Part shown: positions 1-64,000 of the stretch, one piece after another
Position numbering within the stretch: the first letter of the stretch is position 1
Layout of the letters: each line of letters opens with the position of its first letter
NCBI RefSeq assembly: GCF_000217715.1
Contig: NC_015666.1
Coordinates: 818,270 to 882,269 of the forward strand
Length of the DNA stretch: 64,000 nt
Direction: 5' to 3'
From: Halopiger xanaduensis SH-6
Lineage (GTDB): Archaea; Halobacteriota; Halobacteria; Halobacteriales; Natrialbaceae
Notes under the pieces: model-generated
Seen by the model: only the letters and a program-made list of their open reading frames with translations
Databases searched by the model: none
What the model was told of the DNA's origin: nothing
Program-made: the position numbers and the translations under genes

Positions 1-837
1 GTGGCGGCCGGGTTCCGTCTCCCCGTCCACCCCGACTTCGGCCGTCCGACGGAGCAGATCGATCCCGATCGGCAGCGTCGGAAACCGTCGCTCGCTGCTT
101 TCCATCGCGTAGCCGCGCAGGTAGACGACCCACGCGTTGCCGCCGTCGGCGTCGAGCGGCCGACGAACGACGCCGTACTCGGAGATCAACGAGAGCGAGT
201 GCAGGTGCTCGAGGCTCGCTTCGACCGGATCCTCGACACCGGCGGCCTGCACCGGCAACAGGTTCCGCGCCGCCGCCTCGAGCACCCCGACGCGCTCGTC
301 TGGCGCGAGGTGGCGCTCAAGCTCCGTCGCCATGCTCTCGAGCAACACCAGACAGAGGGTGTCCGGGTCAGCCACGGCCTCCGCGGCGGCGAGGTACGCG
401 TCCATGATCGCGCTCTCGGCGGCGGCGTGGTCGCGCGCCGAGAGCGCCTCGAAGACGGCGCCCGAGACGTCGTGGCAGAACCCGATCAGCGGTTGTCGGC
501 CGCTGTCGATCGCGTCCGTCGACCTCGAGGACGGACGGTCGTCAACCGGATCGGCGGCGCTCGGCGCGGGCGGCGCCGGATCGGCGGCCGCATCCCGTCC
601 CACCTGACAGACGACGGGGTCGTAAAACGGCAGCTGCGGGTCGTACCGGCGCAGCGCGGCCCGGTACTGCTCGGTCGCCCTGACGGCGTCGACCGCGGCC
701 TCGCGCGTCGGGAACCGCTTGCCGGCGACGGGAACCGGTCGCTCGCCGGACCGGGCGCAGACGACGTAGAATTCGCCGTCCTCGCTCGCTATCTGTTCGA
801 TCCGATCGCGTATTTCGCGCAGTGTCGTTCCGACCAT
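1..837 (-). CDS. Haloarchaeal two-domain protein of unknown function, 3' part missing
   Basis: The frame is open from ATG at 837 to the left edge: 279 codons are visible and the C-terminus is absent. Residues 1-75 form a compact N-terminal domain containing RATEQYRAALRRYDPQLPFY, a signature I recall from haloarchaeal DUF7552-type proteins. A Pro/Ala-rich linker follows, then a mostly helical second domain (about residues 115-279, DUF7551-like by memory) with repeated Ala/Leu/Glu stretches and no catalytic motif I recognise. No signal peptide or membrane segment is visible. Two DtxR-type iron boxes lie 115-165 bp upstream, so iron-dependent control is likely, and siderophore or iron metabolism is a reasonable guess. 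Function is unknown. Confidence is good that the gene is real and low on its role. Confidence 0.75.
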   Translation of the reverse strand, partial: MVGTTLREIRDRIEQIASEDGEFYVVCARSGERPVPVAGKRFPTREAAVDAVRATEQYRAALRRYDPQLPFYDPVVCQVGRDAAADPAPPAPSAADPVDDRPSSRSTDAIDSGRQPLIGFCHDVSGAVFEALSARDHAAAESAIMDAYLAAAEAVADPDTLCLVLLESMATELERHLAPDERVGVLEAAARNLLPVQAAGVEDPVEASLEHLHSLSLISEYGVVRRPLDADGGNAWVVYLRGYAMESSERRFPTLPIGIDLLRRTAEVGVDGETEPGRH

Positions 838-1255
838 GGATACTCGTTGTCTGTGGCGTTCGAGCCGGCTCTCGGCCCGTTCGTCGCGACCCGCGCGGCG
901 ATCGTCCGCCGGTGCGGCCGATCTCGTCCGCGGCTCGCTCCTTACTCATGGTTTAGGCCAACCTAAAGGTAGATAAGTCTACTGGATTTTAGGCGAGCCT
1001 AATACCTGCCGTCGATCGCAACTGTTCCGATTCCTGGGCGTTTGACGGGTCTCCGCCTCTCTTTCGATGAACCACCGCGTCTGCCGCAGTAGCGCTTTCC
1101 ACTCCTCGAGTCGGAAGCGCTACTCGATCACCCTTATCACGCTACTCGACAGCGTATAAATTGAATATCGATATATCAAATCGCGGCCGGAAACCCGATC
1201 GCCAACACAGCGTTTATGCTGTCCAACGGGCTATTTGCCGTATCTCCCCGCCCCT
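838..1255. other. Intergenic region between divergent genes
   Basis: This 418-bp AT-richer stretch separates the leftward unknown gene from the rightward PHP gene. It holds the iron boxes (952-1002), listed separately, and an AT-rich block at about 1153-1182 (ATAAATTGAATATCGATATA) that could supply the PHP-gene promoter. An ATG at 949 opens a leftward frame ending near 542, but it is out of frame with the real gene and is an Arg-rich antisense-type translation. I see no further gene. Confidence 0.6.
952..1002. promoter_or_regulatory. Two DtxR-family (iron-responsive) operators
   Basis: Two inverted repeats match the DtxR/IdeR/SirR-type core TTAGG...CCTAA: TTTAGGCCAACCTAAA at 952-967 and the perfect palindrome TTAGGCGAGCCTAA at 989-1002. 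They bracket a short segment (970-981, TAGATAAGTCTA) that includes a leftward TATA-like sequence, CTTATC. A metalloregulator bound at both sites would therefore cover the core promoter of the leftward gene starting at 837. Haloarchaea carry several DtxR-family regulators (Idr1, Idr2, SirR) that recognise sites of this type. Which one acts here cannot be told from sequence. Confidence 0.75.
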
Positions 1256-2020
1256 ATGACGACCCAGATCCCGTTTACCATCGATTTTCACGTCCACTCC
1301 GACGACTCCTACGACGGCCACGAACCCGTCGAACTCATCCTCGAGCACGCGGCGGATATCGGTCTCGACGGCGTCGTTATCACCGACCACGACGAGATCG
1401 GCGAGTCGCTGCGGGCCGCCGAACTGGCGCCCGAGTACGGGCTGATCGGCATTCCGGGGGTCGAAGTCTCGACGAAACACGGCCACCTACTGGCGATCGG
1501 CGTCGAGGAACGCCCCGAACCCGGTCGCCCCGTCGGCGAGACCGTTCAGACCGTCCGCGACCTCGGCGGGATCGCGATCGTTCCCCACCCGTTCCAGCGC
1601 AGTCGCCACGGCATCCGGAAACGCAACGTCGACGACGTCGACGCCATCGAAACCTACAACTCGATGCTCTTTACCGGCTACCGGAACCGTCGCGCACGAA
1701 CCTTCGCTCGTCGCCGCGGCTATCCCGAGATCGGCGCCAGCGACGCCCACTACCTGCCCAACGTCGGCAAGGCCTACACCGAGGTGATCGTCACGCCCGA
1801 CGCCGAGAACCCGACCCGCGCCGACATCGACGGCGGCGAGCTCGTCGAGGCCATCCTCGAGGGGCGGACCCAGATCCGCGGGAAGCGAACGCCGATCCGC
1901 AAGAGCGCGGTCCAGTACGCGAAGGGGGCGGTCCGAAAGGGAACCTTCGTCGTGACCTCCCACGCGCCGCTCGTGCCGACGGTGCCGTCGTCGATGAAGC
2001 GCTCGCGGTCCAAGTCGTAG
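1256..2020 (+). CDS. PHP-domain metal-dependent phosphoesterase
   Basis: This 254-residue protein has the PHP-family metal ligands: DFHVHSDDSYDGH at residues 9-21, VVITDHDEIG near 40, GVEVSTKHGH near 73, VPHPF near 107 and GASDAHY near 163. These are the ordered PHP motifs that bind a tri-metal cluster. The family hydrolyses phosphoesters, and some members are histidinol-phosphatase-like or nucleases. The substrate cannot be deduced. I chose ATG at 1256 because the motifs begin only eight residues later; a TTG at 1235 would add seven residues. The gene ends 12 bp from the convergent RecJ-like gene. The last 60 residues are basic and lack recognisable motifs. Confidence 0.85.
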   Translation: MTTQIPFTIDFHVHSDDSYDGHEPVELILEHAADIGLDGVVITDHDEIGESLRAAELAPEYGLIGIPGVEVSTKHGHLLAIGVEERPEPGRPVGETVQTVRDLGGIAIVPHPFQRSRHGIRKRNVDDVDAIETYNSMLFTGYRNRRARTFARRRGYPEIGASDAHYLPNVGKAYTEVIVTPDAENPTRADIDGGELVEAILEGRTQIRGKRTPIRKSAVQYAKGAVRKGTFVVTSHAPLVPTVPSSMKRSRSKS

Positions 2021-2032
2021 GAAAACGCCCCG

Positions 2033-3511
2033 TCAGGACAACTGTTCGCCGACGATTTCGTCGGCCATCTCGACGAACTCTTCCTCGCGACCGATCGGGA
2101 CGGTCGCGCCGGCCGCGACGTCGTGGCCGCCGCCGTCGCCGTCGACGGCGCGCGAGGCCTCGCCCATCACGACCGAGAGGTCCAGCCCCTTTCGGACGAG
2201 CGAGTGGGTGCCGCGCGCCGAGACCTTGACCGCTTCGTCGTTCTTCTGTGCGAAGGCGACGATCGGCTTCGAGCGGCTGATCCCCTCGTTGCCCATCGCC
2301 ATCCCCGCGACGATGCCGACGATCGTCTCGCGGATGCGGTCGCCCGCGTGGAACCACTGGACGTTGTCCTCGTGAGTGACGCCCTCTCGCGTGACGAGAT
2401 CGATCCCCTCCGAGAGGTTCCGTCGGTGGTTTCGCAAGAGGGTCCGGGCCTGCTCGAGCGCGCCCTCGCGGTCGCCCAGACAGACCCCGAGGCCGACGTC
2501 GGCCCGCTCGTAGCGGGCGGTCGCGTTCAGCAGCGTCGAGAACTCGCTGGCGTCGCGCAGTTCGGTGCCGACGGGTTCCTCGCAGAGGACGTAGGCGGTG
2601 CCGACGAGACTCTCGATTTTCTTCGCGGGAACGCCCCGCGAGACGGCTCGCTTGACGAGCGCGCTGGCGACGGTCCGCTTTTCCTCGTTCGAGAGGTCGG
2701 CCCACCGGCGCCACTCGCCGTCCTCCTCGCGTTGCAACTCGAGATCCAACTCCTCGAGGAACTGCAGGGCGCCGGCTTCGTCGTTCGAAATCCCCGGAAT
2801 ACGGACGTCGGTGGCGTACTCGAGCAGTTTCGGGAGCGGCCGGGTCTGTTTGCCGTAGAGCGCGAGGTCCTTGCCGGTCTCTATGACGCCGGCCTCGACT
2901 CCTTCGGCGACGATCTGCTCGTTCGCGCCGCGGAGTTCGCCGCCGGAGGCCTGCATGTCGCCGACGGCGCCGACGACGGCGAGGGCCGCGAGATCGCGGT
3001 TGTCGGCGCGCGCGGGCGTTCCAGAATCGACCGTGACGGCGCCGCCGTCCGCGGCCACCGATTGATCGGATTCTTCGGCGAGCGCCCGCGCGAGAACGTA
3101 GCTTGCGCCGGCGCCCGACAGTTCCGAGGCGCCGTCGATCCCGAACAGCAGCGGATTCAGGTGATACTCGGTCTCGCGGTCGGCCGGCTGGTGGTGATCC
3201 GCGATGACCGGCGTGAAGTCGCCGGCGTCCTCGCGGTCGCCGATGATATCGAGTTGGCCGCTCCCGAAGTCGGTAAAGAGGACGGTGTCGTAGTCGGTCG
3301 CCGCGATGTCGGCGATTGCGTCCTCGTCGAGTTGCTTCTCGAAGACCGTCTCGAAGGAAATCGCCGCGCGCTCTAAGGCCTGCGCAGCGATCGCGGCGCT
3401 GGTCAGTCCGTCCGCGTCGATGTGGGACGCCAGCAGGACGCGATCGGCCTCACACAGTCGTCGCGCACAGCGGGTCGCACGCTCCTCGAGTTCGGGGATC
3501 GGCCCAGCCAT
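2033..3511 (-). CDS. RecJ-like DHH-family single-strand nuclease
   Basis: This 492-residue protein starts at ATG 3511. It has the DHH phosphoesterase motifs in order: SHIDADG near residue 29 (motif I), FTDFGSGQ near 80, DHHQP near 106, and a C-terminal DHHA1 domain with GGGHDVAAGA near 460. Archaeal relatives include RecJ-like exonucleases and GAN, which binds GINS at replication forks. The expected role is 5'-3' single-strand DNA (or RNA) degradation in repair or Okazaki-fragment processing. Haloarchaea have several such paralogues, so I do not assign a number. It is transcribed away from the hem cluster and is convergent with the PHP gene. Confidence 0.85.
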   Translation of the reverse strand: MAGPIPELEERATRCARRLCEADRVLLASHIDADGLTSAAIAAQALERAAISFETVFEKQLDEDAIADIAATDYDTVLFTDFGSGQLDIIGDREDAGDFTPVIADHHQPADRETEYHLNPLLFGIDGASELSGAGASYVLARALAEESDQSVAADGGAVTVDSGTPARADNRDLAALAVVGAVGDMQASGGELRGANEQIVAEGVEAGVIETGKDLALYGKQTRPLPKLLEYATDVRIPGISNDEAGALQFLEELDLELQREEDGEWRRWADLSNEEKRTVASALVKRAVSRGVPAKKIESLVGTAYVLCEEPVGTELRDASEFSTLLNATARYERADVGLGVCLGDREGALEQARTLLRNHRRNLSEGIDLVTREGVTHEDNVQWFHAGDRIRETIVGIVAGMAMGNEGISRSKPIVAFAQKNDEAVKVSARGTHSLVRKGLDLSVVMGEASRAVDGDGGGHDVAAGATVPIGREEEFVEMADEIVGEQLS

Positions 3512-3583
3512 CGAGAATCTCTTGGGGCGGCTTTCGTGATAAAGTCGCGGACTCTCTCGGCACTACTCGATCAGCGCTGCGGG

Positions 3584-4327
3584 TCAGTCCTTCCGTACTG
3601 CCTCGAGGGTCTCGCGCGCAAGCCGTTCGAACGTGGCCTCGCTGGCGACCAGATCGACGTCTATCCCGCAGTCTTCGGCCGTCTCGCGGGTCGGTTCGCC
3701 GATGACTCCGACAGTGGCGGTCTCGAGCCCCGCCAGCGCGTCGTCGCGAATCCCGCGTTCGGCGGCGGCCTCGAGGAAGTGCTCGACCGTTAACGAGGAG
3801 GTGAAACAGGCGACGTCGAGGTCGCCGGCGGCGGCGAGTTCGGCCGACTCGCCGCTTCCCTCTGGCCGCACTAGCCGGTAGAGAATCGTTTCGTGGACGT
3901 ACGCGCCGGCGTCCTCGAGGCCCTCGAGGAGGACGGGGCTGCCGTGGTCGCTGCGGGCGACCTCGACGCGGGCGCCGTCGACGCGGTCTTCGAGCGCCGC
4001 GACCAGCCCGCTCGAGGTGAACGCCTCGGGGACCAGATCGACCGCGTACCCCTCGGCGCGGAGCGCGTCGGCCGTCGCGGGGCCGATCGCGCAGACGGTC
4101 TCCTCGCCGGACTTCCAGCCCGCCTCGGAGACGAGTTCGGCGCCGGTCTTGCTCGTGAAGACGACGTAGTCGGCGTCCGAGCGGGGCGTCGCGTCGGTGG
4201 CCTCGACGGCGAGCATCGGATCCGGGATCGGCTCGGCGCCCAGTTCCTCGAGCAGGGCGACGGCGTCCGCGATGCGGTCGTCGTCGGGGCGGAAGACGGC
4301 GACGGTCGGCGTGTTGTCGTCAGTCAT
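3584..4327 (-). CDS. hemD: Uroporphyrinogen-III synthase
   Basis: This 247-residue cytosolic enzyme should close hydroxymethylbilane into uroporphyrinogen III with inversion of ring D. The two-lobe HemD pattern is visible: VAVFRPDDDR at the N-terminus, DYVVFTSKTGAELV near residue 54, CAIGPATADALRAEG near 82, CFTSSLTVEHFLEA in the second lobe and VGVIGEPT near 213. HemD sequences are poorly conserved, so context matters: the gene overlaps cobA by 8 bp and lies in the same leftward run as hemC. I chose ATG at 4327 (MTDDNTP). ATG 4333 and GTG 4336 are alternatives in the same frame. The overlap suggests translational coupling. Confidence 0.88.
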   Translation of the reverse strand: MTDDNTPTVAVFRPDDDRIADAVALLEELGAEPIPDPMLAVEATDATPRSDADYVVFTSKTGAELVSEAGWKSGEETVCAIGPATADALRAEGYAVDLVPEAFTSSGLVAALEDRVDGARVEVARSDHGSPVLLEGLEDAGAYVHETILYRLVRPEGSGESAELAAAGDLDVACFTSSLTVEHFLEAAAERGIRDDALAGLETATVGVIGEPTRETAEDCGIDVDLVASEATFERLARETLEAVRKD

Positions 4328-5135
4328 CGCCATCACCGCGGCGGCCGTCGGCGACGGGCGCGTACTCGTTTTCCAGCGCGTCGAGCACCGATTCGCGGGT
4401 GGCGGCGACGTCGCCGATCACCGTCACGGCCGGCGGCCTGATTCCGACCTCGTCGCGGGCCTCGACGATGGTCTCGAGGGTGCCGGTCGCGACCTGTTGT
4501 TCGGGCCAGGTGCCGCGTTCGACGAGCGCGACCGGCGTCTCGGAACTCATCCCGGCCTCGCGCAACGCCGCGGTGTAGTCGGGGAGTCGCTTGACGCCCA
4601 TCAGGACGACGATGGTGCCGCCGGCCTCGGCCAGCGATTCCCAGTCGACCGCCGACTCGTCCTTTGTCGGATCCTCGTGACCCGTGACGAAGGAGACCGA
4701 GGAGGCGTGATCGCGGTGGGTGACCGGAATCCCGACGACGGCGGGGGCGGCGATCGCGGAGGTGACCCCGGGGACGACCTCGAAAGGGACCCCGTGATTC
4801 GCCAGATACTCCGCTTCCTCGCCGCCGCGGCCGAAGACGAACGAGTCGCCGCCCTTGAGTCGGACCACCTTCTTGCCGTCGCGGGCGTATTCGACCAGCC
4901 GGTCGTTGATTTCCGACTGGGTCGTTCGCTCACCCTGTGCGTGCTTGCCGACGTACTCGCAGCGCTCGTCGGGCAGCATCCCGATGATTTTCGGTCCCGG
5001 CAGCCTGTCGTGGAGGATGACGTCGGCATCCTCGAGCAAGGCTTTCGCCCTGACGGTCAGCAGTCCGGGGTCGCCGGGGCCGCTGCCGACGAGGTAGACG
5101 GTACCGGGTTCGGCCTCGATATCGCGTGCGTCCAT
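4320..5135 (-). CDS. cobA: Uroporphyrinogen-III C-methyltransferase (SUMT)
   Basis: This 271-residue enzyme methylates uroporphyrinogen III at C2 and C7 with SAM to give precorrin-2, the entry to siroheme and cobalamin. Diagnostic features are VYLVGSGPGDPGLLT at residues 13-27, DVILHDRLPGP near 35, KGGDSFVFGRGGEEAEYL near 94, VVPGVTSAIAAPAVVGIPVTHR (spanning about 119-140) and VVLMGVKRLPDY near 176. The length fits single-domain CobA without the CysG oxidase part. It sits between hemC and hemD, and its end overlaps hemD. Siroheme made from its product is needed by the nitrite reductase at 45118. The start at ATG 5135 lies 15 bp after the hemC stop. Confidence 0.93.
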   Translation of the reverse strand: MDARDIEAEPGTVYLVGSGPGDPGLLTVRAKALLEDADVILHDRLPGPKIIGMLPDERCEYVGKHAQGERTTQSEINDRLVEYARDGKKVVRLKGGDSFVFGRGGEEAEYLANHGVPFEVVPGVTSAIAAPAVVGIPVTHRDHASSVSFVTGHEDPTKDESAVDWESLAEAGGTIVVLMGVKRLPDYTAALREAGMSSETPVALVERGTWPEQQVATGTLETIVEARDEVGIRPPAVTVIGDVAATRESVLDALENEYAPVADGRRGDGDD

Positions 5136-5150
5136 CTCAGTATATCCTAC

Positions 5151-6341
5151 CTATTTCCCCGCGGGCTTATCTTCCGAGGGAACGCCGCCAGTACTGCCGC
5201 CATCGGTATCGTCGGTATCGCCCGCCCCGGTATCGTCGTCAGCGTCGGCACCCGCGTCTTCCCGCGCCCGCTCGATCAGTTCTGCAGCGCCCCGATCCGC
5301 GAGATCCCGCGCGAACTCGCGGGCGGCCTCGGCGTGGCGCTCGATCGGCAGGTCCCGCGCGCCGGTCACCGACTCCTCGCCGTCCCGGTCGAAGACGGTG
5401 ACGTCGGCGTGGACGTACTCGCCCTGGACGACCGCGTAGATGCCGACCGGTGCGATACAGCCCCCGCCGAGTTCCGCGAGGATCGTCCGCTCGACGGTCG
5501 TCTCCACGCGGCTGCGCGGGTGGTCGATCGCGCTCTGAATGTCGCGGGCCGTCTCGCCGTCGGTCGCGGTGACGGCCAGCGCCCCCTGGCCCGGCGCGGG
5601 GACGAACGTCGACGTCGGCAGTTCCTGATAGTCGACGTAGTGGGCCAGCCCGCTGCGCTCGAGGCCCGCGTGCGCGAGGACGATCGCGTCGTACTCCGTC
5701 TCTACCTCCCGACCCAGGGCCTGACGCTCGAGTTCCGAGAGGTCGTCGAACCACTCGTCGACGGTGCGGTCGTACGCGGGTTCGAAGTCCTCGTCGCCGG
5801 TATTCGCCTTGCGCTCCTTGTCCGCTTCCGAACGCTGCTGGTGTTCTTCCTGCAGCGCGGGCGCGAGCAGCTTCTCGAGGCGCGTATCCACGTTCCCGCG
5901 CAGGGGCTCGACCTGCAGGTCGTCCCGTTCGGAGAGCAGTTGCGCGCGACGCCGCAGGCTCGAGGTGCCGACGGTCGCGCCCTCGGGGAGCTCCTCGAGG
6001 GTCGAGCTGTCGGGGGTGACGAGCACGTCGCCCGGCCGGCCGCGTTCCGGGACGGCGGCGGTCACGAGGTCGTCGGGCTGCTCGGTCGGCATGTCCTTCA
6101 TCGAGTGGATGGCGCCGTCGAGGTCGCCCTCGAGGACGCGTTCGTCGAGTTCCCGGACGAACGCCCCCGTCTTGCCGAGTTGGTGGATGAGTTCGTCCCT
6201 GATCTGGTCCCCCGTGGTCTCGACCGTGACGAGTTCCACCTCGTACCGGCGGTCTTCCAGCGCCTCCTTCACCAGGGTGGCCTGTCGCCGGGCGAGTGTG
6301 GACCCCCTCGTCGCCAGTCGCAGCGTCCCGCGCGTTCTCAT
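5151..6341 (-). CDS. hemC: Porphobilinogen deaminase (hydroxymethylbilane synthase)
   Basis: This 396-residue enzyme polymerises four porphobilinogens. The family landmarks are LATRGSTLARRQ near residue 9, GAFVRELDERVLEGDLDGAI near 59-78, HSMKDMPTE, GTSSLRRRAQL near 125, RGNVDTRL near 148 and the dipyrromethane-attachment Cys in LGGGCIAPVG. It is longer than bacterial HemC for two reasons. An acidic, Glu/Arg-rich insert of about 55 residues (roughly 161-215) splits the RGN segment from YDAIVLAHAG, and there is an Asp/Thr-rich tail. ATG at 6341 is chosen because LATRGS follows directly; the frame stays open upstream to 6965, but that part is unlike HemC. It is the first gene of hemC-cobA-hemD. 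Confidence 0.93.
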   Translation of the reverse strand: MRTRGTLRLATRGSTLARRQATLVKEALEDRRYEVELVTVETTGDQIRDELIHQLGKTGAFVRELDERVLEGDLDGAIHSMKDMPTEQPDDLVTAAVPERGRPGDVLVTPDSSTLEELPEGATVGTSSLRRRAQLLSERDDLQVEPLRGNVDTRLEKLLAPALQEEHQQRSEADKERKANTGDEDFEPAYDRTVDEWFDDLSELERQALGREVETEYDAIVLAHAGLERSGLAHYVDYQELPTSTFVPAPGQGALAVTATDGETARDIQSAIDHPRSRVETTVERTILAELGGGCIAPVGIYAVVQGEYVHADVTVFDRDGEESVTGARDLPIERHAEAAREFARDLADRGAAELIERAREDAGADADDDTGAGDTDDTDGGSTGGVPSEDKPAGK

Positions 6342-6484
6342 AGGCGTCAGTCGGTGCCTCGGGTATGAAAAGCGCACGCTTGTCCGGCGGTCGGGCATGC
6401 CCTCCCGTGACACCGGTCCGCGAACTCGGTAACCGATCGGGGCGATTCTATCGAGAGAGCGACGCTCCGGGTTGATCCGGCCAT

Positions 6485-6524
6485 TGTGTGGGACAAACAC
6501 ACATATATTTTGCGGAACGTGTTC
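6485..6524 (+). promoter_or_regulatory. Promoter and inverted repeats upstream of truncated hemoglobin
   Basis: A perfect inverted repeat TGTGTG-N7-CACACA (6485-6503) abuts the TATA-like box TATATTTT at 6504-6511. Just downstream lies GGAACGTGTTCG at 6514-6525, containing the palindrome GAAC-GT-GTTC. A transcript starting about 25-28 bp after the TATA box would have a short leader before ATG 6567. The positions suggest regulation from both sides of the core promoter. A related palindrome, CGAAC-CC-GTTCG, precedes the neighbouring NO reductase. Confidence 0.5.
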
Positions 6525-6566
6525 GGGACGGCAATTATTTCTCTTCAAGGGGGTACATATGAGTGG

Positions 6567-6932
6567 ATGACAGACACGCTGTACGATCGACTCGGCGGCG
6601 AGGACGCTATCGCCCAAGTGGTCGATCGATTCTACGATCGCGTTATGGCCGACGAGCAGGTCGCACACTACTTCGAGGACGTCGACATGCAGAAACAGCG
6701 CGCCCACCAGACCCAGTTCATCAGTTCTGTCACCGGCGGCCCCGTCGAGTACACCGGCGAGGAGATGGAAGCCGCCCACGAGGAGATGGGTATCTCCCCC
6801 GCGGACTTCAAGGCCATCGCCACCCACCTCGACGACACGCTCGCGGAGTTCGACGTCGGCGAGGAGGACCGACAGGCCGTTCTCGAGGCGATCGAGAGCT
6901 ACCGAGACGACATCGTCACGGCTCCGAACTGA
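6567..6932 (+). CDS. Group 1 truncated hemoglobin
   Basis: This 121-residue heme protein has the 2/2-globin pattern LYDRLGGEDAIAQVVDRFYDRV at the N-terminus, VAHYFEDVDM, the FISSVTGGP turn and the proximal-His region EAAHEEMGIS. TrHbs bind O2 and NO; many act as NO dioxygenases or in microaerobic O2 handling. The neighbouring NO reductase supports an NO role. ATG 6567 is the first codon matching the globin start; an upstream in-frame GTG (6486) would translate through the promoter. Promoter elements lie at 6485-6524. A three-codon frame (ATG AGT GGA TGA, 6559-6570) overlaps the start and is probably chance. Confidence 0.92.
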   Translation: MTDTLYDRLGGEDAIAQVVDRFYDRVMADEQVAHYFEDVDMQKQRAHQTQFISSVTGGPVEYTGEEMEAAHEEMGISPADFKAIATHLDDTLAEFDVGEEDRQAVLEAIESYRDDIVTAPN

Positions 6933-7127
6933 CGGCGCAGATCGAACCGTCCACCACGCCGGCAACGGCGCCGACGCGGCGGCCGCACCACGAATTCTCG
7001 CAGGCTATTTTTGCGCGCCGACGGAGAAGTCACGCTCGAGGCGTTCTTCCCCCGTCTGGTCGATTCGAGGCCGACTCCCGAGACGACAGCGGAATACTGA
7101 CAGTCCCATCCCCCCTAACCGCTATCC

Positions 7128-7139
7128 CGAACCCGTTCG
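7128..7139. promoter_or_regulatory. CGAAC-N2-GTTCG palindrome upstream of NO reductase
   Basis: A perfect inverted repeat, CGAAC CC GTTCG, lies 68 bp before the NO reductase start. A weak TATA-like CCTATTTG is near 7170, so the palindrome would sit upstream of the core promoter, as expected for an activator. The hemoglobin promoter has the same GAAC-N2-GTTC core. The remaining sequence between 6933 and 7207 shows no gene. Confidence 0.4.
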
Positions 7140-7207
7140 CGCGTTTTTCCAGTTCGTAGGAACTCTCGGCCTATTTGACGGGGGTTGACGACCGAGTCCC
7201 GTCCGTC

Positions 7208-9544
7208 ATGCAAGTAACCAGGAAACAACTCGCCACGTTCCTCGCGGCGATTTTCGTCGTGAACCTCATCGTCATGGGCGGCGGGGCGTGGCTCTCGTAC
7301 GCGAACTCGCCGGACATTCCCGACACGATCGTCGGGCCCGACGGCGAGGAAGTCGCGACCAGCGACGACGTCCGCGACGGGAAGGAAGCCTTTCAGGAGA
7401 ACGGGCTGATGAACCAGGGGTCGATACTCGGGCGCGGGAGTTACTACGACACCGACTACACCGCCGACACGCTCGAGTTGAAGACCGAGCACATGCGCGC
7501 TTACTACGCGCAGGACGAGCACGACGCGGCGTACGACGACCTGGATACGTCGCAGCAGGCGGCGATCGACGAGCGGGTCCGCCAGGAGCTCCAGTCGAGC
7601 AACTACGACGACGCGCAGGTCGAGTACTCGGCGGCCGAAGCCTACGCGCACGAGCAGGTCCGCCAGGAGTACGTCGAGCGCTACTACGAGGGCGACCGCG
7701 AGCGCGGCATCCCCGAAGAACAGGTTCAAAGCGCCGAGGCAGCCGAGGACTTCGCCGACTTCGCGCTGTGGACCGCCTGGATCTCTCACACCGACCGACC
7801 GGGCTCCGACGCCTCCTTCACCAACGACTTCCCCTATTCGCCCGCCGCGGGCAACGACGCCGGCGGCCCGGTGATGACCTGGAGCGTCATCGCGATGGTG
7901 CTGCTGGTCGGCGGGGCGGGGATCGCCATCTGGCTCTACCAGGCGATCGAACTCCCCGAACCCGAGGCCGAGGGCGTCTCGATCCCCCACCCGAAGGAGA
8001 TCGACCTCACGCCGAGCCAGCTGTTGAGCTCCAGGTTCGTGCTCATCGGGGCCCTCCTGTTTTTCGCCCAGACGTTACTGGGCGGCTTGCTGGCCCACTA
8101 CTACGTCGAGCGCGACGACTTCTTCGGGCTCCACGAGTTCATCGGAATCGACATCCTCCAGATCTTGCCCTGGTCGATCGCTCGCACCTGGCACGTCGAT
8201 CTGGGCATCCTGTGGATCGCGACGATCTGGCTCGGCGCCGGTCTCTTCCTCGCGCCGCTTTTGACCGGCCGCGAGCCGCGCAAGCAGGCCCTGTACGTCA
8301 AGGGGCTGATCGGCGCCCTGCTGGTCGTCGCCGTCGGCGCGCTCGCCGGCATCTGGCTCGGCATCAACAACTTCTTCGACGGCCAGCTCTGGTGGCTGCT
8401 CGGCAACGAGGGACTCGAGTACTTGGAGATCGGGCGCGTCTGGCAGGCCGGCCTGCTGGTCGGCTTCCTCGGCTGGACCGCGCTCGTGGCCCGCGGTTTC
8501 AAACCCTTACTCGATCGTGAGCCCCGCTACGGGCTCGCCCACATGATCGTCTACGCGGGCGGCTCGATCGGCCTGCTCTTTATGGCCGGCTTCCTCTACA
8601 CGCCGCGGACGAACATCGTCGTCACGGAGTTCTGGCGCTGGTGGGTCGTCCACATGTGGGTCGAGGGCGTCTTCGAGTTCTTCATCCTCGTGGTGATCTC
8701 GCTGACGCTCGTCTCGATGAACCTCCTGCGCAAGAAGTCCGCGGAGAAGGCGGTCATCTTCCAGGCCGCCCTGGTGATGGGCAGCGGCATCATCGGCGTC
8801 TCCCACCACTACTGGTGGGCCGGCCTCCCCGAGGTCTGGCTGCCGATCGGCAGCGTCTTCTCGACCATCGAGTTCGTTCCGCTGCTGTTCATCCTCTACG
8901 AGGCGCTCGGCCAGTACCGAGCCGTGGACGGCGCGTCGAAGGACTTCCCCTACCGGATGGTCTTCTACTTCATCGTCGCCTCCTCCGTCTGGAACTTCTT
9001 CGGCGCGGGGGTCATCGGCTTCTTCATCAACCTGCCGGTGATCAGCTACTTCCAGAGCGGGACCTACCTCACGGTCGCCCACGCCCACGGCGCGATGTTC
9101 GGCGCCTTCGGCTTCCTCGCGATGGGGATGGCCGTCTACATCCTCCGGGTGACCACCCGCGAGTCCCACTGGTCCGAGCGACGCCTGACCTGGTCGTTCT
9201 GGCTGTGCAACGTCGGGCTCGCGCTCATGCTGTTCCTGTCGCTGCTGCCCGTCGGCTTCCTCCAACTCGAGACCGCGTTCACGCAGGGCTACGCCGCGGC
9301 GCGCAGCCTCGAGTTCTACAGCGGCGGCCTGATCCAGACGCTGTTCTGGCTGCGCATGCCCGGCGACACGCTGCTGATCGCCGGCGCGGCGATCTTCGCC
9401 TGGGACGTGGTCGCGAAGCTGCTGTTCCAGCGGAAAGCGACCGCCGACGAGACTCGCAGCCACGTCATCGCCGATCGGATCTTCGGCGAGGGCGACGCGA
9501 TCGATCCGACGGATCCGGCCGAGCCGGTTAGCGACGACGACTGA
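7208..9544 (+). CDS. norB: Quinol-type nitric oxide reductase (large subunit, NorB/NorZ)
   Basis: This 778-residue membrane enzyme reduces two NO to N2O. It is the single-chain qNOR form: a membrane anchor at residues 8-30, an extracytoplasmic hydrophilic domain of about 200 residues with no CxxCH heme site, then some 13 heme-copper-oxidase-like helices. Heme and metal ligands are visible in the RTWHVDLGILW region, the double His of GVSHHYWW and the VAHAHGAMFG helix. Quinol is the likely donor because the cytochrome c subunit is absent. ATG 7208 is chosen over an upstream in-frame start at 7175 because MQVTRKQLA leads directly into the anchor. It lies behind truncated hemoglobin and before a membrane kinase, which fits NO detoxification or denitrification. 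Confidence 0.93.
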   Translation: MQVTRKQLATFLAAIFVVNLIVMGGGAWLSYANSPDIPDTIVGPDGEEVATSDDVRDGKEAFQENGLMNQGSILGRGSYYDTDYTADTLELKTEHMRAYYAQDEHDAAYDDLDTSQQAAIDERVRQELQSSNYDDAQVEYSAAEAYAHEQVRQEYVERYYEGDRERGIPEEQVQSAEAAEDFADFALWTAWISHTDRPGSDASFTNDFPYSPAAGNDAGGPVMTWSVIAMVLLVGGAGIAIWLYQAIELPEPEAEGVSIPHPKEIDLTPSQLLSSRFVLIGALLFFAQTLLGGLLAHYYVERDDFFGLHEFIGIDILQILPWSIARTWHVDLGILWIATIWLGAGLFLAPLLTGREPRKQALYVKGLIGALLVVAVGALAGIWLGINNFFDGQLWWLLGNEGLEYLEIGRVWQAGLLVGFLGWTALVARGFKPLLDREPRYGLAHMIVYAGGSIGLLFMAGFLYTPRTNIVVTEFWRWWVVHMWVEGVFEFFILVVISLTLVSMNLLRKKSAEKAVIFQAALVMGSGIIGVSHHYWWAGLPEVWLPIGSVFSTIEFVPLLFILYEALGQYRAVDGASKDFPYRMVFYFIVASSVWNFFGAGVIGFFINLPVISYFQSGTYLTVAHAHGAMFGAFGFLAMGMAVYILRVTTRESHWSERRLTWSFWLCNVGLALMLFLSLLPVGFLQLETAFTQGYAAARSLEFYSGGLIQTLFWLRMPGDTLLIAGAAIFAWDVVAKLLFQRKATADETRSHVIADRIFGEGDAIDPTDPAEPVSDDD

Positions 9545-9673
9545 CGACTGACGACTGACAACTGGCGACTGGCGGCTCGATCGGCGGACCGGTTTCCGTT
9601 TTCGGTCCGGTCGTGACGACGGCACTACAACCCTGGCCAGAACGGCTAACAAACCCGGCGGAAAGTATGGCGT

Positions 9674-10846
9674 ATGCACCGACTCGCCGGTATCGATAGC
9701 GGTGTCGGCGATCGGCTCCCCGAGTACGTACTCGGGTTCGGAGCGCTGCTGACGCTCGTGCTGTGCGGCGAAATCGGCGTCCTCCTCGCCGCCGGCTCGA
9801 CGGTCGGCCTCGACGGCGTGTTTCTGATCGGCGTCGTCACGACGCTGCCCTTCCTCGCCGGTATCTCGTTCGGCGGGTACTGGCTCCGCGACGCCGATCT
9901 CTCGCCGTCCCGGTATCCGCGGATCGCCGGCTGGATCCTCGGCAGCGCGCTCGTTTTTCTGCTCATCAACGTCGCGCTCATCGCCGTTATGCCGCCGGAG
10001 TCGTGGGCGCTCGTCGTCGGGTGGCTCCGGTGGGCGGTCGCGCTCGGTGCCGGCGTCGGACTGCTGATCGGCTGCATCGAAGCGCGGGCCATCGAGCGCT
10101 CGCTGGCCGCCGAGCGGGCCGCGCTCCGCGCCGCGCACCTCGAGGAGCAGCGGGATTACTTGGACTATCTCAACACCGTCCTCCGCCACGAGGTGTTGAA
10201 CGCCGCGACCGTCATCAACGGCTACGCGTCGCTGCTCCGCAGGGAGGCGGCGACGACCGACCAGCACCGCGAATGGGCGGAGATCGTGATGGACGAATCC
10301 GACGAGATGGCGACCGTGATCGACGACGTCAGGGTGCTGCTCCGGACGACCGACGGCGAGTGGACGGTCGAACCGGTCGACGTCTCCCGCGTCCTGCGCG
10401 ACGAACTGCAAAAGCTCGAGCACAGGCGGGGGCCGGTCGACCTCGAGACATCGATCCCGCCCGCAGTCTACGTGCGAGCGAACGAACTGGTCGCTCGCGT
10501 CTTCGGGAACCTCCTCGTGAACGCGGTCGAGCACAACGACGCCGAGCGGCCGCGCGTTTCGGTGACGGTCGAACCCGGACCGGACACCGTGCGGATCGAA
10601 ATCGTGGACAACGGTCCCGGAATCCCGGACGCGGAGGTCGACGCCCTTTTCGATCGGATCGAGGGTCGCGGGAGCAGCCACGGGCTCGGCCTCTATCTGG
10701 TCCAGCAGCTGGTAACCGGCTTCGACGGGTCCGTTGAACTCGTCGAAACTGGGTCGGACGGGAGCGTGTTCGCGGTCGAACTGCCGGCGGCGACCGCCGA
10801 CCGGTCAAGCAGTGATTCGGAACCGGCGCCCGCGGTCGAAAACTAA
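9674..10846 (+). CDS. Membrane-bound sensor histidine kinase
   Basis: This 390-residue kinase has four hydrophobic segments at about residues 18-40, 48-68, 86-106 and 114-134, a short coiled helix, then a HisKA box with phospho-acceptor His172 in LRHEVLNAA. The HATPase_c domain has an N box (NLLVNAVEHND) and G boxes (DNGPGIPD, GLGLYLV). No PAS or extracellular sensor domain is present, so the signal is probably sensed within the membrane. No response regulator is adjacent; orphan kinases are common in haloarchaea. It starts 129 bp after the NO reductase on the same strand, so a link to NO or respiration is possible but unproven. Confidence 0.9.
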   Translation: MHRLAGIDSGVGDRLPEYVLGFGALLTLVLCGEIGVLLAAGSTVGLDGVFLIGVVTTLPFLAGISFGGYWLRDADLSPSRYPRIAGWILGSALVFLLINVALIAVMPPESWALVVGWLRWAVALGAGVGLLIGCIEARAIERSLAAERAALRAAHLEEQRDYLDYLNTVLRHEVLNAATVINGYASLLRREAATTDQHREWAEIVMDESDEMATVIDDVRVLLRTTDGEWTVEPVDVSRVLRDELQKLEHRRGPVDLETSIPPAVYVRANELVARVFGNLLVNAVEHNDAERPRVSVTVEPGPDTVRIEIVDNGPGIPDAEVDALFDRIEGRGSSHGLGLYLVQQLVTGFDGSVELVETGSDGSVFAVELPAATADRSSSDSEPAPAVEN

Positions 10847-10888
10847 GGCGGGACGTTGATCGGTCTGGCCGGTTGCCGCACAGGACGC

Positions 10889-12163
10889 CTACAGCGCTTC
10901 CTTGTACGCCTCGAGGGTCCGCTCGACGTCCTCCTCCGTGTGGCCGTAGCTGACGAACTGGCACTCGAACTGGTTCTGCGAGAGGAACACGCCCTGCTCT
11001 TTCATCTGGCCCCAGAAGATGCGCCGCCAGCGGTCGGTTTCGGCGTTCTTGACGTCGGCAGCGTTCTTGGGCGCCTCGCCGTCGCGGGTGAAGATCACCT
11101 TGAACATCGAGTCCGTGCCCGCGACGGTATACTCGGGCGCCTGATCGGCGACGATCTCCTCGAGGCCCTCGCGCAGGCGGTCGCCGATGTCGTTGACGTG
11201 GTCGTAGACGTCGTTTTCGGCGGCGAACTGCAGCGTCTCGAGGCCGGCGGCCATCGTGACGGGGTGGCCGGAGAAGGTGCCGGCCTGGAAGACGTCGCCC
11301 GACGGCGTGAAGTTCTCGATGATCTCGGCACGGCCGCCGATGGCGCCGACGGGGAAGCCGCCGCCGATGATCTTCCCGAAGGTGGTCAGGTCGGGCGTGA
11401 CGCCGAACTCGCTTTGCGCGCAGCCGAGGCCGCCGACGCGGAAGCCCGTAATCACTTCGTCGAAGATCAGCAGGGAGCCGTGCTCTTCCGTAATGTCGCG
11501 CAGGAACTCGTGGTAGCCGTCCTCGGGCTGGACGATGCCGTAGTTGCCGAGGATGGGTTCCGTAAGGACTGCCGCGATATCGTCGCCGTGCTCCTCGAAG
11601 ACCTCGCGGACGGACTCCTCGTCGTTGAACGGCACCGGCAGCGTGTGCTCGGCGAACGCTTGCGGGATACCCGCCGAGGAGGGACGGGGGTTCTCGTGGT
11701 CGCCCTCGACCAGCGTCGACTCCTGGGCGCCGTGGTAGCCGCCCTGATTGACGACGATCTTGTTCCGGCCGGTGTAGCCGCGCGCGAGGCGGACCGCCGA
11801 GGTCGTCGCCTCCGTGCCGGAGTTGACGAACCGGATCTTCTCGACGCTCGGCACGTGGCGGACGACGAACTCTGCGAGATCGACTTCGATTTCGGTCGGC
11901 GTGCCGTACATCGGGCCCTCGCTGGCCTTCTGTTGGATGCCGGCCTGAACGGGCTCGGGGAGGTCGTGGCCCAACAGCAGCGGACCGAGGCCCATCACCC
12001 AGTCGATGTAGCGGTTCCCGTCCGCGTCGATGACGTGGCCGCCGTCGCCCTTCTGGACGAAGAACGGATACGGCTCGATCACCGCGCGAACGGCGGAGTT
12101 GACGCCGCCCGGCAGCACCGACAGCGCACGGTCGTACAGCTCGCGCGAGTTGTCCTCGTTCAT
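10889..12163 (-). CDS. hemL: Glutamate-1-semialdehyde 2,1-aminomutase
   Basis: This 424-residue PLP enzyme converts glutamate-1-semialdehyde to 5-aminolevulinate in the C5 heme pathway. Signatures include [12 protein letters not shown] near residue 16, [28 protein letters not shown] near 122, the PLP-binding [14 protein letters not shown], and the Schiff-base Lys in [17 protein letters not shown] 12163 ([13 protein letters not shown]) is chosen; the frame continues upstream to 12229 without matching the family. Heme genes hemB (14499) and hemC-cobA-hemD (3584-6341) are nearby but in separate units. No promoter is obvious in the 210 bp upstream, which also holds the amt-glnK 3' end. Confidence 0.95.
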
Positions 12164-12374
12164 AGTCCAGTGTTGGAAATGAAACGGGAAAGGAGTACCG
12201 AGGTCGACTCGCTCTTCTCTCCCGAACATGATAGTCGTCGCCGGGACTCGAGGCCAAAACGAAACCCGAAATGAAACCGATCGAACCGAAATCCGCGCCC
12301 ACCGTCCGAAAGCGGCGCGGACACAGCGTCTCGAGTGATAGCAGTACCGGCGAAGACGCGAGGTGACCGAGCGC

Positions 12375-14051
12375 TTAGACCGCGTCCTGTCCGGTCTTTC
12401 CGGTGCGGACCTGGTAGGCGCTCTCGACGGGGATCACGAAGATCTTCCCGTCGCCCGGCTCGCCGGTGTTAGCGGCCTCGCCGATCGCGTCGACGACCTC
12501 GTCGGCCGGGATGTCGGCGACGACGCACTCGATCTTGACCTTCTGGTGGAGGTCGACCGTGTACTCCTCGCCGCGCCACTGGCCCTTCTTGGCGGGCTGG
12601 GAGCCGCGCCCGGAGACGTTGGTGACGGTCAGCGACGGGGCGCCGACTTCGGCGAGGGCCTTCTTGACCTCGCCCAGCTTGTCGGGGCGGATGATCGCGG
12701 TGACCATCTTGATCTCGCCGTCGTTGGGCTTGCCCCCGTCGGCGCGGATGATCTTGTCTTCGTCCGCGCCGCCGTCAGTGCGGAGTTCGCCGCCGTCGGT
12801 CGCGACGTCGACGTCGTGCTGACCGAACTCGGGGTAGGTGTCGACGCCGTGTTCGGAGACGTCGAGGCCGTCGCGTTCGTGTTCGGGTGAGACGCGGGCC
12901 TGACCGGTGAGCTTGAACACGAACCAGATCAGACCGGTCGCGAAGACCGTCCAGACGGTGATGACACCGACGCCGATAGCCTGTGCGATAAACGCGTTCG
13001 GGATGCTCTCGACGACTCCCGGCGCGGCGACGAACGGGAACAGCAGCGTCCCGAGGACCCCGGCCGAGCCGTGGACGGGGAAGACCGCACAGACGTCGTC
13101 GATCTTCAGGTACTGCTCGACGAAGCCGAAGACGAGCGGCAGCTGGATGCCCGCGAGACCGCCGACGACGAACGCGCCCCACCACGCGGTGGTGTCCGGG
13201 ATCGCGGTGATCGCCGCCAGGCCGGCCAGCAGGCCGTTCGCGACGTACAGCGTGTCGACTTTGCCGGTCTTGAGCCAGGCGACGAGGCCGGCGCCCATCG
13301 CGCCGCAGGCCATCGCGACCGTCGTCGTCAGGGCGACGCGACCGAGCTGATCGCCGAGGAACGCGCTCTCGCCGATGATCGCCGAGGTACCGACGTTGAA
13401 GCCGTACCAGCCGAAGGCGAGGATCAGCGTGCCGAGCGCGGCGAAAGTCAGCGAGTGGCCGGGGATGACGTTCGCCGTGCCGTCGCTATTGTATCGGTCC
13501 ATGCGCGGGCCGAGGACCCACGCGGCGGTGAGCCCGGCGATGCCGCCCATGCCGTGGACGATCATCCCGCCCGCGAAGTCGTGGAACACGACGTCGCCGT
13601 ACGCGAGGTGACTGCCGGCCCACGTGAGGCCGGTGACGACCGGGTAGATGACCGCGGCCAGCAGGAAGGTGTACGTGACGTACGCGCGGAGCTTCGCGCG
13701 GCCGGCGACGGCGCCGGAGACGATGGTCGCCGCCGTCATGGCGAAGACGGCGCCGTACAGCCAGTCCATCCAACTCGCGGCGTCGCTCTGGAACTGGAAC
13801 GAGACGCCGTTTCCGGCGACGATCCCTTCGACGGTGGCGCCGATCAGGAAGAACACCGTCACGCCCACCGACCAGGTCAGCAGGTTCTTCGTCAGCTGGT
13901 TCGCGACGTTCTTCGAGCGTACCTGCCCCGCCTCGAGCATGGCGAAGCCGGCGTGCATGAAGAAGATTAGGAACGTGGCGACCAGAATCCACGTGTAGTT
14001 GATCGCCTCGGTCAGCATCTCGACGTCGGTCTGGAGGACGGTCGGTTCCAT
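12375..14051 (-). CDS. Ammonium transporter fused to a PII signalling domain (Amt-GlnK)
   Basis: This 558-residue protein joins two nitrogen-control modules. Residues 1 to about 400 are an Amt channel with 11 membrane segments, the signature [12 protein letters not shown], and the twin pore histidines in VVFHDFAGG and FPVHGSAG. An acidic linker of about 45 residues leads to a complete PII domain (about 445-558) with [14 protein letters not shown], a T-loop carrying [10 protein letters not shown], and [13 protein letters not shown] in the C-loop region. The Tyr equivalent to E. coli Tyr51 is kept; Tyr46 is Trp. PII normally plugs Amt as a separate trimer, so here the plug is tethered. ATG 14051 is used; GTG 14054 is possible. 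Confidence 0.95.
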
Positions 14052-14498
14052 CACTCACGCACCTCCGTCAGTTCCACAGTGCGACCATCTGATTGTAGAC
14101 GAATGTCCATGTCTGAACTGTTCGAGCTCATGGTTGTCTTCTGAATCACGTCTGATGCCGATGGACTAGCTGCATATAAGGATTAGTGTTAACGTTCGTC
14201 GATAAATACTCGGGTAATAGGGACAACCGAACAAATCTAGAGGCAATTTAATGTGTATAAGGGTGTTGAATATCGAGTGTTTTTCGAGCCGTGGTTATAT
14301 ATTCGACGTTCGTCAATCGAAATTAGGTCGGGTTTGTAACGGATTGCCGCCGAAACGACGCCCAAACCGGAACCGTCGGCTCGCGCGCGGCAGATGTTGC
14401 CAGTTGTGCGGTAGGTATGGAACGCCGATGGACGTTCGTCCGAATAGCTCAGAATATCCGTTCGGCTCTACCTCGAGCGGCGGGGATCGCGTCCCAAC
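14052..14498. other. Long leader and promoter region of amt-glnK; no gene seen
   Basis: This 447-bp AT-rich region lies between the amt-glnK start and the hemB stop, both leftward. It holds the amt core promoter (14169-14190, listed separately) and two 11-mers shared with the nitrite reductase upstream region: ATCTGATTGTA (14087-14097) and TCACGTCTGAT (14146-14156). The octamer CGTTCGTC recurs near 14193, 14304 and 14431. An open frame at 14251-14532 has no family resemblance and runs into hemB, so I do not call it. Confidence 0.6.
14169..14190 (-). promoter_or_regulatory. amt-glnK TATA box with abutting nitrogen-type element
   Basis: Read leftward, the sequence is AACACTAATCCTT (the 13-mer AAGGATTAGTGTT at 14178-14190) running directly into TTATATGC, a good archaeal TATA box (14172-14179). 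Transcription should start near 14145-14150, leaving a leader of about 95-100 nt before ATG 14051. The 13-mer differs at one base from the element at 45001-45013 before nitrite reductase, where it also abuts a TTATATG box. This placement would let a bound protein block or recruit TFB/TBP. Confidence 0.55.
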
Positions 14499-15512
14499 CT
14501 ACAGCTCAGAGGCGACGTCCTCGGCGAAGTAGGTAAGAATCAGATCCGCACCGGCTCGCTTGATCGACAGCAGCGACTCGCGGGCGACCTCCTCGAGGTC
14601 GAGCCAGCCTTTCTCGGCGGCCGCGTGGAGCATCGCGTACTCGCCGGAGACGTTGTAGGCGGCGACGGGGTGGTCGAACTCCCGGCGCACCGCGCTGACG
14701 ATGTCGAGGTAGGGGAGCGCGGGTTTGACCATCATGACGTCGGCGCCCTCCTCGGCGTCGAGGCGGACCTCTTGCAGCGCCTCGCGCGAGTTGGCGGGAT
14801 CCATCTGGTAGTGTCGGCGGTCGCCGAACGAGGGCGCGCCGTCGGCGGCGTCGCGGAACGGGCCGTAGAAGGCGCTCTCGTACTTCGCCGCGTAGCTCAT
14901 GATCGGCACGTGCTCGTACCCCTCGTCGTCAAGGCCCTCGCGGATGGCGCCGACCATCCCGTCCATCATGCTGCTCGGGGCGACCATGTCGGCGCCCGCC
15001 TCGGCGTGGGAGACGGCGGTCCGCGCGAGCGACTCGAGGGCGGCGTCGTTGTCGACGGTCAGCGTCGGGTCGTGGTCGCAGGCGGGACCGTGTTCGTGAT
15101 CTTCGCCGCGCAGTTCCTCCTCGAGCGGGCCGCAGTGGCCGTGGGTTGTGTACTCACAGAGACAGACGTCGGTGATGACGTAGGCGTCGGTTTCCGCCGT
15201 AACTCGTCGCGTCGCCTCCTGAACGACGCCGTCTTCGACCCACGCGCGGGTGCCTTCGGGGTCCTTCGATTCCGGGATCCCGAACAGCATGACCGCCTCG
15301 ACGCCGGTCTCGAGGACTTCCTCGACGCGGGCGACCGCCTCGTCGATGGGGACGCGCTCGTGGCCGGGCATCGACTCGATCGGCACGCGCTCGTCGGTCG
15401 TCGCGTCGACGAACACCGGCGCGATGAAGTCGGTCGGCTCGAGGCTCGTCTCGCTGACGAGCCCGCGGACGCCGTCCTGTCGGAGCCGTCGGGGGCGATG
15501 TGTGAGGTCCAT
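14499..15512 (-). CDS. hemB: Porphobilinogen synthase (delta-aminolevulinic acid dehydratase)
   Basis: This 337-residue enzyme condenses two 5-aminolevulinates to porphobilinogen. Visible features are [17 protein letters not shown] near residue 6, [17 protein letters not shown], the zinc-site segment [14 protein letters not shown] near 121-134, the first active-site Lys in [17 protein letters not shown] near 208, and the Schiff-base Lys in [11 protein letters not shown] near 261. An acidic His/Glu insert follows the zinc-site region, as in other haloarchaea. The start at ATG 15512 fits the family. It is a lone leftward gene ending 447 bp before amt-glnK; hemL lies further downstream on the same strand. 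Confidence 0.95.
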
Positions 15513-15625
15513 GTACGATGTCTAGCAACGGCCGGGTCAAAAGGAACCCGCTCTCTCGGGTGGCCGGGAACGGACGCGGTGCGCTCCGTACTCGTCGTCG
15601 CCCGCTCGAGTCGCCGGGGACAGCG

Positions 15626-15940
15626 TCAGTCGTCGACGGTCTCGGTTACGTCGCCGGCGATCAACCGGTCCATGTCGCGGCTCGCGTGCTCCTGAATTTC
15701 CTCGTTGTCGAACCGCTCGCCGTCGTAGACGAGGCTGACGAGCCGGATCGTGACGATCGCTGCGGCCGTCGCGGGGACGGCTGGCTCGACCTGGCCCTGG
15801 CCGAAGAATTCGGGCGAGCCGAGGCCGAACTCCTAGATCACGAAGACGAGCCCGACGACGAATCCGGGCAGCCCCGCCTCGCGGACGGTGCCGTCCCAGA
15901 GCATCAGCACGAGGCCCGCGAACAGCACGGACATCGTCAT
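15626..15940 (-). pseudogene. Small membrane protein interrupted by an in-frame TAG
   Basis: One leftward frame runs from ATG 15940 (or 15934) to TGA at 15626-15628 with a single internal TAG at 15833-15835. The first part has a hydrophobic helix (SVLFAGLVLMLW) and a second one (LPGFVVGLVFVI) ending exactly at the TAG. The same frame continues with EFGLGSPEFFGQ, a third hydrophobic stretch (AVPATAAAIVTI) and an acidic soluble tail. Coding character is the same on both sides. A single G-to-A change of a Trp codon (TGG) would create this TAG. I do not recognise the family. It could be a recent pseudogene or, far less likely, recoding. Confidence 0.65.
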
Positions 15941-16098
15941 TGCCCTCCTGCTCGCGCTGGCGATCGTCGCACTCGTACTCAACCGGTCGCTCGGACTGGA
16001 GTACTGGCCGGCGTCGGTCGCGAGTGCGGGCATTCGAGCGACCCGTCCGATGAAGGCTGCAAACTTTACCGCATTCGTGCCGACTCATCGGTAGAACT

Positions 16099-16917
16099 GT
16101 GCCCAGTAGCAGTGCCGAAGAGGCCGTCGGTGCACTCGAGGAGCTCGGACTCACGGAGTACGAGGCGCGGTGCTTCGTCGCACTAACGCGCATTTCGAAG
16201 GGGACGGCCCGCGAGATCAGCCAGGTCGCGGACGTGCCGCGATCGCGGGTGTACGACACCGTCGAGCGCCTCGACCGGAAGGGACTGGTCGAGGTCCAGC
16301 AAACCGATCCCCGCGAGTACCGGGCGGTCCCGGTCGACACGGCGTGTCGCCGCATCCGGGAGGACTACGACTCCCGAATCAACGCCGCCGAGAACGCGCT
16401 CCAGCAGGTCGAAGAACCGAACGCACCCGACGACGAGGGTATGTGGTCGATCACGCAGAAGGAGCACGTCACCGACCGCGTCGTCACCTTCCTCGAGGAG
16501 GCCGACGAGACGGTCCACTACCTCGTCGCCGCGACGTCGGTCGTCGACCGAGAGATTCGCGAGGCGCTGCGGTCGGCCGCCGAGCGGGGCGTCACAGTGT
16601 ACGTCGAGGTGCCGACCGAGGACGTGCAGGCGGAGTACGCCGGGGCGATTCCGAACGCCGAGATCGTCGTCGCCGCCGACCTCGAGTCGACCAACCACGT
16701 GTACGACGAGTGGCCGGGACAGCTCCTGCTGGTCGACCAGGAGGCGATCGTCGCGGCCGGCGTCAAGGAGGGCGACCTCCCCGACGTGGTCCAGGAGATG
16801 GCGGTCTGGACGTACGGCCGCGATCACGGCTTCGCCGTCTGGATCCGCGAACTGCTCGACGACCGGATCGGCCACCTCGAGGGGACGCTGCGCAGCGAGG
16901 ATCCGCGCGGCCAGTAG
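16099..16917 (+). CDS. TrmB-family transcriptional regulator
   Basis: This 272-residue protein has an N-terminal TrmB winged helix (residues 8-75: ALEELGLTEYEARCFVALTR, then VADVPRSRVYDTVERLDRKG), a short coiled coil, and a C-terminal PLD-like effector domain with VHYLVAATSVVDREIREAL and GVTVYVEVPTEDVQ. TrmB proteins repress or activate sugar and central-metabolism genes in archaea; the ligand here is unknown. I use GTG 16099 because the helix-turn-helix begins eight residues later and no in-frame ATG precedes it. It is divergent from the TAG-interrupted gene, with 158 bp between the starts. Confidence 0.9.
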   Translation: MPSSSAEEAVGALEELGLTEYEARCFVALTRISKGTAREISQVADVPRSRVYDTVERLDRKGLVEVQQTDPREYRAVPVDTACRRIREDYDSRINAAENALQQVEEPNAPDDEGMWSITQKEHVTDRVVTFLEEADETVHYLVAATSVVDREIREALRSAAERGVTVYVEVPTEDVQAEYAGAIPNAEIVVAADLESTNHVYDEWPGQLLLVDQEAIVAAGVKEGDLPDVVQEMAVWTYGRDHGFAVWIRELLDDRIGHLEGTLRSEDPRGQ

Positions 16918-16938
16918 CGGTCGGTCACCTCGGCGCGA

Positions 16939-17403
16939 TTAGCACCGCTTCTCGATGACGTACCCCCACCGCTCGTAACCCCGGGCCTCGTAGAACTCGT
17001 GCGTGGCTTCCTTCGAGCGCGGCGACGCCAGCGCGACGGCGTCACACCCCTGCTCGTCGGCCCACGATTCGACCTCCTCGAGCATCACAGTGCCGTATCC
17101 CTGCCCCCGTCGCGGTTCGTCGACGACCAGATCGTACAGCCACGCGCGTCGGGTGTGGTGAAGCACGTGAGTGACGAGGACGCCGGCGACGGCGACCAGT
17201 TCGGGTTCCGATTCCCGTCCCGTTTCGTCCGCGTCGGCGACGTCGCTCCCGTCGTCGACGTAGCCGCCGAACAAACGGTACTGCTCGTCACCCGTCCACG
17301 CGAGCACCTCGTCGGGCGACCGGTCGGTCCACAGTTGCCGGAGGATCGGCACCGCCTCGCGACGCTCGGCCGACGTCGTCAGTTCGCGGATGTCCAAATC
17401 CAT
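16939..17403 (-). CDS. GNAT-family N-acetyltransferase
   Basis: This 154-residue GNAT-fold enzyme transfers an acetyl group from acetyl-CoA to an unknown amine. The N-terminal DLDIRELTTSAERREAVPIL, the central beta strand AVAGVLVTHVL, the acetyl-CoA loop VVDEPRRGQGYGTVMLEE (motif A, RRGQGYG) and the C-terminal HEFYEARGYERWGYV (motif B) are all present. An acidic insert (about residues 52-68) lies between beta strands. ATG 17403 is chosen because the motif order starts there; the frame is open to 17445. It is convergent with the TrmB gene (22 bp) and divergent from the ferredoxin gene. Confidence 0.88.
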   Translation of the reverse strand: MDLDIRELTTSAERREAVPILRQLWTDRSPDEVLAWTGDEQYRLFGGYVDDGSDVADADETGRESEPELVAVAGVLVTHVLHHTRRAWLYDLVVDEPRRGQGYGTVMLEEVESWADEQGCDAVALASPRSKEATHEFYEARGYERWGYVIEKRC

Positions 17404-17430
17404 ACTCTCGGCTCGAGCGCGCTCGAGTAA

Positions 17431-17871
<441 letters not shown>

Positions 17872-18067
17872 TCGGCCGGTCACGGAACGGATCCCGGCTG
17901 GAGTCGACTCGCGTCGCCGCGCCGCCTCGAGATACCGCACTCCGACCTCTCGCGTCTATTCTACGCCGGTTGCTGTCCGAATTCTCTCAAACGGTCGAAA
18001 AGCGCCTACAACTATCGGTCGTCCGCTGTGCTTCGGTTCGCGGTGTGGCGTGTCGCCGCGTCCGACC

Positions 18068-18232
18068 TCACTCGGCCCGGTCGACGTCGACTTGCTCCTT
18101 GAGCTGCTCGAGCCCGTCCGCTTCGGCTAGCTCCTGCAACCGCTCCCGGAAGTGCTCCTCGCACAGTCCAACTTTCAGCCCGTCGGATTCTGCTGCGAAG
18201 GCGGCTTCGCGGTCGCAGTAGTGGCAATGCAT
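18068..18232 (-). CDS. Small CxxC protein, DUF6757-type
   Basis: This 54-residue protein starts at ATG 18232. The N-terminus has MHCHYCDREAAF, and VGLCEEHFRERL follows, giving a probable zinc site (C3, C6, C24 and H27 or nearby) of treble-clef or zinc-ribbon type. The C-terminus is a charged helix. I recall this pattern as DUF6757, conserved in haloarchaea with no known function. The context gives no clue; it sits downstream of the PHP gene at 18289 on the same strand, 56 bp away, and may be cotranscribed with it. Confidence 0.75.
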   Translation of the reverse strand: MHCHYCDREAAFAAESDGLKVGLCEEHFRERLQELAEADGLEQLKEQVDVDRAE

Positions 18233-18288
18233 ACACACGTGTACGACCCGCGCCGCATTGAACCCTCCGCTATCGGCCGCAATTCCCG

Positions 18289-19101
18289 TTACTCCGCTGA
18301 CAAACCGAGCCGATCGTAGGCGTCGCGAGTCAGGCCGGCGACGCCCAGCACGTCCTCGTGCGCGTCGCTGCCGCCGGTCGCGAGCAGACCGTGGCGTTCG
18401 ATCGCCCGCTCGACGACGCTGCGATCGACGTCGCGGTCGTAGGGGTACCACAGTTCGACGGCGTCGAGGTCGGCCGCCAGCGCGAGCGCGCCCTCGGGTT
18501 CGGGATACCGGAGCGGGTGCGCCAGCGAGACGAGCGAACACGCGTCCGAGAGCACTCGTTGCCCGCGCTCGAAGGACGGAATCTCCCGCGGGACGAAGCA
18601 GGGGTCGCCGTTCCCGATGAGGTCGTCGAACGCGCCCTCGTAGTCGTAGTCGGTGCCGGGATGGGCGTCGATCGCTCGAGCCACGTGGGGTCGGCCGAAC
18701 CCCTCGTCGATCGGAACGTCGAGGTCGATCCCCAGCCGATCCTCGACGCGCTCGACGATCGCCCGGCCGCGCTCGATCCGGTTCGTTTGAATCTCCTCGA
18801 CGAGCCGCTCGAGCGCCGGCGTCGGTTCGACGCCGTATCCGAGGAGATCGACTCGCTGGCCGTTACGGCGGTCGTCCCCGCGATCGGCAGTGTCCGCGTC
18901 GACCTCCACGCGGAGTTCGATCCCGTTGACGATCGTCACGCCGTCGCGTTCGACGATCGGCTCCGCGACCGGCTGCAAACGGTCGTGGTCGGTCAGCGCG
19001 ACGACCTCGACGCCGGCACGGCGAGCAGCTGCGGGGACTTCCGCGCGCTCGAGGCTGCCGTCCGAGCGCATCGTGTGGACGTGTAGATCCGCGTACGGCA
19101 T
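18289..19101 (-). CDS. PHP-domain phosphoesterase (RNase AM/TrpH-like)
   Basis: This 270-residue protein starts at ATG 19101 with the first metal motif, ADLHVHTMRSDGS. ALTDHDRL, IVNGIELRVEV, SLAHPLRYPEP and TGGSDAHEDVLG follow in PHP order, so all metal-cluster ligands appear intact. The motif spacing resembles YciV/TrpH (RNase AM), which removes 5' nucleotides from RNA or hydrolyses 3',5'-bisphosphates. The short helical insert between motifs 2 and 3 also fits. The frame is open upstream to 19188, but those residues do not resemble the family. This is the second PHP protein in the window and is not closely related to the first. Confidence 0.85.
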   Translation of the reverse strand: MPYADLHVHTMRSDGSLERAEVPAAARRAGVEVVALTDHDRLQPVAEPIVERDGVTIVNGIELRVEVDADTADRGDDRRNGQRVDLLGYGVEPTPALERLVEEIQTNRIERGRAIVERVEDRLGIDLDVPIDEGFGRPHVARAIDAHPGTDYDYEGAFDDLIGNGDPCFVPREIPSFERGQRVLSDACSLVSLAHPLRYPEPEGALALAADLDAVELWYPYDRDVDRSVVERAIERHGLLATGGSDAHEDVLGVAGLTRDAYDRLGLSAE

Positions 19102-19212
19102 ACCCCACTCGAGCGGCCCCGTCCGGAAAGGCGTTTCTTCGCCCTCGAGCCGTGGGATACTAGGTCGTATTAGGAATATACCCTCCATTGGCTCACTAGA
19201 AAACCATTATGG

Positions 19213-19232
19213 ACAATGTTTATAATCATTGT
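19213..19232. promoter_or_regulatory. TATA box framed by a perfect inverted repeat
   Basis: ACAATG and CATTGT (19213-19218 and 19227-19232) flank TTTATAAT (19219-19226), which is placed as the TATA box about 30 bp before ATG 19252. With one mismatch the arms extend to eight bases (GGACAATG/CATTGTTC). A repressor dimer bound here would occlude the TATA box. The gene is probably leaderless or nearly so. Confidence 0.55.
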
Positions 19233-19251
19233 TCACTGAAGACTGGGTGTA

Positions 19252-19539
19252 ATGCTGCTAAACGGCACCGGCGACGTCATCGACGACTACGACTACCCCG
19301 CGACGACCGAGGAACTGATCGCAGACTGCGGCGAGCACACGCTCGAACTCCCGAACGGGAGCGAACAGGTCTGCGACGTACTCGATCGGATCGAGTCGGA
19401 AACCTTCGAGACGCCGGAAGACGCGCGGTTCGCTATCTACACTGCGGTGAGCGACAAGGCGGTCGGTCGCGTCGGGTACAGCGACCGTGACCCGACCCCG
19501 GTTGGGAGTCCGTACTCACCCGACGCCGTGTCGTTCTAG
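19252..19539 (+). CDS. DUF5789-type small acidic protein
   Basis: This 95-residue acidic protein has the pattern DYPATTEELIADCGEHTLELPNG in its first third, then EQVCDVLDRIESETFETPEDARFAIYTAVSDKAVGR and a tail RVGYSDRDP. The same layout (YPATTDEVL..., then a gene-end YSDRGDSP) occurs in the protein at 61541-61867, so the two are distant paralogues. I recall the family as DUF5789, haloarchaeal, function unknown. Its expression is probably regulated through the operator-like repeat around the TATA box at 19213-19232. It is followed by the hairpin array. Confidence 0.78.
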   Translation: MLLNGTGDVIDDYDYPATTEELIADCGEHTLELPNGSEQVCDVLDRIESETFETPEDARFAIYTAVSDKAVGRVGYSDRDPTPVGSPYSPDAVSF

Positions 19540-19851
19540 AGCCGAACTTTTTGCGCCTCGGGTTCGCCGCAGGCGAACCTCTCTCTGCGCGCGGACGGAG
19601 TCCGCTCGCACGGCTCGAGGGACGCAACGCGTCCCTCGTTGGGCGCAATAATTTCGATGAAAAGTGCCGAGCGCGCTGAAAGCGCGCTCGGGGTTCTCGT
19701 GAGCGCACTGCGCGAACGAGAGCCAGCGAGGCGCGACGCGTCTCGCGTGAAACCGCTCGCTCGGCGAGCGGGACACGACTTCCTCCTGTCACTTCGTTTC
19801 GCTACATCGTCGTTCTCCGTAACCCATCTCGTATCCGCGAGAAGCAACCGC
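19540..19851. repeat. Intergenic array of seven consecutive short hairpins
   Basis: This stretch has no gene but is packed with perfect or near-perfect stem-loops, mostly with 3-nt loops. They are 19561-19579 (8-bp stem, loop GCA), 19591-19605 (6 bp, GGA), 19616-19638 (10 bp, AAC), 19668-19690 (10 bp, GAA), 19695-19721 (6 bp outer and 4 bp inner stem), 19726-19746 (about 9 bp with one G-T, loop GAC) and 19753-19771 (8 bp, TCG). Stem sequences differ, so these are not copies of one unit. The array separates the 3' ends of two convergent genes (19252 forward, 19852 reverse), where it could act as a bidirectional terminator or RNA-processing region. Confidence 0.8.
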
Positions 19852-20877
19852 TCAGCTTAGAAAGTCGATCGCATCCTCGAGTTCGAGCGGCACCGACCCC
19901 TTCCGATAGCCTTCGACGTGGCCGTTGGGCCGGGCACGGTAGACAACTGCGGGGCGGTGGCGCACGTCCGGCTGTTCGCCGCGGACGGCCGACCAGCTGT
20001 CGTCGCGGAAGCTCGAGCAGTCGACGAAGAGGACGGCGCCGCCGCCGTGCCGGGAGAGCTGGCCGTTCGTCTTCGTCTCGGCCGTATCCCGGACGGCGGC
20101 CACGGGGCCGTTGGCCGCGCGGTTGGTCGGCGGCTGCGGCCGGGTGACCTCGACGAGGACGTTCGCGTTCGACTGGGGGTCTTCGGCGCGGAAATCTAGC
20201 GAGTGGCCCGTCGTCACTTCGATCTCGGGGACGACGTCGTAGCCGGCCTCGGTGAGGATTTTCGCGGCGATGAACTCCCCCATCGTCGCGCTCATGCGGA
20301 CGCGATCGACGTGGTTGCTGGTGCCGAGCTTGCCGGCCATGACGTGTCGGTAGTCGTCCAGTACGCCGGTCGCGAGGAACTCTTCGAAAAACTGGGTCGT
20401 TTCGCGGCGGCCGGCGTCGGGGAAGCCGGCCGCGTACTCGCGGAAGAAGGCTCGCGTGGATTCCCGGCCGTCTTTTGACATGAAAACGGGCAGGAAGAAC
20501 CACGAGAGGTGCGGATAGTCGGCGAGCCAGGAGTCTTCCTCGTGGAGGGTCGCGAGCAGTTCCCGCTGGGCCCACCGGGCGACGTGGTAGGGGACCTCCT
20601 TCCAGCCGAACTTGTCGGTTCGCCAGAGCGAGGACGGCGTTTCCGTGTTCCCCATCCAGTAGCCGCCCTCGTTGCCCCCGTCGCCGCCGCGTGCGAACAG
20701 GGCGAGGTCGCCGTTTTGCATCTCGAATCGGTGCGTCGTCCAGTCGGCCCCGATCTCGAATCGCGGCGTCACGGCGCGGGCGCCGATATTCGACCGGAGC
20801 GGCTGTAAAATGTCCTGTCGGACCCGCTGCTCGCTCCAGGTCTCGGGCGAGTAGCGAAAGCGAAGCGGCTGTGCCAC
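19852..20877 (-). CDS. DUF5784-type haloarchaeal protein
   Basis: This 341-residue protein of unknown function begins at GTG 20877 (VAQPLRFRYSPETWSEQRV), the start I recall for DUF5784. The middle holds FARGGDGGNEGGYWMGNTE and WKEVPYHVARWAQRELL, and the C-terminal third (about 230-340) has ILTEAGYDVVPEIEVTTGHS, LDFRA, VLVEVTRPQPP and AVLFVDCSSF. The spacing D(V)xxE...SLDF...VEVTRP resembles a PD-(D/E)XK nuclease-like core, which is an inference from pattern only. No membrane segment is present. It is divergent from the DUF5786 gene with a 101-bp shared upstream region. Confidence 0.75.
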   Translation of the reverse strand: MAQPLRFRYSPETWSEQRVRQDILQPLRSNIGARAVTPRFEIGADWTTHRFEMQNGDLALFARGGDGGNEGGYWMGNTETPSSLWRTDKFGWKEVPYHVARWAQRELLATLHEEDSWLADYPHLSWFFLPVFMSKDGRESTRAFFREYAAGFPDAGRRETTQFFEEFLATGVLDDYRHVMAGKLGTSNHVDRVRMSATMGEFIAAKILTEAGYDVVPEIEVTTGHSLDFRAEDPQSNANVLVEVTRPQPPTNRAANGPVAAVRDTAETKTNGQLSRHGGGAVLFVDCSSFRDDSWSAVRGEQPDVRHRPAVVYRARPNGHVEGYRKGSVPLELEDAIDFLS

Positions 20878-20978
20878 GGGATTGCTACACGGCGGGCAGC
20901 CATACGTTTTACGCGCTGGTCCGACATGAACGACCGTTACATTGATGTGTGTGACGCGACTACATGTGTATGATTGCC

Positions 20979-21158
20979 ATGTCAATGGGTGCCTATGACG
21001 AGGATGAACACGAGCGACGCGAACAACAGTCCTCGAGGGTGGACGCCGATTTCGACGACGAGCGGACGATCTACCACGGCGAGGTCGAGTACGACTCCGG
21101 CGAGTCTACGGAGGAACTTCTCGATCAGTTCGAGCAGATCAAAACTGAGTCGAAGTAG
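20979..21158 (+). CDS. DUF5786-type small acidic protein
   Basis: This 59-residue, very acidic protein (MSMGAYDEDEHERREQ at the start) is conserved in haloarchaea. The C-terminal half has YHGEVEYDSGESTEELL followed by a short helix, DQFEQIK. I recall it as DUF5786 with no known function. ATG 20979 and ATG 20985 are both possible starts; the family begins at or next to these. It is divergent from the DUF5784 gene and short enough to be missed by gene callers. Nothing suggests secretion or metal binding. Confidence 0.75.
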   Translation: MSMGAYDEDEHERREQQSSRVDADFDDERTIYHGEVEYDSGESTEELLDQFEQIKTESK

Positions 21159-21255
21159 CGCCGACCGCTGTCTCGGACCGCACACTCCCCGCAACCCGCG
21201 GTAACGGTGCGGTTCGCCGGTTTCCGCGTTCTGTTTCCCCTCGAGAGCGACTGCG

Positions 21256-22230
21256 TTACGACTCGAGGGCGTCCCAGCCGGGCGTTTCGGGTGCGCCGCG
21301 GTCGTCCTCGACGGTTCGGGCGACGCTCGCGGGCGGCACGTCGGTACCGTCATCGCTATCGTCGTCGGCAGCGGTCGCTGCCTCGCGCCGCCGTTCCCAC
21401 TCGCGGATCGCCGGGCCGACCCACGACTCGGCGTCGTCCGTTTCGTCCGTCGCCATTGCCTCGAGCGCTCGCTCTTTGCCCCGCTCGTAGTGGTAGTCCG
21501 AGATCGCGACGGTGCCGGCGCTCGAGGCCGCGGCGACCCCGAGACACTCCGCGCGGTCCTCGCGGGTCAGATCGCCCGTCGCGACGCGGTCGACGATTCC
21601 CTCGAGTCGCTCGGGAACCGGGTGACAGAAGAGTTTCTGTCCGATCGCCTGCGAGCCCAGCAGCAGTCCCTCGAGGTCGTCGGGTACCGACTCGTCGACG
21701 AGCCGATCGCCTTCGCCGCCGAAGGCTGCCTCGACGCGCTCGCACTCGGTCTCCTGCTCGAGCGCGAGGTTGTGTGTCGGGTAGGCGCCGCACTCGGCGG
21801 GGTAGAGCTCGCCGTTGTGGATGCGACACTGCAGCGTCGTCGGATCAAGAAAGACGCAGGTCGGCAGCCAGGTTTCGTCCTTGCGGCCGAAGGGGGCGAC
21901 CGGCTTGGGCGGCTTCCGGAGACCGACGAAGAAGACCGGCCGGTCGGCGACGGATGCAACCTCGTAGCCGTCGATTTCGACCGCTTCTGCCTCGTCGGCG
22001 GCCTTCCAGAACCGCGGTGTTAGTGCGGCCGCCATCCCGTGCTCGAGGAACGCCCGGACTTCGTCGCGGGTGAGCGGGACGAAGTTGGGGTCGCCGTCTA
22101 TCGCTTCTCGCGTTGCGTCATCGTCGTCGTCGAGTGCGGCCCTGCGCCGGCCGCCCGAAGCGTCGTCGCCGTCCGTCAGCGGTCGCCAGTCCATACAACA
22201 GCCCGCACAGCCTTCGCAGTGCACCTCCAT
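21256..22230 (-). CDS. YkgJ-type cysteine-cluster protein (Fe-S/Zn)
   Basis: This 324-residue protein starts at ATG 22230 with MEVHCEGCAGCCMDW, the CxxCxxCC start of the YkgJ-type zinc/iron-chelating family. LPTCVFLDPTTLQCRIHNGE and YPAECGAYP supply the other cysteines, and FCHPVPE lies near 220. The family coordinates a metal or Fe-S cluster; the function is unknown. The final 90 residues are acidic and low in complexity, with EWERRREAAT and PPASVARTV. It is divergent from the DUF7561-type gene, which is also Cys-rich. The 148-bp region between the two starts may hold both promoters. Confidence 0.82.
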   Translation of the reverse strand: MEVHCEGCAGCCMDWRPLTDGDDASGGRRRAALDDDDDATREAIDGDPNFVPLTRDEVRAFLEHGMAAALTPRFWKAADEAEAVEIDGYEVASVADRPVFFVGLRKPPKPVAPFGRKDETWLPTCVFLDPTTLQCRIHNGELYPAECGAYPTHNLALEQETECERVEAAFGGEGDRLVDESVPDDLEGLLLGSQAIGQKLFCHPVPERLEGIVDRVATGDLTREDRAECLGVAAASSAGTVAISDYHYERGKERALEAMATDETDDAESWVGPAIREWERRREAATAADDDSDDGTDVPPASVARTVEDDRGAPETPGWDALES

Positions 22231-22378
22231 ATGCGAGGATACGTGTCGGCCGGGATAACGCCTCGCCCGGCGCATCGTTTTGCCGGTTTGCGGGGCCTCG
22301 CGTCCGCAGCCGGCGGCTCGAGCGCTCGCCTGCTGACCCGAGGAAACGACTTTCAGCGTTCGATTGCTATCATCACGT

Positions 22379-22621
22379 ATGGCCAAGAACACCTGCGACG
22401 GCTGCGGTCGACGGATTTCGGTCGCTGGCGGGGTCCCCAACCTCTGGACGTTCGGCGACCGCGACGGCAGCGAGGGGACCGCGATGACCCTGGAACTCGA
22501 GGACGGGTCGGAGCACCTGCTGTGTTACCCCTGCATCGAGGCCCTGCCGGACGAGCCGACCGCCGCGGACGTCGAGCGCCTCGAGCAGGACGGGGAGTCG
22601 TCGCAGTTGCGCGTGCTGTAG
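22379..22621 (+). CDS. Small double-CxxC protein, DUF7561-type
   Basis: This 80-residue protein starts at ATG 22379 (MAKNTCDGCGRRISVAGG) and has a second CxxC in LLCYPCIEALPDEP, making a probable zinc ribbon with C6, C9 and the pair near 57-60. The last 20 residues are an acidic helix. It is conserved in haloarchaea (DUF7561 by memory) with no known function. A ribbon of this size could bind nucleic acid or a protein partner. It is followed by about 200 bp of non-coding sequence before the tRNA-like element. Confidence 0.75.
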   Translation: MAKNTCDGCGRRISVAGGVPNLWTFGDRDGSEGTAMTLELEDGSEHLLCYPCIEALPDEPTAADVERLEQDGESSQLRVL

Positions 22622-22820
22622 CTGTCGATCTTGGCGTGAGCGGTCAATAAAAATGGAAAGTGGAGTGTGGAGACGACCGTGGGAACTGACCTGACAGGTG
22701 CAGTCGAACCCACGACCACGGACACGTGAGCACTGGCACACTGGAACCGTACTGGCTGCGGGGTCACCCCGCACCGCACTGCATACAGCAGTACACCGCA
22801 ACTGCAACCGCACCGCAAGC
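22622..22820. other. Non-coding stretch with ACCGCA repeats and a possible leftward terminator
   Basis: No convincing gene. Read leftward, this sequence directly follows the tRNA-like element. The motif ACCGCA or CCGCAC recurs about five times between 22768 and 22818, mixed with short inverted repeats (for example CTGCATACAGCAG at 22782-22794). At 22649-22653 the leftward strand has a run of five T (CCATTTTTATTG) after a GC-rich stretch, which could terminate a leftward transcript running through the tRNA-like gene. A fragment GTGCAGTCGAACCCAC (22699-22714) weakly resembles a T-arm but has no tRNA around it. Confidence 0.4.
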
Positions 22821-22906
22821 GGAAGGGGTGGGATTTGAACGCCACGAGGCTTGACGCCGCCGCGGGCCAAGGGCACCGCGGTGCTCTACCGCTGAGCGAC
22901 CCTTCC
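22821..22906 (-). tRNA. tRNA-like gene of unclear identity, possibly a pseudogene or unusual tRNA
   Basis: Read leftward, an 86-nt cloverleaf is visible. The acceptor stem GGAAGGG/CCCTTCC (7 bp, perfect) and D-arm GCTC-AGCGGTA-GAGC (with GG at 18-19) are canonical, as are T8, the T-loop TTCAAAT and the G53-C61 pair. Two regions are wrong. The anticodon arm is CCGCG...CGCGG closing a 12-nt loop (GTGCCCTTGGCC) with no clear T33-N-N-N-purine, and the T-stem GTGG/CCAC has an extra C before G53. A short variable arm GGC-GTCAA-GCC resembles class II tRNAs. CCA is not encoded. Candidates are an intron-bearing tRNA, a degenerate copy or a tRNA-derived RNA. I do not assign an amino acid. Confidence 0.5.
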
Positions 22907-23120
22907 GCACGTCGATCAGATGGCGGATTTCGTATTTGTAATCAGGCTGCTACCCCCTGGTATACGCCACCTACCGGCCGGAATCGGGGACTCGAGCGGC
23001 TGATCGCTGCCGATTCGTCCCGGCGTCACGGGTCGTCGGCTCGTGATCGTATCGAACTATCGACACGACGTTGCTTGCAATCCGCGCAACGGTCCGTAGC
23101 CTTTAGGGCTCGGCCGCGCT

Positions 23121-24977
23121 GTGAGTCGAACGGTGAACCCCGAGCGGATCTTCGACGCGTTTCCCGCCCCGAGTTACCGCGGGAATCAGGAGCAGGCCCT
23201 CCGCGACATTCGCGACGCGTTCGCGGCCGGTAACGACGTGGTTCTCGTCCGCGCGCCGACCGGGAGCGGCAAGTCCCTGCTCGCGCGGGCCGTCGCCGGC
23301 TGCGCCCGCACCGTCGACGACGCAGAGCCCAGCGAAGCCTCCGGCGCCTACTACACGACGCCGCAGGTCTCCCAGTTGGACGACGTCGCGGCCGACGACC
23401 TGCTCGCTGATCTCAACGTGATCCGCGGGAAGTCGAACTACTCCTGTATCCTCCCGAACGAGCGCAACACGCCGGTCAATCAGGCGCCCTGCGTCCGCGA
23501 GCGGGGGTACGACTGCTCGGTCAAACATCGCTGTCCGTACTTTTCGGACCGCGCGATCGCCTCCAACCGAGAGATCGCGGCGATGACCCTCGCGTACTTC
23601 ATGCAGACTGCCGGCAGCGAGGTGTTCCGCAAGCGCGACGTGGTCGTCGTCGACGAGGCCCACGGCCTCGCCGAATGGGCGGAGATGTACGCGACGATCC
23701 AACTGGGGCCGCGCACGGTGCCGTTCTGGGACGACCTGCGCGTCCCCGAGATCGACGACGTCGAGCGAGCCGTCCGCTACGCCGAGAACTTGGCGCAGAC
23801 CTGCACCCGGCGCAAGGACGACCTGCTCGCGCAGGACTCGCTCTCGCCGGCGGAAGTGCGCGAGCGCGACCGCCTGCAGGAACTGATCGGCGAACTCGAC
23901 TGGTTCGTCTCCGACTATCGCGATCCCCAGAGTCCGACGACCTGGCTCGTCGACCAGTCCCCGTCGAACTCGTCCTCGGGCGGCCAGGACGACGGCGACG
24001 ACGAGGACCCGCAGGGCGGCCCGCTGACGATCAAGCCGATGAACCCCGAGAAGTACCTCCAGCACACCGTCTGGGACCGGGGCAACAAGTTCGCGCTGCT
24101 GTCGGCGACGATCCTCAACAAGGACGCCTTCTGCCGGCAGGTCGGCCTGACCCCCGACAAGGTCGCCCTGGTCGACGTCGGCCACACCTTCCCCGTCGAG
24201 AACCGACCGCTGTACGACGTCGCGCAGGGGAAGATGACCTACGAGCACCGCGGCGACACGACGCCGAAGATCGCCCGCACGATCGTCCGGCTCATGCAGC
24301 GCCACCCCGACGAGAAGGGGCTGATCCACGCCCACTCCTACGACATCCAGGAGCGGCTGGCCGACCTCCTGCGGGATTTCGGCGTCGGCGAGCGTATCCG
24401 CGTCCACGACCGCGACGGCCGCGACGCCGCCTTAGAGGAGTGGAAGGCCAGCAACGATCCGGACGTCTTCCTCTCGGTGAAGATGGAGGAGGCGCTCGAC
24501 CTGAAGGGCGACCTCTGTCGCTGGCAGGTCCTTTGCAAGGCGCCGTTCCTCAACACCGGCGACTCGAGAGTCGCCCACCGCTTGGAGGAAGGCCAGTGGG
24601 CGTGGTACTACCGGACCGCCCTGCGGACGGTCATCCAGGCCTGCGGCCGCGTCGTTCGCGCCCCCGACGACCACGGCGCGACCTACCTCGCGGACTCGAG
24701 CCTGCTGGACCTGTTCGAGCGCGCGCGGACGGACATGCCCGACTGGTTCGAAGAACAGGTTGACCGGATGTCGACACCCGAGTTACCGGAGTTCCAGCCG
24801 CGGGCGGCGCTGTCCGGGAGCGATGGAGTGACGGGAACGCGGGGTCACGGCGGAACGTCGACCGATGACGACAGCAACGGCGGCCGCAGTCGGTCGCGAT
24901 CGCGGCGTTCGGGGCGGTCTTCGTCGTCTTCGTCATCCTCGAGTCCGGTCGCTGACGTGTGGGATACCGAGGGGTAG
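23121..24977 (+). CDS. DinG/XPD-like superfamily 2 DNA helicase
   Basis: This 618-residue helicase has Walker A APTGSGKSLLARA (near residue 45), the DEAH box VVVDEAHGLAEWAEMYA (near 177), motif III ALLSATIL, motif IV-V elements GLIHAHSYDIQERL and DALDLKGD-type sequence, and motif VI QACGRVVRAPDDHG. Between Walker A and DEAH lie four cysteines (YSCIL, APCVRERGYDCSVKHRCPYF) with the spacing of the Fe-S cluster of XPD/DinG. The last 70 residues are Ser/Arg-rich low complexity. It should unwind DNA 5'-3' in repair or replication restart. A TTTAGG box near 23100 would favour leaderless translation from GTG 23133 (VNPERIF); GTG 23121 is the alternative used here. Confidence 0.88.
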   Translation: MSRTVNPERIFDAFPAPSYRGNQEQALRDIRDAFAAGNDVVLVRAPTGSGKSLLARAVAGCARTVDDAEPSEASGAYYTTPQVSQLDDVAADDLLADLNVIRGKSNYSCILPNERNTPVNQAPCVRERGYDCSVKHRCPYFSDRAIASNREIAAMTLAYFMQTAGSEVFRKRDVVVVDEAHGLAEWAEMYATIQLGPRTVPFWDDLRVPEIDDVERAVRYAENLAQTCTRRKDDLLAQDSLSPAEVRERDRLQELIGELDWFVSDYRDPQSPTTWLVDQSPSNSSSGGQDDGDDEDPQGGPLTIKPMNPEKYLQHTVWDRGNKFALLSATILNKDAFCRQVGLTPDKVALVDVGHTFPVENRPLYDVAQGKMTYEHRGDTTPKIARTIVRLMQRHPDEKGLIHAHSYDIQERLADLLRDFGVGERIRVHDRDGRDAALEEWKASNDPDVFLSVKMEEALDLKGDLCRWQVLCKAPFLNTGDSRVAHRLEEGQWAWYYRTALRTVIQACGRVVRAPDDHGATYLADSSLLDLFERARTDMPDWFEEQVDRMSTPELPEFQPRAALSGSDGVTGTRGHGGTSTDDDSNGGRSRSRSRRSGRSSSSSSSSSPVADVWDTEG

Positions 24978-25032
24978 CGCCCCGTCCTGCGGTCCTGCGG
25001 TGTGATTGACGGCGAAACGCGTCGCGGCTCGC

Positions 25033-25122
25033 CTAGAAGAGCGCCATCGCGGGCATCGCGATCATCGAGGTCGCCGTCAGCAGGGCGAACAGCACGGCGA
25101 TGATCTTGTTTCGTTTGTTCAT
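25033..25122 (-). CDS. Possible 29-residue hydrophobic peptide
   Basis: A short leftward frame, ATG 25122 to TAG 25033, encodes a Lys/Arg-rich start (MNKRNKII) followed by one hydrophobic segment, roughly AVLFALLTATSMIAMPAMAL, ending in F. This looks like a signal peptide or a single-pass micropeptide. The positive-inside start and absence of charge in the rest argue against chance. It is 78 bp downstream of the taw2 stop on the same strand. Upstream (leftward) GAGATACATGC near 25150 may be a weak promoter. I know no homologue; homology and RNA-level support would decide. Confidence 0.45.
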   Translation of the reverse strand: MNKRNKIIAVLFALLTATSMIAMPAMALF

Positions 25123-25200
25123 ACGCACGGCTTGTGTTTCCAGTAGCATGTATCTCACGACCGTTCGGCTGCTCGGACCGTAATCGGCGGTGACGAGTCG

Positions 25201-26337
25201 TTATTCGATCCGCGTGTCGACGACCACGTGAACGACGCCCGCGCTGTGGCTCTTCACGCGGCGTTTCTCGAGCACCTCGACCGTCCGCTCCGCGTCGTCG
25301 GCCGCCGCGGAGAGCCGCTCGAGCGGGCGCTCCCAGAGCCGGTTCTCGGGCGTCGCCTCGTGGTAGTGGACGACGCCGCCGGGGACCAGCGCCTCGAACG
25401 CGTGCTCGAGGAAGTCGCGGGCCTCGTCCGATCGGGTCCCGTGGCCGTCCGCGTCGGTGCCGTCCGCGCTGCCGTAGTAGCCCATGACGACGCGGTCGGC
25501 CTCGATCTCGCCCGCCAGATCGCGGCAGTCGGTCATGTAGGCCTCGACCCGGTCGTCGACCTCGTTAAGCACGGCGTTCTCGAGCAGGTAGCGGAAGGCG
25601 GTCGGGTTGATCTCGGAGGCGGTCACCCGCGCGCCGGCCCGGGCCATCGGGAGGGTGAAGTAGCCGATGCCGGCGAACATGTCGAAGACGTGCTCGTCGG
25701 CGCCGCTGATATCTCCCATCCGCGCGCGCTCGGCCTGATTCCCGGGCGAGAACATCACTTTCGCGGGGTCGAGGCCGTACCGCGTGCCGTGTTCGGTGTG
25801 GATCGTCTCGGTGTCCCGCTCGCCCGCCAGCAGTCGCGTCCGGGGTTCGCGGTAGGTCCCCGCCTGGCCGTCGTTGGCGACGCCCTCGTCCGCGAGCACG
25901 CTGTCGGCTTCGCCGTGGAGCTCGAGCAGCGCCTCCGCCATTTCCGTCTCGTCGGGACAGTCCTCGGGGACCGTCACCAGCACGACCGAGCCGATCACGG
26001 CCCACGAACTCGGCGCCGCCTCGATCTCGCGCTCGCTCCAGCCCCGCTCGGCCAGCAGGTCCGCGAGGTCGGTCGTCCGGTAGTCGGGCTCGAGTTGCCG
26101 GACGACCTCGAGGACGCGGGTCTCGGTCGGCGGCTCGGTAACCGGCAGTGCGACCTTGTCGGGATTGTCGTCGTCGTCCGCAGGCGCCGCGTCGCGTCGG
26201 CCTCGAGCCGCACGCACCCGCCGGTCGTCGTCGTAGACGCCCTCGGCGCGCAGCGACTCGATGGCGGTTTCGGCCCGTCGCTTTTCGACGATCGCAGCCA
26301 GCGGGTCGTCCGCGCGCTCGAGGGCGTCCTCAGACAT
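25201..26337 (-). CDS. taw2: tRNA wyosine-pathway aminocarboxypropyl transferase Taw2
   Basis: This 378-residue class I SAM enzyme belongs to the Trm5/Tyw2 family. The core has ETIHTEHGTRYGLDPAKVMF (near 190), SPGNQAERARMG, the SAM motif VFDMFAGIGYFTLPMARAG (near 228), TASEINPTAFRYLLENAVLN and DRVVMGYYGSADG. The GNxxERxRM loop is what I recall for Taw2 rather than Trm5, so the likely reaction transfers the 3-amino-3-carboxypropyl group of SAM to wyosine-family base 37 of tRNA-Phe. The N-terminal 130 residues are an acidic variable domain. ATG 26337 overlaps the nmd3 stop by 8 bp, so the two are translationally coupled. Trm5 itself is the main alternative. Confidence 0.82.
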   Translation of the reverse strand: MSEDALERADDPLAAIVEKRRAETAIESLRAEGVYDDDRRVRAARGRRDAAPADDDDNPDKVALPVTEPPTETRVLEVVRQLEPDYRTTDLADLLAERGWSEREIEAAPSSWAVIGSVVLVTVPEDCPDETEMAEALLELHGEADSVLADEGVANDGQAGTYREPRTRLLAGERDTETIHTEHGTRYGLDPAKVMFSPGNQAERARMGDISGADEHVFDMFAGIGYFTLPMARAGARVTASEINPTAFRYLLENAVLNEVDDRVEAYMTDCRDLAGEIEADRVVMGYYGSADGTDADGHGTRSDEARDFLEHAFEALVPGGVVHYHEATPENRLWERPLERLSAAADDAERTVEVLEKRRVKSHSAGVVHVVVDTRIE

Positions 26338-27526
26338 CGGTATCGGGGTCAATGTCAGTATGCGAGTACGGATCGTAGGGCTCGTCGTCCCCGTCGTCGC
26401 CGGTGTTCGGGTCCGGATCCGGGAGGATGTGCAACCCGGCCCGGCTCTTCAGCACCGGCACCGTCTCGGCCTCCGGATCGAAGTACGCCGGCCTCGAGAC
26501 GGTCTTCGCTTGATAGGTCTCCGGATCGAGCACCTGCACCGCGTTCTCGTCCTCGACGGTGACGACCGTCGTCTCCACGCCGTCCTCGAGTTCGCCGAGT
26601 TTGCGCGCGTCGGGGGAGTTGCCCTCCTCGTAGCTGGCCTCGTAGCGCTCGCCGGTCGTCACGCGGGTGCCCTTGAGGTTTCCGTGGGCGCTGCGGACGA
26701 GCACGGGGCCCTCGTCGTCGTTCGCGAGGTCGATGATGTCGCCGGGGGTGTAGGGCGGCAGGCGGACGGCGAAGGTGACGCGGTAGACCTCGTTGCCGTC
26801 TTCGTCTTCCGTGACGAGGGTTTCGGCGTCGTTGACGGTGCCGCCGAACTCCTCGATCATCTTGTTGGCGATCTTCTTGCCGATCTTGTTGGTCGAAACC
26901 TTGATGTTCAGCCCGTCGTCGACCTCGCCGATCTCGGTGACGAAGGCGTTGCGGTCGCCCGTCGCCTCCATGTCGGCGACGACCCGGTGGGCGATCTCCT
27001 CGGCGCGGTCGGTCTCCTCGCCGGTCGGGGTGCGGTCCTCGGCGCGGATCTGGACGGTGCTGGCGTAGTAGTCGCCGGCGATCCGACCGCAGCGCTGGCA
27101 GGTCTGGCGGGAGATCTTGACCGGGACGGTCACTTCCTCCTCGACCGGCGTTCCGCGGACGACGCCCGTGAAGAAGCAGTGCATCCGGATCGTGTTCTCG
27201 TCGACCTGTTCGGGTTCGACCTGCCAGGCGACGTCCGCGACGTCGACGTGGACGCCCAGCGCCTCGCTGACCTTCTCGATGGCGATGTCGGTGTAATCCT
27301 GGGCGCCGATGTCGACCCACCGGTTCCCCTGGTGGACCGCACCGCACTGCGAACAGACGCGAACGTCGATCCGATCCGGCGCGTCCACGAAGTCGAAGTC
27401 CTCGAAGTAACACGCGTCGCAGAGTTCGACCTCCGCGCCGGGCCGAAGCGGGTCCGTTGCGTCGCTCGCCGATCGCTCGGGCACCGGGTCCCCGCAGCGA
27501 GGGCAGAACGCACGCGATTCACTCAT
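26330..27526 (-). CDS. NMD3-family ribosome-associated protein
   Basis: This 398-residue protein is the archaeal NMD3. Two zinc ribbons are at the N-terminus: FCPRCGDPVPE with VELCDACYFED, and VRVCSQCGAVHQGNRW; a later TCQRCGRIAGDYYAST completes the cysteine set. ALGVHVDVADVAW and KIGKKIANKMIEEFGG follow, with an OB/SH3-like C-terminal half. In eukaryotes NMD3 exports the 60S subunit; the archaeal protein is thought to act in large-subunit assembly. The C-terminal 30 residues are acidic and low-complexity. ATG 27526 starts with SESRAFCPRCG. It is the first gene of nmd3-taw2. Confidence 0.92.
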   Translation of the reverse strand: MSESRAFCPRCGDPVPERSASDATDPLRPGAEVELCDACYFEDFDFVDAPDRIDVRVCSQCGAVHQGNRWVDIGAQDYTDIAIEKVSEALGVHVDVADVAWQVEPEQVDENTIRMHCFFTGVVRGTPVEEEVTVPVKISRQTCQRCGRIAGDYYASTVQIRAEDRTPTGEETDRAEEIAHRVVADMEATGDRNAFVTEIGEVDDGLNIKVSTNKIGKKIANKMIEEFGGTVNDAETLVTEDEDGNEVYRVTFAVRLPPYTPGDIIDLANDDEGPVLVRSAHGNLKGTRVTTGERYEASYEEGNSPDARKLGELEDGVETTVVTVEDENAVQVLDPETYQAKTVSRPAYFDPEAETVPVLKSRAGLHILPDPDPNTGDDGDDEPYDPYSHTDIDPDTDV

Positions 27527-27887
27527 CGTCCCCGTTTGGCTCCTCACGGAGTTAAACGGCGCGCTCTCCGTCCCGCTCGCTCTCGGACACGCTTTCGATT
27601 CCTTTCGCGGACCGTCTACGGTCGCGCTCGAGTCCTTGATCCGTCGATCTGCCAATCGGTCGGTTCGTCCACGCGAAACGAAGGGGTGCGCGCTGTCTGC
27701 CGTACGCCTCGATGTCAGCCACTCGTCAGACGCTTGCTAATTCGGCCGCGTCAGACGGTGCCCCGTCGTGGGGTTTCCATGCGAAACGAAGGGGTTGAGA
27801 ATCACTCACTCGAAATAGTACGAAAGCCAATACGTTCGGACAGTCCTATCGGTGACACTTATTCGTCTGCGGACCGAAATTGACAGT
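27527..27887. other. Intergenic region with a 19-bp imperfect direct repeat
   Basis: No gene is seen in this divergent region between nmd3 and htpX. The segment CCAYGCGAAACGAAGGGGT occurs at 27669-27687 and again at 27777-27795, 108 bp apart, with one mismatch. Core promoter candidates for htpX are AT-rich stretches near 27815-27860 (AATAGTACGAAAG, GACACTTATTCG). The repeat loosely resembles the start and end of a haloarchaeal CRISPR repeat, but only two copies exist and the spacing is too long. Confidence 0.55.
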
Positions 27888-28769
27888 ATGCAATGGCAGG
27901 CGGACTGGGGTCTTCGAGCCCGGATGTTCCTGACGATGTTTCTGCTGTTCGCGCTGTACATCGTCTTCGCGGGCGTGATCGCCGCGTACATGGGCAGTTT
28001 CGTCGTGTTCGTCGTGCTGTTCGGCGGTATGTCCCTCGTCCAGTACTACTTCAGCGACACGCTCACCCTCCGCAGCATGGGGGCACGGACGGTATCGGCG
28101 GACGAATACCCGCAACTGCACGCCACGATCGAGCGCCTCTCCCAGCAGGCCGACCTCCCGAAGCCGAAGGTAGCGGTCGTCGACTCGCAGGTACCCAACG
28201 CCTTCGCGACCGGTCGGAACCAGAAAAACGCCGCCGTCTGCGTGACGACCGGCATCATGACCACCCTGAACGAGGAGGAACTCGAGGGCGTGCTCGCCCA
28301 CGAACTCGCCCACGTGAAAAACCGGGACATGATGGTGATGACGATCGCCTCGTTCCTCTCGACGATCGCGTTCATGATCGTCCGCTGGGGCGCGTTCTTC
28401 GGCGGCGGGCACGGCCGCGGTCGGCAGGGCGGGGGCGGCATCGTCGTCGCCATTCTGGTCTCGCTGCTCGTCTGGATCATCAGCTACCTGCTGATCCGGG
28501 CGCTCTCGCGGTACCGCGAGTACGCCGCGGACCGCGGCGCGGCCGCCATCACCGGCAACCCGTCGGCGCTGGCCTCGGCGCTGATGAAAATCTCCGGCCG
28601 GATGGACAAGGTCCCGAAGGACGACATGCGCGAGGAAGCCGAGATGAACGCCTTCTTCATCATCCCGATCAAGTCCGGCGTCGTCGGCCGCCTCTTTAGC
28701 ACCCACCCGCCGACCGAGAAGCGCATCGAACAACTGCGCTCCCTCGAGCGGGAAATGACGGCGATGTAG
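27888..28769 (+). CDS. htpX: HtpX-type membrane zinc metalloprotease
   Basis: This 293-residue M48 protease has two N-terminal membrane segments (about 14-34 and 36-52), the zinc site VLAHELAHVKNRD (His138, Glu139, His142), two further hydrophobic segments (about 150-166 and 183-204), and the third ligand region RYREYAADRGAA. STHPPTEKRIEQL near the C-terminus is also typical. HtpX degrades misfolded membrane proteins under stress. The Gly-rich GGGHGRGRQGGGGI loop lies between segments 3 and 4. ATG 27888 is chosen over an upstream in-frame ATG at 27852 because family members begin with the short Arg-containing stretch seen here. Confidence 0.93.
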   Translation: MQWQADWGLRARMFLTMFLLFALYIVFAGVIAAYMGSFVVFVVLFGGMSLVQYYFSDTLTLRSMGARTVSADEYPQLHATIERLSQQADLPKPKVAVVDSQVPNAFATGRNQKNAAVCVTTGIMTTLNEEELEGVLAHELAHVKNRDMMVMTIASFLSTIAFMIVRWGAFFGGGHGRGRQGGGGIVVAILVSLLVWIISYLLIRALSRYREYAADRGAAAITGNPSALASALMKISGRMDKVPKDDMREEAEMNAFFIIPIKSGVVGRLFSTHPPTEKRIEQLRSLEREMTAM

Positions 28770-28838
28770 ACGGTTGCGGTGGCGCGGCGACGCGCCCTTC
28801 GAAGCGCTTTTGGACCGGCCGGCGAAACCGACCCTGTA

Positions 28839-29105
28839 ATGCCCGAGCGCGAGCAACTGATCGAAATCGCCGCCGCCGTGACCTCCGTCCTGCTGATGCT
28901 CGGTGCCATGCTCTTCATCGGCACCGCGTACGGCGGTACCAACGGGACGCTCAACCCCGACGGCGCCCAACTCCTCGTCGGCGTCATCGTCGGCTTCATT
29001 CTCCTGATGACGGCGGTCGGCGTCGGTCTCGCCTACGTATTGAACGACCCGGAAGACGGCCTCGAGAACGAGGACGACGAAGTCGACGCACAAAACACGG
29101 TCTGA
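28839..29105 (+). CDS. Small two-helix membrane protein (DUF7472-type)
   Basis: This 88-residue protein has two hydrophobic segments (AAVTSVLLMLGAMLFIGT and VGVIVGFILLMTAVGVGLAYV) around a short Gly/Asn-rich loop, with an acidic C-terminal tail. I recall similar haloarchaeal proteins as DUF7472. Function is unknown. It starts at ATG 28839, 69 bp after htpX on the same strand and so possibly in the same transcript. Topology predicts both termini on the cytoplasmic side. Nothing in the sequence suggests an enzyme. Confidence 0.7.
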   Translation: MPEREQLIEIAAAVTSVLLMLGAMLFIGTAYGGTNGTLNPDGAQLLVGVIVGFILLMTAVGVGLAYVLNDPEDGLENEDDEVDAQNTV

Positions 29106-29165
29106 TCGATTTCCGCCGGGTGAACTCGGCGCCACCCTTTTCTTTGCAGTCGTCTGACAGCAGGT

Positions 29166-29621
29166 ATGAGTAGTTCCGACACTGACGCCGACGCCGACGG
29201 CGCCGATACCGAGTCGGACCGGTCGCTGGGCCGCGACCTTGCGGTCGTCGCCGTCGTTGCACTGCTCGGCGCGTCGGTCCTCGTTCGGACCTCGACCGTC
29301 GTCGACGCGACGACGGCGGTGATCGGGTCGGTCGTCCTCGCGGGTATCGCCCTCGCACTCGTGGTTCTGTCGCGTCGATCCGCGGGCGACTCTCGGGCAC
29401 CGACCCGGGGAGACGCTGACGCCGATGCCGACCCTGACGCTGACGGGACCGGCGGTGGCGACGACGGGACCGTCTGGAACGCAATCCCGCCCTGGCAGTA
29501 CGACGGTCGACACGTCGAATCCGGCGGCCTCGCTCGCGGCGAGCAGACGCGAGCCCTCCAAGAAATTCAGGACGAGGCCGACGAATTGGCCGGATCGGAT
29601 GACCCGCCGCGGAAGTCTTGA
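29166..29621 (+). CDS. Membrane protein with SHOCT-like C-terminal segment
   Basis: This 151-residue protein has an Asp/Ala-rich N-terminus (residues 1-22), two hydrophobic helices (about 25-43 and 52-70), an acidic low-complexity linker (Asp/Ala repeats, then GTGGGDDGT), and a C-terminal segment WQYDGRHVESGGLARGEQTR followed by ALQEIQDEAD. The last part resembles SHOCT-type short helical motifs that end many membrane proteins. I do not know its function. It is 60 bp after the previous small membrane protein on the same strand and convergent with priL. Confidence 0.65.
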   Translation: MSSSDTDADADGADTESDRSLGRDLAVVAVVALLGASVLVRTSTVVDATTAVIGSVVLAGIALALVVLSRRSAGDSRAPTRGDADADADPDADGTGGGDDGTVWNAIPPWQYDGRHVESGGLARGEQTRALQEIQDEADELAGSDDPPRKS

Positions 29622-29651
29622 CGGGACTCGGAGATTCGTTGACAGAAACAG

Positions 29652-30746
29652 CTAATCGCCGCTCGCGGCTTCGCTCTCCTCGCCGCCGTTCTCGCGCCAG
29701 TCCTCGAGGTCGTCGTCGTCCGCGTCGTCGATCCGCTCCTCGTAGTAGGCCATCGGGTGGGGGATCTGCTCGCAGAGGTCGTCCTTGTTGACGCAGTCGC
29801 CGTAGGACTGCATCGTCGCGCAGGAGGGCGGCGAGTACTCCGTCGGCGAGGTGTCGCCGCGGATGTGGTCGGTCTGGTAGCGGGTCATCTCCTCGCCGAA
29901 CGACGAGTTGACGCGGTAGAGGTCGACGATCTCGTCGGTCGTCATCCCGATGCTCGTCAGGAAGGCGGTGATCGCGAACCGGGAGTGGTGGGGCAGGTGT
30001 TCGCCCTTCTGGATCTGGTCGAGCAGCGCCTTCATGCAGGGCGGGAACAGGTCGGGGACGACGGTGTCGATCTCGCGGGTGAGATCGAGGTCCGCGAGCA
30101 CGTCCCGTACTGCTGCGGCCTCCTCCTCGAGCGCGTCCGCGATCGCGTCGGGGACCTCGAAGGGAAGGCCGTCGTCGATCCGGGTGCGGATCGCCTCGCG
30201 CAACAGCGTCAGGAGATCGCTTTCGTCGACCGGGACCGCGCCCCGGTCGAGCGGTTGGTTCACGAGCCGCCAGCCGTCCTCCCAGAGGTCTTCGGCCAGC
30301 GGCACGTACGTCCCGACGTCGATCCGGTACTCGCCCCCGCCGTCGGCGGTCTCCTGAACGGTCCCCTGGAGATCGAACTCCGCGAGCAGGTCCTCGAGAT
30401 CCAGCCCGGTCGAGTCGACGCTCTTGAGTTCGGTCGTGTCCTCGAGATCGGCCGTGAAGCGGTCGTAGGCGGTCGCGGCCTCGGCGCGGGCGTACTTGCG
30501 CACGAGGACGCGCTCGTCGACCATCGAGACGAGCACGCGCGCGACGGGGTAGGAGAGCAGTTCGACGCGGGCGTCGCGGTGCGGTTCGCCGACCGTCCCG
30601 TCCTCGAGGGCGGCGATCACGCGCTGGCGGGCGCGGTCGACGACGGCCCCGTCCTGTTCGACGACGGTGCCGAGATCGACCGTCTCGGTCGCCACGGTCT
30701 CGCGGGCGGCTTCGAGGAACGGGTACCGGGCGTGCAGTCGCTGCAT
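29652..30746 (-). CDS. priL: DNA primase large subunit
   Basis: This 364-residue subunit pairs with PriS to make replication primers and carries the Fe-S cluster needed for initiation. The cluster cysteines are visible: FPPCMKALL near 254, then SPPSCATMQSYGDCVNKDDL with a final Cys (about 322-342). SRFAITAFLTSIGMTTDEIV and YQTDHIRG are typical of archaeal PriL. The N-terminal all-alpha part contains the Arg/Ala-rich MQRLHARYPFLEAARETV. ATG 30746 is chosen; the longer frame to 30944 is Arg-rich non-family sequence. The small subunit gene is not in this window. Confidence 0.93.
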   Translation of the reverse strand: MQRLHARYPFLEAARETVATETVDLGTVVEQDGAVVDRARQRVIAALEDGTVGEPHRDARVELLSYPVARVLVSMVDERVLVRKYARAEAATAYDRFTADLEDTTELKSVDSTGLDLEDLLAEFDLQGTVQETADGGGEYRIDVGTYVPLAEDLWEDGWRLVNQPLDRGAVPVDESDLLTLLREAIRTRIDDGLPFEVPDAIADALEEEAAAVRDVLADLDLTREIDTVVPDLFPPCMKALLDQIQKGEHLPHHSRFAITAFLTSIGMTTDEIVDLYRVNSSFGEEMTRYQTDHIRGDTSPTEYSPPSCATMQSYGDCVNKDDLCEQIPHPMAYYEERIDDADDDDLEDWRENGGEESEAASGD

Positions 30747-30969
30747 CGGTAATGTGATTTTACTGGGGCGGGATAAGCCCGCTGATTGTGGTTGTTTTCC
30801 TCGCGCCGTTCGTCCGCGGCCGCGAACGCGACGGCCGGCGTCTCTGCGACACGGCCGGTCGACGGGCTTCGGTAGGCGCTGCTTACCCTGCGCGGCTCGG
30901 CTGGCGCGCCCTCGAGAACCCCCGCCGTCGAGGGTCGATTTCAAGGGGATCCGACACGTCGAGTCGGGT

Positions 30970-31839
30970 ATGCCACGGGCGACGCGCGACGATGTGTCGA
31001 TCTACTACGAGCACGAAAAAGGTGGGGGCGACGGGGCCGCCGACCCGGTCGTCCTGCTGCAGGGACTGGGCTTCGGCCGCTGGATGTGGCGCTGGCAGCG
31101 CGAGGCGCTCCGCGACAAGTATCAGGTAATCGCGCCTGATACCCGCGGCACCGGCCGCTCGGACGCCGGGCTGCCGCCGCTGCTCCCGCGACTACCCGGT
31201 CGACTCCGGACGCCGCTGCTGTCCCGGTTCGGCTACTCGATCGAGGGGCTGGCCGCCGATCTCGAGGCCGTGCTCGAGGATGCAGGAGTGCGAAGCGCCC
31301 ACATCGTCGGCGCGAGCCTGGGCGGGATGGTCGCCCAGCAGTACGCCGTCGAGTACCCGCGGGCCTCGTCGCTGACGCTGCTGTGTACGAGCCACGGCGG
31401 TCCCGACGCCGCGCCGATTCCCGAGGACGTCCGACAGCAACTGCTCGCAGGCGGCGGCGACGGCGACCGAAAGCGGCTCCGGGACTCGATGCGACCGGTC
31501 TTCTCCGAGCGGTTCACCAACCGAAACCCGCACCTCATGGACCGGATCGTCGAGTGGCGACGTGAGCAGGACGCCGGCGGCCCGGCGCGGATCGCGCAGG
31601 GCGCTGCCGTCTCGAACTTCGACGTCGCCGATCGACTGGCGTCCGTCCGCGTGCCGACGCTGATCATGCACGGAACCGACGACCGCGTGGTCCCGCCCGC
31701 GAACGCGCGGCTGCTCGCCGAGCGGATTCCAGACGCGGAACTCGAGCACGTCGACGGCGGCTCGCACTGTTTCTTCGTCGAACGCGACGACCGAGTGAAC
31801 GAGTCGCTGCTGTCGTTTCTGGCAGAACAGGAGAGATAA
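30970..31839 (+). CDS. Alpha/beta-hydrolase
   Basis: This 289-residue serine hydrolase has the oxyanion region VVLLQGLGFGRW, the VIAPDTRGTGRSD loop, the nucleophile elbow VGASLGGMVAQQ (catalytic Ser near 111), acid LIMHGTDDRVVP (Asp near 237) and base GGSHCFFVE (His near 263). The cap region is short with a Pro/Leu-rich insert (residues 62-77). These features match hydrolases in the 3-oxoadipate-enol-lactonase/haloperoxidase-like group, but no substrate can be assigned. It is divergent from priL (223 bp apart). No signal peptide is visible, so it should be cytoplasmic. Confidence 0.9.
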   Translation: MPRATRDDVSIYYEHEKGGGDGAADPVVLLQGLGFGRWMWRWQREALRDKYQVIAPDTRGTGRSDAGLPPLLPRLPGRLRTPLLSRFGYSIEGLAADLEAVLEDAGVRSAHIVGASLGGMVAQQYAVEYPRASSLTLLCTSHGGPDAAPIPEDVRQQLLAGGGDGDRKRLRDSMRPVFSERFTNRNPHLMDRIVEWRREQDAGGPARIAQGAAVSNFDVADRLASVRVPTLIMHGTDDRVVPPANARLLAERIPDAELEHVDGGSHCFFVERDDRVNESLLSFLAEQER

Positions 31840-31882
31840 GGCGGAGTAGGGCCGCGTGCGTCCAGTTACTCGAGGGCGCGAT

Positions 31883-32197
31883 TCAGGCGATCGAGGCCGC
31901 CGCCGCGCTCGCGTCTTCGATCTGAATTCGGCCGTCCGTTCGGACGCCGACGTCGAACCCCTCGTAGGTGAATCGGAGTTCGTGCGTCCCGGCGTCGTCG
32001 GCCCGTCGCGCGTGTGCGACGAGCGCGTTGAGCGCGTCCGGATCGACGGCGTCGTACAGCGGGGAGAGGGACGCGGGATCGTCGTCGACGAGGGCCGCGA
32101 TCGCGGTCACGATCGCCTCGCTCGCGCGTTCGCCGGCGTCGGGATCGAACGTCGCAACGTACCGCAGCGCGTCTTCGGAATCGTCAACGGAGGGCAT
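31883..32197 (-). CDS. HalOD1 output-domain protein
   Basis: This 104-residue protein is a stand-alone HalOD1 domain, found at the C-termini of haloarchaeal response regulators and sensors but also alone. The features are VATFDPDAGERASEAIVTAI near 15, SLSPLYDAVDPDALNALVAH and the beta-strand stretch ELRFTYEGFDVGVRTDGRI. The role of HalOD1 is not known; it is thought to transmit a signal or bind a ligand. The gene starts at ATG 32197 and is convergent with the alpha/beta-hydrolase gene. Confidence 0.8.
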   Translation of the reverse strand: MPSVDDSEDALRYVATFDPDAGERASEAIVTAIAALVDDDPASLSPLYDAVDPDALNALVAHARRADDAGTHELRFTYEGFDVGVRTDGRIQIEDASAAAASIA

Positions 32198-32300
32198 GTC
32201 CCCTCCTATTCCGGGCGGCCCGGTAGGTATGCTCCTTACTATGTAGTATTTTTAAGTCATAATCGGTAGCCAGCGAGGCTCGGCAGCTATTTACGGCTCG

Positions 32301-32657
32301 TCAGTGCCGTTCCGCCGAGAGCTGCTCGCTGGGTCGATCGAAACCGAACAGTCCGGCCAGCAGGTTCCGGTGGCCGCGGCGGAGCCGGCCGGCGAGCGAC
32401 TGGCGCGTGATCCCGACCCCGGCCGCGAGGTCCTCGAGCGTCGCCCGCCGCGGCTCGTCGAAGTAGCCCCGCTCGTACGCGAGTTCGAGCGCCTCGAGCT
32501 GGGCCGGGCTCGCGCCGCGGATCCAGACGTAGGGACACAGCGACCCCGTCGTCGGAACGATCCGATCGAGTTCGATCGCGACGTCCGGCAGCGACGCGAA
32601 CAGCGCGCCGAGCGGGAACTCGTCGCCGTCGACGGTGAACTCGACGAGCGTTGCCAT
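32301..32657 (-). CDS. Short bacterio-opsin-activator-type HTH regulator
   Basis: This 118-residue protein has the HTH_10 domain of the Bat family: LEALELAYERGYFDEPRRAT (near 59-78) and LEDLAAGVGITRQSLAGRLR, then GHRNLLAGLFG. Before it is only a 50-residue N-terminal strand set (LVEFTVDGDEFPLGALF, VAIELDRIVPTTGSL). Typical family members have about 210 residues with a larger sensing domain between these parts, so this protein is compressed. It should bind DNA; the target is unknown. ATG 32657 is chosen. It lies between the HalOD1 gene and pcn, all leftward. Confidence 0.82.
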   Translation of the reverse strand: MATLVEFTVDGDEFPLGALFASLPDVAIELDRIVPTTGSLCPYVWIRGASPAQLEALELAYERGYFDEPRRATLEDLAAGVGITRQSLAGRLRRGHRNLLAGLFGFDRPSEQLSAERH

Positions 32658-32800
32658 TACCCACGGCAACGACGATGGCGCTGATAAAACCGAAGGGACG
32701 TTTCAGGAAGCGGCCGCTGGCGGCCGAAACTCGCAACAGCGAGAAGCGAAACAGGATATCCGGTCGACGGCGGGGATCGAGAACGACAGCGGTCGCGTCG

Positions 32801-33544
32801 TTAGTCGCTCTGGATGCGCGGCGCGAGCATATAGGTGACCTGGCCCTGCCCCTCCGCGAAGCCGAAGAACATCTTGACGGGGAACTCCTCGCCGAGGTGC
32901 AGCGTTACCTCGGCGTCCGAGGGAATCGCCTTGTTCATGTCCTTCAGGTAGTCCAGCGAGAACAGCGAGTGGGCCGGGCCGGCCTGCAGGTCGATCAGGT
33001 CCTCGCGGGTAAGCTCGAGGTGGACGTCGTCGGTGTCGCCCTCCGCGTCGACGTAGAAGAACTCCTCGCCCTCGTTGACGCCGAGCGCAATGTGGTCGCT
33101 GACCATATCGGCGGCGGTGACCGAGCGGTTGACGTCCTTGCCCTCGAGGACGACCTCGGCGGGGAGGTCGAGGTCCGGAATGTCGGGTTCCTGGCGGATC
33201 GAATCGGGGTCGATCAGCGCGAGCGTGTACTCGAGCCCGTCGATCTGGATGTGGAGTTTGCGGGTTTCCTCGTCGAGTTCGAGCTGGATGAGCTGGCCGG
33301 ATTCGGCCATCCCCGCGATGTCCTCGAGCCGCGAGAGGTCGACGCCGATCAGCCCGCCGTCGGCTTCGTACGATTCGAACGCAGCCGCGTCGAGCGAGAG
33401 GTCGACCATCCCGACGTTGGCGGGATCGACGGCTCGAATTTCGAGCCCGTCTTCCTCGAGGTGGATCTTGCACTCGTCGACCAGCACGCTCACCGAATCG
33501 AGCGCGCTGGTGAGCGTTTCCGCGCTCACGATGGCCTTGAACAT
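32801..33544 (-). CDS. pcn: DNA polymerase sliding clamp (PCNA)
   Basis: This 247-residue clamp subunit forms a homotrimer around DNA. Characteristic stretches are [20 protein letters not shown] at the start, [57 protein letters not shown] (the interdomain connector), and the C-terminal [20 protein letters not shown]. Haloarchaeal PCNA is rich in Asp/Glu, as seen. ATG 33544 is chosen over the frame extension to 33571 because the family starts MFKA. It is monocistronic or leads a short leftward unit. Confidence 0.95.
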
Positions 33545-33795
33545 ATAGGACGGGCTACGGACGGTTGCCATAAAAAGCCACCCTTTACGCGCGGGCGTGT
33601 GGTGTTCGGTGACGCTTCGAGCCGTAACGAGTCAGTACTCGTCGCGCAGTCGGTTCTCCTCGTCGGCGGCCTCGCCGATCACGTTTCGCCGTCCGCCGCT
33701 CAACGGAAAAACTGCCGGCCCAGGTTTCGCAACCACGGACCGTTCGGGAGCCGTCGCCGCTCGAGTCGCCGTCCCCGCCTTCGAGCGCCACCGCG

Positions 33796-34065
33796 TCAGG
33801 ATTCGATCTTCTCGACGATCTCTTCGGCCTGCTCCTCGGCTTTGTCCTCGCCGACGTGCTTCTCGATGAGGACGCTGGTCACCTCCCAGTCGTCGCCACC
33901 CTCGACCTTGCCGGTGCGGACCTCGCTGCCCGCCGAGACCGACTCGGCCGGGTCGTCCGCCCAGTCGGGCGTCCGGATCTCGTCGTACCGATCCGGGTCG
34001 CGAAACCGAACGTGAATGTAGTCGTCCTCGGTCTCGACTTTGTTAACGTCTGGTGTGCCGGCCAT
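33796..34065 (-). CDS. Conserved acidic hypothetical protein
   Basis: This 89-residue soluble protein has a beta-rich N-terminal half (DYIHVRFRDPDRYDEIRTPD, VSAGSEVRTGKV) and a charged C-terminal helix (IEKHVGEDKAEEQAEEIVEK). The composition, about 30 percent acidic, is typical of haloarchaeal cytoplasmic proteins. I do not recognise the family by name, though similar short sequences are common in haloarchaea. It starts at ATG 34065 and lies 98 bp downstream of the UspA gene on the same strand. Confidence 0.65.
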   Translation of the reverse strand: MAGTPDVNKVETEDDYIHVRFRDPDRYDEIRTPDWADDPAESVSAGSEVRTGKVEGGDDWEVTSVLIEKHVGEDKAEEQAEEIVEKIES

Positions 34066-34163
34066 ACCGGTACTGCGACCGCTACGAGCCTAACGATCGC
34101 CCCTGAATGCGCACGCTCGGCCGTTTCAAGCGCGCCTCTCCCATCCTCGGAGCAGTGCCGGCG

Positions 34164-34598
34164 TCAGCGGACGATCGTCACCGGCACCGGCGCGCGCCGC
34201 GCGACGGTCTCCGCCACGCTGCCGAGCAGGACGCGGCTCGCGCCGGTCCGGCCGTGACTGCCGATCACGATCCGGTCGACGCCGTGCTCGTCGGCGTACT
34301 CGACGACCGCGTCCGCGACGGCGCCGACCACCTGATCCGTCTCGATCGACGTGCCGTACTCCCGGGCTCTCTCCTCGGCGTCGTCGAGGATCTGTTCCGA
34401 AAACTCCTGTTGCTGGAGGCGGAAGTCGCCGTAGTCTTCGGCCGACTCCATCTCGAGCGTCGGCGAGTCCCGGAGATCCGCCGGATCGATGACGTGTAAC
34501 GCCGTAATCCGCGCGTCGTGCTGGTCCTCGAGTGCGAACTCGAGGGCGGCGTCGGACGGGTCCGAGTCATCTACTGGAACGAGAACGTGTGTGGCCAT
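34164..34598 (-). CDS. Universal stress protein (UspA family)
   Basis: This 144-residue protein has the UspA fold: MATHVLVPVDDSDPSDAALE at the start, ALHVIDPADL, and the nucleotide-binding motif GSHGRTGASRVLLGSVAETV (Gly-X2-Gly-X9-Gly-Ser). This indicates an ATP-binding Usp. Haloarchaea carry dozens of these; their roles in stress survival are mostly unassigned. It is divergent from the uracil-DNA glycosylase gene (148 bp apart). ATG 34598 is the only sensible start. Confidence 0.9.
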   Translation of the reverse strand: MATHVLVPVDDSDPSDAALEFALEDQHDARITALHVIDPADLRDSPTLEMESAEDYGDFRLQQQEFSEQILDDAEERAREYGTSIETDQVVGAVADAVVEYADEHGVDRIVIGSHGRTGASRVLLGSVAETVARRAPVPVTIVR

Positions 34599-34746
34599 AC
34601 CCGCCGTTGGACGGCCGGCGACAAAAGGGTCCGCTCGCGACTGCAGCAGTCGCCACTGCTACCCCGTCGTGGCGGCCGGCACGAGTCGCCGTCTGCGATG
34701 CGTACGCAAGGAAACGGTGTTTTCCGCCGCTGCTGTAGCGCAGTAC

Positions 34747-35322
34747 ATGAGCGACGGCGACGCCAACCCCGACGAGGCGACCGACCGGGAGTTCGAAACG
34801 GAGTTCGCCGACGTCCTCGAGGCCATCCCGGACGAACACTTCGATCGCGACCAGTTCGTCCCCGGCGTCGGGCCCCTGTCGGCCGACGTGATGCTCGTCG
34901 GCGAAGCCCCCGGCGGGCAGGAAGTGAAACGGGGCGAGCCGTTCGTCGGTCGGGCCGGCAAACAGCTGGATCGCGCCCTCGAGTCGATCGGCTACGATCG
35001 CCGCGACTGCTACGTTACGAACCTCGTCAAGGTCCGGCCGCCGGAGAACCGCGATCCCCACGTCGACGAGATCGAGGCCTGGCGGCCGGTTCTCGAGGCG
35101 GAAATCGAGCGCGTCGATCCGACGGTCCTCGTCCCGATGGGGAGCTTCGCGACCGCCGAGATTCTGGACACCGACGAGACGATCACCGATCTGCACGGGC
35201 GGGAATTTGAACGGAACGGGCGGCTCGTCATCCCGTCGTTCCACCCCGCGGCCGCGCTGTACGATCGAAGCAAGGTCGACGCGATCGAGTCGGATCTCGA
35301 GACGGCGCTCGAGCGGGCGTAG
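34747..35322 (+). CDS. Uracil-DNA glycosylase superfamily (type 4-like)
   Basis: This 191-residue glycosylase has motif A VMLVGEAPGGQEVKRGEPFV (about 50-69), the conserved Asn-bearing DCYVTNLVKVRPPENRDP, and motif B IPSFHPAAALY (about 168-178), all as in type 4 UDG. The enzyme removes uracil from DNA. It lacks the N-terminal CxxC and the second Cys pair that hold the [4Fe-4S] cluster of classical type 4 enzymes; only one Cys is present (residue near 87). So it is a cluster-less variant. ATG 34747 follows CAGTAC. Confidence 0.82.
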   Translation: MSDGDANPDEATDREFETEFADVLEAIPDEHFDRDQFVPGVGPLSADVMLVGEAPGGQEVKRGEPFVGRAGKQLDRALESIGYDRRDCYVTNLVKVRPPENRDPHVDEIEAWRPVLEAEIERVDPTVLVPMGSFATAEILDTDETITDLHGREFERNGRLVIPSFHPAAALYDRSKVDAIESDLETALERA

Positions 35323-35369
35323 CCGAGCGCGTGTCGCGTCGCGTCAGCCCGGCGTGTCTGCCCGGAGCG

Positions 35370-35615
35370 TCAGCTGCGGATCGTCAAAATACCGTCGTTG
35401 ACCGTCACCTCCGTCGCGTCGGCTGGGACCTCGAACTCGAACTGGTCGTCACCCACGACGACGATCGCCGTGTTCTCGGTGACGTCGAGCGTCGGCTCGC
35501 CGCTGCTGGGCCCGAAATCGACGGCGATGACCTGTTCGTCCTCGTACTCGCGCGTGGTGATTTTCGCGTCCTCTTTCCGTCCCGCGGCGGCTTCCAGCTC
35601 GGGTGGTGTTTCCAT
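35370..35615 (-). CDS. Hsp20-like small protein (DUF7127-type)
   Basis: This 81-residue protein has a beta-rich alpha-crystallin-like core: ITTREYEDEQVIAVDFGPSS, LDVTENTAIVVVGDDQFEFE, then VPADATEVTVNDGILTIR, which resembles the last strands of the Hsp20 domain. I recall it as DUF7127, haloarchaeal. A full Hsp20 has about 140 residues, so this is only the minimal core. It lies convergent with the UDG gene and divergent from rlmE. Function is unknown; a protein-interaction or chaperone role is an inference. Confidence 0.68.
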   Translation of the reverse strand: METPPELEAAAGRKEDAKITTREYEDEQVIAVDFGPSSGEPTLDVTENTAIVVVGDDQFEFEVPADATEVTVNDGILTIRS

Positions 35616-35827
35616 GGTCGACCGGTCGGGGCCACCGCCCGTAAGGGGTGTGCACGAAGCTGCCGCGTCCGGTTTTGTTGCGGTCGCGTCTCCCGTTTCG
35701 ACCGCGGCGCCGTTTCAGCAAGTCTTTCCGCGTCTAGCCCGTACCGCTCGACGAACACGATCGCCTCCTCGATCCGTCGGCCGACTTCGGCCCGACCGCC
35801 TCGAGGGGCGCGGATCCGAACCCGACC

Positions 35828-36610
35828 ATGACAGGACGCGACCACTACTACAACAAGTCGAAACAGGAAGGCTACCGCAGCCGGGCGGCCTACAAGCTCA
35901 AACAGTTAGACGACCTCGAGAACGTCATCGACCGCGGGGACGCGGTCGTCGACCTCGGCGCCGCGCCCGGCGGCTGGCTGCAGGTCGCCGCCGAGAAGGT
36001 CGGCCCCGAGGGACGGGTCGTCGGCGTCGACCTCCAGCGGATCAAGCCGTTCGACGACGACATCAACGAGCGCGTCGAGACGATCCGCGGCGACATGACC
36101 GAGGAGCGCACGCGCGACCGCGTCATCGACGCCGCCGAGGGGAAGGTCGACGCCGTCGTCTCGGACATGGCGCCCAACATGTCCGGCGAGTACTCGCTCG
36201 ATCAGGCCCGCTCGCTGCACCTCGCGCGCCAGGCCTTCGAGACCGCTCTCGAGTTGCTCGACACCGGCGGCGACTTCGTCGTGAAGGTGTTCGAGGGGCC
36301 CGACGTCGACGACTTCCGGGCCGACGTCGAGGAGGAGTTCCAGTACGTCCGCGCGACCAGCCCGAAGGCTTCCCGCGACGAATCCTCGGAGGTGTACTTC
36401 ATCGCGAAGGGCCGACTCACCGCACCCGTCCGGCCGGGCGACGAACTCGAGGTCGAGATCACCGACGTCGGCAACGAGGGCGACGGCATCGCCTCGGTCG
36501 AGGGCTACCGGCTGTTCGTCCCCGCGACGGAGGAGGGCGAGACTGTCGAGGTGCGCATCGACGACGTCAAGCCGAACTTCGGGTTCGCCCAGCGGATCGA
36601 TCGGGACTGA
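35828..36610 (+). CDS. rlmE: 23S rRNA (uridine-2'-O)-methyltransferase with TRAM domain
   Basis: This 260-residue protein has the FtsJ/RrmJ fold. SRAAYKLKQLDDL starts the core, the SAM site is VVDLGAAPGGWLQVAAEKV (about 40-58), and the catalytic K-D-K-E set is Lys23 (AYKL), Asp113 (VVSDMAPN), Lys153 (FVVKVFEG) and Glu188 (SSEVYF). Residues about 200-258 are a TRAM domain (VRPGDELEVEITDVGNEGDG), common in archaeal homologues and expected to bind RNA. It methylates the A-loop uridine of 23S rRNA or a related site. ATG 35828 follows the upstream region closely. Confidence 0.92.
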   Translation: MTGRDHYYNKSKQEGYRSRAAYKLKQLDDLENVIDRGDAVVDLGAAPGGWLQVAAEKVGPEGRVVGVDLQRIKPFDDDINERVETIRGDMTEERTRDRVIDAAEGKVDAVVSDMAPNMSGEYSLDQARSLHLARQAFETALELLDTGGDFVVKVFEGPDVDDFRADVEEEFQYVRATSPKASRDESSEVYFIAKGRLTAPVRPGDELEVEITDVGNEGDGIASVEGYRLFVPATEEGETVEVRIDDVKPNFGFAQRIDRD

Positions 36611-36751
36611 GTCGCGGCCTTTCCGTTTCCTGCTCACGCTCTTCTCGAGCGCGTAGAATCTCTCCAGCGTAGCGTGTACGCCGTCGCGTCGGATCCTTCG
36701 ACTCCTCGACGGTTCAGTGCGGTACCGCTCGCGACTGTCGACTCCGCCCCG

Positions 36752-36931
36752 TTAGGCGTCGTCCTCCTCGAGCCGATCGTGGCGCTCGTCGATCTCGTCC
36801 ATGATATCGAGCGTCTTCCGAATCGAGGCGCGGATCGCGTCGCTGCGGTTGACGAATTTCCCGTCGTCGCCGACGTGGTCGTCCAGATCGTCGAGCAGTT
36901 CTTGCGGGATTTCGACGCTGATCTTCGGCAT
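36752..36931 (-). CDS. Ribbon-helix-helix DNA-binding protein
   Basis: This 59-residue protein was found by reading the leftward frame from ATG 36931 to TAA 36752. It starts with the beta strand PKISVEIPQELLDDLDDHVG, then KFVNRSDAIRASIRKTLDIM, which has the strand-helix-helix order of CopG/Arc-type ribbon-helix-helix regulators, and ends in an acidic tail (ERHDRLEEDD). Such proteins bind DNA as dimers, often regulating their own gene. The 95 bp to the tatC gene (leftward, downstream) and the 141 bp to rlmE hold no other gene. Confidence 0.82.
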   Translation of the reverse strand: MPKISVEIPQELLDDLDDHVGDDGKFVNRSDAIRASIRKTLDIMDEIDERHDRLEEDDA

Positions 36932-37025
36932 CAGTGTGCGTACGGTTTGCAGGGAGGTCCCTTAAGCCGTCGGAGTCGGTGACGCGCTCGAGGGCTCGAG
37001 GGGATCGAAACGGAACCGAAACCGC

Positions 37026-39395
37026 TCACTCGGCGACCGCGCCGTCAGCGTCGGCTTCCGGCTCGGCCGGCGCGCCGCCGCGACCGCCGCCGAAGAGGCG
37101 ACCGCCCGCGGTGAGCACGTAGAGGACGGCCAGCCCGAGCAGGTAGGTGAGCGCGATCGGGATCGCCAGCAGCAGCATCGTCAGAATGCCCTTCGGGCTG
37201 GCGAAGGCCGCGATCGCGAAGACCCCGACGACGGCCGGCCGCCAGCGCTCGAGCATCGTGCGGTAGCTGACGATGCCGCCGATGTGGAACAGCGCCATCG
37301 TGACGACGACGTTAAAGAGGAATCCCACGCCCAGCGTCGTGTAGATCACGAGCCAGGAGAAGCTGTTGATCCGGTAGGAGACCTCCATCCCGTTGGCCAG
37401 CGCGTCGGTGATCAGGTAGGAGATCACGGCCGGCGCGATCCAGTAGAACCCGAGGAAAATCCCGAGTCCGAAGCCGGCGAACAGCGCGAGCCCCCAGACG
37501 AGGAAGATCCGGGAGTCGCCGGTGACGAGCCCGCGTTCCTTGGCGGCCGGCCAGCCCCAGTAGCAGATCAGCGGCAACACGGAGACGAACCCGAGGATCG
37601 TACTCACCTTCACCATGAAGATGAGCACTTCCACGGGCTCGAGCGCGACGACTAAGCCGAGGTCCTGGAGCAACTGGATCGTCGCCTCGGTCGTCATGTC
37701 CTCGGTGAGGTAGGCTTCGTTGCCGTCGGCGACCTCCGCGAGCGCCTCGTTGGGGACCCGATCGACGAACTGTGCGAGGATGATGCCGAAGCCACCCTGG
37801 TAGAGCGCGAGGAAGGTGCCGCCGAGGACGGCCATGAAGACGCCGACGATGTAGATCGTCTTGGAGGTGAGGCTGTCGACGATGAACGCGAGGTCGTAGG
37901 CGTAGCCGCCGACGTCGTCCTCGGTGGTCTCGTCCTCGGTGAAGGGATCGAGCATCCCCGCAGCGGTGCTCGCGACGACGCTTTCCTCTTCTTCCTCGCC
38001 GGCGCTGCTGCCGGCGGCGTCGGGCCTGTTGGCTGCCACGCCGTCGCCGTCGCCCGAGTCGCTGCCGTCGTCGTCGTCTGCCTGTGCCTGAAGCGTATCG
38101 AACCGGTTGAGGATCGCCTCGGCCTTGTCCCGGTTGTCGTCGTACATCGCCTGCCGGGAGTACTCGAGGGCTTCCTCCTCCTCCATCGAGAGGAATACCT
38201 GCGCCGGGACGTCCTCGACGTCCCCGGCCGCGAGCGTCTCGAAGTCGATCTCGTCCGGGTCGTCCGCGGTCCGGATATCGTCCTCTCGGGGGTAGACCGG
38301 CGACTGCAGCACCTTTATCGTGTACCCGATGAGGGCGACGAGGCCGACGACGGCCGCGATGACCAGCCCGATGGCGGCGTCGCCGAGCAGGCCGTACTCG
38401 GCCGAGAGCGACTCGAGGCCGCCGAGCGTGAGCCCGTCAGGGCGGATCCCGGACGGCAGCAGGGGGAGCAGCGCTTCTTCGGTCCGGTCGAGTCCGTTCT
38501 GATTGATGACGACGGTCGTGCCGACGGCGACGGCCGCCAGCGCGCCGACGAACTGGAGCACGCGCCGTTTCACGAGGCCAACCCCGGTGTCGAGTTCGGC
38601 CGCGCCGCGGCGACGGATGTTGGTGACGACCTTCGAGAGGCCGAGGCTGAAGACGTAGAGCGCGAACAGCGGCAGCGCCCACATGACCAGCGTGAACGGG
38701 TCCGGCGGCGAGAACATCGCGCCGAAGACCGTGATGGCGATGATCGCGTGGCGCCACTTGTCGCGGAAGGTCTCGTAGGAGACGATCTCGGTGTACGCGA
38801 GGGCGCTCATCGCCAGCGGAAGCTGCGCCGCGAGACCGAACGAAAGGGTCAACAGGACGGTAAACTGCGTGAACTCGGTGATCCCCCAGTGGGGGTTGAC
38901 GCCGGCCTCGTAGGAGATCGTCGCGAGGAAATCGAAGGCGAAGGGGAAGAAGACGCCGTAGGCGTAGCCGACGCCGACGCAGAACAGGGTTATCGAGATC
39001 AGCCCGAGGGCGGCGGCGTACCACTTCGAGACGGGGACGACCGAATGGACGCCCCGCTCGCGAAGCGCGTCTCGAGAGAAGTACAGCAGCGCAGGGATTG
39101 CGAGGATAACTCCGATGAGCATCCCGATCTTCGCTTGCAGGAGGATCACTTCGAACGGCGTTCGAGTGATGATGTCGGTCGCCTGGCCGATCTCTTGACT
39201 CATCTCGGCCTTCGCCGTCGCCTTGAGGAAGTCCCAGACGAAGACCCGCAGGGCGTAGAACGAGCCGATGAAGCCGATAACGAAGACGATAAACACCTTC
39301 TGAAGGTGCGTCTGGGCGCTCGAGAGCAGTGCGCCGAGGGTTTCCCGCCCGCTATTGATCGCTCGGGCGGTGTCCTCGTCGACGGCAGAACTCAT
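37026..39395 (-). CDS. tatC: Double TatC translocase protein TatCt
   Basis: This 789-residue protein contains two TatC domains in one chain, as in haloarchaeal TatCt (about 14 helices). The first domain runs from FIVFVIGFIGSFYALRVFVW (about 35-54) through LPLAMSALAYTEIVSYETFRDKW, the second from IYIVGVFMAVLGGTFLALY (about 520) through VRINSFSWLV-like sequence to TYLLGLAVLYVL. A long acidic linker (about 395-510) separates them. TatC recognises twin-arginine signal peptides; most haloarchaeal secretion uses Tat, making this essential. It is divergent from TatCo with 172 bp between the starts. ATG 39395 is chosen. The C-terminus is Gly/Arg-rich then acidic. Confidence 0.95.
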   Translation of the reverse strand: MSSAVDEDTARAINSGRETLGALLSSAQTHLQKVFIVFVIGFIGSFYALRVFVWDFLKATAKAEMSQEIGQATDIITRTPFEVILLQAKIGMLIGVILAIPALLYFSRDALRERGVHSVVPVSKWYAAALGLISITLFCVGVGYAYGVFFPFAFDFLATISYEAGVNPHWGITEFTQFTVLLTLSFGLAAQLPLAMSALAYTEIVSYETFRDKWRHAIIAITVFGAMFSPPDPFTLVMWALPLFALYVFSLGLSKVVTNIRRRGAAELDTGVGLVKRRVLQFVGALAAVAVGTTVVINQNGLDRTEEALLPLLPSGIRPDGLTLGGLESLSAEYGLLGDAAIGLVIAAVVGLVALIGYTIKVLQSPVYPREDDIRTADDPDEIDFETLAAGDVEDVPAQVFLSMEEEEALEYSRQAMYDDNRDKAEAILNRFDTLQAQADDDDGSDSGDGDGVAANRPDAAGSSAGEEEEESVVASTAAGMLDPFTEDETTEDDVGGYAYDLAFIVDSLTSKTIYIVGVFMAVLGGTFLALYQGGFGIILAQFVDRVPNEALAEVADGNEAYLTEDMTTEATIQLLQDLGLVVALEPVEVLIFMVKVSTILGFVSVLPLICYWGWPAAKERGLVTGDSRIFLVWGLALFAGFGLGIFLGFYWIAPAVISYLITDALANGMEVSYRINSFSWLVIYTTLGVGFLFNVVVTMALFHIGGIVSYRTMLERWRPAVVGVFAIAAFASPKGILTMLLLAIPIALTYLLGLAVLYVLTAGGRLFGGGRGGAPAEPEADADGAVAE

Positions 39396-39567
39396 TGTCC
39401 GTGGGTAACTTACATCCAGTTATCAACCTTTCGAGTCCTCGAGTCGAAAGCGGCCGTTGACGGCGATTCGCGAGTCGGCCGATGTCGGTCCGATCGGTTC
39501 GCGGCGGTCGCTCGAAGTGGCCGTAAGAAAAAGGCCTATAACCGGCGGCCTATCTATATCCCGATAG

Positions 39568-40659
39568 ATGTCGGACGAGTCGGCAGCCGACGGAAGCGCG
39601 GATTCCGTCGCATCCGGTTTCCGCGCTCGGACTCGCAGGCGCCGCGACGAGCGATTGCTCCCCGACGGCGGGTCGACTCCGCCCGAAGACGAGGGCGCGG
39701 ATTCGGGTTCAGGTTCGGATTCGGAGTCGAGTTCGAGCGCGAACGCGGACTCAGACTCGGACTCGAACTCGAGCGCTGCGACCGCGAACGACGACGACGA
39801 GACCGAAACGCCGCCGGTCGAAACCGACGGCGAAGGCGTCGTCAACCCCGAATCCGGTGCCGGCGCCGGCGAGTCCTACCCCGACCCCGAGTATCCGGAT
39901 CCCGACGACGAGGATCTCGACGGCCTCGAGACGCCGCCGGACGACGAGGAGATGCCGCTGGCCGATCACATCGAGGAGATGATCCTCCGGCTGGCGGTCG
40001 TCCTGCTGTTCGGGACGGCCGGGACGGCGATCGGGTTGCTGTTCGCGTCCGACGCGATCAGCTACATTTGGACCGACGTCTTCCCCGCCGCGGCCGAGGA
40101 GGTGCCGCCGCCGCACGTCTACCATCCGCTCGAGCTGTGGCTGACCCGGATCAAGCTCTCGGCGCTTTTGGGGATCATGGTCGCACTGCCGACGTTCGTC
40201 TACGAGTGTTACCTGTTCATGCGACCGGGGCTGTACCCCCACGAGCGCAAGTACTACCTCGCGGCGGTCCCGACGAGCGTCGTGCTCGCGGGCATCGGGA
40301 TGGTCTTTTCCTACGTGCTGGTGTTGCCCGTCCTCTTCCAGTATTTCACGTACTACGCCGAGGGGAGCGCCGCTATCGCGTACGCCCTTGGCGACACGTT
40401 CGACCTGATTATCACGCTGACCGGCTTCCTCGCGATCGTCTTCCAGATTCCGCTGTTCATCATGCTGGCGATCATGATGGGCGTAACGACTCGCCGGTGG
40501 CTCGCCCAGAAGCGGCTGTACTTCTGGGCCGCGTTCCTCGGCCTTTCGTTCATGTTCACGTTCGACCCCTCGGGGATGGCGCCGATCCTCGTCGCGATCG
40601 TCATGGTCGCGCTGTTCGAGGGCACGCTGCTGATCCTGAAGTGGGTCGGCACGGAGTGA
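39568..40659 (+). CDS. tatC: Twin-arginine translocase subunit TatCo
   Basis: This 363-residue protein is the single-domain TatC. The N-terminal 130 residues are an acidic, Ser/Asp-rich disordered region typical of haloarchaea. The six-helix TatC core starts at MPLADHIEEMILRLAVVLLF and includes VYHPLELWLTRIKLSALLG, FVYECYLFMRPGLYPHERKY, the Tyr/Leu-rich VFSYVLVLPVLFQYF and GFLAIVFQIPLFIM. It works with TatA and TatCt. The upstream TATA-like CTATCTATATCC ends at the start codon region, implying a leaderless or very short-leader mRNA. Confidence 0.93.
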   Translation: MSDESAADGSADSVASGFRARTRRRRDERLLPDGGSTPPEDEGADSGSGSDSESSSSANADSDSDSNSSAATANDDDETETPPVETDGEGVVNPESGAGAGESYPDPEYPDPDDEDLDGLETPPDDEEMPLADHIEEMILRLAVVLLFGTAGTAIGLLFASDAISYIWTDVFPAAAEEVPPPHVYHPLELWLTRIKLSALLGIMVALPTFVYECYLFMRPGLYPHERKYYLAAVPTSVVLAGIGMVFSYVLVLPVLFQYFTYYAEGSAAIAYALGDTFDLIITLTGFLAIVFQIPLFIMLAIMMGVTTRRWLAQKRLYFWAAFLGLSFMFTFDPSGMAPILVAIVMVALFEGTLLILKWVGTE

Positions 40660-41114
40660 CCGCGGGTCGGATTCGGGTCTGAGTTCGGTTCGGTCTCGTT
40701 CTTCTTCGCTGCTTTTCCGCGCTTCGTTCGGATCGACCAGCGGCCGCGCCCCGTACGGTCAATGCTGGACTCGATAACCGTGGGATTTGCTCCCGGTTCA
40801 GACACCGTCCGTCCGCCGATTCTCGAGTCGAGATGAATGCTATCATGGATCACGGAATCTCGTGGACGGACGTCCGATCCGGATACACCAACCCGTGATT
40901 TTACGGCCTTATATTGTTCCGAGGTGTTCGTATATTATCGGAAGCTCTTATTCTATGGCCCATTAGTTCGATATTGTAAACGATTATCGTTTAGTAGTTG
41001 TGTATACTCCCGTCTATCCGTGAAACACTGTATGATATTGGGCCAATCTCTCTTGACGAGGGTGGTTTGTAAATCGGCCACTCTCGTTCCCGGGCGCGCC
41101 GGGAGGTGGAACGC
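40660..41114. other. nasA upstream region; no gene seen
   Basis: This 455-bp region after TatCo is AT-rich and carries the nasA promoter. Several AT blocks occur between 40900 and 41040 (TTATATTG, GTATATTATC, GTATGATATT). The 17-bp palindrome at 40976-40992 is listed separately. The SD-like GGGAGGTG at 41101-41108 precedes nasA ATG 41115 and should set that start. No open frame with a family match is present. Confidence 0.6.
40976..40992. promoter_or_regulatory. 17-bp perfect palindrome (candidate nitrogen operator)
   Basis: TAAACGAT-T-ATCGTTTA is a perfect inverted repeat with one central base. Its core AACGATTATCGTT matches 11 of 13 bases of the element at 45001-45013 before nitrite reductase and resembles the element in the amt-glnK promoter. 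TTTAGT immediately follows and could act as a poor TATA box, leading to a leader of about 100 nt. The same relative placement occurs at all three genes. Confidence 0.55.
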
Positions 41115-43268
41115 ATGACCGATCTCGTGCCGACGACGTGCATGCGGTGTGCCGTCGGCTGCGGCCACGTCCAGCGGCCCGTCGAGCAGGGGTACGGACT
41201 CGACGTCGTCCGCGGGGACGCCTCTCATCCGGTCAACAACGGCCTGGCCTGCCAGCGCGGGGTCACCGAGACCGCCGATCCCGACGGCGAGTGGCTGGCC
41301 CGCCCGCTCGTCCGCCGCGACGGCGACCTCGTCCCGACGACCCTCGAGACGGCCTTAGAGCGCGCTGCGGAGGGACTCGAGGGCGCCCTCGACGAGGCTG
41401 GCCCCGAGGGCGTCGCGGTGCTCGGCAGCGGCCAGCAGACCAACGAGGCCGCCTACGCCTTGGGCAAGCTCGCCCGCGGCGGCTTCGGGACGCCGTACTA
41501 CGACGCCAACACGACGCTGTGTATGGCCTCCGCGGTCACGGCCTACTACGACGCCTTCGGCAGCGACGCGCCGCCGCCGACCTACGACGACATTCCCGAG
41601 GCCGAGACGCACCTCGTCTGGGGCGCGAACCCGGCCGCGGCCCACCCGGTCATGTTCCGGTGGATCAACCAGTCCGCCGACGCCGAGGACTCCGAGCTAA
41701 TCGTCGTCGACCCCATCGAGAGCGAGACCGCGGACGTTGCGGACCTGCACGTCCCGCTCGAGCCCGGCGGCGATCTCGCGCTGGCCCGCGCGGTGCTCGC
41801 CCGAGTCGTCGAGACCGGCCGCGTCGACGAGGAGTTCGTCGCCGCGGCGACCGAGGGCTTCGACGACTTGCGCGCCGAGCTCCCGGACGCCGAGGCGGCC
41901 GCCGAGCGCGCCGGCGTCTCGATCGAGGACGTCGACCGCATCGCGGCGGCGCTCGAGGACCCGACCCTGTGCTACTGGGGAATGGGAATCAACCAGAGCG
42001 TCAACGGCACCGCGGCGTCGGGCGCGCTGATCGACCTCTGTCTGGCGACGGGCAACCTCCGCCCGGGCTCGGGACCGTTCTCGCTGACCGGCCAGGCCAA
42101 CTCGATGGGCACCCGCGTCTGCTCCTCGAAGGGGACCTGGCCCGGCCACCGGCCGTTCGACGACCCCGAGCACCGCCGCGCGGTCGCTGACCATTGGAAC
42201 GTCCCCGAACCTCGCCTCCCGGCCGATCCCGGTCCCGGCCCGGTCGGCATCGTCGACGCGATCGGCGACGACGTCGAGGCCGTCTTCGCCGTCGCGACCA
42301 ACCCCGTCGCGGGCATGCCCGACGCGACCCGCGTCCGCGAGCACCTCGAGGACGCCTTCCTCGTCGTCCAGGACGCCTTCCGTTCGGAGACGGCCGAACT
42401 GGCGGACGTCGTCCTGCCGGCGGCGACCTGGGGCGAATCGGCGGGGACGACGACCAACATGGAACGAACCGTCTCCCGCGTCCGCGCCGCGACGGAGACG
42501 CCCTCGGGGATCAAGACCGACCTCGAGCTCATCGGCGCGATCGGCGACCGCGTCGTGCCCGAGCTGTTCGACACGCCGCTCGAGCCCGCCGCGGTCTTCG
42601 ACGAACTCGCCGCCCTGACCGCGGGGACGCCCGCCGACCTCTCGGGGATCAGCTACGATCGGCTCGAGGAGGAAGCGGCAGTTCGCTGGCCCGCACCCGC
42701 ATCCGACGTTTCGGCGGGGTACCGCTACTACGACGGTCCCGACGCGAATGGGGACGACGATGCGGCCGACGCCGACGAGTCGTGGTCGTTCCCCACCGAC
42801 TCCGGTCGAGCGCAGTTCTCGAGCGGACGGGCGCGTCCGCTCCCCGAGTCGACCGACGAAGCCTACCCGCTCACGCTGACGACTGGACGGCGACCGGATG
42901 CGTACAACACCGGTGTCCGTACTCGAGAGGACGAACCGCCGGTCGCCCGCGTCAGCCCCGCGACTGCCGTCGCGCTGGCCGACGAACTCGAGGGCGGCGA
43001 GCGCGTCGACGCTGCGGTTCAGGATGACGACGACGCCCAATACGGCCGCGTCGTCTCCCGTCGCGCCTCGGTCACCGTCCGCGTCGAGACCGACGAGTCG
43101 ATCCCGGACGGCGTGGTCTGGCTGCCGATCCACCACCCGGCGGTCAACGACCTCACGCTACCCGACGTCGACCCGCGCTCGAAGGAGCCCAACTTCAAGC
43201 AGTGCGCGGTGCGCCTCGTGCCGCCGCGCGACCGGGACGCAAGCGCGGTCGCCGAAGTGAGCGCGTAA
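41115..43268 (+). CDS. nasA: Assimilatory nitrate reductase (molybdopterin enzyme)
   Basis: This 717-residue enzyme reduces nitrate to nitrite. The N-terminal [4Fe-4S] motif is C9-x2-C12-x3-C16...C46 (TTCMRCAVGCGH, LACQRGV), the Mo-bis-MGD ligand is Cys136 in NTTLCMASAV, and MGD contacts appear in WGANPAAAHPVMFRW, GPFSLTGQANSMGTR and ATNPVAGMPDATR. The C-terminal MoCo-binding domain has LTLTTGRRPDAYNTGVRTR. No twin-arginine signal is present, so it is cytoplasmic and assimilatory; ferredoxin is the likely donor in haloarchaea. ATG 41115 follows an SD-like GGGAGGTG. It leads nasA-nasB. Confidence 0.95.
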   Translation: MTDLVPTTCMRCAVGCGHVQRPVEQGYGLDVVRGDASHPVNNGLACQRGVTETADPDGEWLARPLVRRDGDLVPTTLETALERAAEGLEGALDEAGPEGVAVLGSGQQTNEAAYALGKLARGGFGTPYYDANTTLCMASAVTAYYDAFGSDAPPPTYDDIPEAETHLVWGANPAAAHPVMFRWINQSADAEDSELIVVDPIESETADVADLHVPLEPGGDLALARAVLARVVETGRVDEEFVAAATEGFDDLRAELPDAEAAAERAGVSIEDVDRIAAALEDPTLCYWGMGINQSVNGTAASGALIDLCLATGNLRPGSGPFSLTGQANSMGTRVCSSKGTWPGHRPFDDPEHRRAVADHWNVPEPRLPADPGPGPVGIVDAIGDDVEAVFAVATNPVAGMPDATRVREHLEDAFLVVQDAFRSETAELADVVLPAATWGESAGTTTNMERTVSRVRAATETPSGIKTDLELIGAIGDRVVPELFDTPLEPAAVFDELAALTAGTPADLSGISYDRLEEEAAVRWPAPASDVSAGYRYYDGPDANGDDDAADADESWSFPTDSGRAQFSSGRARPLPESTDEAYPLTLTTGRRPDAYNTGVRTREDEPPVARVSPATAVALADELEGGERVDAAVQDDDDAQYGRVVSRRASVTVRVETDESIPDGVVWLPIHHPAVNDLTLPDVDPRSKEPNFKQCAVRLVPPRDRDASAVAEVSA

Positions 43269-43287
43269 CCGTGATCGGTGAGTCTCG

Positions 43288-44670
43288 ATGAGCGAACCCG
43301 AGTCCGAGGACGGGCGCGTAGCTACGGGTGACCCACAGGATGAGGTCGACGGCCGGGCCACCCTCGAGGTTCGCGGCGGTCCGCGCCGGGGCGTCGCATC
43401 CGCAACCTTCGGCTTCTTCGTCGGGTTCGCCGGCGTCGTTCTCTTCGGGCCCGTCGCCGCCGAGTTCGAGGGCGCGATGGGACTGTCCGGCCTGTTGCTC
43501 GGCCTGCTGGTCGCCGCGCCCCAACTGACGGGCTCGCTGCTCCGGATTCCCTTCGGCGCGTGGGTCGAGAAGACGGGCGCGAAGAAGCCCTTCCTCGTCC
43601 TGCTGGGGCTGTCGATCGTCGGCATGGGCGGGCTGCTCGTCCTGCTGGCGACGGCCGGCGCCGACGGGCTGACGATGGCCCACTACCCGCTCGTCTTCCT
43701 GCTCGGCTCGCTGTCGGGCTGTGGCATCGCGACGTTCTCGGTCGGCACCGCCCAGACGTCGTACTGGTATCCCTCGGCGAAGCAGGGAACGGTCCTCGCG
43801 GCCTTCGGCGGCCTCGGCAACACCTCGCCGGCGATTTTCACGATCCTCGTTCCAACTGCGCTCGCCGCCGTCGGGTTGACGACCACCTACGCCGTCTGGT
43901 TTTGCTTCCTCGTCGTCGGCACGGCTGTCTACGCGCGGTACGCCGTCGACGCGCCGTACTTCCAGTTCAGCAAGCGCGGGCTCGAGGACGGCGAGGCCAG
44001 GCGCCGCGCCGAAGCGCGGGGCCAGGAGTTGTTCCCCGGCGGCGACGCGCTGGGATCGATCCGCGAGGCGGCGCGGATTCCGCGCACGTGGTCGCTCGTC
44101 GCGCTGTTTTTCGTCTCGTTCGGCGGCTTCCTCGCGCTCACGACCTGGCTGCCCTCCTACTGGCAGTCTTTCCACGGCCTCGAGTCGCGGACCGCCGGCC
44201 TCCTGACGGCCCTCGGCTTTACGCTGCTGTCGGCGGCCGTCCGCATCGGCGGCGGCGCGCTCAGCGATCGGATCGGCGGCGAGGGAACCGCGATCGCGAG
44301 CTTCGCCACGATCGCCGTCGGCGCCGCGATCCTGATCGTCGCACACGACTTCGTCCTTGCGCTGGCCGCGACGATGCTGCTCGGCGCCGGAATGGGCGTC
44401 GCCAGCGCGGCCGTCTTCCAGCTCGTCCCGAAGTACGTCCCCGACGCCGTCGGCGGCGCCTCCGGACTCGTCGGCGGCATCGGCGCCTTCGGCGGGTTCG
44501 TCGTGCCGCCGCTGCTCGGCCTGTTCGTCGACCTCCGCGGCGTCTCCGGGTACGCGGCCGGCTTCGTCGTCTACCTCGTACTCGGCCTCGTCGCGCTCGG
44601 GCTCTCGAGCCACCTCTATCGAATCAAGCCCGTCTCGACGGCGGAGGCGGGGGTTCCGGCCGACGATTGA
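43288..44670 (+). CDS. nasB: Nitrate/nitrite MFS transporter (NarK/NasB type)
   Basis: This 460-residue protein has 12 membrane segments of the major facilitator NarK group. After an acidic 30-residue N-terminus come FGFFVGFAGVVLFGPVAAEF, the signature RIPFGAWVEKTGAK and the conserved Gly-rich helix GVGSLSGCGIATFSVGTAQ-like stretch (about 143-158), then GGLGNTSPAIFTILVP and a repeat of these motifs in the C-terminal half (GGGALSDRIGGEG). It likely imports nitrate for nasA, 19 bp downstream of it, in one transcript. No molybdopterin guanylyltransferase-like gene (as in Haloferax mediterranei nasC) follows. Confidence 0.92.
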   Translation: MSEPESEDGRVATGDPQDEVDGRATLEVRGGPRRGVASATFGFFVGFAGVVLFGPVAAEFEGAMGLSGLLLGLLVAAPQLTGSLLRIPFGAWVEKTGAKKPFLVLLGLSIVGMGGLLVLLATAGADGLTMAHYPLVFLLGSLSGCGIATFSVGTAQTSYWYPSAKQGTVLAAFGGLGNTSPAIFTILVPTALAAVGLTTTYAVWFCFLVVGTAVYARYAVDAPYFQFSKRGLEDGEARRRAEARGQELFPGGDALGSIREAARIPRTWSLVALFFVSFGGFLALTTWLPSYWQSFHGLESRTAGLLTALGFTLLSAAVRIGGGALSDRIGGEGTAIASFATIAVGAAILIVAHDFVLALAATMLLGAGMGVASAAVFQLVPKYVPDAVGGASGLVGGIGAFGGFVVPPLLGLFVDLRGVSGYAAGFVVYLVLGLVALGLSSHLYRIKPVSTAEAGVPADD

Positions 44671-45117
44671 GGGGCTCGGCGCGGCCCCGATCCGGCCGTT
44701 TCGCGTCGTTTCTTTCCGACCGATCGCGGGATTTTTCTTTCCGTTCTGCCCGTTCGGTCACTGCTAGATCGGTGGTGTCGGTTTCTCGCAGCCGTTTCGG
44801 TCCCGAATGGACGTTCCGGCGTTGAGCGATCGTCCGGCGCGGTGATTGGCCGGTTATCGGCTGTTTGAACGCCTCGAGCCGTGCTGTGACTCCGTCGACC
44901 GGACCGGGGGTCGGCTGGTAGAAAACGTCCTTATACAGATCATATCTGATTGTACATCTCACGTCTGATCCTAAAACGCGCCCTATTTTCGGTATTTGTC
45001 AACGATTAGTGTTATATGGTTTAGGTGCATGATGTAGAAACGTGAATTCCGAAATGTTTGGAGTGAAAATCCGCGGATCTACGTCGAATCGTTCGTTCGA
45101 CGATGAGGTGGTCGCCG
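44671..45117. other. nasD upstream region; no gene seen
   Basis: The first half (44671-44930) is GC-rich with no convincing frame. The second half is AT-rich and regulatory: CAGATCATATCTG (44936-44948, an inverted repeat), ATCTGATTGTA (44944-44954), TCACGTCTGAT (44959-44969) and the promoter at 45001-45019. Both 11-mers also occur upstream of amt-glnK in the same order. A leftward frame in this area is Arg/Pro-rich and not coding. Confidence 0.6.
45001..45019 (+). promoter_or_regulatory. nasD promoter: 13-bp nitrogen element abutting TATA box
   Basis: AACGATTAGTGTT (45001-45013) runs into TTATATGG (45012-45019), a strong TATA candidate. The transcript would begin near 45042 with a leader of about 75 nt before ATG 45118. 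One base differs from the amt-glnK element and two from the core of the nasA palindrome. Confidence 0.55.
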
Positions 45118-46887
45118 ATGGTGCATAAGAAAGAGGAACAGAAGGAGGACTGCTACGGCGACGAGGTCCGGGAACACATCGAGGAGTTCGCCGAAAACGG
45201 CGGCTTCGAGGCTATCCCGGACGACGAGGTCGACAAGTGGACCACCCGGTTCAAGTTCTGGGGGGTCTTCCAGCAGCGCTCCGGCCAAGAGGAGTACTTC
45301 ATGATGCGGCTGACCAACGCCAGCGGCATCTTAGAGCCGGGCCAGCTACGCCGCATCGGCGAAGTCGCCCGCGACTACGCGAAGGGCCCCGTCGAAAACC
45401 CCGAGTTCGGCAACGGCTGGATCGACCTCACGACGCGCCAGTCGATCCAACTGCACTGGCTCAAACTCGAGGACATCCCCGAAATCTGGGAGAAACTCGA
45501 GGCTGTCGGCGTCCACTCCCGTTCGGCCGGCGGCGACACGATGCGCAACATCTCGGGCTGTCCGCTCCACGGGAAGGCCGAGGAGTTCGTCGAGTCCGGC
45601 CCGCTGCTCGAGCGCTTCGAGGAGGAACTGCGCGGGGACGACGCCCTCGCGAACATGCCCCGGAAGTTCAACATCAGCGTCTCGGGCTGCCGGGTCGGCT
45701 GCGCGCAGGACTCGATCAACGACATCGGGTTCGAGCCGGCGACCAAGGAGATCGACGGCGAGGAGGTCCGCGGCTTCAACGTCCGCATCGGCGGCGGCCT
45801 CGGCGGCCGCCAGCCCCGCGCCGCGACGCCGCTTGACGTCTTCGTCCGCCCGGAGAACGCCTACGAGGTCGGCCGCGGCTTCGTCGAACTCTACCACGAT
45901 TACGGCAACCGCCAGAACCGCTCGAAGAACCGCGCGCGGTTCTTCGCCGACGACTGGGGAATGGAAAAGATCCGCGAGACGCTCGAGGAGGAGTACGTCG
46001 ACTTCGAACTGCACACTGCGGGCGAGGACTTCCGCGGCGAGTACACCTACAACGCCGGTCGACCCCGCGACGAGGGGCCCCACGACCACGTCGGCGTCGG
46101 CGACCAGAAGGGAGACGGCATGAAGTACGTCGGCCTGAGCGTCCCCATCGGCCGCCTGCCGGCCGAGGACGCCATCGAACTGGCTGATCTGGCCGACGAG
46201 TACGGTTCCGGCGAGATCCGGCTGACCCGTCGCCAGAACCCCGTTATCGTCGACGTCCCTCACGAAGAGGTCGACGACCTGCTCGCGGAGCCGATCCTCG
46301 AGGAGTACCCGCCCGAACCCAGCGCGTTCGAGCGCGGCGCGATGGCCTGTACCGGCACGGAGTTCTGTTCGATCGCGCTGACCGAGACGAAAGCGCGGAT
46401 GGCCCGCATGCTGCGCTGGCTCAACAAGAACGTCGACCTCCCCGACGACGTCGGGAAGATCAAGATGCACTACTCCGGCTGTACGGCCGACTGCGGCCAG
46501 GCGATGACCGCCGACATCGGCCTGCAGGGGATGCGCGCTCGCAAGGACGGCGAGATGGTCGAGGCCTTCGACATCGGCGTCGGCGGCGGCGTCGGCGAGG
46601 AGCCCTCCTTCGTCGACTGGATCCAGCAGCGCATCCCGGCCGACGAGGCGCCCGGCGCGATCCGCAACCTGCTCGAGGCCTACGCGGCCCACCGCAAGGA
46701 GGGTCAGACGTTCCGTCAGTGGGTCGAGGCGACGGGCCAGGAGCAGCTCATCGAGTTCTGCGAACCCGAGGAGACGGACTTCGAGGCGCCGTACATGGAC
46801 GACGCCAAGCAGTCGTGGTACCCCTTCGCCGACAGTCCGTCGGCGGCCGCGGCCCTCGAGGAATCGGCCGCGCCGTCTGACGACTGA
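45118..46887 (+). CDS. nasD: Ferredoxin-dependent nitrite reductase (siroheme)
   Basis: This 589-residue enzyme reduces nitrite to ammonia with six electrons. It has the duplicated nitrite/sulfite reductase layout: a ferrodoxin-like domain, DLTTRQSIQLHWLKLEDIP (about 108-126), the first cysteine-bearing repeat NISVSGCRVGCAQDSINDIG, and the siroheme-[4Fe-4S] ligands C-x5-C in MACTGTEFCSIALTETKARM and C-x3-C in HYSGCTADCGQAMTADIGL. Sulfite reductase is the alternative, but nasA and nasB upstream indicate nitrite. ATG 45118 has GAGGTGG ten bases before it; ATG 45103 is possible. Siroheme comes from cobA. Confidence 0.93.
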   Translation: MVHKKEEQKEDCYGDEVREHIEEFAENGGFEAIPDDEVDKWTTRFKFWGVFQQRSGQEEYFMMRLTNASGILEPGQLRRIGEVARDYAKGPVENPEFGNGWIDLTTRQSIQLHWLKLEDIPEIWEKLEAVGVHSRSAGGDTMRNISGCPLHGKAEEFVESGPLLERFEEELRGDDALANMPRKFNISVSGCRVGCAQDSINDIGFEPATKEIDGEEVRGFNVRIGGGLGGRQPRAATPLDVFVRPENAYEVGRGFVELYHDYGNRQNRSKNRARFFADDWGMEKIRETLEEEYVDFELHTAGEDFRGEYTYNAGRPRDEGPHDHVGVGDQKGDGMKYVGLSVPIGRLPAEDAIELADLADEYGSGEIRLTRRQNPVIVDVPHEEVDDLLAEPILEEYPPEPSAFERGAMACTGTEFCSIALTETKARMARMLRWLNKNVDLPDDVGKIKMHYSGCTADCGQAMTADIGLQGMRARKDGEMVEAFDIGVGGGVGEEPSFVDWIQQRIPADEAPGAIRNLLEAYAAHRKEGQTFRQWVEATGQEQLIEFCEPEETDFEAPYMDDAKQSWYPFADSPSAAAALEESAAPSDD

Positions 46888-47611
46888 CGAGGCGACGCGC
46901 TCGCGGATCCGAACTCCAAACGCCGCTTTCCGCGTCGTCACCGCTCGAGACTGTCGGTTCGATCGCTGTCAGTGGTTTCCGTCTCGAGCAGGGACAAGCG
47001 CACGAGACCGTCTATTTGGCCCGTTGAAATCCTCAGAACGTGATACGAATCGCGTGCTGAATATAGAGGATGAGTTCAGCACACCACCTTCCTTTGTTTC
47101 GCGCCGAAACCGACGAACCATCCGCTCAGTAGACCTGCATACTGAACACCCCACTCGCTCTGAGACGGATTGGAAATATCTTCGCTATCAATGCGCAATT
47201 TAGAGACAGTACTGAACGCACTGGTAGCGATGAAGAACCGGCGGTCATCGAACCGTTTCGTGGTTGGGCTAGTGAAGCGGTTGATGACCGCCACTCTATG
47301 GAAGGGGCTCGAGCCGATTGTAGAGCAGTGTTGCGCACACCATACCTTTATACCGGTATTGAATTCGACCACTCCAAACGGTCAACGATACCTGTCTAAT
47401 CTGTACTGAGCGATCACCACCTTCGCAAATCATGTTGGGTCTCGTGCGACATTCGCGCTCTGTACTCAGCACGACCGCCGAGAATTATCACCGATTGAGG
47501 TTTTCAACGAGATTGCTTGGTTCTCTGTTTGCGTAACAACCAGTCTGTCGGCCGTCGTTCTTGCAGTCGCGAAAATCAAAATTAGGGGGACCGCTGCGTC
47601 TACCCGAGCGT
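46888..47611. other. Low-GC region without a recognised gene
   Basis: This 724-bp stretch between nasD and a small membrane-protein gene is less GC-rich than its surroundings from about 47060. It has two overlapping open frames (47170-47409 rightward, 79 codons; 47076-47372 leftward, 98 codons). The leftward one contains KRFDDRRFFIATSAFSTVSK and YAGLLSGWFVGFG; neither matches a family I know. CCTTTATACCGG near 47343 could be a promoter. It may be acquired DNA or a decayed gene. I do not call a gene. Confidence 0.45.
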
Positions 47612-47974
47612 TCAGTCGCCGGAGGGCTCGTGGTTCGCGTGGGACTGCTGCTCGGTTCCGTAGAGCGACGTCGCCGTCCGGTAGCCGCGTACGAGCGTGT
47701 TCCGAGCGAAGTACAGCGCATTGGTCGGCCCGGTCCGGTCGACGGGAGCGCGGTAGCTGACGATCAGCGACCACATCGTCGCGACGCCGAGCGAGCCGGC
47801 CGCGGAGAAGGTCATGCCCATCGTCGCGTAGGTGCAGGCGTAGATCGCGCCGATGGTCATCGACGGGACGCTCGAGCCCAGCGGGACCTTGGCGGTCGCA
47901 TCGCGGACGGTGGGCGCGAGGAAGACGATCGAGAGAGCGCTGCCGGCGAGGAAGACGAGGTCTTGCCACATCAT
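47612..47974 (-). CDS. Conserved small membrane protein
   Basis: This 120-residue protein has two to three hydrophobic helices: LVFLAGSALSIVFLAPTVRD (about 6-25), VPSMTIGAIYACTYATMGM and SAAGSLGVATMWSLIVSY, then a soluble tail ending in SHANHEPSGD. I have seen this pattern (MWQDLVFLAGSxLSIVFLAPTLRD) repeatedly in haloarchaea but know no function. Start choice is ATG 47974 or 47971; GGAG lies a few bases upstream. The 11-mer TATTGTAAACG (48014-48024) upstream also occurs next to the nasA palindrome, a weak hint at common control. Confidence 0.72.
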   Translation of the reverse strand: MMWQDLVFLAGSALSIVFLAPTVRDATAKVPLGSSVPSMTIGAIYACTYATMGMTFSAAGSLGVATMWSLIVSYRAPVDRTGPTNALYFARNTLVRGYRTATSLYGTEQQSHANHEPSGD

Positions 47975-48091
47975 CAAAACTCCTTACTCGGATACGAGTA
48001 AAAAGCTCGTCGGTATTGTAAACGGAACGATATATTGACTGTCAGTCGATGGTGATTCTCACTGCTCACAACGGCGACCATCGGTTTCGAG

Positions 48092-48448
48092 TCACCGGTG
48101 TTCTCGCGTTCGCTCGTAGGCGTAGTCGACGGCGTCCTCGAGCGAGCCGGGGCCGTCGTAGTTGGCGGAGAACAGGTCCATGAACTGGCGGGCGATCCGG
48201 TTGCACCGCTCGAAGGTTAGCACGGTTCTGACGCGGATCGTCTCGGAGAAGTCGAGTCCGGGGTAGGAGGTCGCCGTCAGCGTGTAGCCGGGGTGGTCTT
48301 CGCCGTCCAGCGACGCCGGTGCGACCTTCAGTCGGAGGTCGCCCGATTCGTGGCGGTAGGTTCGGTACTGCATCTCTCGGTCGGTGTCGGCTGGCGTGTA
48401 CGACCGACTCTCTTCCGTGTTCCACGCGGGCGGCACGTCGGCGTCCAT
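48092..48448 (-). CDS. Conserved haloarchaeal hypothetical protein
   Basis: This 118-residue soluble protein has an acidic N-terminus (VPPAWNTEESRSYTPADTDR), a beta-rich middle (YRTYRHESGDLRLKVAPAS, YTLTATSYPGLDFSETIRVR) and a C-terminal helix (RIARQFMDLFSANYDGPG, then LEDAVDYAYERTRE). I do not recognise the family. The layout is typical of small haloarchaeal cytoplasmic proteins. It starts at ATG 48448 and ends 117 bp from the neighbouring membrane-protein gene on the same strand; the 250 bp upstream is AT-rich and unassigned. Confidence 0.68.
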   Translation of the reverse strand: MDADVPPAWNTEESRSYTPADTDREMQYRTYRHESGDLRLKVAPASLDGEDHPGYTLTATSYPGLDFSETIRVRTVLTFERCNRIARQFMDLFSANYDGPGSLEDAVDYAYERTREHR

Positions 48449-48697
48449 CGATCAGTGATACCAAGCGGAGTGCTACGTTCGTATCGCATTGCGCAATATT
48501 CCCGGACGTTAGTTCAGAAACTACACTACCGACGAATCTACCGCCGATAATGCGATTATATTCTGACCGTGCGTCTATTAGGTTGGGTCTGTAGTGGACA
48601 ATGCGACAACTGACATTGGATTCAGGATCGGTTTCGACACCAGTTCTGGGATCGAGTCTTCGATCAGTAGCGAACTGGTACGATCTGCCCGCGATCG

Positions 48698-49597
48698 TCA
48701 ATCGTCGGTTTCGGATTCCGCCGCGAAGACGTCCTCGACGACCGGCTCGTCGGTCTCCGTGTTCTCGGGACTGACGCTGCCGGTCCGGTAGCCGTGCAGG
48801 TCCAGCGTGACGTGGTCGAAGCCGATCCGCGACAGTTCCTCGCGGACGGTCTCGGCGAACTCCATGGTCAGCGCCCGCTCGAGTTCGTCGGGCGCGACCT
48901 CGATGCGGGCCAGGCCGTCGTGATCGCGGACGCGGAACTGGTCGAACCCCCACTGGCGCAGCAGGGCTTCGGCCTGCTCGACCCGCGTCAGGCGCTCTTC
49001 GGTGACCTCGAGGCCGGTCGGAATCCGCGAGGAGAGGCAGGCCATGGAGGGCTTGTCGGCGACCGAGAGGTCGTAGTGTGCGGCGATCGCCCGGACCTCG
49101 TCTTTCGTGATGCCGTGAGCCAAAAGCGGCGAGTGGACGTCGAGTTCCTCGACGGCCTGCAGTCCGGGCCGGTGGCCGGCGCCGGGATCGTCCGCGTTGG
49201 TCCCGTCGCAGACCGTCTCGACGCCGTGCTCGCGAGCGGTCTCGAGCATCTCGCCGAGTCGCATCGTCCGGCAGTGGTAGCAGCGGTCGTCGTCGTTTTC
49301 GACGAAGTCGTCGCTCTCGAGTTCGGAGAAGGAGACGATCTCGTGGCGGATGCCGATCTCGTCGGCGACCCGCTTTGCGTCCTCGAGTTCGGCCTCGGGG
49401 AGCGTCTCGCTTTTCGCGGTGCAGGCGATCGCGTCGTCGCCGAGGGCGTCGCGGGCGATCGCGGCCACCGCGCTCGAGTCGACCCCGCCGGAGAAGGCGA
49501 CGAGCACCCCGTCGCGGGCGGCGAGGTCGGCGCGCGCGGCCTCGAGTTTCGCCGCGACCTCGTCCTCGCTCTCGCCCTCGTCCTCGACCGTTGTCAT
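48698..49597 (-). CDS. larE: ATP-dependent sacrificial sulfur transferase LarE-like
   Basis: This 299-residue PP-loop ATP pyrophosphatase has VLVAFSGGVDSSAVAAIARD (PP-loop 36-42), ACTAKSETLPEAELEDAKRV, CYHCRTMRLGEML near 98, CDGTNADDPGAGHRPGL near 123 and KPSMACLSSRIPTG near 179. LarE adenylates the nickel-pincer precursor and gives up a Cys sulfur; the Cys in ACLSSRIPTG is a candidate donor. The partners larB and larC are not nearby, so the substrate could be another small molecule. ATG 49597 is chosen. It lies 77 bp after the oxidoreductase gene on the same strand. Confidence 0.88.
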   Translation of the reverse strand: MTTVEDEGESEDEVAAKLEAARADLAARDGVLVAFSGGVDSSAVAAIARDALGDDAIACTAKSETLPEAELEDAKRVADEIGIRHEIVSFSELESDDFVENDDDRCYHCRTMRLGEMLETAREHGVETVCDGTNADDPGAGHRPGLQAVEELDVHSPLLAHGITKDEVRAIAAHYDLSVADKPSMACLSSRIPTGLEVTEERLTRVEQAEALLRQWGFDQFRVRDHDGLARIEVAPDELERALTMEFAETVREELSRIGFDHVTLDLHGYRTGSVSPENTETDEPVVEDVFAAESETDD

Positions 49598-49674
49598 AGC
49601 CCCCCGTTCGTACCGGACGGGCAAAAGCGCGTTGTCGTCGGCGTCAGTCCCGACGACTCTCGTAGGCCGCTGGC

Positions 49675-50652
49675 TCAGACGTCGTCGACGTCGACGGCGC
49701 GATCCGTCTCGGCGCTCTCGTAGAGCGCGTCGATGACCGCCATGTTGGCGATCGCCTCGTTCCCGTCGGTGCGGGGCTGCCGGTCGTTCTCGGCGCAGTC
49801 GGCGAAGTGCTCGATCTCGAGGCGGTACTGATCGACCGGGTCGAACGTCTCGACCGCGTGGCGCCCGTCGATCTCATACTCGAGTTCGTAGGTATCGCTC
49901 GAGGGGTTGAAGGCGCCCTCGACCTCGATCCAGCCGTTGGCGGCCTCGATGCGGTAGCGCTGGACGTCCTGCGTGTCGAAGCCGGAGGCGATCCGGGCGG
50001 AGGCGTCGTGGTACTCGAGGATACCGGCCAGTTCCGTGTCGACGCCGCTGCCGCGGGAGTCGTTCGTGTAGGTGTAGACGCTGTCGGGCTCGCCGAGGAC
50101 CTGTCGGACCAGCGAGACCGGGTAGCAACCGACGTCCATCAGGCTGCCGCCGTGCAGGTCTGGCGAGAGGCGGATGTCGTCGGGGCTGCCGAACAGCGGG
50201 AACTTGAACGACGCCGTCACGGAGCGGACGTCCTCGAGTTCCTCGCTGGCGAGCTCGAGCGCGCGCTCGGTTCGGGGATGGTAGAGGTACATGAAGCCCT
50301 CCATCAGCGTCACGCCCCGCTCCTCGCAGTGGGCGACGACCTCGCGGGCCTCCGCCGCGTCGACGGTCAGGGGCTTCTCGCAGAGCACGTCGATGCCGGC
50401 GTCGGCCGTCTTCTTCGTCCACTCGGCGTGGAACTCGTTCGGCAGCGGGATGTACACCGCGTCGACGTCGGACTCCTCGATGAGCGCCTCGTAGCCCTCG
50501 TAGCAGTCGTCGATCCCGAACTCGTCGGCGAACGCCTCGGCCCGCTCGAGGTCTCGAGACGCGACGGCCGTGACCTCGTGTTCGGTCGGTTCGATTCCCG
50601 GAAGAAAGGCCTTCCGTGCGATGCCAGCAGTACTCAGTACGCCGAAATCCAT
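49675..50652 (-). CDS. Gfo/Idh/MocA-family NAD(P)-dependent oxidoreductase
   Basis: This 325-residue enzyme has the N-terminal Rossmann fold (VLSTAGIARKAFLPGI, then VTAVASRDLERAEAFADEFG), the active-site region YIPLPNEFHAEW, and VLCEKPLTV with the catalytic Lys, then YPVSLVRQVLGEPD in the dimerisation domain (MDVGCYPV). The closest group I recall includes haloarchaeal glucose/xylose dehydrogenase-like enzymes; D-xylose 1-dehydrogenase is possible but not shown. It is followed leftward by larE. ATG 50652 is chosen. The substrate is probably a sugar or cyclitol. Confidence 0.88.
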   Translation of the reverse strand: MDFGVLSTAGIARKAFLPGIEPTEHEVTAVASRDLERAEAFADEFGIDDCYEGYEALIEESDVDAVYIPLPNEFHAEWTKKTADAGIDVLCEKPLTVDAAEAREVVAHCEERGVTLMEGFMYLYHPRTERALELASEELEDVRSVTASFKFPLFGSPDDIRLSPDLHGGSLMDVGCYPVSLVRQVLGEPDSVYTYTNDSRGSGVDTELAGILEYHDASARIASGFDTQDVQRYRIEAANGWIEVEGAFNPSSDTYELEYEIDGRHAVETFDPVDQYRLEIEHFADCAENDRQPRTDGNEAIANMAVIDALYESAETDRAVDVDDV

Positions 50653-50768
50653 GGTACGACGTTTCGCGAAGGGGCGTAAATAACCGCCCGATCCGCTCGC
50701 GGCCCGCGGTTCGGTTTACGGCGGGCCCGCTCGAGTGGTTCAGTCTCGAGCGCGATCTGCGGTCGCGC

Positions 50769-51449
50769 TCACGCGGTCGTCCACGAGATCGCGTTCCGCA
50801 GGAGTCCCCGGAAGCCGTCGCTTCGCAGCGCCTCGTCCGTGTGGCCGATCGAGATGTAGCAGACGCGACCGTCGCCCTCCGTCCGGACCCAGGCGATGGG
50901 ATAGTCCTCGAAGTCGGGATCCGGGTGGTCCATCCGCGCGAGGATCGTCAGGTCGCTGTCCGCGCCCTCGTCGGCGTCTACCTGATAGGGCTCGTCGTGG
51001 ACGCTGAAGTCCTCGACGCCGGCCGTCACGGGATGGTCGGCGACGATATCGACGCCGAACTCGGCCTGTTCGGGGTGGTCGAGGAAGTGGCCGCCGACCA
51101 GCGACCGAAGCTCGGGAATCGGTTCGTCGCGCTTCTCGAGCACCTCGTTGGCGTCGGGATCCGACGGCGGCGTGCTCTGCAGGTCGGCGGCGCAGTGGAC
51201 GCCGAGGTAGCCGCCACCGTTCCGGACGAACTCGAGCAGGCCCTCCTGCTGGTCGTCGGTGAGCGTGCTATCGGTGAGATAGTCGATCAGGAGGTCGTAC
51301 GCCGAGTGGGGGAGCGCGGCGAGCTCGTCGCGGTCCGTCGTGGTCGTCACGTCGGCGGCGTCGCCGACCGCGTCGACCAGTTCCGGTCCCTTCTCGTCGA
51401 TCTTGTGGAACGGAAACGTGTTCTCGCCGATCAGTAGTGCGTCCGTCAT
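50769..51449 (-). CDS. ThuA-domain protein
   Basis: This 226-residue protein is a ThuA-like member of the class I glutamine-amidotransferase fold: LIGENTFPFHKIDEKGPELV at the start, YDLLIDYLTDSTLTDDQQEG, LLEFVRNGGGYLGVHCAADL (the nucleophile position), GGHFLDHPEQAEFGV and AWVRTEGDGRVCYISIGHTD near the C-terminus. ThuA acts in trehalose utilisation in rhizobia; in archaea the role is unknown, but sugar catabolism is consistent with the Gfo/Idh/MocA neighbour. ATG 51449 is chosen. It is a separate leftward gene 116 bp from that neighbour. Confidence 0.85.
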   Translation of the reverse strand: MTDALLIGENTFPFHKIDEKGPELVDAVGDAADVTTTTDRDELAALPHSAYDLLIDYLTDSTLTDDQQEGLLEFVRNGGGYLGVHCAADLQSTPPSDPDANEVLEKRDEPIPELRSLVGGHFLDHPEQAEFGVDIVADHPVTAGVEDFSVHDEPYQVDADEGADSDLTILARMDHPDPDFEDYPIAWVRTEGDGRVCYISIGHTDEALRSDGFRGLLRNAISWTTA

Positions 51450-51572
51450 ATCTCCGTCGTTGCGGGCGACCACCAAGTAGTTTGATACCGCGTGGCGTCC
51501 CGATCCGCCGCTCCGAGGCCGTCACGAGCGCGCCGGAGCGTTAAGACGCTGCTCGCAGTACCGTTTCACCCG

Positions 51573-52166
51573 ATGTCAGTATCCGATCGCCTGCGTCAGT
51601 TGCGGCCGTCCGCCGGCTCCGGGCCCGAGCCCGAGAATCGAATCCGCCCCGACGCGGACGAGCGTTCGCGTACCGCGGACAAAAACGTCGCCGGCGCGGT
51701 CGTCCGCGGCGTCCAGGCCGGCGTCGTAGCGACGCTGATCATGACGGCCTTCCGGCTGCCGATCATGCGGTCGCTGCCGCCGTCGGCGAACTTCTGGTCG
51801 CAGTACGTCGCCCGCGACGACGACCCCGACGAGCACCCGGTCGCCGGCCTCGCCCTGCACCTCGCGTACGGGATTCAGGGCGGTGCGATGTTCGGCGCCC
51901 TGTTCGAACTCCAGGACGCCGAACAGGCGATCGAACCCGAGCAGCGCGGCCTCATCTGGGGCCCGATCTACGGGATGGTGCTGTCGGCGTTGGGATCGCA
52001 GCTCGTGCTGAAGGAGCTGCTCGGCATCCAACTCGAGGCGGACGAACTCGCGCTGTTTCACGCGGGCCACCTCGTCTACGGGCTCTCGCTCGGCGCCTGG
52101 GTCGGCTCCCGCACGGAGGGCGCCGCGGATCCGGAGACGGAGTACGAGTACGACGACGGGAACTGA
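51573..52166 (+). CDS. Conserved membrane protein (YagU/DUF6789-like)
   Basis: This 197-residue protein has four hydrophobic stretches: GAVVRGVQAGVVATLIMTAF (about 41-60), a helix around GLALHLAYGIQGGAMFGALF, WGPIYGMVLSALGSQLVLKE and FHAGHLVYGLSLGAWVG. Small membrane proteins with His and Gly at these sites resemble YagU/DUF6789. Function is unknown. The acidic 40-residue N-terminus and C-terminus are soluble. ATG 51573 is chosen over a longer upstream frame. It is divergent from the ThuA gene. Confidence 0.75.
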   Translation: MSVSDRLRQLRPSAGSGPEPENRIRPDADERSRTADKNVAGAVVRGVQAGVVATLIMTAFRLPIMRSLPPSANFWSQYVARDDDPDEHPVAGLALHLAYGIQGGAMFGALFELQDAEQAIEPEQRGLIWGPIYGMVLSALGSQLVLKELLGIQLEADELALFHAGHLVYGLSLGAWVGSRTEGAADPETEYEYDDGN

Positions 52167-52207
52167 CGCGAACGGGAGCACAGCCGCGACTACCGCCGCG
52201 ACCGTTC

Positions 52208-52307
52208 TCACCCGCGAACGCCGCTGTCGTCCTCACCCGCGAACGCCGCTGTCGTCCTCACCCGCGAACGCCGCTGTCGTCCTCACCCGCGAATGCCGCT
52301 GTCGTCC
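52208..52307. repeat. Four tandem copies of a 25-bp unit
   Basis: The unit (TCACCCGCGAACGCCGCTGT then CGTCC) is repeated at 52208-52232, 52233-52257, 52258-52282 and 52283-52307; the fourth differs by one base (GAATGCC for GAACGCC). The fourth copy is the 3' end of the leftward membrane winged-helix gene, including its stop codon. The other three copies lie downstream of that stop, so the gene's end has been duplicated in tandem. The unit is not a multiple of three. Confidence 0.9.
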
Positions 52308-52876
52308 TCACCCTCGTCGTCCGTCGCCGAACCGGTGCGAAACTGTCCTCGAAGGTATCGCTCGCCCCGTCGCGCCAGGCGATACTTTCCGCGTTCTACC
52401 TTGTCGACGAACCCGTGCGCCTCGAGTTCGATCAGCCGTCGGTTCACTTCCTTTCGGCTGAAGCCGGTGTTGAAGGCCACGACTGACGGCGTGAGAGCGA
52501 GCCCGGTGTCGTGGAACGCGGCGAGTATCTCGTCGTCCATCGGCGTCATCCACTCGGCCGGGCGCCGGACCCGGGACGGCTCGCTCAACAGCACCCGCGC
52601 CCATTCGGTCGTCCGGGTGTCGTTCGTCACGGGATCGTAGAGCCCGAAGACGACGAGCAACGCGGCGATCGCGTGGACCCAGTGGACCAGCGCCGGCGCG
52701 ACCAGTTCGGCGATCGGCCCGGCGATCACGGCCAAGGTTACCCCCGCGACGGTGACGAGCACGAACCGGCGGTAGGCCGCGACGGACGCCTCGAGCGAGA
52801 GGAAGTACAGGAGTTCGAGGGCGACGACGATGCCGATCGCGAGGTTGTAGCCGGCGAAGGGGGTCAGTCCGTCCAC
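52283..52876 (-). CDS. Membrane protein with C-terminal winged helix
   Basis: This 197-residue protein combines membrane helices and a DNA-binding-like domain. Three hydrophobic stretches are at about 8-26, 38-58 and 66-80 (VALELLYFLSL, FVLVTVAGVTLAVIAGPIAE, AIAALLVVFGLYD). Residues about 105-180 form a winged helix: DDEILAAFHDTGLALTPSVVAF, GFSRKEVNRRLIELEAHGFV, ERGKYRLARRGERYL. It could be a membrane-tethered regulator. GTG 52876 overlaps the stop of the upstream gene by 13 bp. The C-terminus ends in the tandem repeat described at 52208. Confidence 0.8.
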   Translation of the reverse strand: MDGLTPFAGYNLAIGIVVALELLYFLSLEASVAAYRRFVLVTVAGVTLAVIAGPIAELVAPALVHWVHAIAALLVVFGLYDPVTNDTRTTEWARVLLSEPSRVRRPAEWMTPMDDEILAAFHDTGLALTPSVVAFNTGFSRKEVNRRLIELEAHGFVDKVERGKYRLARRGERYLRGQFRTGSATDDEGEDDSGIRG

Positions 52877-53193
52877 GGGGGGTCACCTCCGGACCGCCGC
52901 CGATAGAGTTGTCGGTGGCGAAGTATCAACAGGCCGAGGACGATCGCGACGATCGTGTTCGCCGCGCTCCGGAGCACGTGCAACGCGAGGGTTTCCGGGC
53001 CGGTCACGAGCACCATCGTGTGGTAGATCGTCAGCGTCACCATCCCGAGCGAGAGGAGGGCGATCGCCGTTCCGAAGGGGGAGTTCCGGAAGATGCCCCA
53101 CGAGAGCAGCGCGAACACGCCGGCTCCGGTGCTGGCGACGATCGCGACCGGGACGCCGAGGAGGTGAACGGCAGTGTGGCCCACGGGTGGCAT
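52864..53193 (-). CDS. Small four-helix membrane protein
   Basis: This 109-residue protein is mostly membrane-embedded: VGHTAVHLLGVPVAIVASTG, GAGVFALLSWGIFRNSPFGT, IALLSLGMVTLTIYHTMVLV and AANTIVAIVLGLLILRHRQL are the hydrophobic stretches. A His/Arg-rich C-terminus (RHRQLYRRR) follows. I do not recognise the family. Its stop overlaps the start of the membrane winged-helix gene, so they are translationally coupled and probably work together, for example as sensor and tethered regulator. ATG 53193 is chosen. Confidence 0.72.
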   Translation of the reverse strand: MPPVGHTAVHLLGVPVAIVASTGAGVFALLSWGIFRNSPFGTAIALLSLGMVTLTIYHTMVLVTGPETLALHVLRSAANTIVAIVLGLLILRHRQLYRRRSGGDPPWTD

Positions 53194-53476
53194 AACGCGG
53201 CCGGCGATCGTTAAGGCGCGGCATGGGATTTCAACCGCGCGGTGATGATCCCTCAGATCCGCCATACGGCGCGGGGTCGCGAGGTCTGACCAACTCCTCG
53301 CTGGTGCGGGCGACGCGATCGACCGCCGCGCCGCGACGGGGAGTAATCCCTCGTAAACCGCCCCTCACCGATCGGCCGCACCGCGACGGTTGCGGCGAGT
53401 CGCGCGCCTCACCGTTCGGCCGGATCGGCGTGGGGTGTGGATAACAAAGCCGGTCGTCGCCGACGGCTCGAACGCA

Positions 53477-53830
53477 ATGGCTCTGACTCAGATCGATCAC
53501 GTCAGCGAGGACGAGGAGATGCAGGAGTGTATCGACAGCTGCCTCGAGTGCGCCCAGGCCTGCGAGTGGTGCGCGGACGAGTGTGCCGACGAGGGCGAGG
53601 AGATGGCCGAGTGTCTCCGGCTCTGCCGAGACGTCGCCGATCTCGTGTCGCTGCACGCGCGGTTCATGGCCCGCAACTCGGGCTACAGCTCGGACGTCGC
53701 CGCGATCACCGCCGACGCCTGCGAGGAGTGTGCCGACGAGTGCGAGCAACACGACGCCGAGCACTGTCAGGTCTGCGCGGACGTCCTCCGCGACTGCGCG
53801 GAGACCTGTCGAAACATGGCGTCGGCCTGA
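53477..53830 (+). CDS. Cysteine-rich four-helix-bundle (copper-storage-like, DUF326) protein
   Basis: This 117-residue protein has an N-terminal pattern SEDEEMQECIDSCLECAQAC then EWCADECADEGEEMAECLRL, and later ADACEECADECEQHDAEHCQ followed by CADVLRDCAETCRNM. Cys pairs spaced three or four apart line helix faces, as in the Csp copper-storage/DUF326 family. It likely binds Cu(I) in the cytosol. ATG 53477 fits. It is the first gene of the rightward cluster, 13 bp before the SPW gene. The 283 bp upstream holds no gene. Confidence 0.88.
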   Translation: MALTQIDHVSEDEEMQECIDSCLECAQACEWCADECADEGEEMAECLRLCRDVADLVSLHARFMARNSGYSSDVAAITADACEECADECEQHDAEHCQVCADVLRDCAETCRNMASA

Positions 53831-53843
53831 TCGCGACCGACGG

Positions 53844-54224
53844 ATGGACGCGACGACGAGGCTCGCCGCCGCCGGCAACTGTCTGCTCGGCTGCTGGCTG
53901 ATCGTCGCCGCGGCCGTCCTCGCCCCGTCGGGGATCGCCCGCTGGAACGACGTCCTGGTCGGCGCCGCGGTCGCCGTCCTCGCCGGGTACAACTACGTCG
54001 ACGTCCGCGACCGGCGATCCCCGAGCGCGGTCGGCGCGTGCCTCGTCGCGGTCCTCGGCGGCTGGCTCGTCGTCGCGCCGTTCGTCCTCGGGCTCGGCCG
54101 CGCGCAACCGGCGCTGTGGAACGACGTCGCCGTCGGGACCGTGATCGCGAGCTTCGGCGGCTACAACGCCTACGTCGCGGCCGCCGCCGACCGCCCCCCG
54201 TCCGTCCGCACGACCGCCGAATAG
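53844..54224 (+). CDS. SPW-repeat membrane protein
   Basis: This 126-residue protein has two copies of the SPW-type repeat, each two hydrophobic helices joined by a W-N-D motif: SGIARWNDVLVGAAVAVLAG (about 33-52) and QPALWNDVAVGTVIASFGGY (about 89-108). Four helices in all. The family is membrane-bound with unknown function and common next to stress genes. It starts at ATG 53844, 13 bp after the copper-type gene, so cotranscription is likely. The GH15 gene follows at 54275. Confidence 0.85.
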   Translation: MDATTRLAAAGNCLLGCWLIVAAAVLAPSGIARWNDVLVGAAVAVLAGYNYVDVRDRRSPSAVGACLVAVLGGWLVVAPFVLGLGRAQPALWNDVAVGTVIASFGGYNAYVAAAADRPPSVRTTAE

Positions 54225-54274
54225 CGATCGCCGCATACCGCAACGTACCGCACACCGCGACCACACACCATCTG

Positions 54275-56230
54275 ATGGAATACACCCCACTCGAGGAGTA
54301 CGGCGCGATCGGCGACGGAAACACCGTCGCACTGAGCGGCGCCGACGGCTCGATCGACTGGTGGCCGGCCCCGCACGTCGAGTCGTCGAGCGTATTCGCC
54401 GCTGTGCTCGACGCCGACCGCGGCGGCCGCTTCGCCGTTCGCCCGACGGCGTCGTTCGAGTCCGTCCAGCGGTACCGCGACCGGACGAACGTGCTCGAGA
54501 CGACGTTTCGGACCGCCGGCGGCGCGGCGACGCTGACGGACTTCGTTCCCGTCGCCGAGGCCGGCGAGTCGGCCGACCGGCCGCCGGCAATCTACCGGAA
54601 GCTCGACTGCGAAGAGGGGCCGCTCGAGGTCTCTGCGACATTCGAGCCGCGGTTCGACTACGCCCGCGACGTGCCCCGGATCGAACCGACCGCCGACGGC
54701 GTCGTCGCAACCGGCGACGACGAACGGGCCGTCCTCTCGAGCGACCTGGCGCTCGAGGTGACGAGCGGCGACGCGGGCGATGTCGGCAGTGACGAAGACG
54801 GAATCGAACCCGACGACGGCACTAAAACCGGAACTGCAGCGACCGCGACGGCCACCCTCGAGCCCGGCGAGACGCGCTGGTTCGTCCTGGGCTACGGCGA
54901 GGCGATCCCGCTCGAGCCGTCGCGCCACCGGGAGACGCTCGCTGAGACCGTCGACTACTGGCGGTCGTGGACCCACGACTGCGACGGCGGCGACTGCCCC
55001 GTGGCGGGGCCGTGGCACGATCTGGCCGTCCGCTCGTCGCTCGTCCTCAAGCTCCTCATCCACCGCGAGACGGGCGCGGTGTGTGCGGCGCCGACGACCT
55101 CGCTCCCCGAGGATATCGGCGGCGTCCGCAACTGGGACTACCGGTACAATTGGATCCGCGACGCGGCCTTCACGGTTCGGGCGCTCTCCGAACTGGACCA
55201 CCTCGAGGAGGCCCGCTCCTACTTCGAACTGTGTCTCGACCACTGCAGCCGGCACGATCCGGCGGAGATGCCGCCGGTCTACAGCCTCCACGGCGGGAGC
55301 GACTTCGAGGAACGCGTCCTCGACCACCTCGAGGGCTACCGCGGCTCCGCGCCCGTCCGCGTCGGCAACGCGGCCCGCGACCAGCACCAGCTCGACGTCT
55401 ACGGCGAACTGGTGCTCGCGCTCTACGAGAGCGTCCGCTACGGCGAGCCGATGCGGTCCGACGACTGGCCGGTGGTGCGCGACCTCGTCGACTACGTCGT
55501 CGAGGGGTGGGACGAGCCCGACGCCGGCATCTGGGAGGTGCGGACCGACCCCGAGCACTTCGTCTACTCGAAGGTCATGTGCTGGACGGCGCTCGACCGC
55601 GGGATCGAACTCGCCGAGGCGGCCGACGGCGTCGACGCACCGCTCGAGCGCTGGCGGACGGCCCGCGACGACGTCCGGGCGGCGATCCTCGAGCGCGGGG
55701 TCAGCGAGGAGACGAATTCGTTCGTGCAGTCGTTCGGCGACGCGGACACGCTCGACGCGGCGAACCTGCTCGTTCCGGTGGTCGGCTTCCTCCCGCCGGA
55801 CGACGACCGCGTTCGGCGGACGATCGACGCGACGATCGACCGGCTGGCGACCGACGACGGGCTCGTCCGGCGCTACGAGGGCGACGACGGTCTCCCGGGC
55901 GTCGACAACCCGTTCGTCGTCAGCGCGTTCTGGCTGGTCACCGCGCTCGCGCTCGCGGGCCGGACCGACGAGGCCCGCGAGCGCTTCGAGTCGATCCTCG
56001 AGTACGCCAGCCCGCTCGGGTTGCTGGGCGAGGCGGTCGACCCCGACGACGGCGAGCAGCGGGGCAACTATCCGCAGGCGTACAGCCACATCGGCCTGCT
56101 CAACGGCGCGCTCTATCTGACCGACGCGACCGGCTCGAGCGATCCGTCGCCGGCGCCGCTCGGCACCGACGGGGCCCGCGACGTCGACTCGAGCACGACG
56201 ATCGTGGGACGATCGAACGACAACGAGTAA
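54275..56230 (+). CDS. Glycoside hydrolase family 15 (glucoamylase/trehalase-like)
   Basis: This 651-residue enzyme has a beta-sandwich N-terminal domain (YTPLEEYGAIGDGNTVALSG, then DGSIDWWPAPHVESSSVF) and a C-terminal (alpha/alpha)6 barrel. Barrel signatures are TTSLPEDIGGVRNWDYRYNW (about 276-295), the catalytic-acid region DAGIWEVRTDPEHF, and LLGEAVDPDDGEQRGNYPQA with YSHIGLLNGALY. Archaeal GH15 enzymes cut alpha-1,4 glucans or trehalose; here stress neighbours suggest trehalose or glycogen turnover. No signal peptide is visible, so it is cytoplasmic. ATG 54275 follows the SPW gene by 50 bp; the gene after it starts 6 bp downstream. Confidence 0.93.
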   Translation: MEYTPLEEYGAIGDGNTVALSGADGSIDWWPAPHVESSSVFAAVLDADRGGRFAVRPTASFESVQRYRDRTNVLETTFRTAGGAATLTDFVPVAEAGESADRPPAIYRKLDCEEGPLEVSATFEPRFDYARDVPRIEPTADGVVATGDDERAVLSSDLALEVTSGDAGDVGSDEDGIEPDDGTKTGTAATATATLEPGETRWFVLGYGEAIPLEPSRHRETLAETVDYWRSWTHDCDGGDCPVAGPWHDLAVRSSLVLKLLIHRETGAVCAAPTTSLPEDIGGVRNWDYRYNWIRDAAFTVRALSELDHLEEARSYFELCLDHCSRHDPAEMPPVYSLHGGSDFEERVLDHLEGYRGSAPVRVGNAARDQHQLDVYGELVLALYESVRYGEPMRSDDWPVVRDLVDYVVEGWDEPDAGIWEVRTDPEHFVYSKVMCWTALDRGIELAEAADGVDAPLERWRTARDDVRAAILERGVSEETNSFVQSFGDADTLDAANLLVPVVGFLPPDDDRVRRTIDATIDRLATDDGLVRRYEGDDGLPGVDNPFVVSAFWLVTALALAGRTDEARERFESILEYASPLGLLGEAVDPDDGEQRGNYPQAYSHIGLLNGALYLTDATGSSDPSPAPLGTDGARDVDSSTTIVGRSNDNE

Positions 56231-56236
56231 GAGAGC

Positions 56237-57814
56237 ATGCACGACAACCACCACGACTCGACCGACGAACCGACGGAACCGACGGCCGTGACGACCGATG
56301 CGCGGAAGCGGCGCTCGCGACCCGACGGCGGTGACGGGAGCGGTGCGGGCGGTGCGGATGGCGCGGGCGGGAGCGGTGGCGACGGCAGTGATGGCGGCGG
56401 TGGCAACGGGAGCGGCGGTGACGACGGGGACGACGGGGACGACGGGAACGGCGACGGCGACGACTCGATGCGTCCCGGCGACATGATGCTCGCCCATCCG
56501 ACGAAGGAAACCTGGGTCCAGTACGCCGTCATCTCGCTGGGCGCCTGGCTGGTCGCGACCGCGCCGGCGTTCGGCTACGAGAGCGCGCCGGTGTTCTGGA
56601 ACAGCGTCGTCAGCGGTCTCGTCCTGATCGCGCTCGCCGGCGCCACGATCTACTACGAGAACGGGTACGCCAACTACGCCAACGGCTTCGTCGGCCTCTG
56701 GCTGGTGTTCGCGCCGATCGCGTTCTCGGCGCCGACGGCCGCGGCCTACGCCAACAGCGGGCTCGTAGGGACCATGGTGATCACGTTCTCGGTCCTCATC
56801 GTGATGCGCTCGGAGATGGACGGGCCGACCGTCCCGCCCGGGTGGTCGTACAACCCTTCGACGGGCGCCCAGCGCGCGCCGCTGATCGCGCTCGGCGTCT
56901 TCGGCTTCTTCGCCTCGTGGTACATGGCCGCCTTTCAACTGGGGTACATCGAGAGCGTCTGGGATCCGATCTACGGATCCGGTACCGAGCAGATCCTCAC
57001 CTCGAGGATATCGGAGGCGTTTCCGGTCTCGGACGCCGGCCTCGGCGCAGTGGCCTACTCGATCGAGGCCCTGATGGGCTTCATGGGCGACCGGCGGCGG
57101 TGGCGAACGATGCCGTGGATGGTCGCCTTCTTCGGCGTCGTCGTGATTCCGCTCGGCTTCGTCCAGGTGCTGCTGGTCATCATGCAGCCGATCATGGTCG
57201 GGACGTGGTGTACGCTCTGTCTCCTGTCGGCGTTCGGCATGCTCTGGATGATCGCCCTGACGGTCGACGAGGTGGTCGCGATGGGTCAGTACGTCGTCCG
57301 CCTGATGCGCCGGGGCGACAGCCTCTGGACCGCCTTCTGGATGGGCGGGACGATCCCCGAGGAGGAGGCGGGCGTCGACGAGACGTCGACGCGCCCGATC
57401 GGCGACTCCCCCGTGAGCGAGCCGTTCTGGGGCGTCTCGATTCCGTGGACGTTGCTCGGAGCGATGGCGCTGGGCGCCTGGCTCATGCTCTCGCCGACCG
57501 TCTTCGGGACGACGGGACTCATGGCCGACAGCAGCCACCTCGCCGGCGCGCTGATCGTCTCGTTTACGGTGATCGCGACCGGCGAACCGGCTCGCGCGGT
57601 CCGGTTTCTCAACGTCCCGTTGGCCGGGTGGCTGATCGCGGCGCCGTGGCTGCTCGCGGGCGTTCCGACGATCGCCGCGATCAACGCCGCCGTCGCCGGC
57701 CTGCTCGTCGCAATCCTCAGCGTTCCCCGGGGACCGATCACGGACCGCTACGGCGGCTGGGAGCGCTACGCCACCCTCGAGACGATCGATCGACTGAACC
57801 CGCTCAGCAGCTGA
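56237..57814 (+). CDS. SPW-VKOR-SPW fusion membrane protein
   Basis: This 525-residue protein carries a Gly/Asp-rich low-complexity N-terminus (about 25-75), an SPW repeat pair (WVQYAVISLGAWLVATAPAF near 93, FWNSVVSGLVLIALAGATIY), a VKOR domain (about 195-350) with helices and the CxxC redox site VGTWCTLCLLSAFG, and a second SPW block (WTLLGAMALGAWLMLSPTVF, LNVPLAGWLIAAPWLLAGV). VKOR domains make or transfer disulfides in membranes. The outer loop Cys pair of bacterial VKOR is not visible. It is 6 bp after GH15 and 7 bp before the SDR gene, so all three are one operon. Confidence 0.9.
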   Translation: MHDNHHDSTDEPTEPTAVTTDARKRRSRPDGGDGSGAGGADGAGGSGGDGSDGGGGNGSGGDDGDDGDDGNGDGDDSMRPGDMMLAHPTKETWVQYAVISLGAWLVATAPAFGYESAPVFWNSVVSGLVLIALAGATIYYENGYANYANGFVGLWLVFAPIAFSAPTAAAYANSGLVGTMVITFSVLIVMRSEMDGPTVPPGWSYNPSTGAQRAPLIALGVFGFFASWYMAAFQLGYIESVWDPIYGSGTEQILTSRISEAFPVSDAGLGAVAYSIEALMGFMGDRRRWRTMPWMVAFFGVVVIPLGFVQVLLVIMQPIMVGTWCTLCLLSAFGMLWMIALTVDEVVAMGQYVVRLMRRGDSLWTAFWMGGTIPEEEAGVDETSTRPIGDSPVSEPFWGVSIPWTLLGAMALGAWLMLSPTVFGTTGLMADSSHLAGALIVSFTVIATGEPARAVRFLNVPLAGWLIAAPWLLAGVPTIAAINAAVAGLLVAILSVPRGPITDRYGGWERYATLETIDRLNPLSS

Positions 57815-57821
57815 TACGCAC

Positions 57822-58841
57822 ATGTCTGATTCCGACAATTCGAACGTCGTCGTCGTCACCGGTGCATCGGCCGGCGTCGGGCGAGCCACCGCTCGCGCGT
57901 TCGCCGAACGCGGCGCGAAGCTCGGCCTCCTCGCGCGCGGCGAGGACGGCCTCGAGGGGGCGCGCGCAGACGTCGAGGACGCCGGTGGCGAGGCGATCGC
58001 CGTCCCGACCAACGTTTCCGACCCCGACGCGGTCGAGGCCGCGGCCGAGACCGTCGAGGACGCCTTCGGCCCGATAGACGTCTGGGTGAACAACGCGATG
58101 GTGTCGGTGTTCTCGCCCGCCGCCGAGATGACCGCCGACGACTACCGCCGCGTCACCGAGGTCACCTACCTCGGCTACGTCCACGGCACGCAGGCCGCGC
58201 TCGAGCGGATGCGGCCCCGCGACGAGGGGACGATCGTCCAGGTCGGCTCGGCGCTTGCGTACCGGGGCATCCCACTCCAGTCGGCCTACTGCGGCGCGAA
58301 ACACGCCATTCAGGGGTACACCGAGTCCGTTCGGACGGAGCTCATCCACGACGACTGCGACGTCCAGCTGTCGATGGTGCAGATGCCCGCGATGAACACC
58401 CCGCAGTTCGAGTGGACGAAAAGCCGGATGCCGCGACAGCCGCAGCCAGTGCCGCCGATCTACCAGCCCGAGGTCGCCGCTCGAGCGATCGTCTGGACCG
58501 TCGACCGCGGGAAGGACGAGCTGTGGGTCGGTCGGTCGACGGTGAAGGCCATCCTCGGCGACCGCCTGATCCCGCGGCGACTCGACAACATGCTCGCCAG
58601 TGGCGGCTACGACTCCCAGCTGACCAACGAGCCGGCCGATTCGGACCGACCGAACAACCTCCACGAGCCGGTGGCCGGCGACTTCGGCGCTCGCGGCCCG
58701 TTCGACGAGCGGGCGCGCGATCGGAGCGTCCAGCTGTGGGCGAGCACGCACCGCCGGCCGCTCGCGCTCCTCCTCGGCCTCGCGGCCGCGGTCGTCGCCG
58801 CGGCACTCGGTCGAAACGACGGATCGGCCGACGACGAGTGA
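57822..58841 (+). CDS. Short-chain dehydrogenase/reductase with C-terminal membrane anchor
   Basis: This 339-residue SDR has the NAD(P) motif VVVVTGASAGVGRATARAFA (about 9-28), NNAMVSVFSPAAE, the catalytic SALAYRGIPLQSAYCGAKHA (Ser then YxxxK) and TELIHDDCDVQLSM-type C-terminal fold. After the SDR core comes an extension with DNMLASGGYDSQLTNEPADS and a hydrophobic helix, RPLALLLGLAAAVVAAALG (about 311-329). Such anchored SDRs occur with GH15 and DUF892 genes in bacterial stress clusters. The substrate is unknown. ATG 57822 lies 7 bp after the VKOR fusion. Confidence 0.9.
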   Translation: MSDSDNSNVVVVTGASAGVGRATARAFAERGAKLGLLARGEDGLEGARADVEDAGGEAIAVPTNVSDPDAVEAAAETVEDAFGPIDVWVNNAMVSVFSPAAEMTADDYRRVTEVTYLGYVHGTQAALERMRPRDEGTIVQVGSALAYRGIPLQSAYCGAKHAIQGYTESVRTELIHDDCDVQLSMVQMPAMNTPQFEWTKSRMPRQPQPVPPIYQPEVAARAIVWTVDRGKDELWVGRSTVKAILGDRLIPRRLDNMLASGGYDSQLTNEPADSDRPNNLHEPVAGDFGARGPFDERARDRSVQLWASTHRRPLALLLGLAAAVVAAALGRNDGSADDE

Positions 58842-58894
58842 GCCTCCCTTCGCTCTCCGTCTCTCCCTCTCCGGTCTCGCGCCCCGTGACCCCC

Positions 58895-60037
58895 TCACTC
58901 GAGTGTGCACGCGAGTTCGGCGACGTCAGCCTCGAGCAACCCCGCGTACTCGAGGCGGAGCTCCCGCGCGTCGGCCCGGCTCACGTACCGGCGGCCGTCG
59001 ATCCGCGCGGAGATCGGGTGGTAGTCGTCGACGGCGAACCCCATCCGCTCGAGGTAGACGGCGAGCGGGGTCGACTCGAGGCCCTCGTAGGTCGCCGCGT
59101 CGACGAGGTCGGCGACGGTCGTCGCGCGCGGAAGCGCGAGGCCGTCGCTCGTGACGCGGCCCGGCGGCGCCGCGTCGGTGCGTTCGGTTCCGCGGCGACC
59201 GCGTCCCCCACCCCGGTCCGCTCGCTCCCCTCGTCCCCCGATGTGGACGGTGCCGCGGCGAAGCCGATCCATCACCGTCGCGACGTCCCCGGCCAGCCCG
59301 AGGAGCTGTTTCGGCAGCGCCGCGTCCGGCGCTCGCCACTCGATCATCGGGGGATCGGCCCGCTCGCGGAGCGCGACCGGCGTCCAGCCGACGTCCGCGG
59401 ACGCCTCGAAGCGGCGGTTCCATTCGGCCGCGGAGTCGACGTACCGGCAGGGTCGGCCGTCGCGAGCCCCGTCGACTCGCGTCCGGTGGCAGTGGGTCCG
59501 CGCGCCGGCGGCGACGCGCTCGCCGCCGACGTACGGCGAGGAGTTGACCAGCGCGAGCGCGGGCGTCAGCGCGAGCAGGGCGTTGAGCTGGTCGGTCACG
59601 GCGTGTCGCTCGACGCAGACTCGGGCGCCGGCGCAGTAGCGACGATCGACGCTCGGTCCGGACTCGCGGTCGAGCCCTGATTTACTGCTGACCGCGTCGT
59701 CGGACTCGTCGTCCTCGGTGTCGGCGATTACCTGCCGCAGCCGAGTGCGGTCGTCGTCCGGTTGATCGACTCTCGGAGTCCCGTTGATCGGCGTCGCCAG
59801 CGGGACGAGCCGCCGCTCCGTGTTCGCAGCGCGTGCACACGCTTCCTCGAGGCGATCGACGAACGACTGCCGAAGCGCAGGGATCGACTCGCTGAGCGGG
59901 GTCGTCACCGTGACCAGCGACGCGGGCTCGCGTTTCTCGACTGTGCACCCGTCGACGCCGGCGAGCGGTCCCGCCGGCGCGAAATAGCCGTCGCTATCGA
60001 CGACCCAGTAGTCGGCCTCGAGGCGCGTGTTCATCAT
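58895..60037 (-). CDS. Glutamate-cysteine-ligase-like (GCS2 family) protein
   Basis: This 380-residue protein has the GCS2/carboxylate-amine ligase layout: RLEADYWVVDSDGYFAPAG at the start, then VTVTTPLSESIPALRQSF, the His/Val segment ARVCVERHAVTDQLNALLAL and TPALALVNSSPYVGGERVAA, followed by HCHRTRV and WRAPDAALPKQLLGL. It should couple an amino acid to a carboxylate with ATP; glutamate-cysteine ligation is plausible because haloarchaea make gamma-glutamylcysteine. The last 80 residues are a separate alpha domain. ATG 60037 is chosen; the frame is open to ATG 60100, adding a Thr/Asp repeat. It is convergent with the SDR gene. Confidence 0.78.
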   Translation of the reverse strand: MMNTRLEADYWVVDSDGYFAPAGPLAGVDGCTVEKREPASLVTVTTPLSESIPALRQSFVDRLEEACARAANTERRLVPLATPINGTPRVDQPDDDRTRLRQVIADTEDDESDDAVSSKSGLDRESGPSVDRRYCAGARVCVERHAVTDQLNALLALTPALALVNSSPYVGGERVAAGARTHCHRTRVDGARDGRPCRYVDSAAEWNRRFEASADVGWTPVALRERADPPMIEWRAPDAALPKQLLGLAGDVATVMDRLRRGTVHIGGRGERADRGGGRGRRGTERTDAAPPGRVTSDGLALPRATTVADLVDAATYEGLESTPLAVYLERMGFAVDDYHPISARIDGRRYVSRADARELRLEYAGLLEADVAELACTLE

Positions 60038-60296
60038 CGGAGTCTCGGTGTCGGTGTCGGTCTCGGTCGTAAGCGCCGCCGTCTTCGATGTCGGCTGCAT
60101 CGCTGTCGGTTTCCGCTCGATTCCGGGACCTGACTCGACCCGACCGGGTCGTTTCGGTCCCGCCGCTGCGGTTCACTGTCCGTTCACCTCCCCCGACCGA
60201 AGTGGCCGGGCCTGCAGGTGCGCGCGAGACGGCCCGTGCGGCTCGATGCGGTACGTCCGGCTCGAACCCGTTTCCGCCGGGCCGGCGAGCGAGCCG

Positions 60297-60797
60297 CTAC
60301 GCCTCCTCGAGCGCCATCGCCTCGCCGATCGAGAGCTCCGCCTCGAGTGCCTCCAGGGCCTGCAGCGTCTCCCGTTCCTCCGCGAGGTTCGTCTCGAGCG
60401 GTTCGACGACGTCGTCGGCGTAGGCGAGCCGGCCAGCCAGCCGTACCAGCGTCTCGTAGCACCTAATCTCGAGCCGTTCGGCCAGCAGGCCGAGTTCGAG
60501 GTCGTCAGGGACGGTCGGCTCGCCCGCTGCGTCGTCGCGCAGGTGCCGCGAATCGGCCAGGCCGTCGGCCGACCGCGCGCGACTGGCGTGGGGTCGGCGG
60601 CCCAGCGCCGCGAAGACGTCCTCGAGGCGCTCGACTTGACGGGCGGTCTCCTCGCGGTGGGTGGCGAACCGATCGGCGAGGTCGTCGCTCGGCGCGTCGG
60701 TCGCCATTTCGTCGAGCAGTTCGACGTGGGTGCGTTCGACGTAGTACGCGTGCTGTAGCTGGTATCCGAACAGATCCTCGAGGGTTTCGACGTTCAT
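60297..60797 (-). CDS. DUF892/YciE-type ferritin-like protein
   Basis: This 166-residue protein has the four-helix bundle of YciE/DUF892: VETLEDLFGYQLQHAYYVER (first helix), ATHREETARQVERLEDVFAA, ELGLLAERLEIRCYETLVRL and AEERETLQALEALEAEL. Glu/His pairs at about residues 16-21, 47-50 and 110 fit a diiron-type site. YciE/YciF act in stress responses; function is not known. It starts at ATG 60797 and lies 95 bp after the next DUF892 gene on the same strand. The 196 bp before the ligase-like gene holds no gene. Confidence 0.85.
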   Translation of the reverse strand: MNVETLEDLFGYQLQHAYYVERTHVELLDEMATDAPSDDLADRFATHREETARQVERLEDVFAALGRRPHASRARSADGLADSRHLRDDAAGEPTVPDDLELGLLAERLEIRCYETLVRLAGRLAYADDVVEPLETNLAEERETLQALEALEAELSIGEAMALEEA

Positions 60798-60891
60798 GAG
60801 TGGACTGGGTGGGGTGCGTGTTGCGCGGCGGTGCGGGTGCGACTGTGCGGTGGCGGTGCAGCCGAGAGTGCGAGCGACGCGACGATCACGA

Positions 60892-61494
60892 TCACAGTGA
60901 TCGATCCAGCGATGCCCGATCTCTGTCTCGGTCGACGGGTTCGGTAGCCGACCCCGCGGCGAGCAGCGTCTCGACGGCCTCGCCGTCGGCCAGCGAGTCG
61001 ATTTCCGACCGGAGATCGCACTCGTCGTCGTAGTTCTTCTCGAGGGCGTCGACGACCGCGTCGCCGGCGTCGTCCTCGAGCGCGCCGGCTATCCCCATCG
61101 TCCGCTCGTAGGCCGTACACTCGATCGCCTCGAGTTTCAGCACCGTCTCGATGTAGAACAGCGGCCGGAGCCCGTCGTTCAGCACGACGTTGTTGAACTT
61201 CTCCTTGTCCGCGATCAGGCCGTCGAGCTCCGGGACGCGACGGGTGTCGGGCTCCTCGCCGAGCGCGTCGAAGGCCCGCTCGATGCGCTCGACGTGGCGA
61301 TCGGTCTGCTCGCGGTGTCTGTCGACGGCGTACTGCAGTTGCTCGCGACACTCCAGTTCGCGCAGGTCGTCCAGCGTATCGATCGCGACGTCGCTCGACA
61401 GCGTCTCGAGTTCGTCGCGCAGCTTCCGCTCGACGTAGTAGAGCCGCTCGAGTTCGGCCGTCAGTGCGTCGCGTGGGGTCTGTGTGGTACTCAT
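60892..61494 (-). CDS. DUF892/YciE-type ferritin-like protein
   Basis: This 200-residue protein resembles its neighbour: ALTAELERLYYVERKLRDEL (first helix), AVDRHREQTDRHVERIERAF, GLRPLFYIETVLKLEAIECT and NYDDECDLRSEIDSLAD. It has the same order of Glu/His-containing helices as YciE. It is longer, with a loop of about 20 residues (EEPDTRRVPELDGLIADKEK), and a C-terminal Asp/Arg tail. The pair looks like an old tandem duplication. ATG 61494 is chosen. A shared promoter probably lies upstream of the DUF5789 gene at 61867. Confidence 0.85.
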   Translation of the reverse strand: MSTTQTPRDALTAELERLYYVERKLRDELETLSSDVAIDTLDDLRELECREQLQYAVDRHREQTDRHVERIERAFDALGEEPDTRRVPELDGLIADKEKFNNVVLNDGLRPLFYIETVLKLEAIECTAYERTMGIAGALEDDAGDAVVDALEKNYDDECDLRSEIDSLADGEAVETLLAAGSATEPVDRDRDRASLDRSL

Positions 61495-61540
61495 GCGTAG
61501 GGGAGCGGTGAATCGAGGAGCGAGTGAAGATGAAACTCCG

Positions 61541-61867
61541 TCAGAACGACTGCTGCATCCGCATGTCCTCGTCGGTGTCGTGGGGACTGTCGCCGCGGTC
61601 GCTGTACCGCGGTCGGCCCACGGCATCCCGCCTGACGCCGTTGAGAATCGCCAGCTCGAGGTCGTCCCGGCTCTCGTAGGTTTCGTGACCGGAGGTCTCG
61701 AGGACCGTCCGCAGGGAGTCTGACTCGTGCGGGTACTCGATCTCGACGTCGGCGTACTCCGCGAGCACCTCGTCGGTGGTCGCCGGGAACGTCGCGTCCG
61801 TGAACAGCTCGGTGACGGCTCCGATCTCGAGCAATCTGACCTCGTCGGCGTCGTCTGTGTGACTCAT
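61541..61867 (-). CDS. DUF5789-type small acidic protein
   Basis: This 108-residue protein has the same layout as the DUF5789 protein at 19252: LFTDATFPATTDEVLAEYAD (about 20-39), then SDSLRTVLETSGHETYESRD and LAILNGVRRDAVGRPRYSDR. About 35 percent identity in the central part by eye. Function is unknown. It starts at ATG 61867 and ends 46 bp from the DUF892 gene, so the three leftward genes (61541, 60892, 60297) likely form an operon. This links DUF5789 to the stress cluster, while the other copy is isolated. Confidence 0.8.
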   Translation of the reverse strand: MSHTDDADEVRLLEIGAVTELFTDATFPATTDEVLAEYADVEIEYPHESDSLRTVLETSGHETYESRDDLELAILNGVRRDAVGRPRYSDRGDSPHDTDEDMRMQQSF

Positions 61868-62088
61868 CGAACGCTCCTACCCGGATGGGCCGGATAGTAG
61901 TGCGCCCTGCAAGCGACGACCGCCCGCAGTCGGGCGGTTTTGTCCGCTCGAACGGTTCCGATCGCCGGTACCGATCCCGACCGCGGTCGGTAATCCTCGG
62001 GGTCGCACCTACAAACCCCCGGTATGTTGCCGATCGAACGGCGTTCGAACGAACATCTATACGTGGATCGCCCCACTATTCATCAATA

Positions 62089-62871
62089 ATGGCACAACTC
62101 GAGCGGCTCAGGGTGTACCCCGTGAAGGGGCTGGACGGCATCGATCTCGAGTCGGCGTCGATCCTCGAGGGTGGCACCGTCGAGTACGACCGCGAGTTTG
62201 CCCTGTTCGACGACGGGGGCGAGGTCATCAACGGCAAGCGGACCGACCGCGTTCACGACCTCGAGACCGATTTCGATCCCGCGACGCGCGAACTCGTCCT
62301 CGAAGCGCCCGACGGCGAGCGACGGCGGTTCGCCCTCGCGGACGAAGCCGACCGGGAGCGGGCGGAGGCGTGGTTCGGCGACTTCTTCGACGAAGACGTG
62401 ACCCTCGAGCGCGACCGGTCGCTGGGCTACGTGGACCGCCGCGAGATGGGCCCGTCGGTCGTCAGCACGGCCACGGTCCGGCAGGTCGCCTCCTGGTTCG
62501 ACGAAGAGGGAATGACCCTCGAGGGCGCGCGCCGTCGCATCCGCGCGAATATCGAGATTTCCGGCGTGCCGGCGTTCTGGGAGGACCGGTTCGTCGGCGA
62601 TGAAGCCCCCGCATTCGAGATCGAGGGGATTCGGCTCGAGGGCGTCACGCCCTGCGGCCGCTGCGTCGTTCCCCAGCGCGACCCCGACACCGGCGAGCCG
62701 ATCGAGAAGTTCCAGCAGCGGTTCGTCGAGAAGCGCGAGGAGACGTTCCCCGAGTGGGCCGACCGGGACGCCTTCGACCACTACTATACGCTGATGATCA
62801 TCGCGAGCGTGCCGCCGGCCGATCGCGGCGGGGCGATTACGGTTGGCGAGGCGGTCGACGTCGTCGACTAG
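62089..62871 (+). CDS. MOSC-domain molybdenum-cofactor protein
   Basis: This 260-residue protein has an N-terminal beta-barrel domain (LERLRVYPVKGLDGIDLESA) and a MOSC domain with EGARRRIRANIEISGVPAFW, then FEIEGIRLEGVTPCGRCVVP. The Cys in PCGRC is at the position that binds Mo or sulfur in mARC/MOSC proteins. Reductase of N-hydroxylated compounds (mARC/YcbX-like) is the best guess; YcbX acts with ferredoxin or flavodoxin. A TATA-like ATCTATACG near 62055 suggests a short leader for ATG 62089. No Mo-cofactor gene is adjacent. Confidence 0.85.
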   Translation: MAQLERLRVYPVKGLDGIDLESASILEGGTVEYDREFALFDDGGEVINGKRTDRVHDLETDFDPATRELVLEAPDGERRRFALADEADRERAEAWFGDFFDEDVTLERDRSLGYVDRREMGPSVVSTATVRQVASWFDEEGMTLEGARRRIRANIEISGVPAFWEDRFVGDEAPAFEIEGIRLEGVTPCGRCVVPQRDPDTGEPIEKFQQRFVEKREETFPEWADRDAFDHYYTLMIIASVPPADRGGAITVGEAVDVVD

Positions 62872-63016
62872 CGGAGATCCGATCGCCCTCCACGGTCTTG
62901 CGAAGCAAGTAGCTACTGCGAACGGAAAAACGGTACCGACGGCTACCGCGACCGCCGTCGAATTCGTTGAATACGCAGGGTGGAAATCAATCGTCCGCGC
63001 CCGTCAATTATCGCGT

Positions 63017-63409
63017 ATGACCGACTACGAGATGCACGAACCCGACTTTTCGGGGACGACGACCGAGGAGTGGGACGAACCGCAACTCGAGGATTTCGAT
63101 ATCTCCGAGCGAAGCTCGGATGGTCAGCGAGATTCGGACGAATCTCGCCAGACCGACGACCTGGGCGAGGTCGCCGACCACTTCATCCTCTCGGCGTCGG
63201 ACTTCCCGCCGGAGAACTTCACCGATCTCAAACTCCCCGTGGTCGATCCGGACGGCAACCTGAACAAGCACGCCCTGCAGACGGCCAAAAGCGGCGGGCA
63301 CGGCGTCGGCGCGGTCGAAGACTTGGACGACGAGAAGCGGGACGAAATCGAGGATATGATCGACGAACTGGCCAACGAGAACTTCGAGGACGCCGATTTC
63401 GGCGACTGA
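63017..63409 (+). CDS. Conserved acidic hypothetical protein
   Basis: This 130-residue protein is very acidic (Asp/Glu over 30 percent). It begins DYEMHEPDFSGTTTEEWDEP and continues with HFILSASDFPPENFTDLKLP, VVDPDGNLNKHALQTAKSGG and a C-terminal helix-rich tail, EDLDDEKRDEIEDMIDELAN. No domain I can name. The centre has few acidic residues and looks folded. A comparable protein family exists in many haloarchaea. ATG 63017 is preceded by TATCGCGT. It is convergent with the DUF368 gene. Confidence 0.68.
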   Translation: MTDYEMHEPDFSGTTTEEWDEPQLEDFDISERSSDGQRDSDESRQTDDLGEVADHFILSASDFPPENFTDLKLPVVDPDGNLNKHALQTAKSGGHGVGAVEDLDDEKRDEIEDMIDELANENFEDADFGD

Positions 63410-63465
63410 GAGGCCGTTGCGTCGCCGATATCGTCGCTCTCACCGACGTTGACCGTTCGACTCGA

Positions 63466-64000
63466 TCACTCCGGATCGAACCCGCCGACGAGGTACTCGA
63501 GCGCGAACAGGGCGACCGCGCCGAACGCGGCCCAGGCGACCGTCAGGGCGATCGTCTCGGCGGTCCACGGGTGCGCCGCGCCGATGTTGTGCAGCGGGGC
63601 GGGAACCGAGCCGGCGATGAGACTCACCAGGAAGACGAGCGTCAGGTTCCGACGCCGCTCGAGCGCGGCGCGGACGACGCGGGCGATCGTGACGAGGCCG
63701 ACGACGCCGCCGACGACGAACAGGACCACCGTCGTTCCCGGCCCGACGGCGGCCGCCGTCGATCCGCCGTCGAGGACGACGTCGCCGATCGCGCCGACGA
63801 ACGCGCTCAACTCCGAGGAGAGGAAGACGTACTGGCCGAGCAGGATCAAGATGAGCGAGCCGGAGACGCCCGGCAGGATCATCGCGCTGACGGCGAGCGC
63901 GCCGGCGACGACGATGACCAGCGGACCGCTGCCGGGCAGCGCCACTAGGTCGGCGGCGACCAGCAGCGCGAGTCCGGCGCCGACGATCGCCGCCGCGACG
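63466..64000 (-). CDS. DUF368 membrane protein (partial at right edge)
   Basis: The frame is open to the right edge, so the N-terminus is missing; 177 codons are visible. Hydrophobic helices alternate with short loops: VVAGALAVSAMILPGVSGSL (about 24-43 from the edge), VLFVVGGVVGLVTIARVVRA, LTLVFLVSLIAGSVPAPLHN and ALTVAWAAFGAVALFALEYL. The AMILPGVSGSLILILLGQY segment is the DUF368 signature. DUF368 proteins are polyprenyl-phosphate flippases by recent work on bacteria (as I recall) and would support N-glycosylation or S-layer building here. The stop is at 63466. Confidence 0.88.
   Translation of the reverse strand, partial: VAAAIVGAGLALLVAADLVALPGSGPLVIVVAGALAVSAMILPGVSGSLILILLGQYVFLSSELSAFVGAIGDVVLDGGSTAAAVGPGTTVVLFVVGGVVGLVTIARVVRAALERRRNLTLVFLVSLIAGSVPAPLHNIGAAHPWTAETIALTVAWAAFGAVALFALEYLVGGFDPE

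Follow-up and report, generated by a model that had tools for sequence, protein, structure and literature searches.

What is the role of a short element that recurs directly against the TATA box of three nitrogen-assimilation genes in Halopiger xanaduensis SH-6? Is it read by a regulator of its own, or does it belong to the core promoter? Haloarchaea have neither the bacterial NtrBC/sigma-54 system nor the NrpR of methanogens (PMC3831643, PMC6801745), and by what means they control nitrogen assimilation instead is an open question. The stretch analysed here (the window, 64 kb in length) had been annotated in an earlier note with a 13-bp element at the genes for an ammonium transporter, a nitrate reductase and a nitrite reductase, and these three identities agree with the ORF and Pfam domain results. 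The copies are located where they had been reported, i.e., AACGATTAGTGTT at 45001-45013 (nirA), AAGGATTAGTGTT at 14178-14190 (amt-glnK) and AACGATTATCGTT at 40979-40991 (nasA), and each of them abuts a TATA-like hexamer, as had also been described; the 17-bp perfect palindrome TAAACGATTATCGTTTA, given as 40976-40992, is correctly placed at 40977-40993.

Taken by itself, the 13-mer is not beyond chance within the window, where it has 4 matches vs. 1.77 expected (a count of at least 4 was reached in 13 of 100 shuffles). In the whole genome, with 2 mismatches, it finds 126 places vs. 59 for its reversed control, and the bare 13-mer was discarded as a genome scanner, being too unspecific. Its significance comes from conservation and from the larger context. 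As a shared element it is real and conserved, but it accounts for no more than one third of a larger module, namely the third nearest to TATA.

A two-block promoter module at nitrogen-assimilation genes

The orthologues of nirA, amt and nasA were taken from 61 genomes of the family (Natrialbaceae), with minus-strand loci reverse-complemented, and family footprints were derived from the promoters of 26 nirA, 30 amt and 26 nasA orthologues. Common to them is a box of the form TTTGT[AC]AAC-N7-GTT, with CTT in place of GTT at amt, which continues directly as TTATAT or TTTAGT. When the extended pattern GTMAACGMTWANNSTTATAT was searched in the 61 genomes with at most 1 mismatch, all 43 matches fell upstream of amt (28) or nirA (15), with none outside these upstream regions and a single one for the reversed control; when up to 3 mismatches are allowed, its matches in the H. 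xanaduensis genome are nirA (0 mismatches), amt (2) and, with 3 mismatches each, nasA and two further sites. Genome-wide spread and conservation in relatives were the two tests proposed for the element, and in its extended form it is not scattered through the genome and is kept at the orthologous promoters.

The idea that the core may stand in either orientation also held, since in the family-wide profile comparison the amt core fits that of nirA better when inverted (r=0.81, vs. 0.63 direct), while the nirA and nasA cores agree directly (r=0.94). A perfect inverted repeat is not conserved across the sites (self-palindromicity r 0.53-0.76) and occurs only at nasA of the genus Halopiger. The perfect palindrome is a feature of nasA in that genus, AAC-N7-GTT being the general form of the site.

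The second part of the module is a distal block of ~34 bp (CCTTATA...TAT...AGAT), beginning with CCTTATA or CCTAATA, which in the family footprints stands exactly 66 bp upstream of TTTGT at amt, nirA and nasA; between block and box, the alignment of the three promoters gave no evident likeness. At nirA (45118..46887, + strand; Pfam NIR_SIR), the distal block CCTTATACAGATCATATCTGATTGTACATCTCACG occupies 44929..44963 (+) and is followed at the 66-bp distance by the proximal box TTTGTCAACGATTAGTGTTATAT (44995..45017, +), which includes the 13-mer and ends in the hexamer TTATAT (45012..45017, +), near-invariant in 26 relatives. The start of nirA was moved from 45103 to the ATG at 45118 on the basis of relatives with a TGATGG overlap. 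At nasA (41115..43268, +, within a listed ORF of 41106-43268; Pfam Molybdopterin), the block CCTTATATTGTTCCGAGGTGTTCGTATATTATCGG lies at 40907..40941 (+) and the box ATTGTAAACGATTATCGTTTAGT, which holds the palindrome, at 40973..40995 (+). On the minus strand, amt-glnK (12375..14051) combines Ammonium_transp and P-II domains in one ORF and is preceded by the block CCTTATACACATTAAATTGCCTCTAGATTTGTTCG (14228..14262, -), retained in most other haloarchaeal families, and by the box AACGTTAACACTAATCCTTATAT (14174..14196, -), in which the 13-mer is read as the complement and the TATA hexamer takes up 14174-14179 (-). This fused ORF of 559 aa is flanked by hemB-like and hemL-like genes. A function of the distal block as a divergent promoter was ruled out, the upstream neighbours being in tandem at all three genes.

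The order of the module is thus the distal block, the TATA-adjacent box and then a GTG 24 nt after TATA that opens a leader ORF. A composite pattern, CCTWATA-N65-AACRMTWANNSTTWWRT, was run with two mismatches allowed on 391 genomes of the class; as it was built from the three promoter alignments, the independent evidence lies in the absence of other matches and in the relatives. It has exactly three matches in the 4.36-Mb genome of H. xanaduensis, namely amt, nirA and nasA, with zero mismatches each, so that a motif shared upstream of three separate, functionally related transcription units is exclusive to them in this genome. Where gene places were known, 58 of 60 matches were amt, nirA or nasA and the other 2 precede narK orthologues, compared with about eight matches of the reversed control across all 391 genomes. 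On these comparisons, both the existence of the cis-module and its confinement to genes of nitrogen assimilation can be regarded as well supported.

The narK genes were not used to build the pattern, which thereby predicted further members of related function: the composite promoter precedes narK orthologues in G035, G285 and G019 (the match in G285 coming in addition to the 60), and narK-type nitrate transporter genes that lie apart from nasA carry it (L190, L191; G019:C3:124372-124460). In a further case (L189, G399:C23:188210-188298), a separate glnK stands under the same promoter, and the GTG at +1 is the start of glnK itself. The narK and nirA leaders of G019 are alike, with a nirA-like GTGAGTTGTGTTATGTTTGG, and promoter copying is a possible reading of this likeness. 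The earlier opinion, by which these DNA segments would hardly share an ancestor, is for this reason not secure, since in G019 the narK promoter and leader both resemble those of nirA.

How far does the module reach? The composite pattern itself is rare outside Natrialbaceae. The amt promoters of most other haloarchaeal families nonetheless retain CCTTATA 74-75 bp before the TATA hexamer, and most also keep the TATA 24 nt before GTG, a related box and the GTGA ORF. Eight Haloferax nasA loci have the distal block, a AAACGATTAG box and the leader ORF, with a variant spacing of 65 bp; no part of the module is present in a second nasA lineage of Haloferax (L323-L326, L243, L244; identity about 72%). 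In the class-wide comparison, the module was absent from most nasA promoters outside Natrialbaceae, so it is not universal for nitrate reductase.

The predicted transcript start and the leader ORF

At all three promoters a GTG (GTGA in the footprints) follows TATA after 24 nt, and because this is the distance expected for an archaeal transcript start, it is taken as the predicted +1. The nirA leader ORF (45042..45128, +) has 28 codons from this GTG to a stop TAA that overlaps the nirA start at 45118; that of nasA (41020..41118, +) has 32 codons and its stop overlaps the nasA start as ATGA; and that of amt (14051..14149, -), likewise with GTG at the predicted +1, has 32 codons and a TGATG overlap with the amt start. 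Among relatives, all 30 family members keep the amt leader open over 29-37 codons, nearly always without an in-frame stop, and close it at the start of amt or a short way from it, in most of them with TGATG or TGATC; the leader is also present in most other haloarchaeal families. The nirA leader is open to the nirA start in 22 of 26 relatives and the nasA leader in about 15 of 26, the others being cut to 2-3 codons or absent. Over 60 amt sequences from many families, the mean number of stops before the amt start is 0.43, 2.35 and 1.15 in the three frames. The frame that runs open from the predicted +1 to the overlapping main start is accordingly conserved as such, and the family footprints have a GGAGGTG-like sequence before that start.

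Within the leader, the nucleotides GTGATT..GAACAC and RTGRACNNNYGT are conserved with identical codons, the latter motif lying at 14099-14110 (-), i.e., +40 to +51 of the amt leader, with the same codons throughout the class. At position +49-51, nirA has CGT and nasA of H. xanaduensis TGT. Each conserved residue uses one codon (GAC/AAC, CGT/TGT), and the information by codon position is 0.68/0.59/0.58. As the codons are always the same, selection acts on them at the nucleotide level and not on the peptide; the codon data give no support to a classic small protein selected for its sequence. A known structured RNA family was ruled out as well, Rfam giving no family match above the gathering score in the 64-kb window. 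We found no published description of a leader-ORF translation step for amt, nirA or nasA.

A putative nitrogen regulator and its rivals

In the genomes compared, three genes for nitrogen uptake and their orthologues have a common promoter layout that hardly any other gene carries. The probable reason, in our opinion, is that this layout is the switch of a nitrogen regulator, the nitrogen response itself being transferred from Haloferax (PMC3831643, PMC8143581). In Haloferax, nitrogen limitation goes along with high levels of the amtB-glnK transcripts, and an NtrB/NtrC homologue was not found (PMC3831643). We favour, with fair though not full confidence, an element that acts as an operator next to TATA in a small regulon for nitrogen assimilation, comprising amt-glnK, nasA, nirA and also narK where narK has its own promoter; a regulator (probably an activator) would bridge the box and the distal block, and the leader ORF would be translated leaderless, with re-initiation after it. 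Such a sequence-specific regulator, most likely activating when ammonium is scarce, would bind both blocks, and their fixed distance of ~7 helical turns would let it sit on one face of the DNA and aid TFB/TBP and the RNA polymerase, the core promoter being weak by itself. The GTG 24 nt after TATA would be the first codon of the transcript, on which ribosomes would load leaderless to translate the leader ORF of ~25-35 codons, before initiating anew on the main gene, whose start codon overlaps the leader. Contact with both blocks and help to the basal factors are suggested because the ~7-turn distance is invariant and the nearer block touches TATA. Activation is favoured because the nasABC promoter of Haloferax mediterranei lost its activity on nitrate when its TAGAT was changed (PMC8143581). 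We infer the binding protein, activation over repression, the start site, the translation of the leader and the response to nitrogen.

Which protein could be that regulator? The H. xanaduensis genome has eight Lrp/AsnC genes, one of them beside a glutamine-synthetase-like ORF, and the best candidate, albeit a weak one, would be the Lrp/AsnC protein encoded beside glutamine synthetase. A protein from the same setting, Lrp HFX_0246 of H. mediterranei, encoded beside glutamine synthetase, was pulled down with the nasABC promoter (PMC8143581). Against Lrp counts that its levels in that species are unchanged with the nitrogen source (PMC8229911). The ORFs of the window that were tested, from amt to nas and a little past nirA, included no clear transcription factor gene. 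The ORF at 52283-52876 (-), about 5 kb beyond nirA, has a weak HVO_A0261_N match and is possibly a transcription factor.

Could the core promoter account for the box without a separate regulator there? Haloarchaea have several TFB and TBP genes, and the box could be an extended B-recognition element read by one TFB/TBP pair, as its position directly against TATA, its fixed spacing and the fixed orientation of TTTGT would allow. Nevertheless, the distal block 66 bp further upstream, outside the TFB/TBP footprint, is equally conserved, or better so outside the family; the core is invertible at amt, a property that suits a dimeric regulator more than it does TFB; and the box is restricted to three or four genes per genome, all of which makes such a specialisation of the core promoter unlikely. 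If, instead, upstream DNA were a plain strong promoter and control took place at the level of RNA or translation, the start, the leader ORF and the +40 to +51 motif would be the regulatory element. The nucleotide-level conservation of the leader and its motifs and the lack of a known Rfam family in the window agree with this, but box and distal block are gene-specific, unlike those of a plain promoter, and the long leader ORF is lost in many nasA copies, so that we deem control of this kind very improbable.

A further possibility is that a single promoter, leader included, was duplicated in front of several nitrogen genes; the resemblance would then be due in part to descent, and either a shared regulator would preserve it or it would be decaying only slowly. 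The parts are spaced identically at the three genes, the leaders are similar in length, and the narK and nirA leaders of G019 share their nirA-like sequence; yet the intervening sequence is dissimilar while the blocks are fixed, and decay by itself would not spare only the blocks across families. Copying as the explanation has a low probability for us, and it would be compatible with the operator of a regulon, as the two are not exclusive. As for a chance resemblance of AT-rich promoter DNA, the 13-mer is indeed not significant on its own in the window, but the genome scans refute it (43 of 43 and 60 of 60 matches at nitrogen genes, vs. 1 and about 8 for the controls), leaving it with a practically negligible probability.

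The regulon operator that we favour has a practical consequence: because the module is compact and conserved, it shows precisely which DNA can serve as bait and which bases to mutate, and it limits the expected targets to a few genes, making the regulator directly findable. The module is conserved at key genes and, for amt, across most haloarchaeal families, and the leader ORF would add a predicted step of translation at amt, nirA and nasA. A bolder version, which we hold to be doubtful, would see in it a haloarchaeal nitrogen master switch of an undescribed kind, in which one regulator bridges two blocks 7 turns apart and leaderless translation of the leader ORF gates re-initiation, so that transcription and translation would be controlled as a unit.

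Comparison with known systems

The HTH-10 activators Bat and NarO of haloarchaea activate through inverted repeats directly upstream of TATA and control bop and denitrification genes, the NarO motif being CGAAC-N4-GTTCG. Their motifs differ from that of the module, and we know of no distal block for them. The NrpR operators of methanogens (GGAA-N6-TTCC) resemble the module in that they are inverted repeats at glnK-amtB and serve an archaeal nitrogen regulon, while their sequence differs. A published study describes NrpR as lacking conservation among haloarchaea (PMC6801745).

In Haloferax volcanii, a nitrogen-shift motif, AAAGACTAART, has been proposed for Lrp HVO_A0307 (PMC6801745). Like the module, it is rich in AT and belongs to promoters, amt1 and amt2 being among the nitrogen genes at which it was looked for, and a candidate Lrp was named; unlike the module, it is 11 bp long, has another sequence, stands upstream of 492 genes and has no fixed relation to TATA or to a second, distal element (PMC6801745). 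Another is the H. mediterranei nasABC promoter with Lrp HFX_0246, which concerns the same gene, controlled there by nitrogen, with an essential upstream TAGAT and a palindrome (PMC8143581). Disruption of that palindrome had no effect, which would weaken the proposed operator should the palindrome correspond to the proximal box, and the system, as far as described, covers one operon, without a shared element at amt-glnK and nitrite reductase, the composite layout or a leader ORF (PMC8143581). Many nasA and amt promoters of the family have TAGAT near the end of the distal block (many nasA read ...TAGATTG), and the Haloferax species examined have TATAT or CATAT where nasA of the family often has TAGAT. 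The equation of the family TAGAT with the essential one of H. mediterranei, a promoter compared by its published description, is suggestive only.

The predicted fate of the leader ORF has its counterpart in H. volcanii, in which termination-reinitiation takes place at TGATG/ATGA overlaps and the downstream start is preceded by GGAGGTG, a sequence resembling a Shine-Dalgarno motif; haloarchaea reportedly use such sequences for re-initiation at overlapping genes and not for de novo initiation (PMC6728339). The overlap and the GGAGGTG-like sequence are alike in both cases, but there they join two ordinary genes, whereas here the upstream partner would be a leader ORF that begins at the predicted transcript start (PMC6728339).
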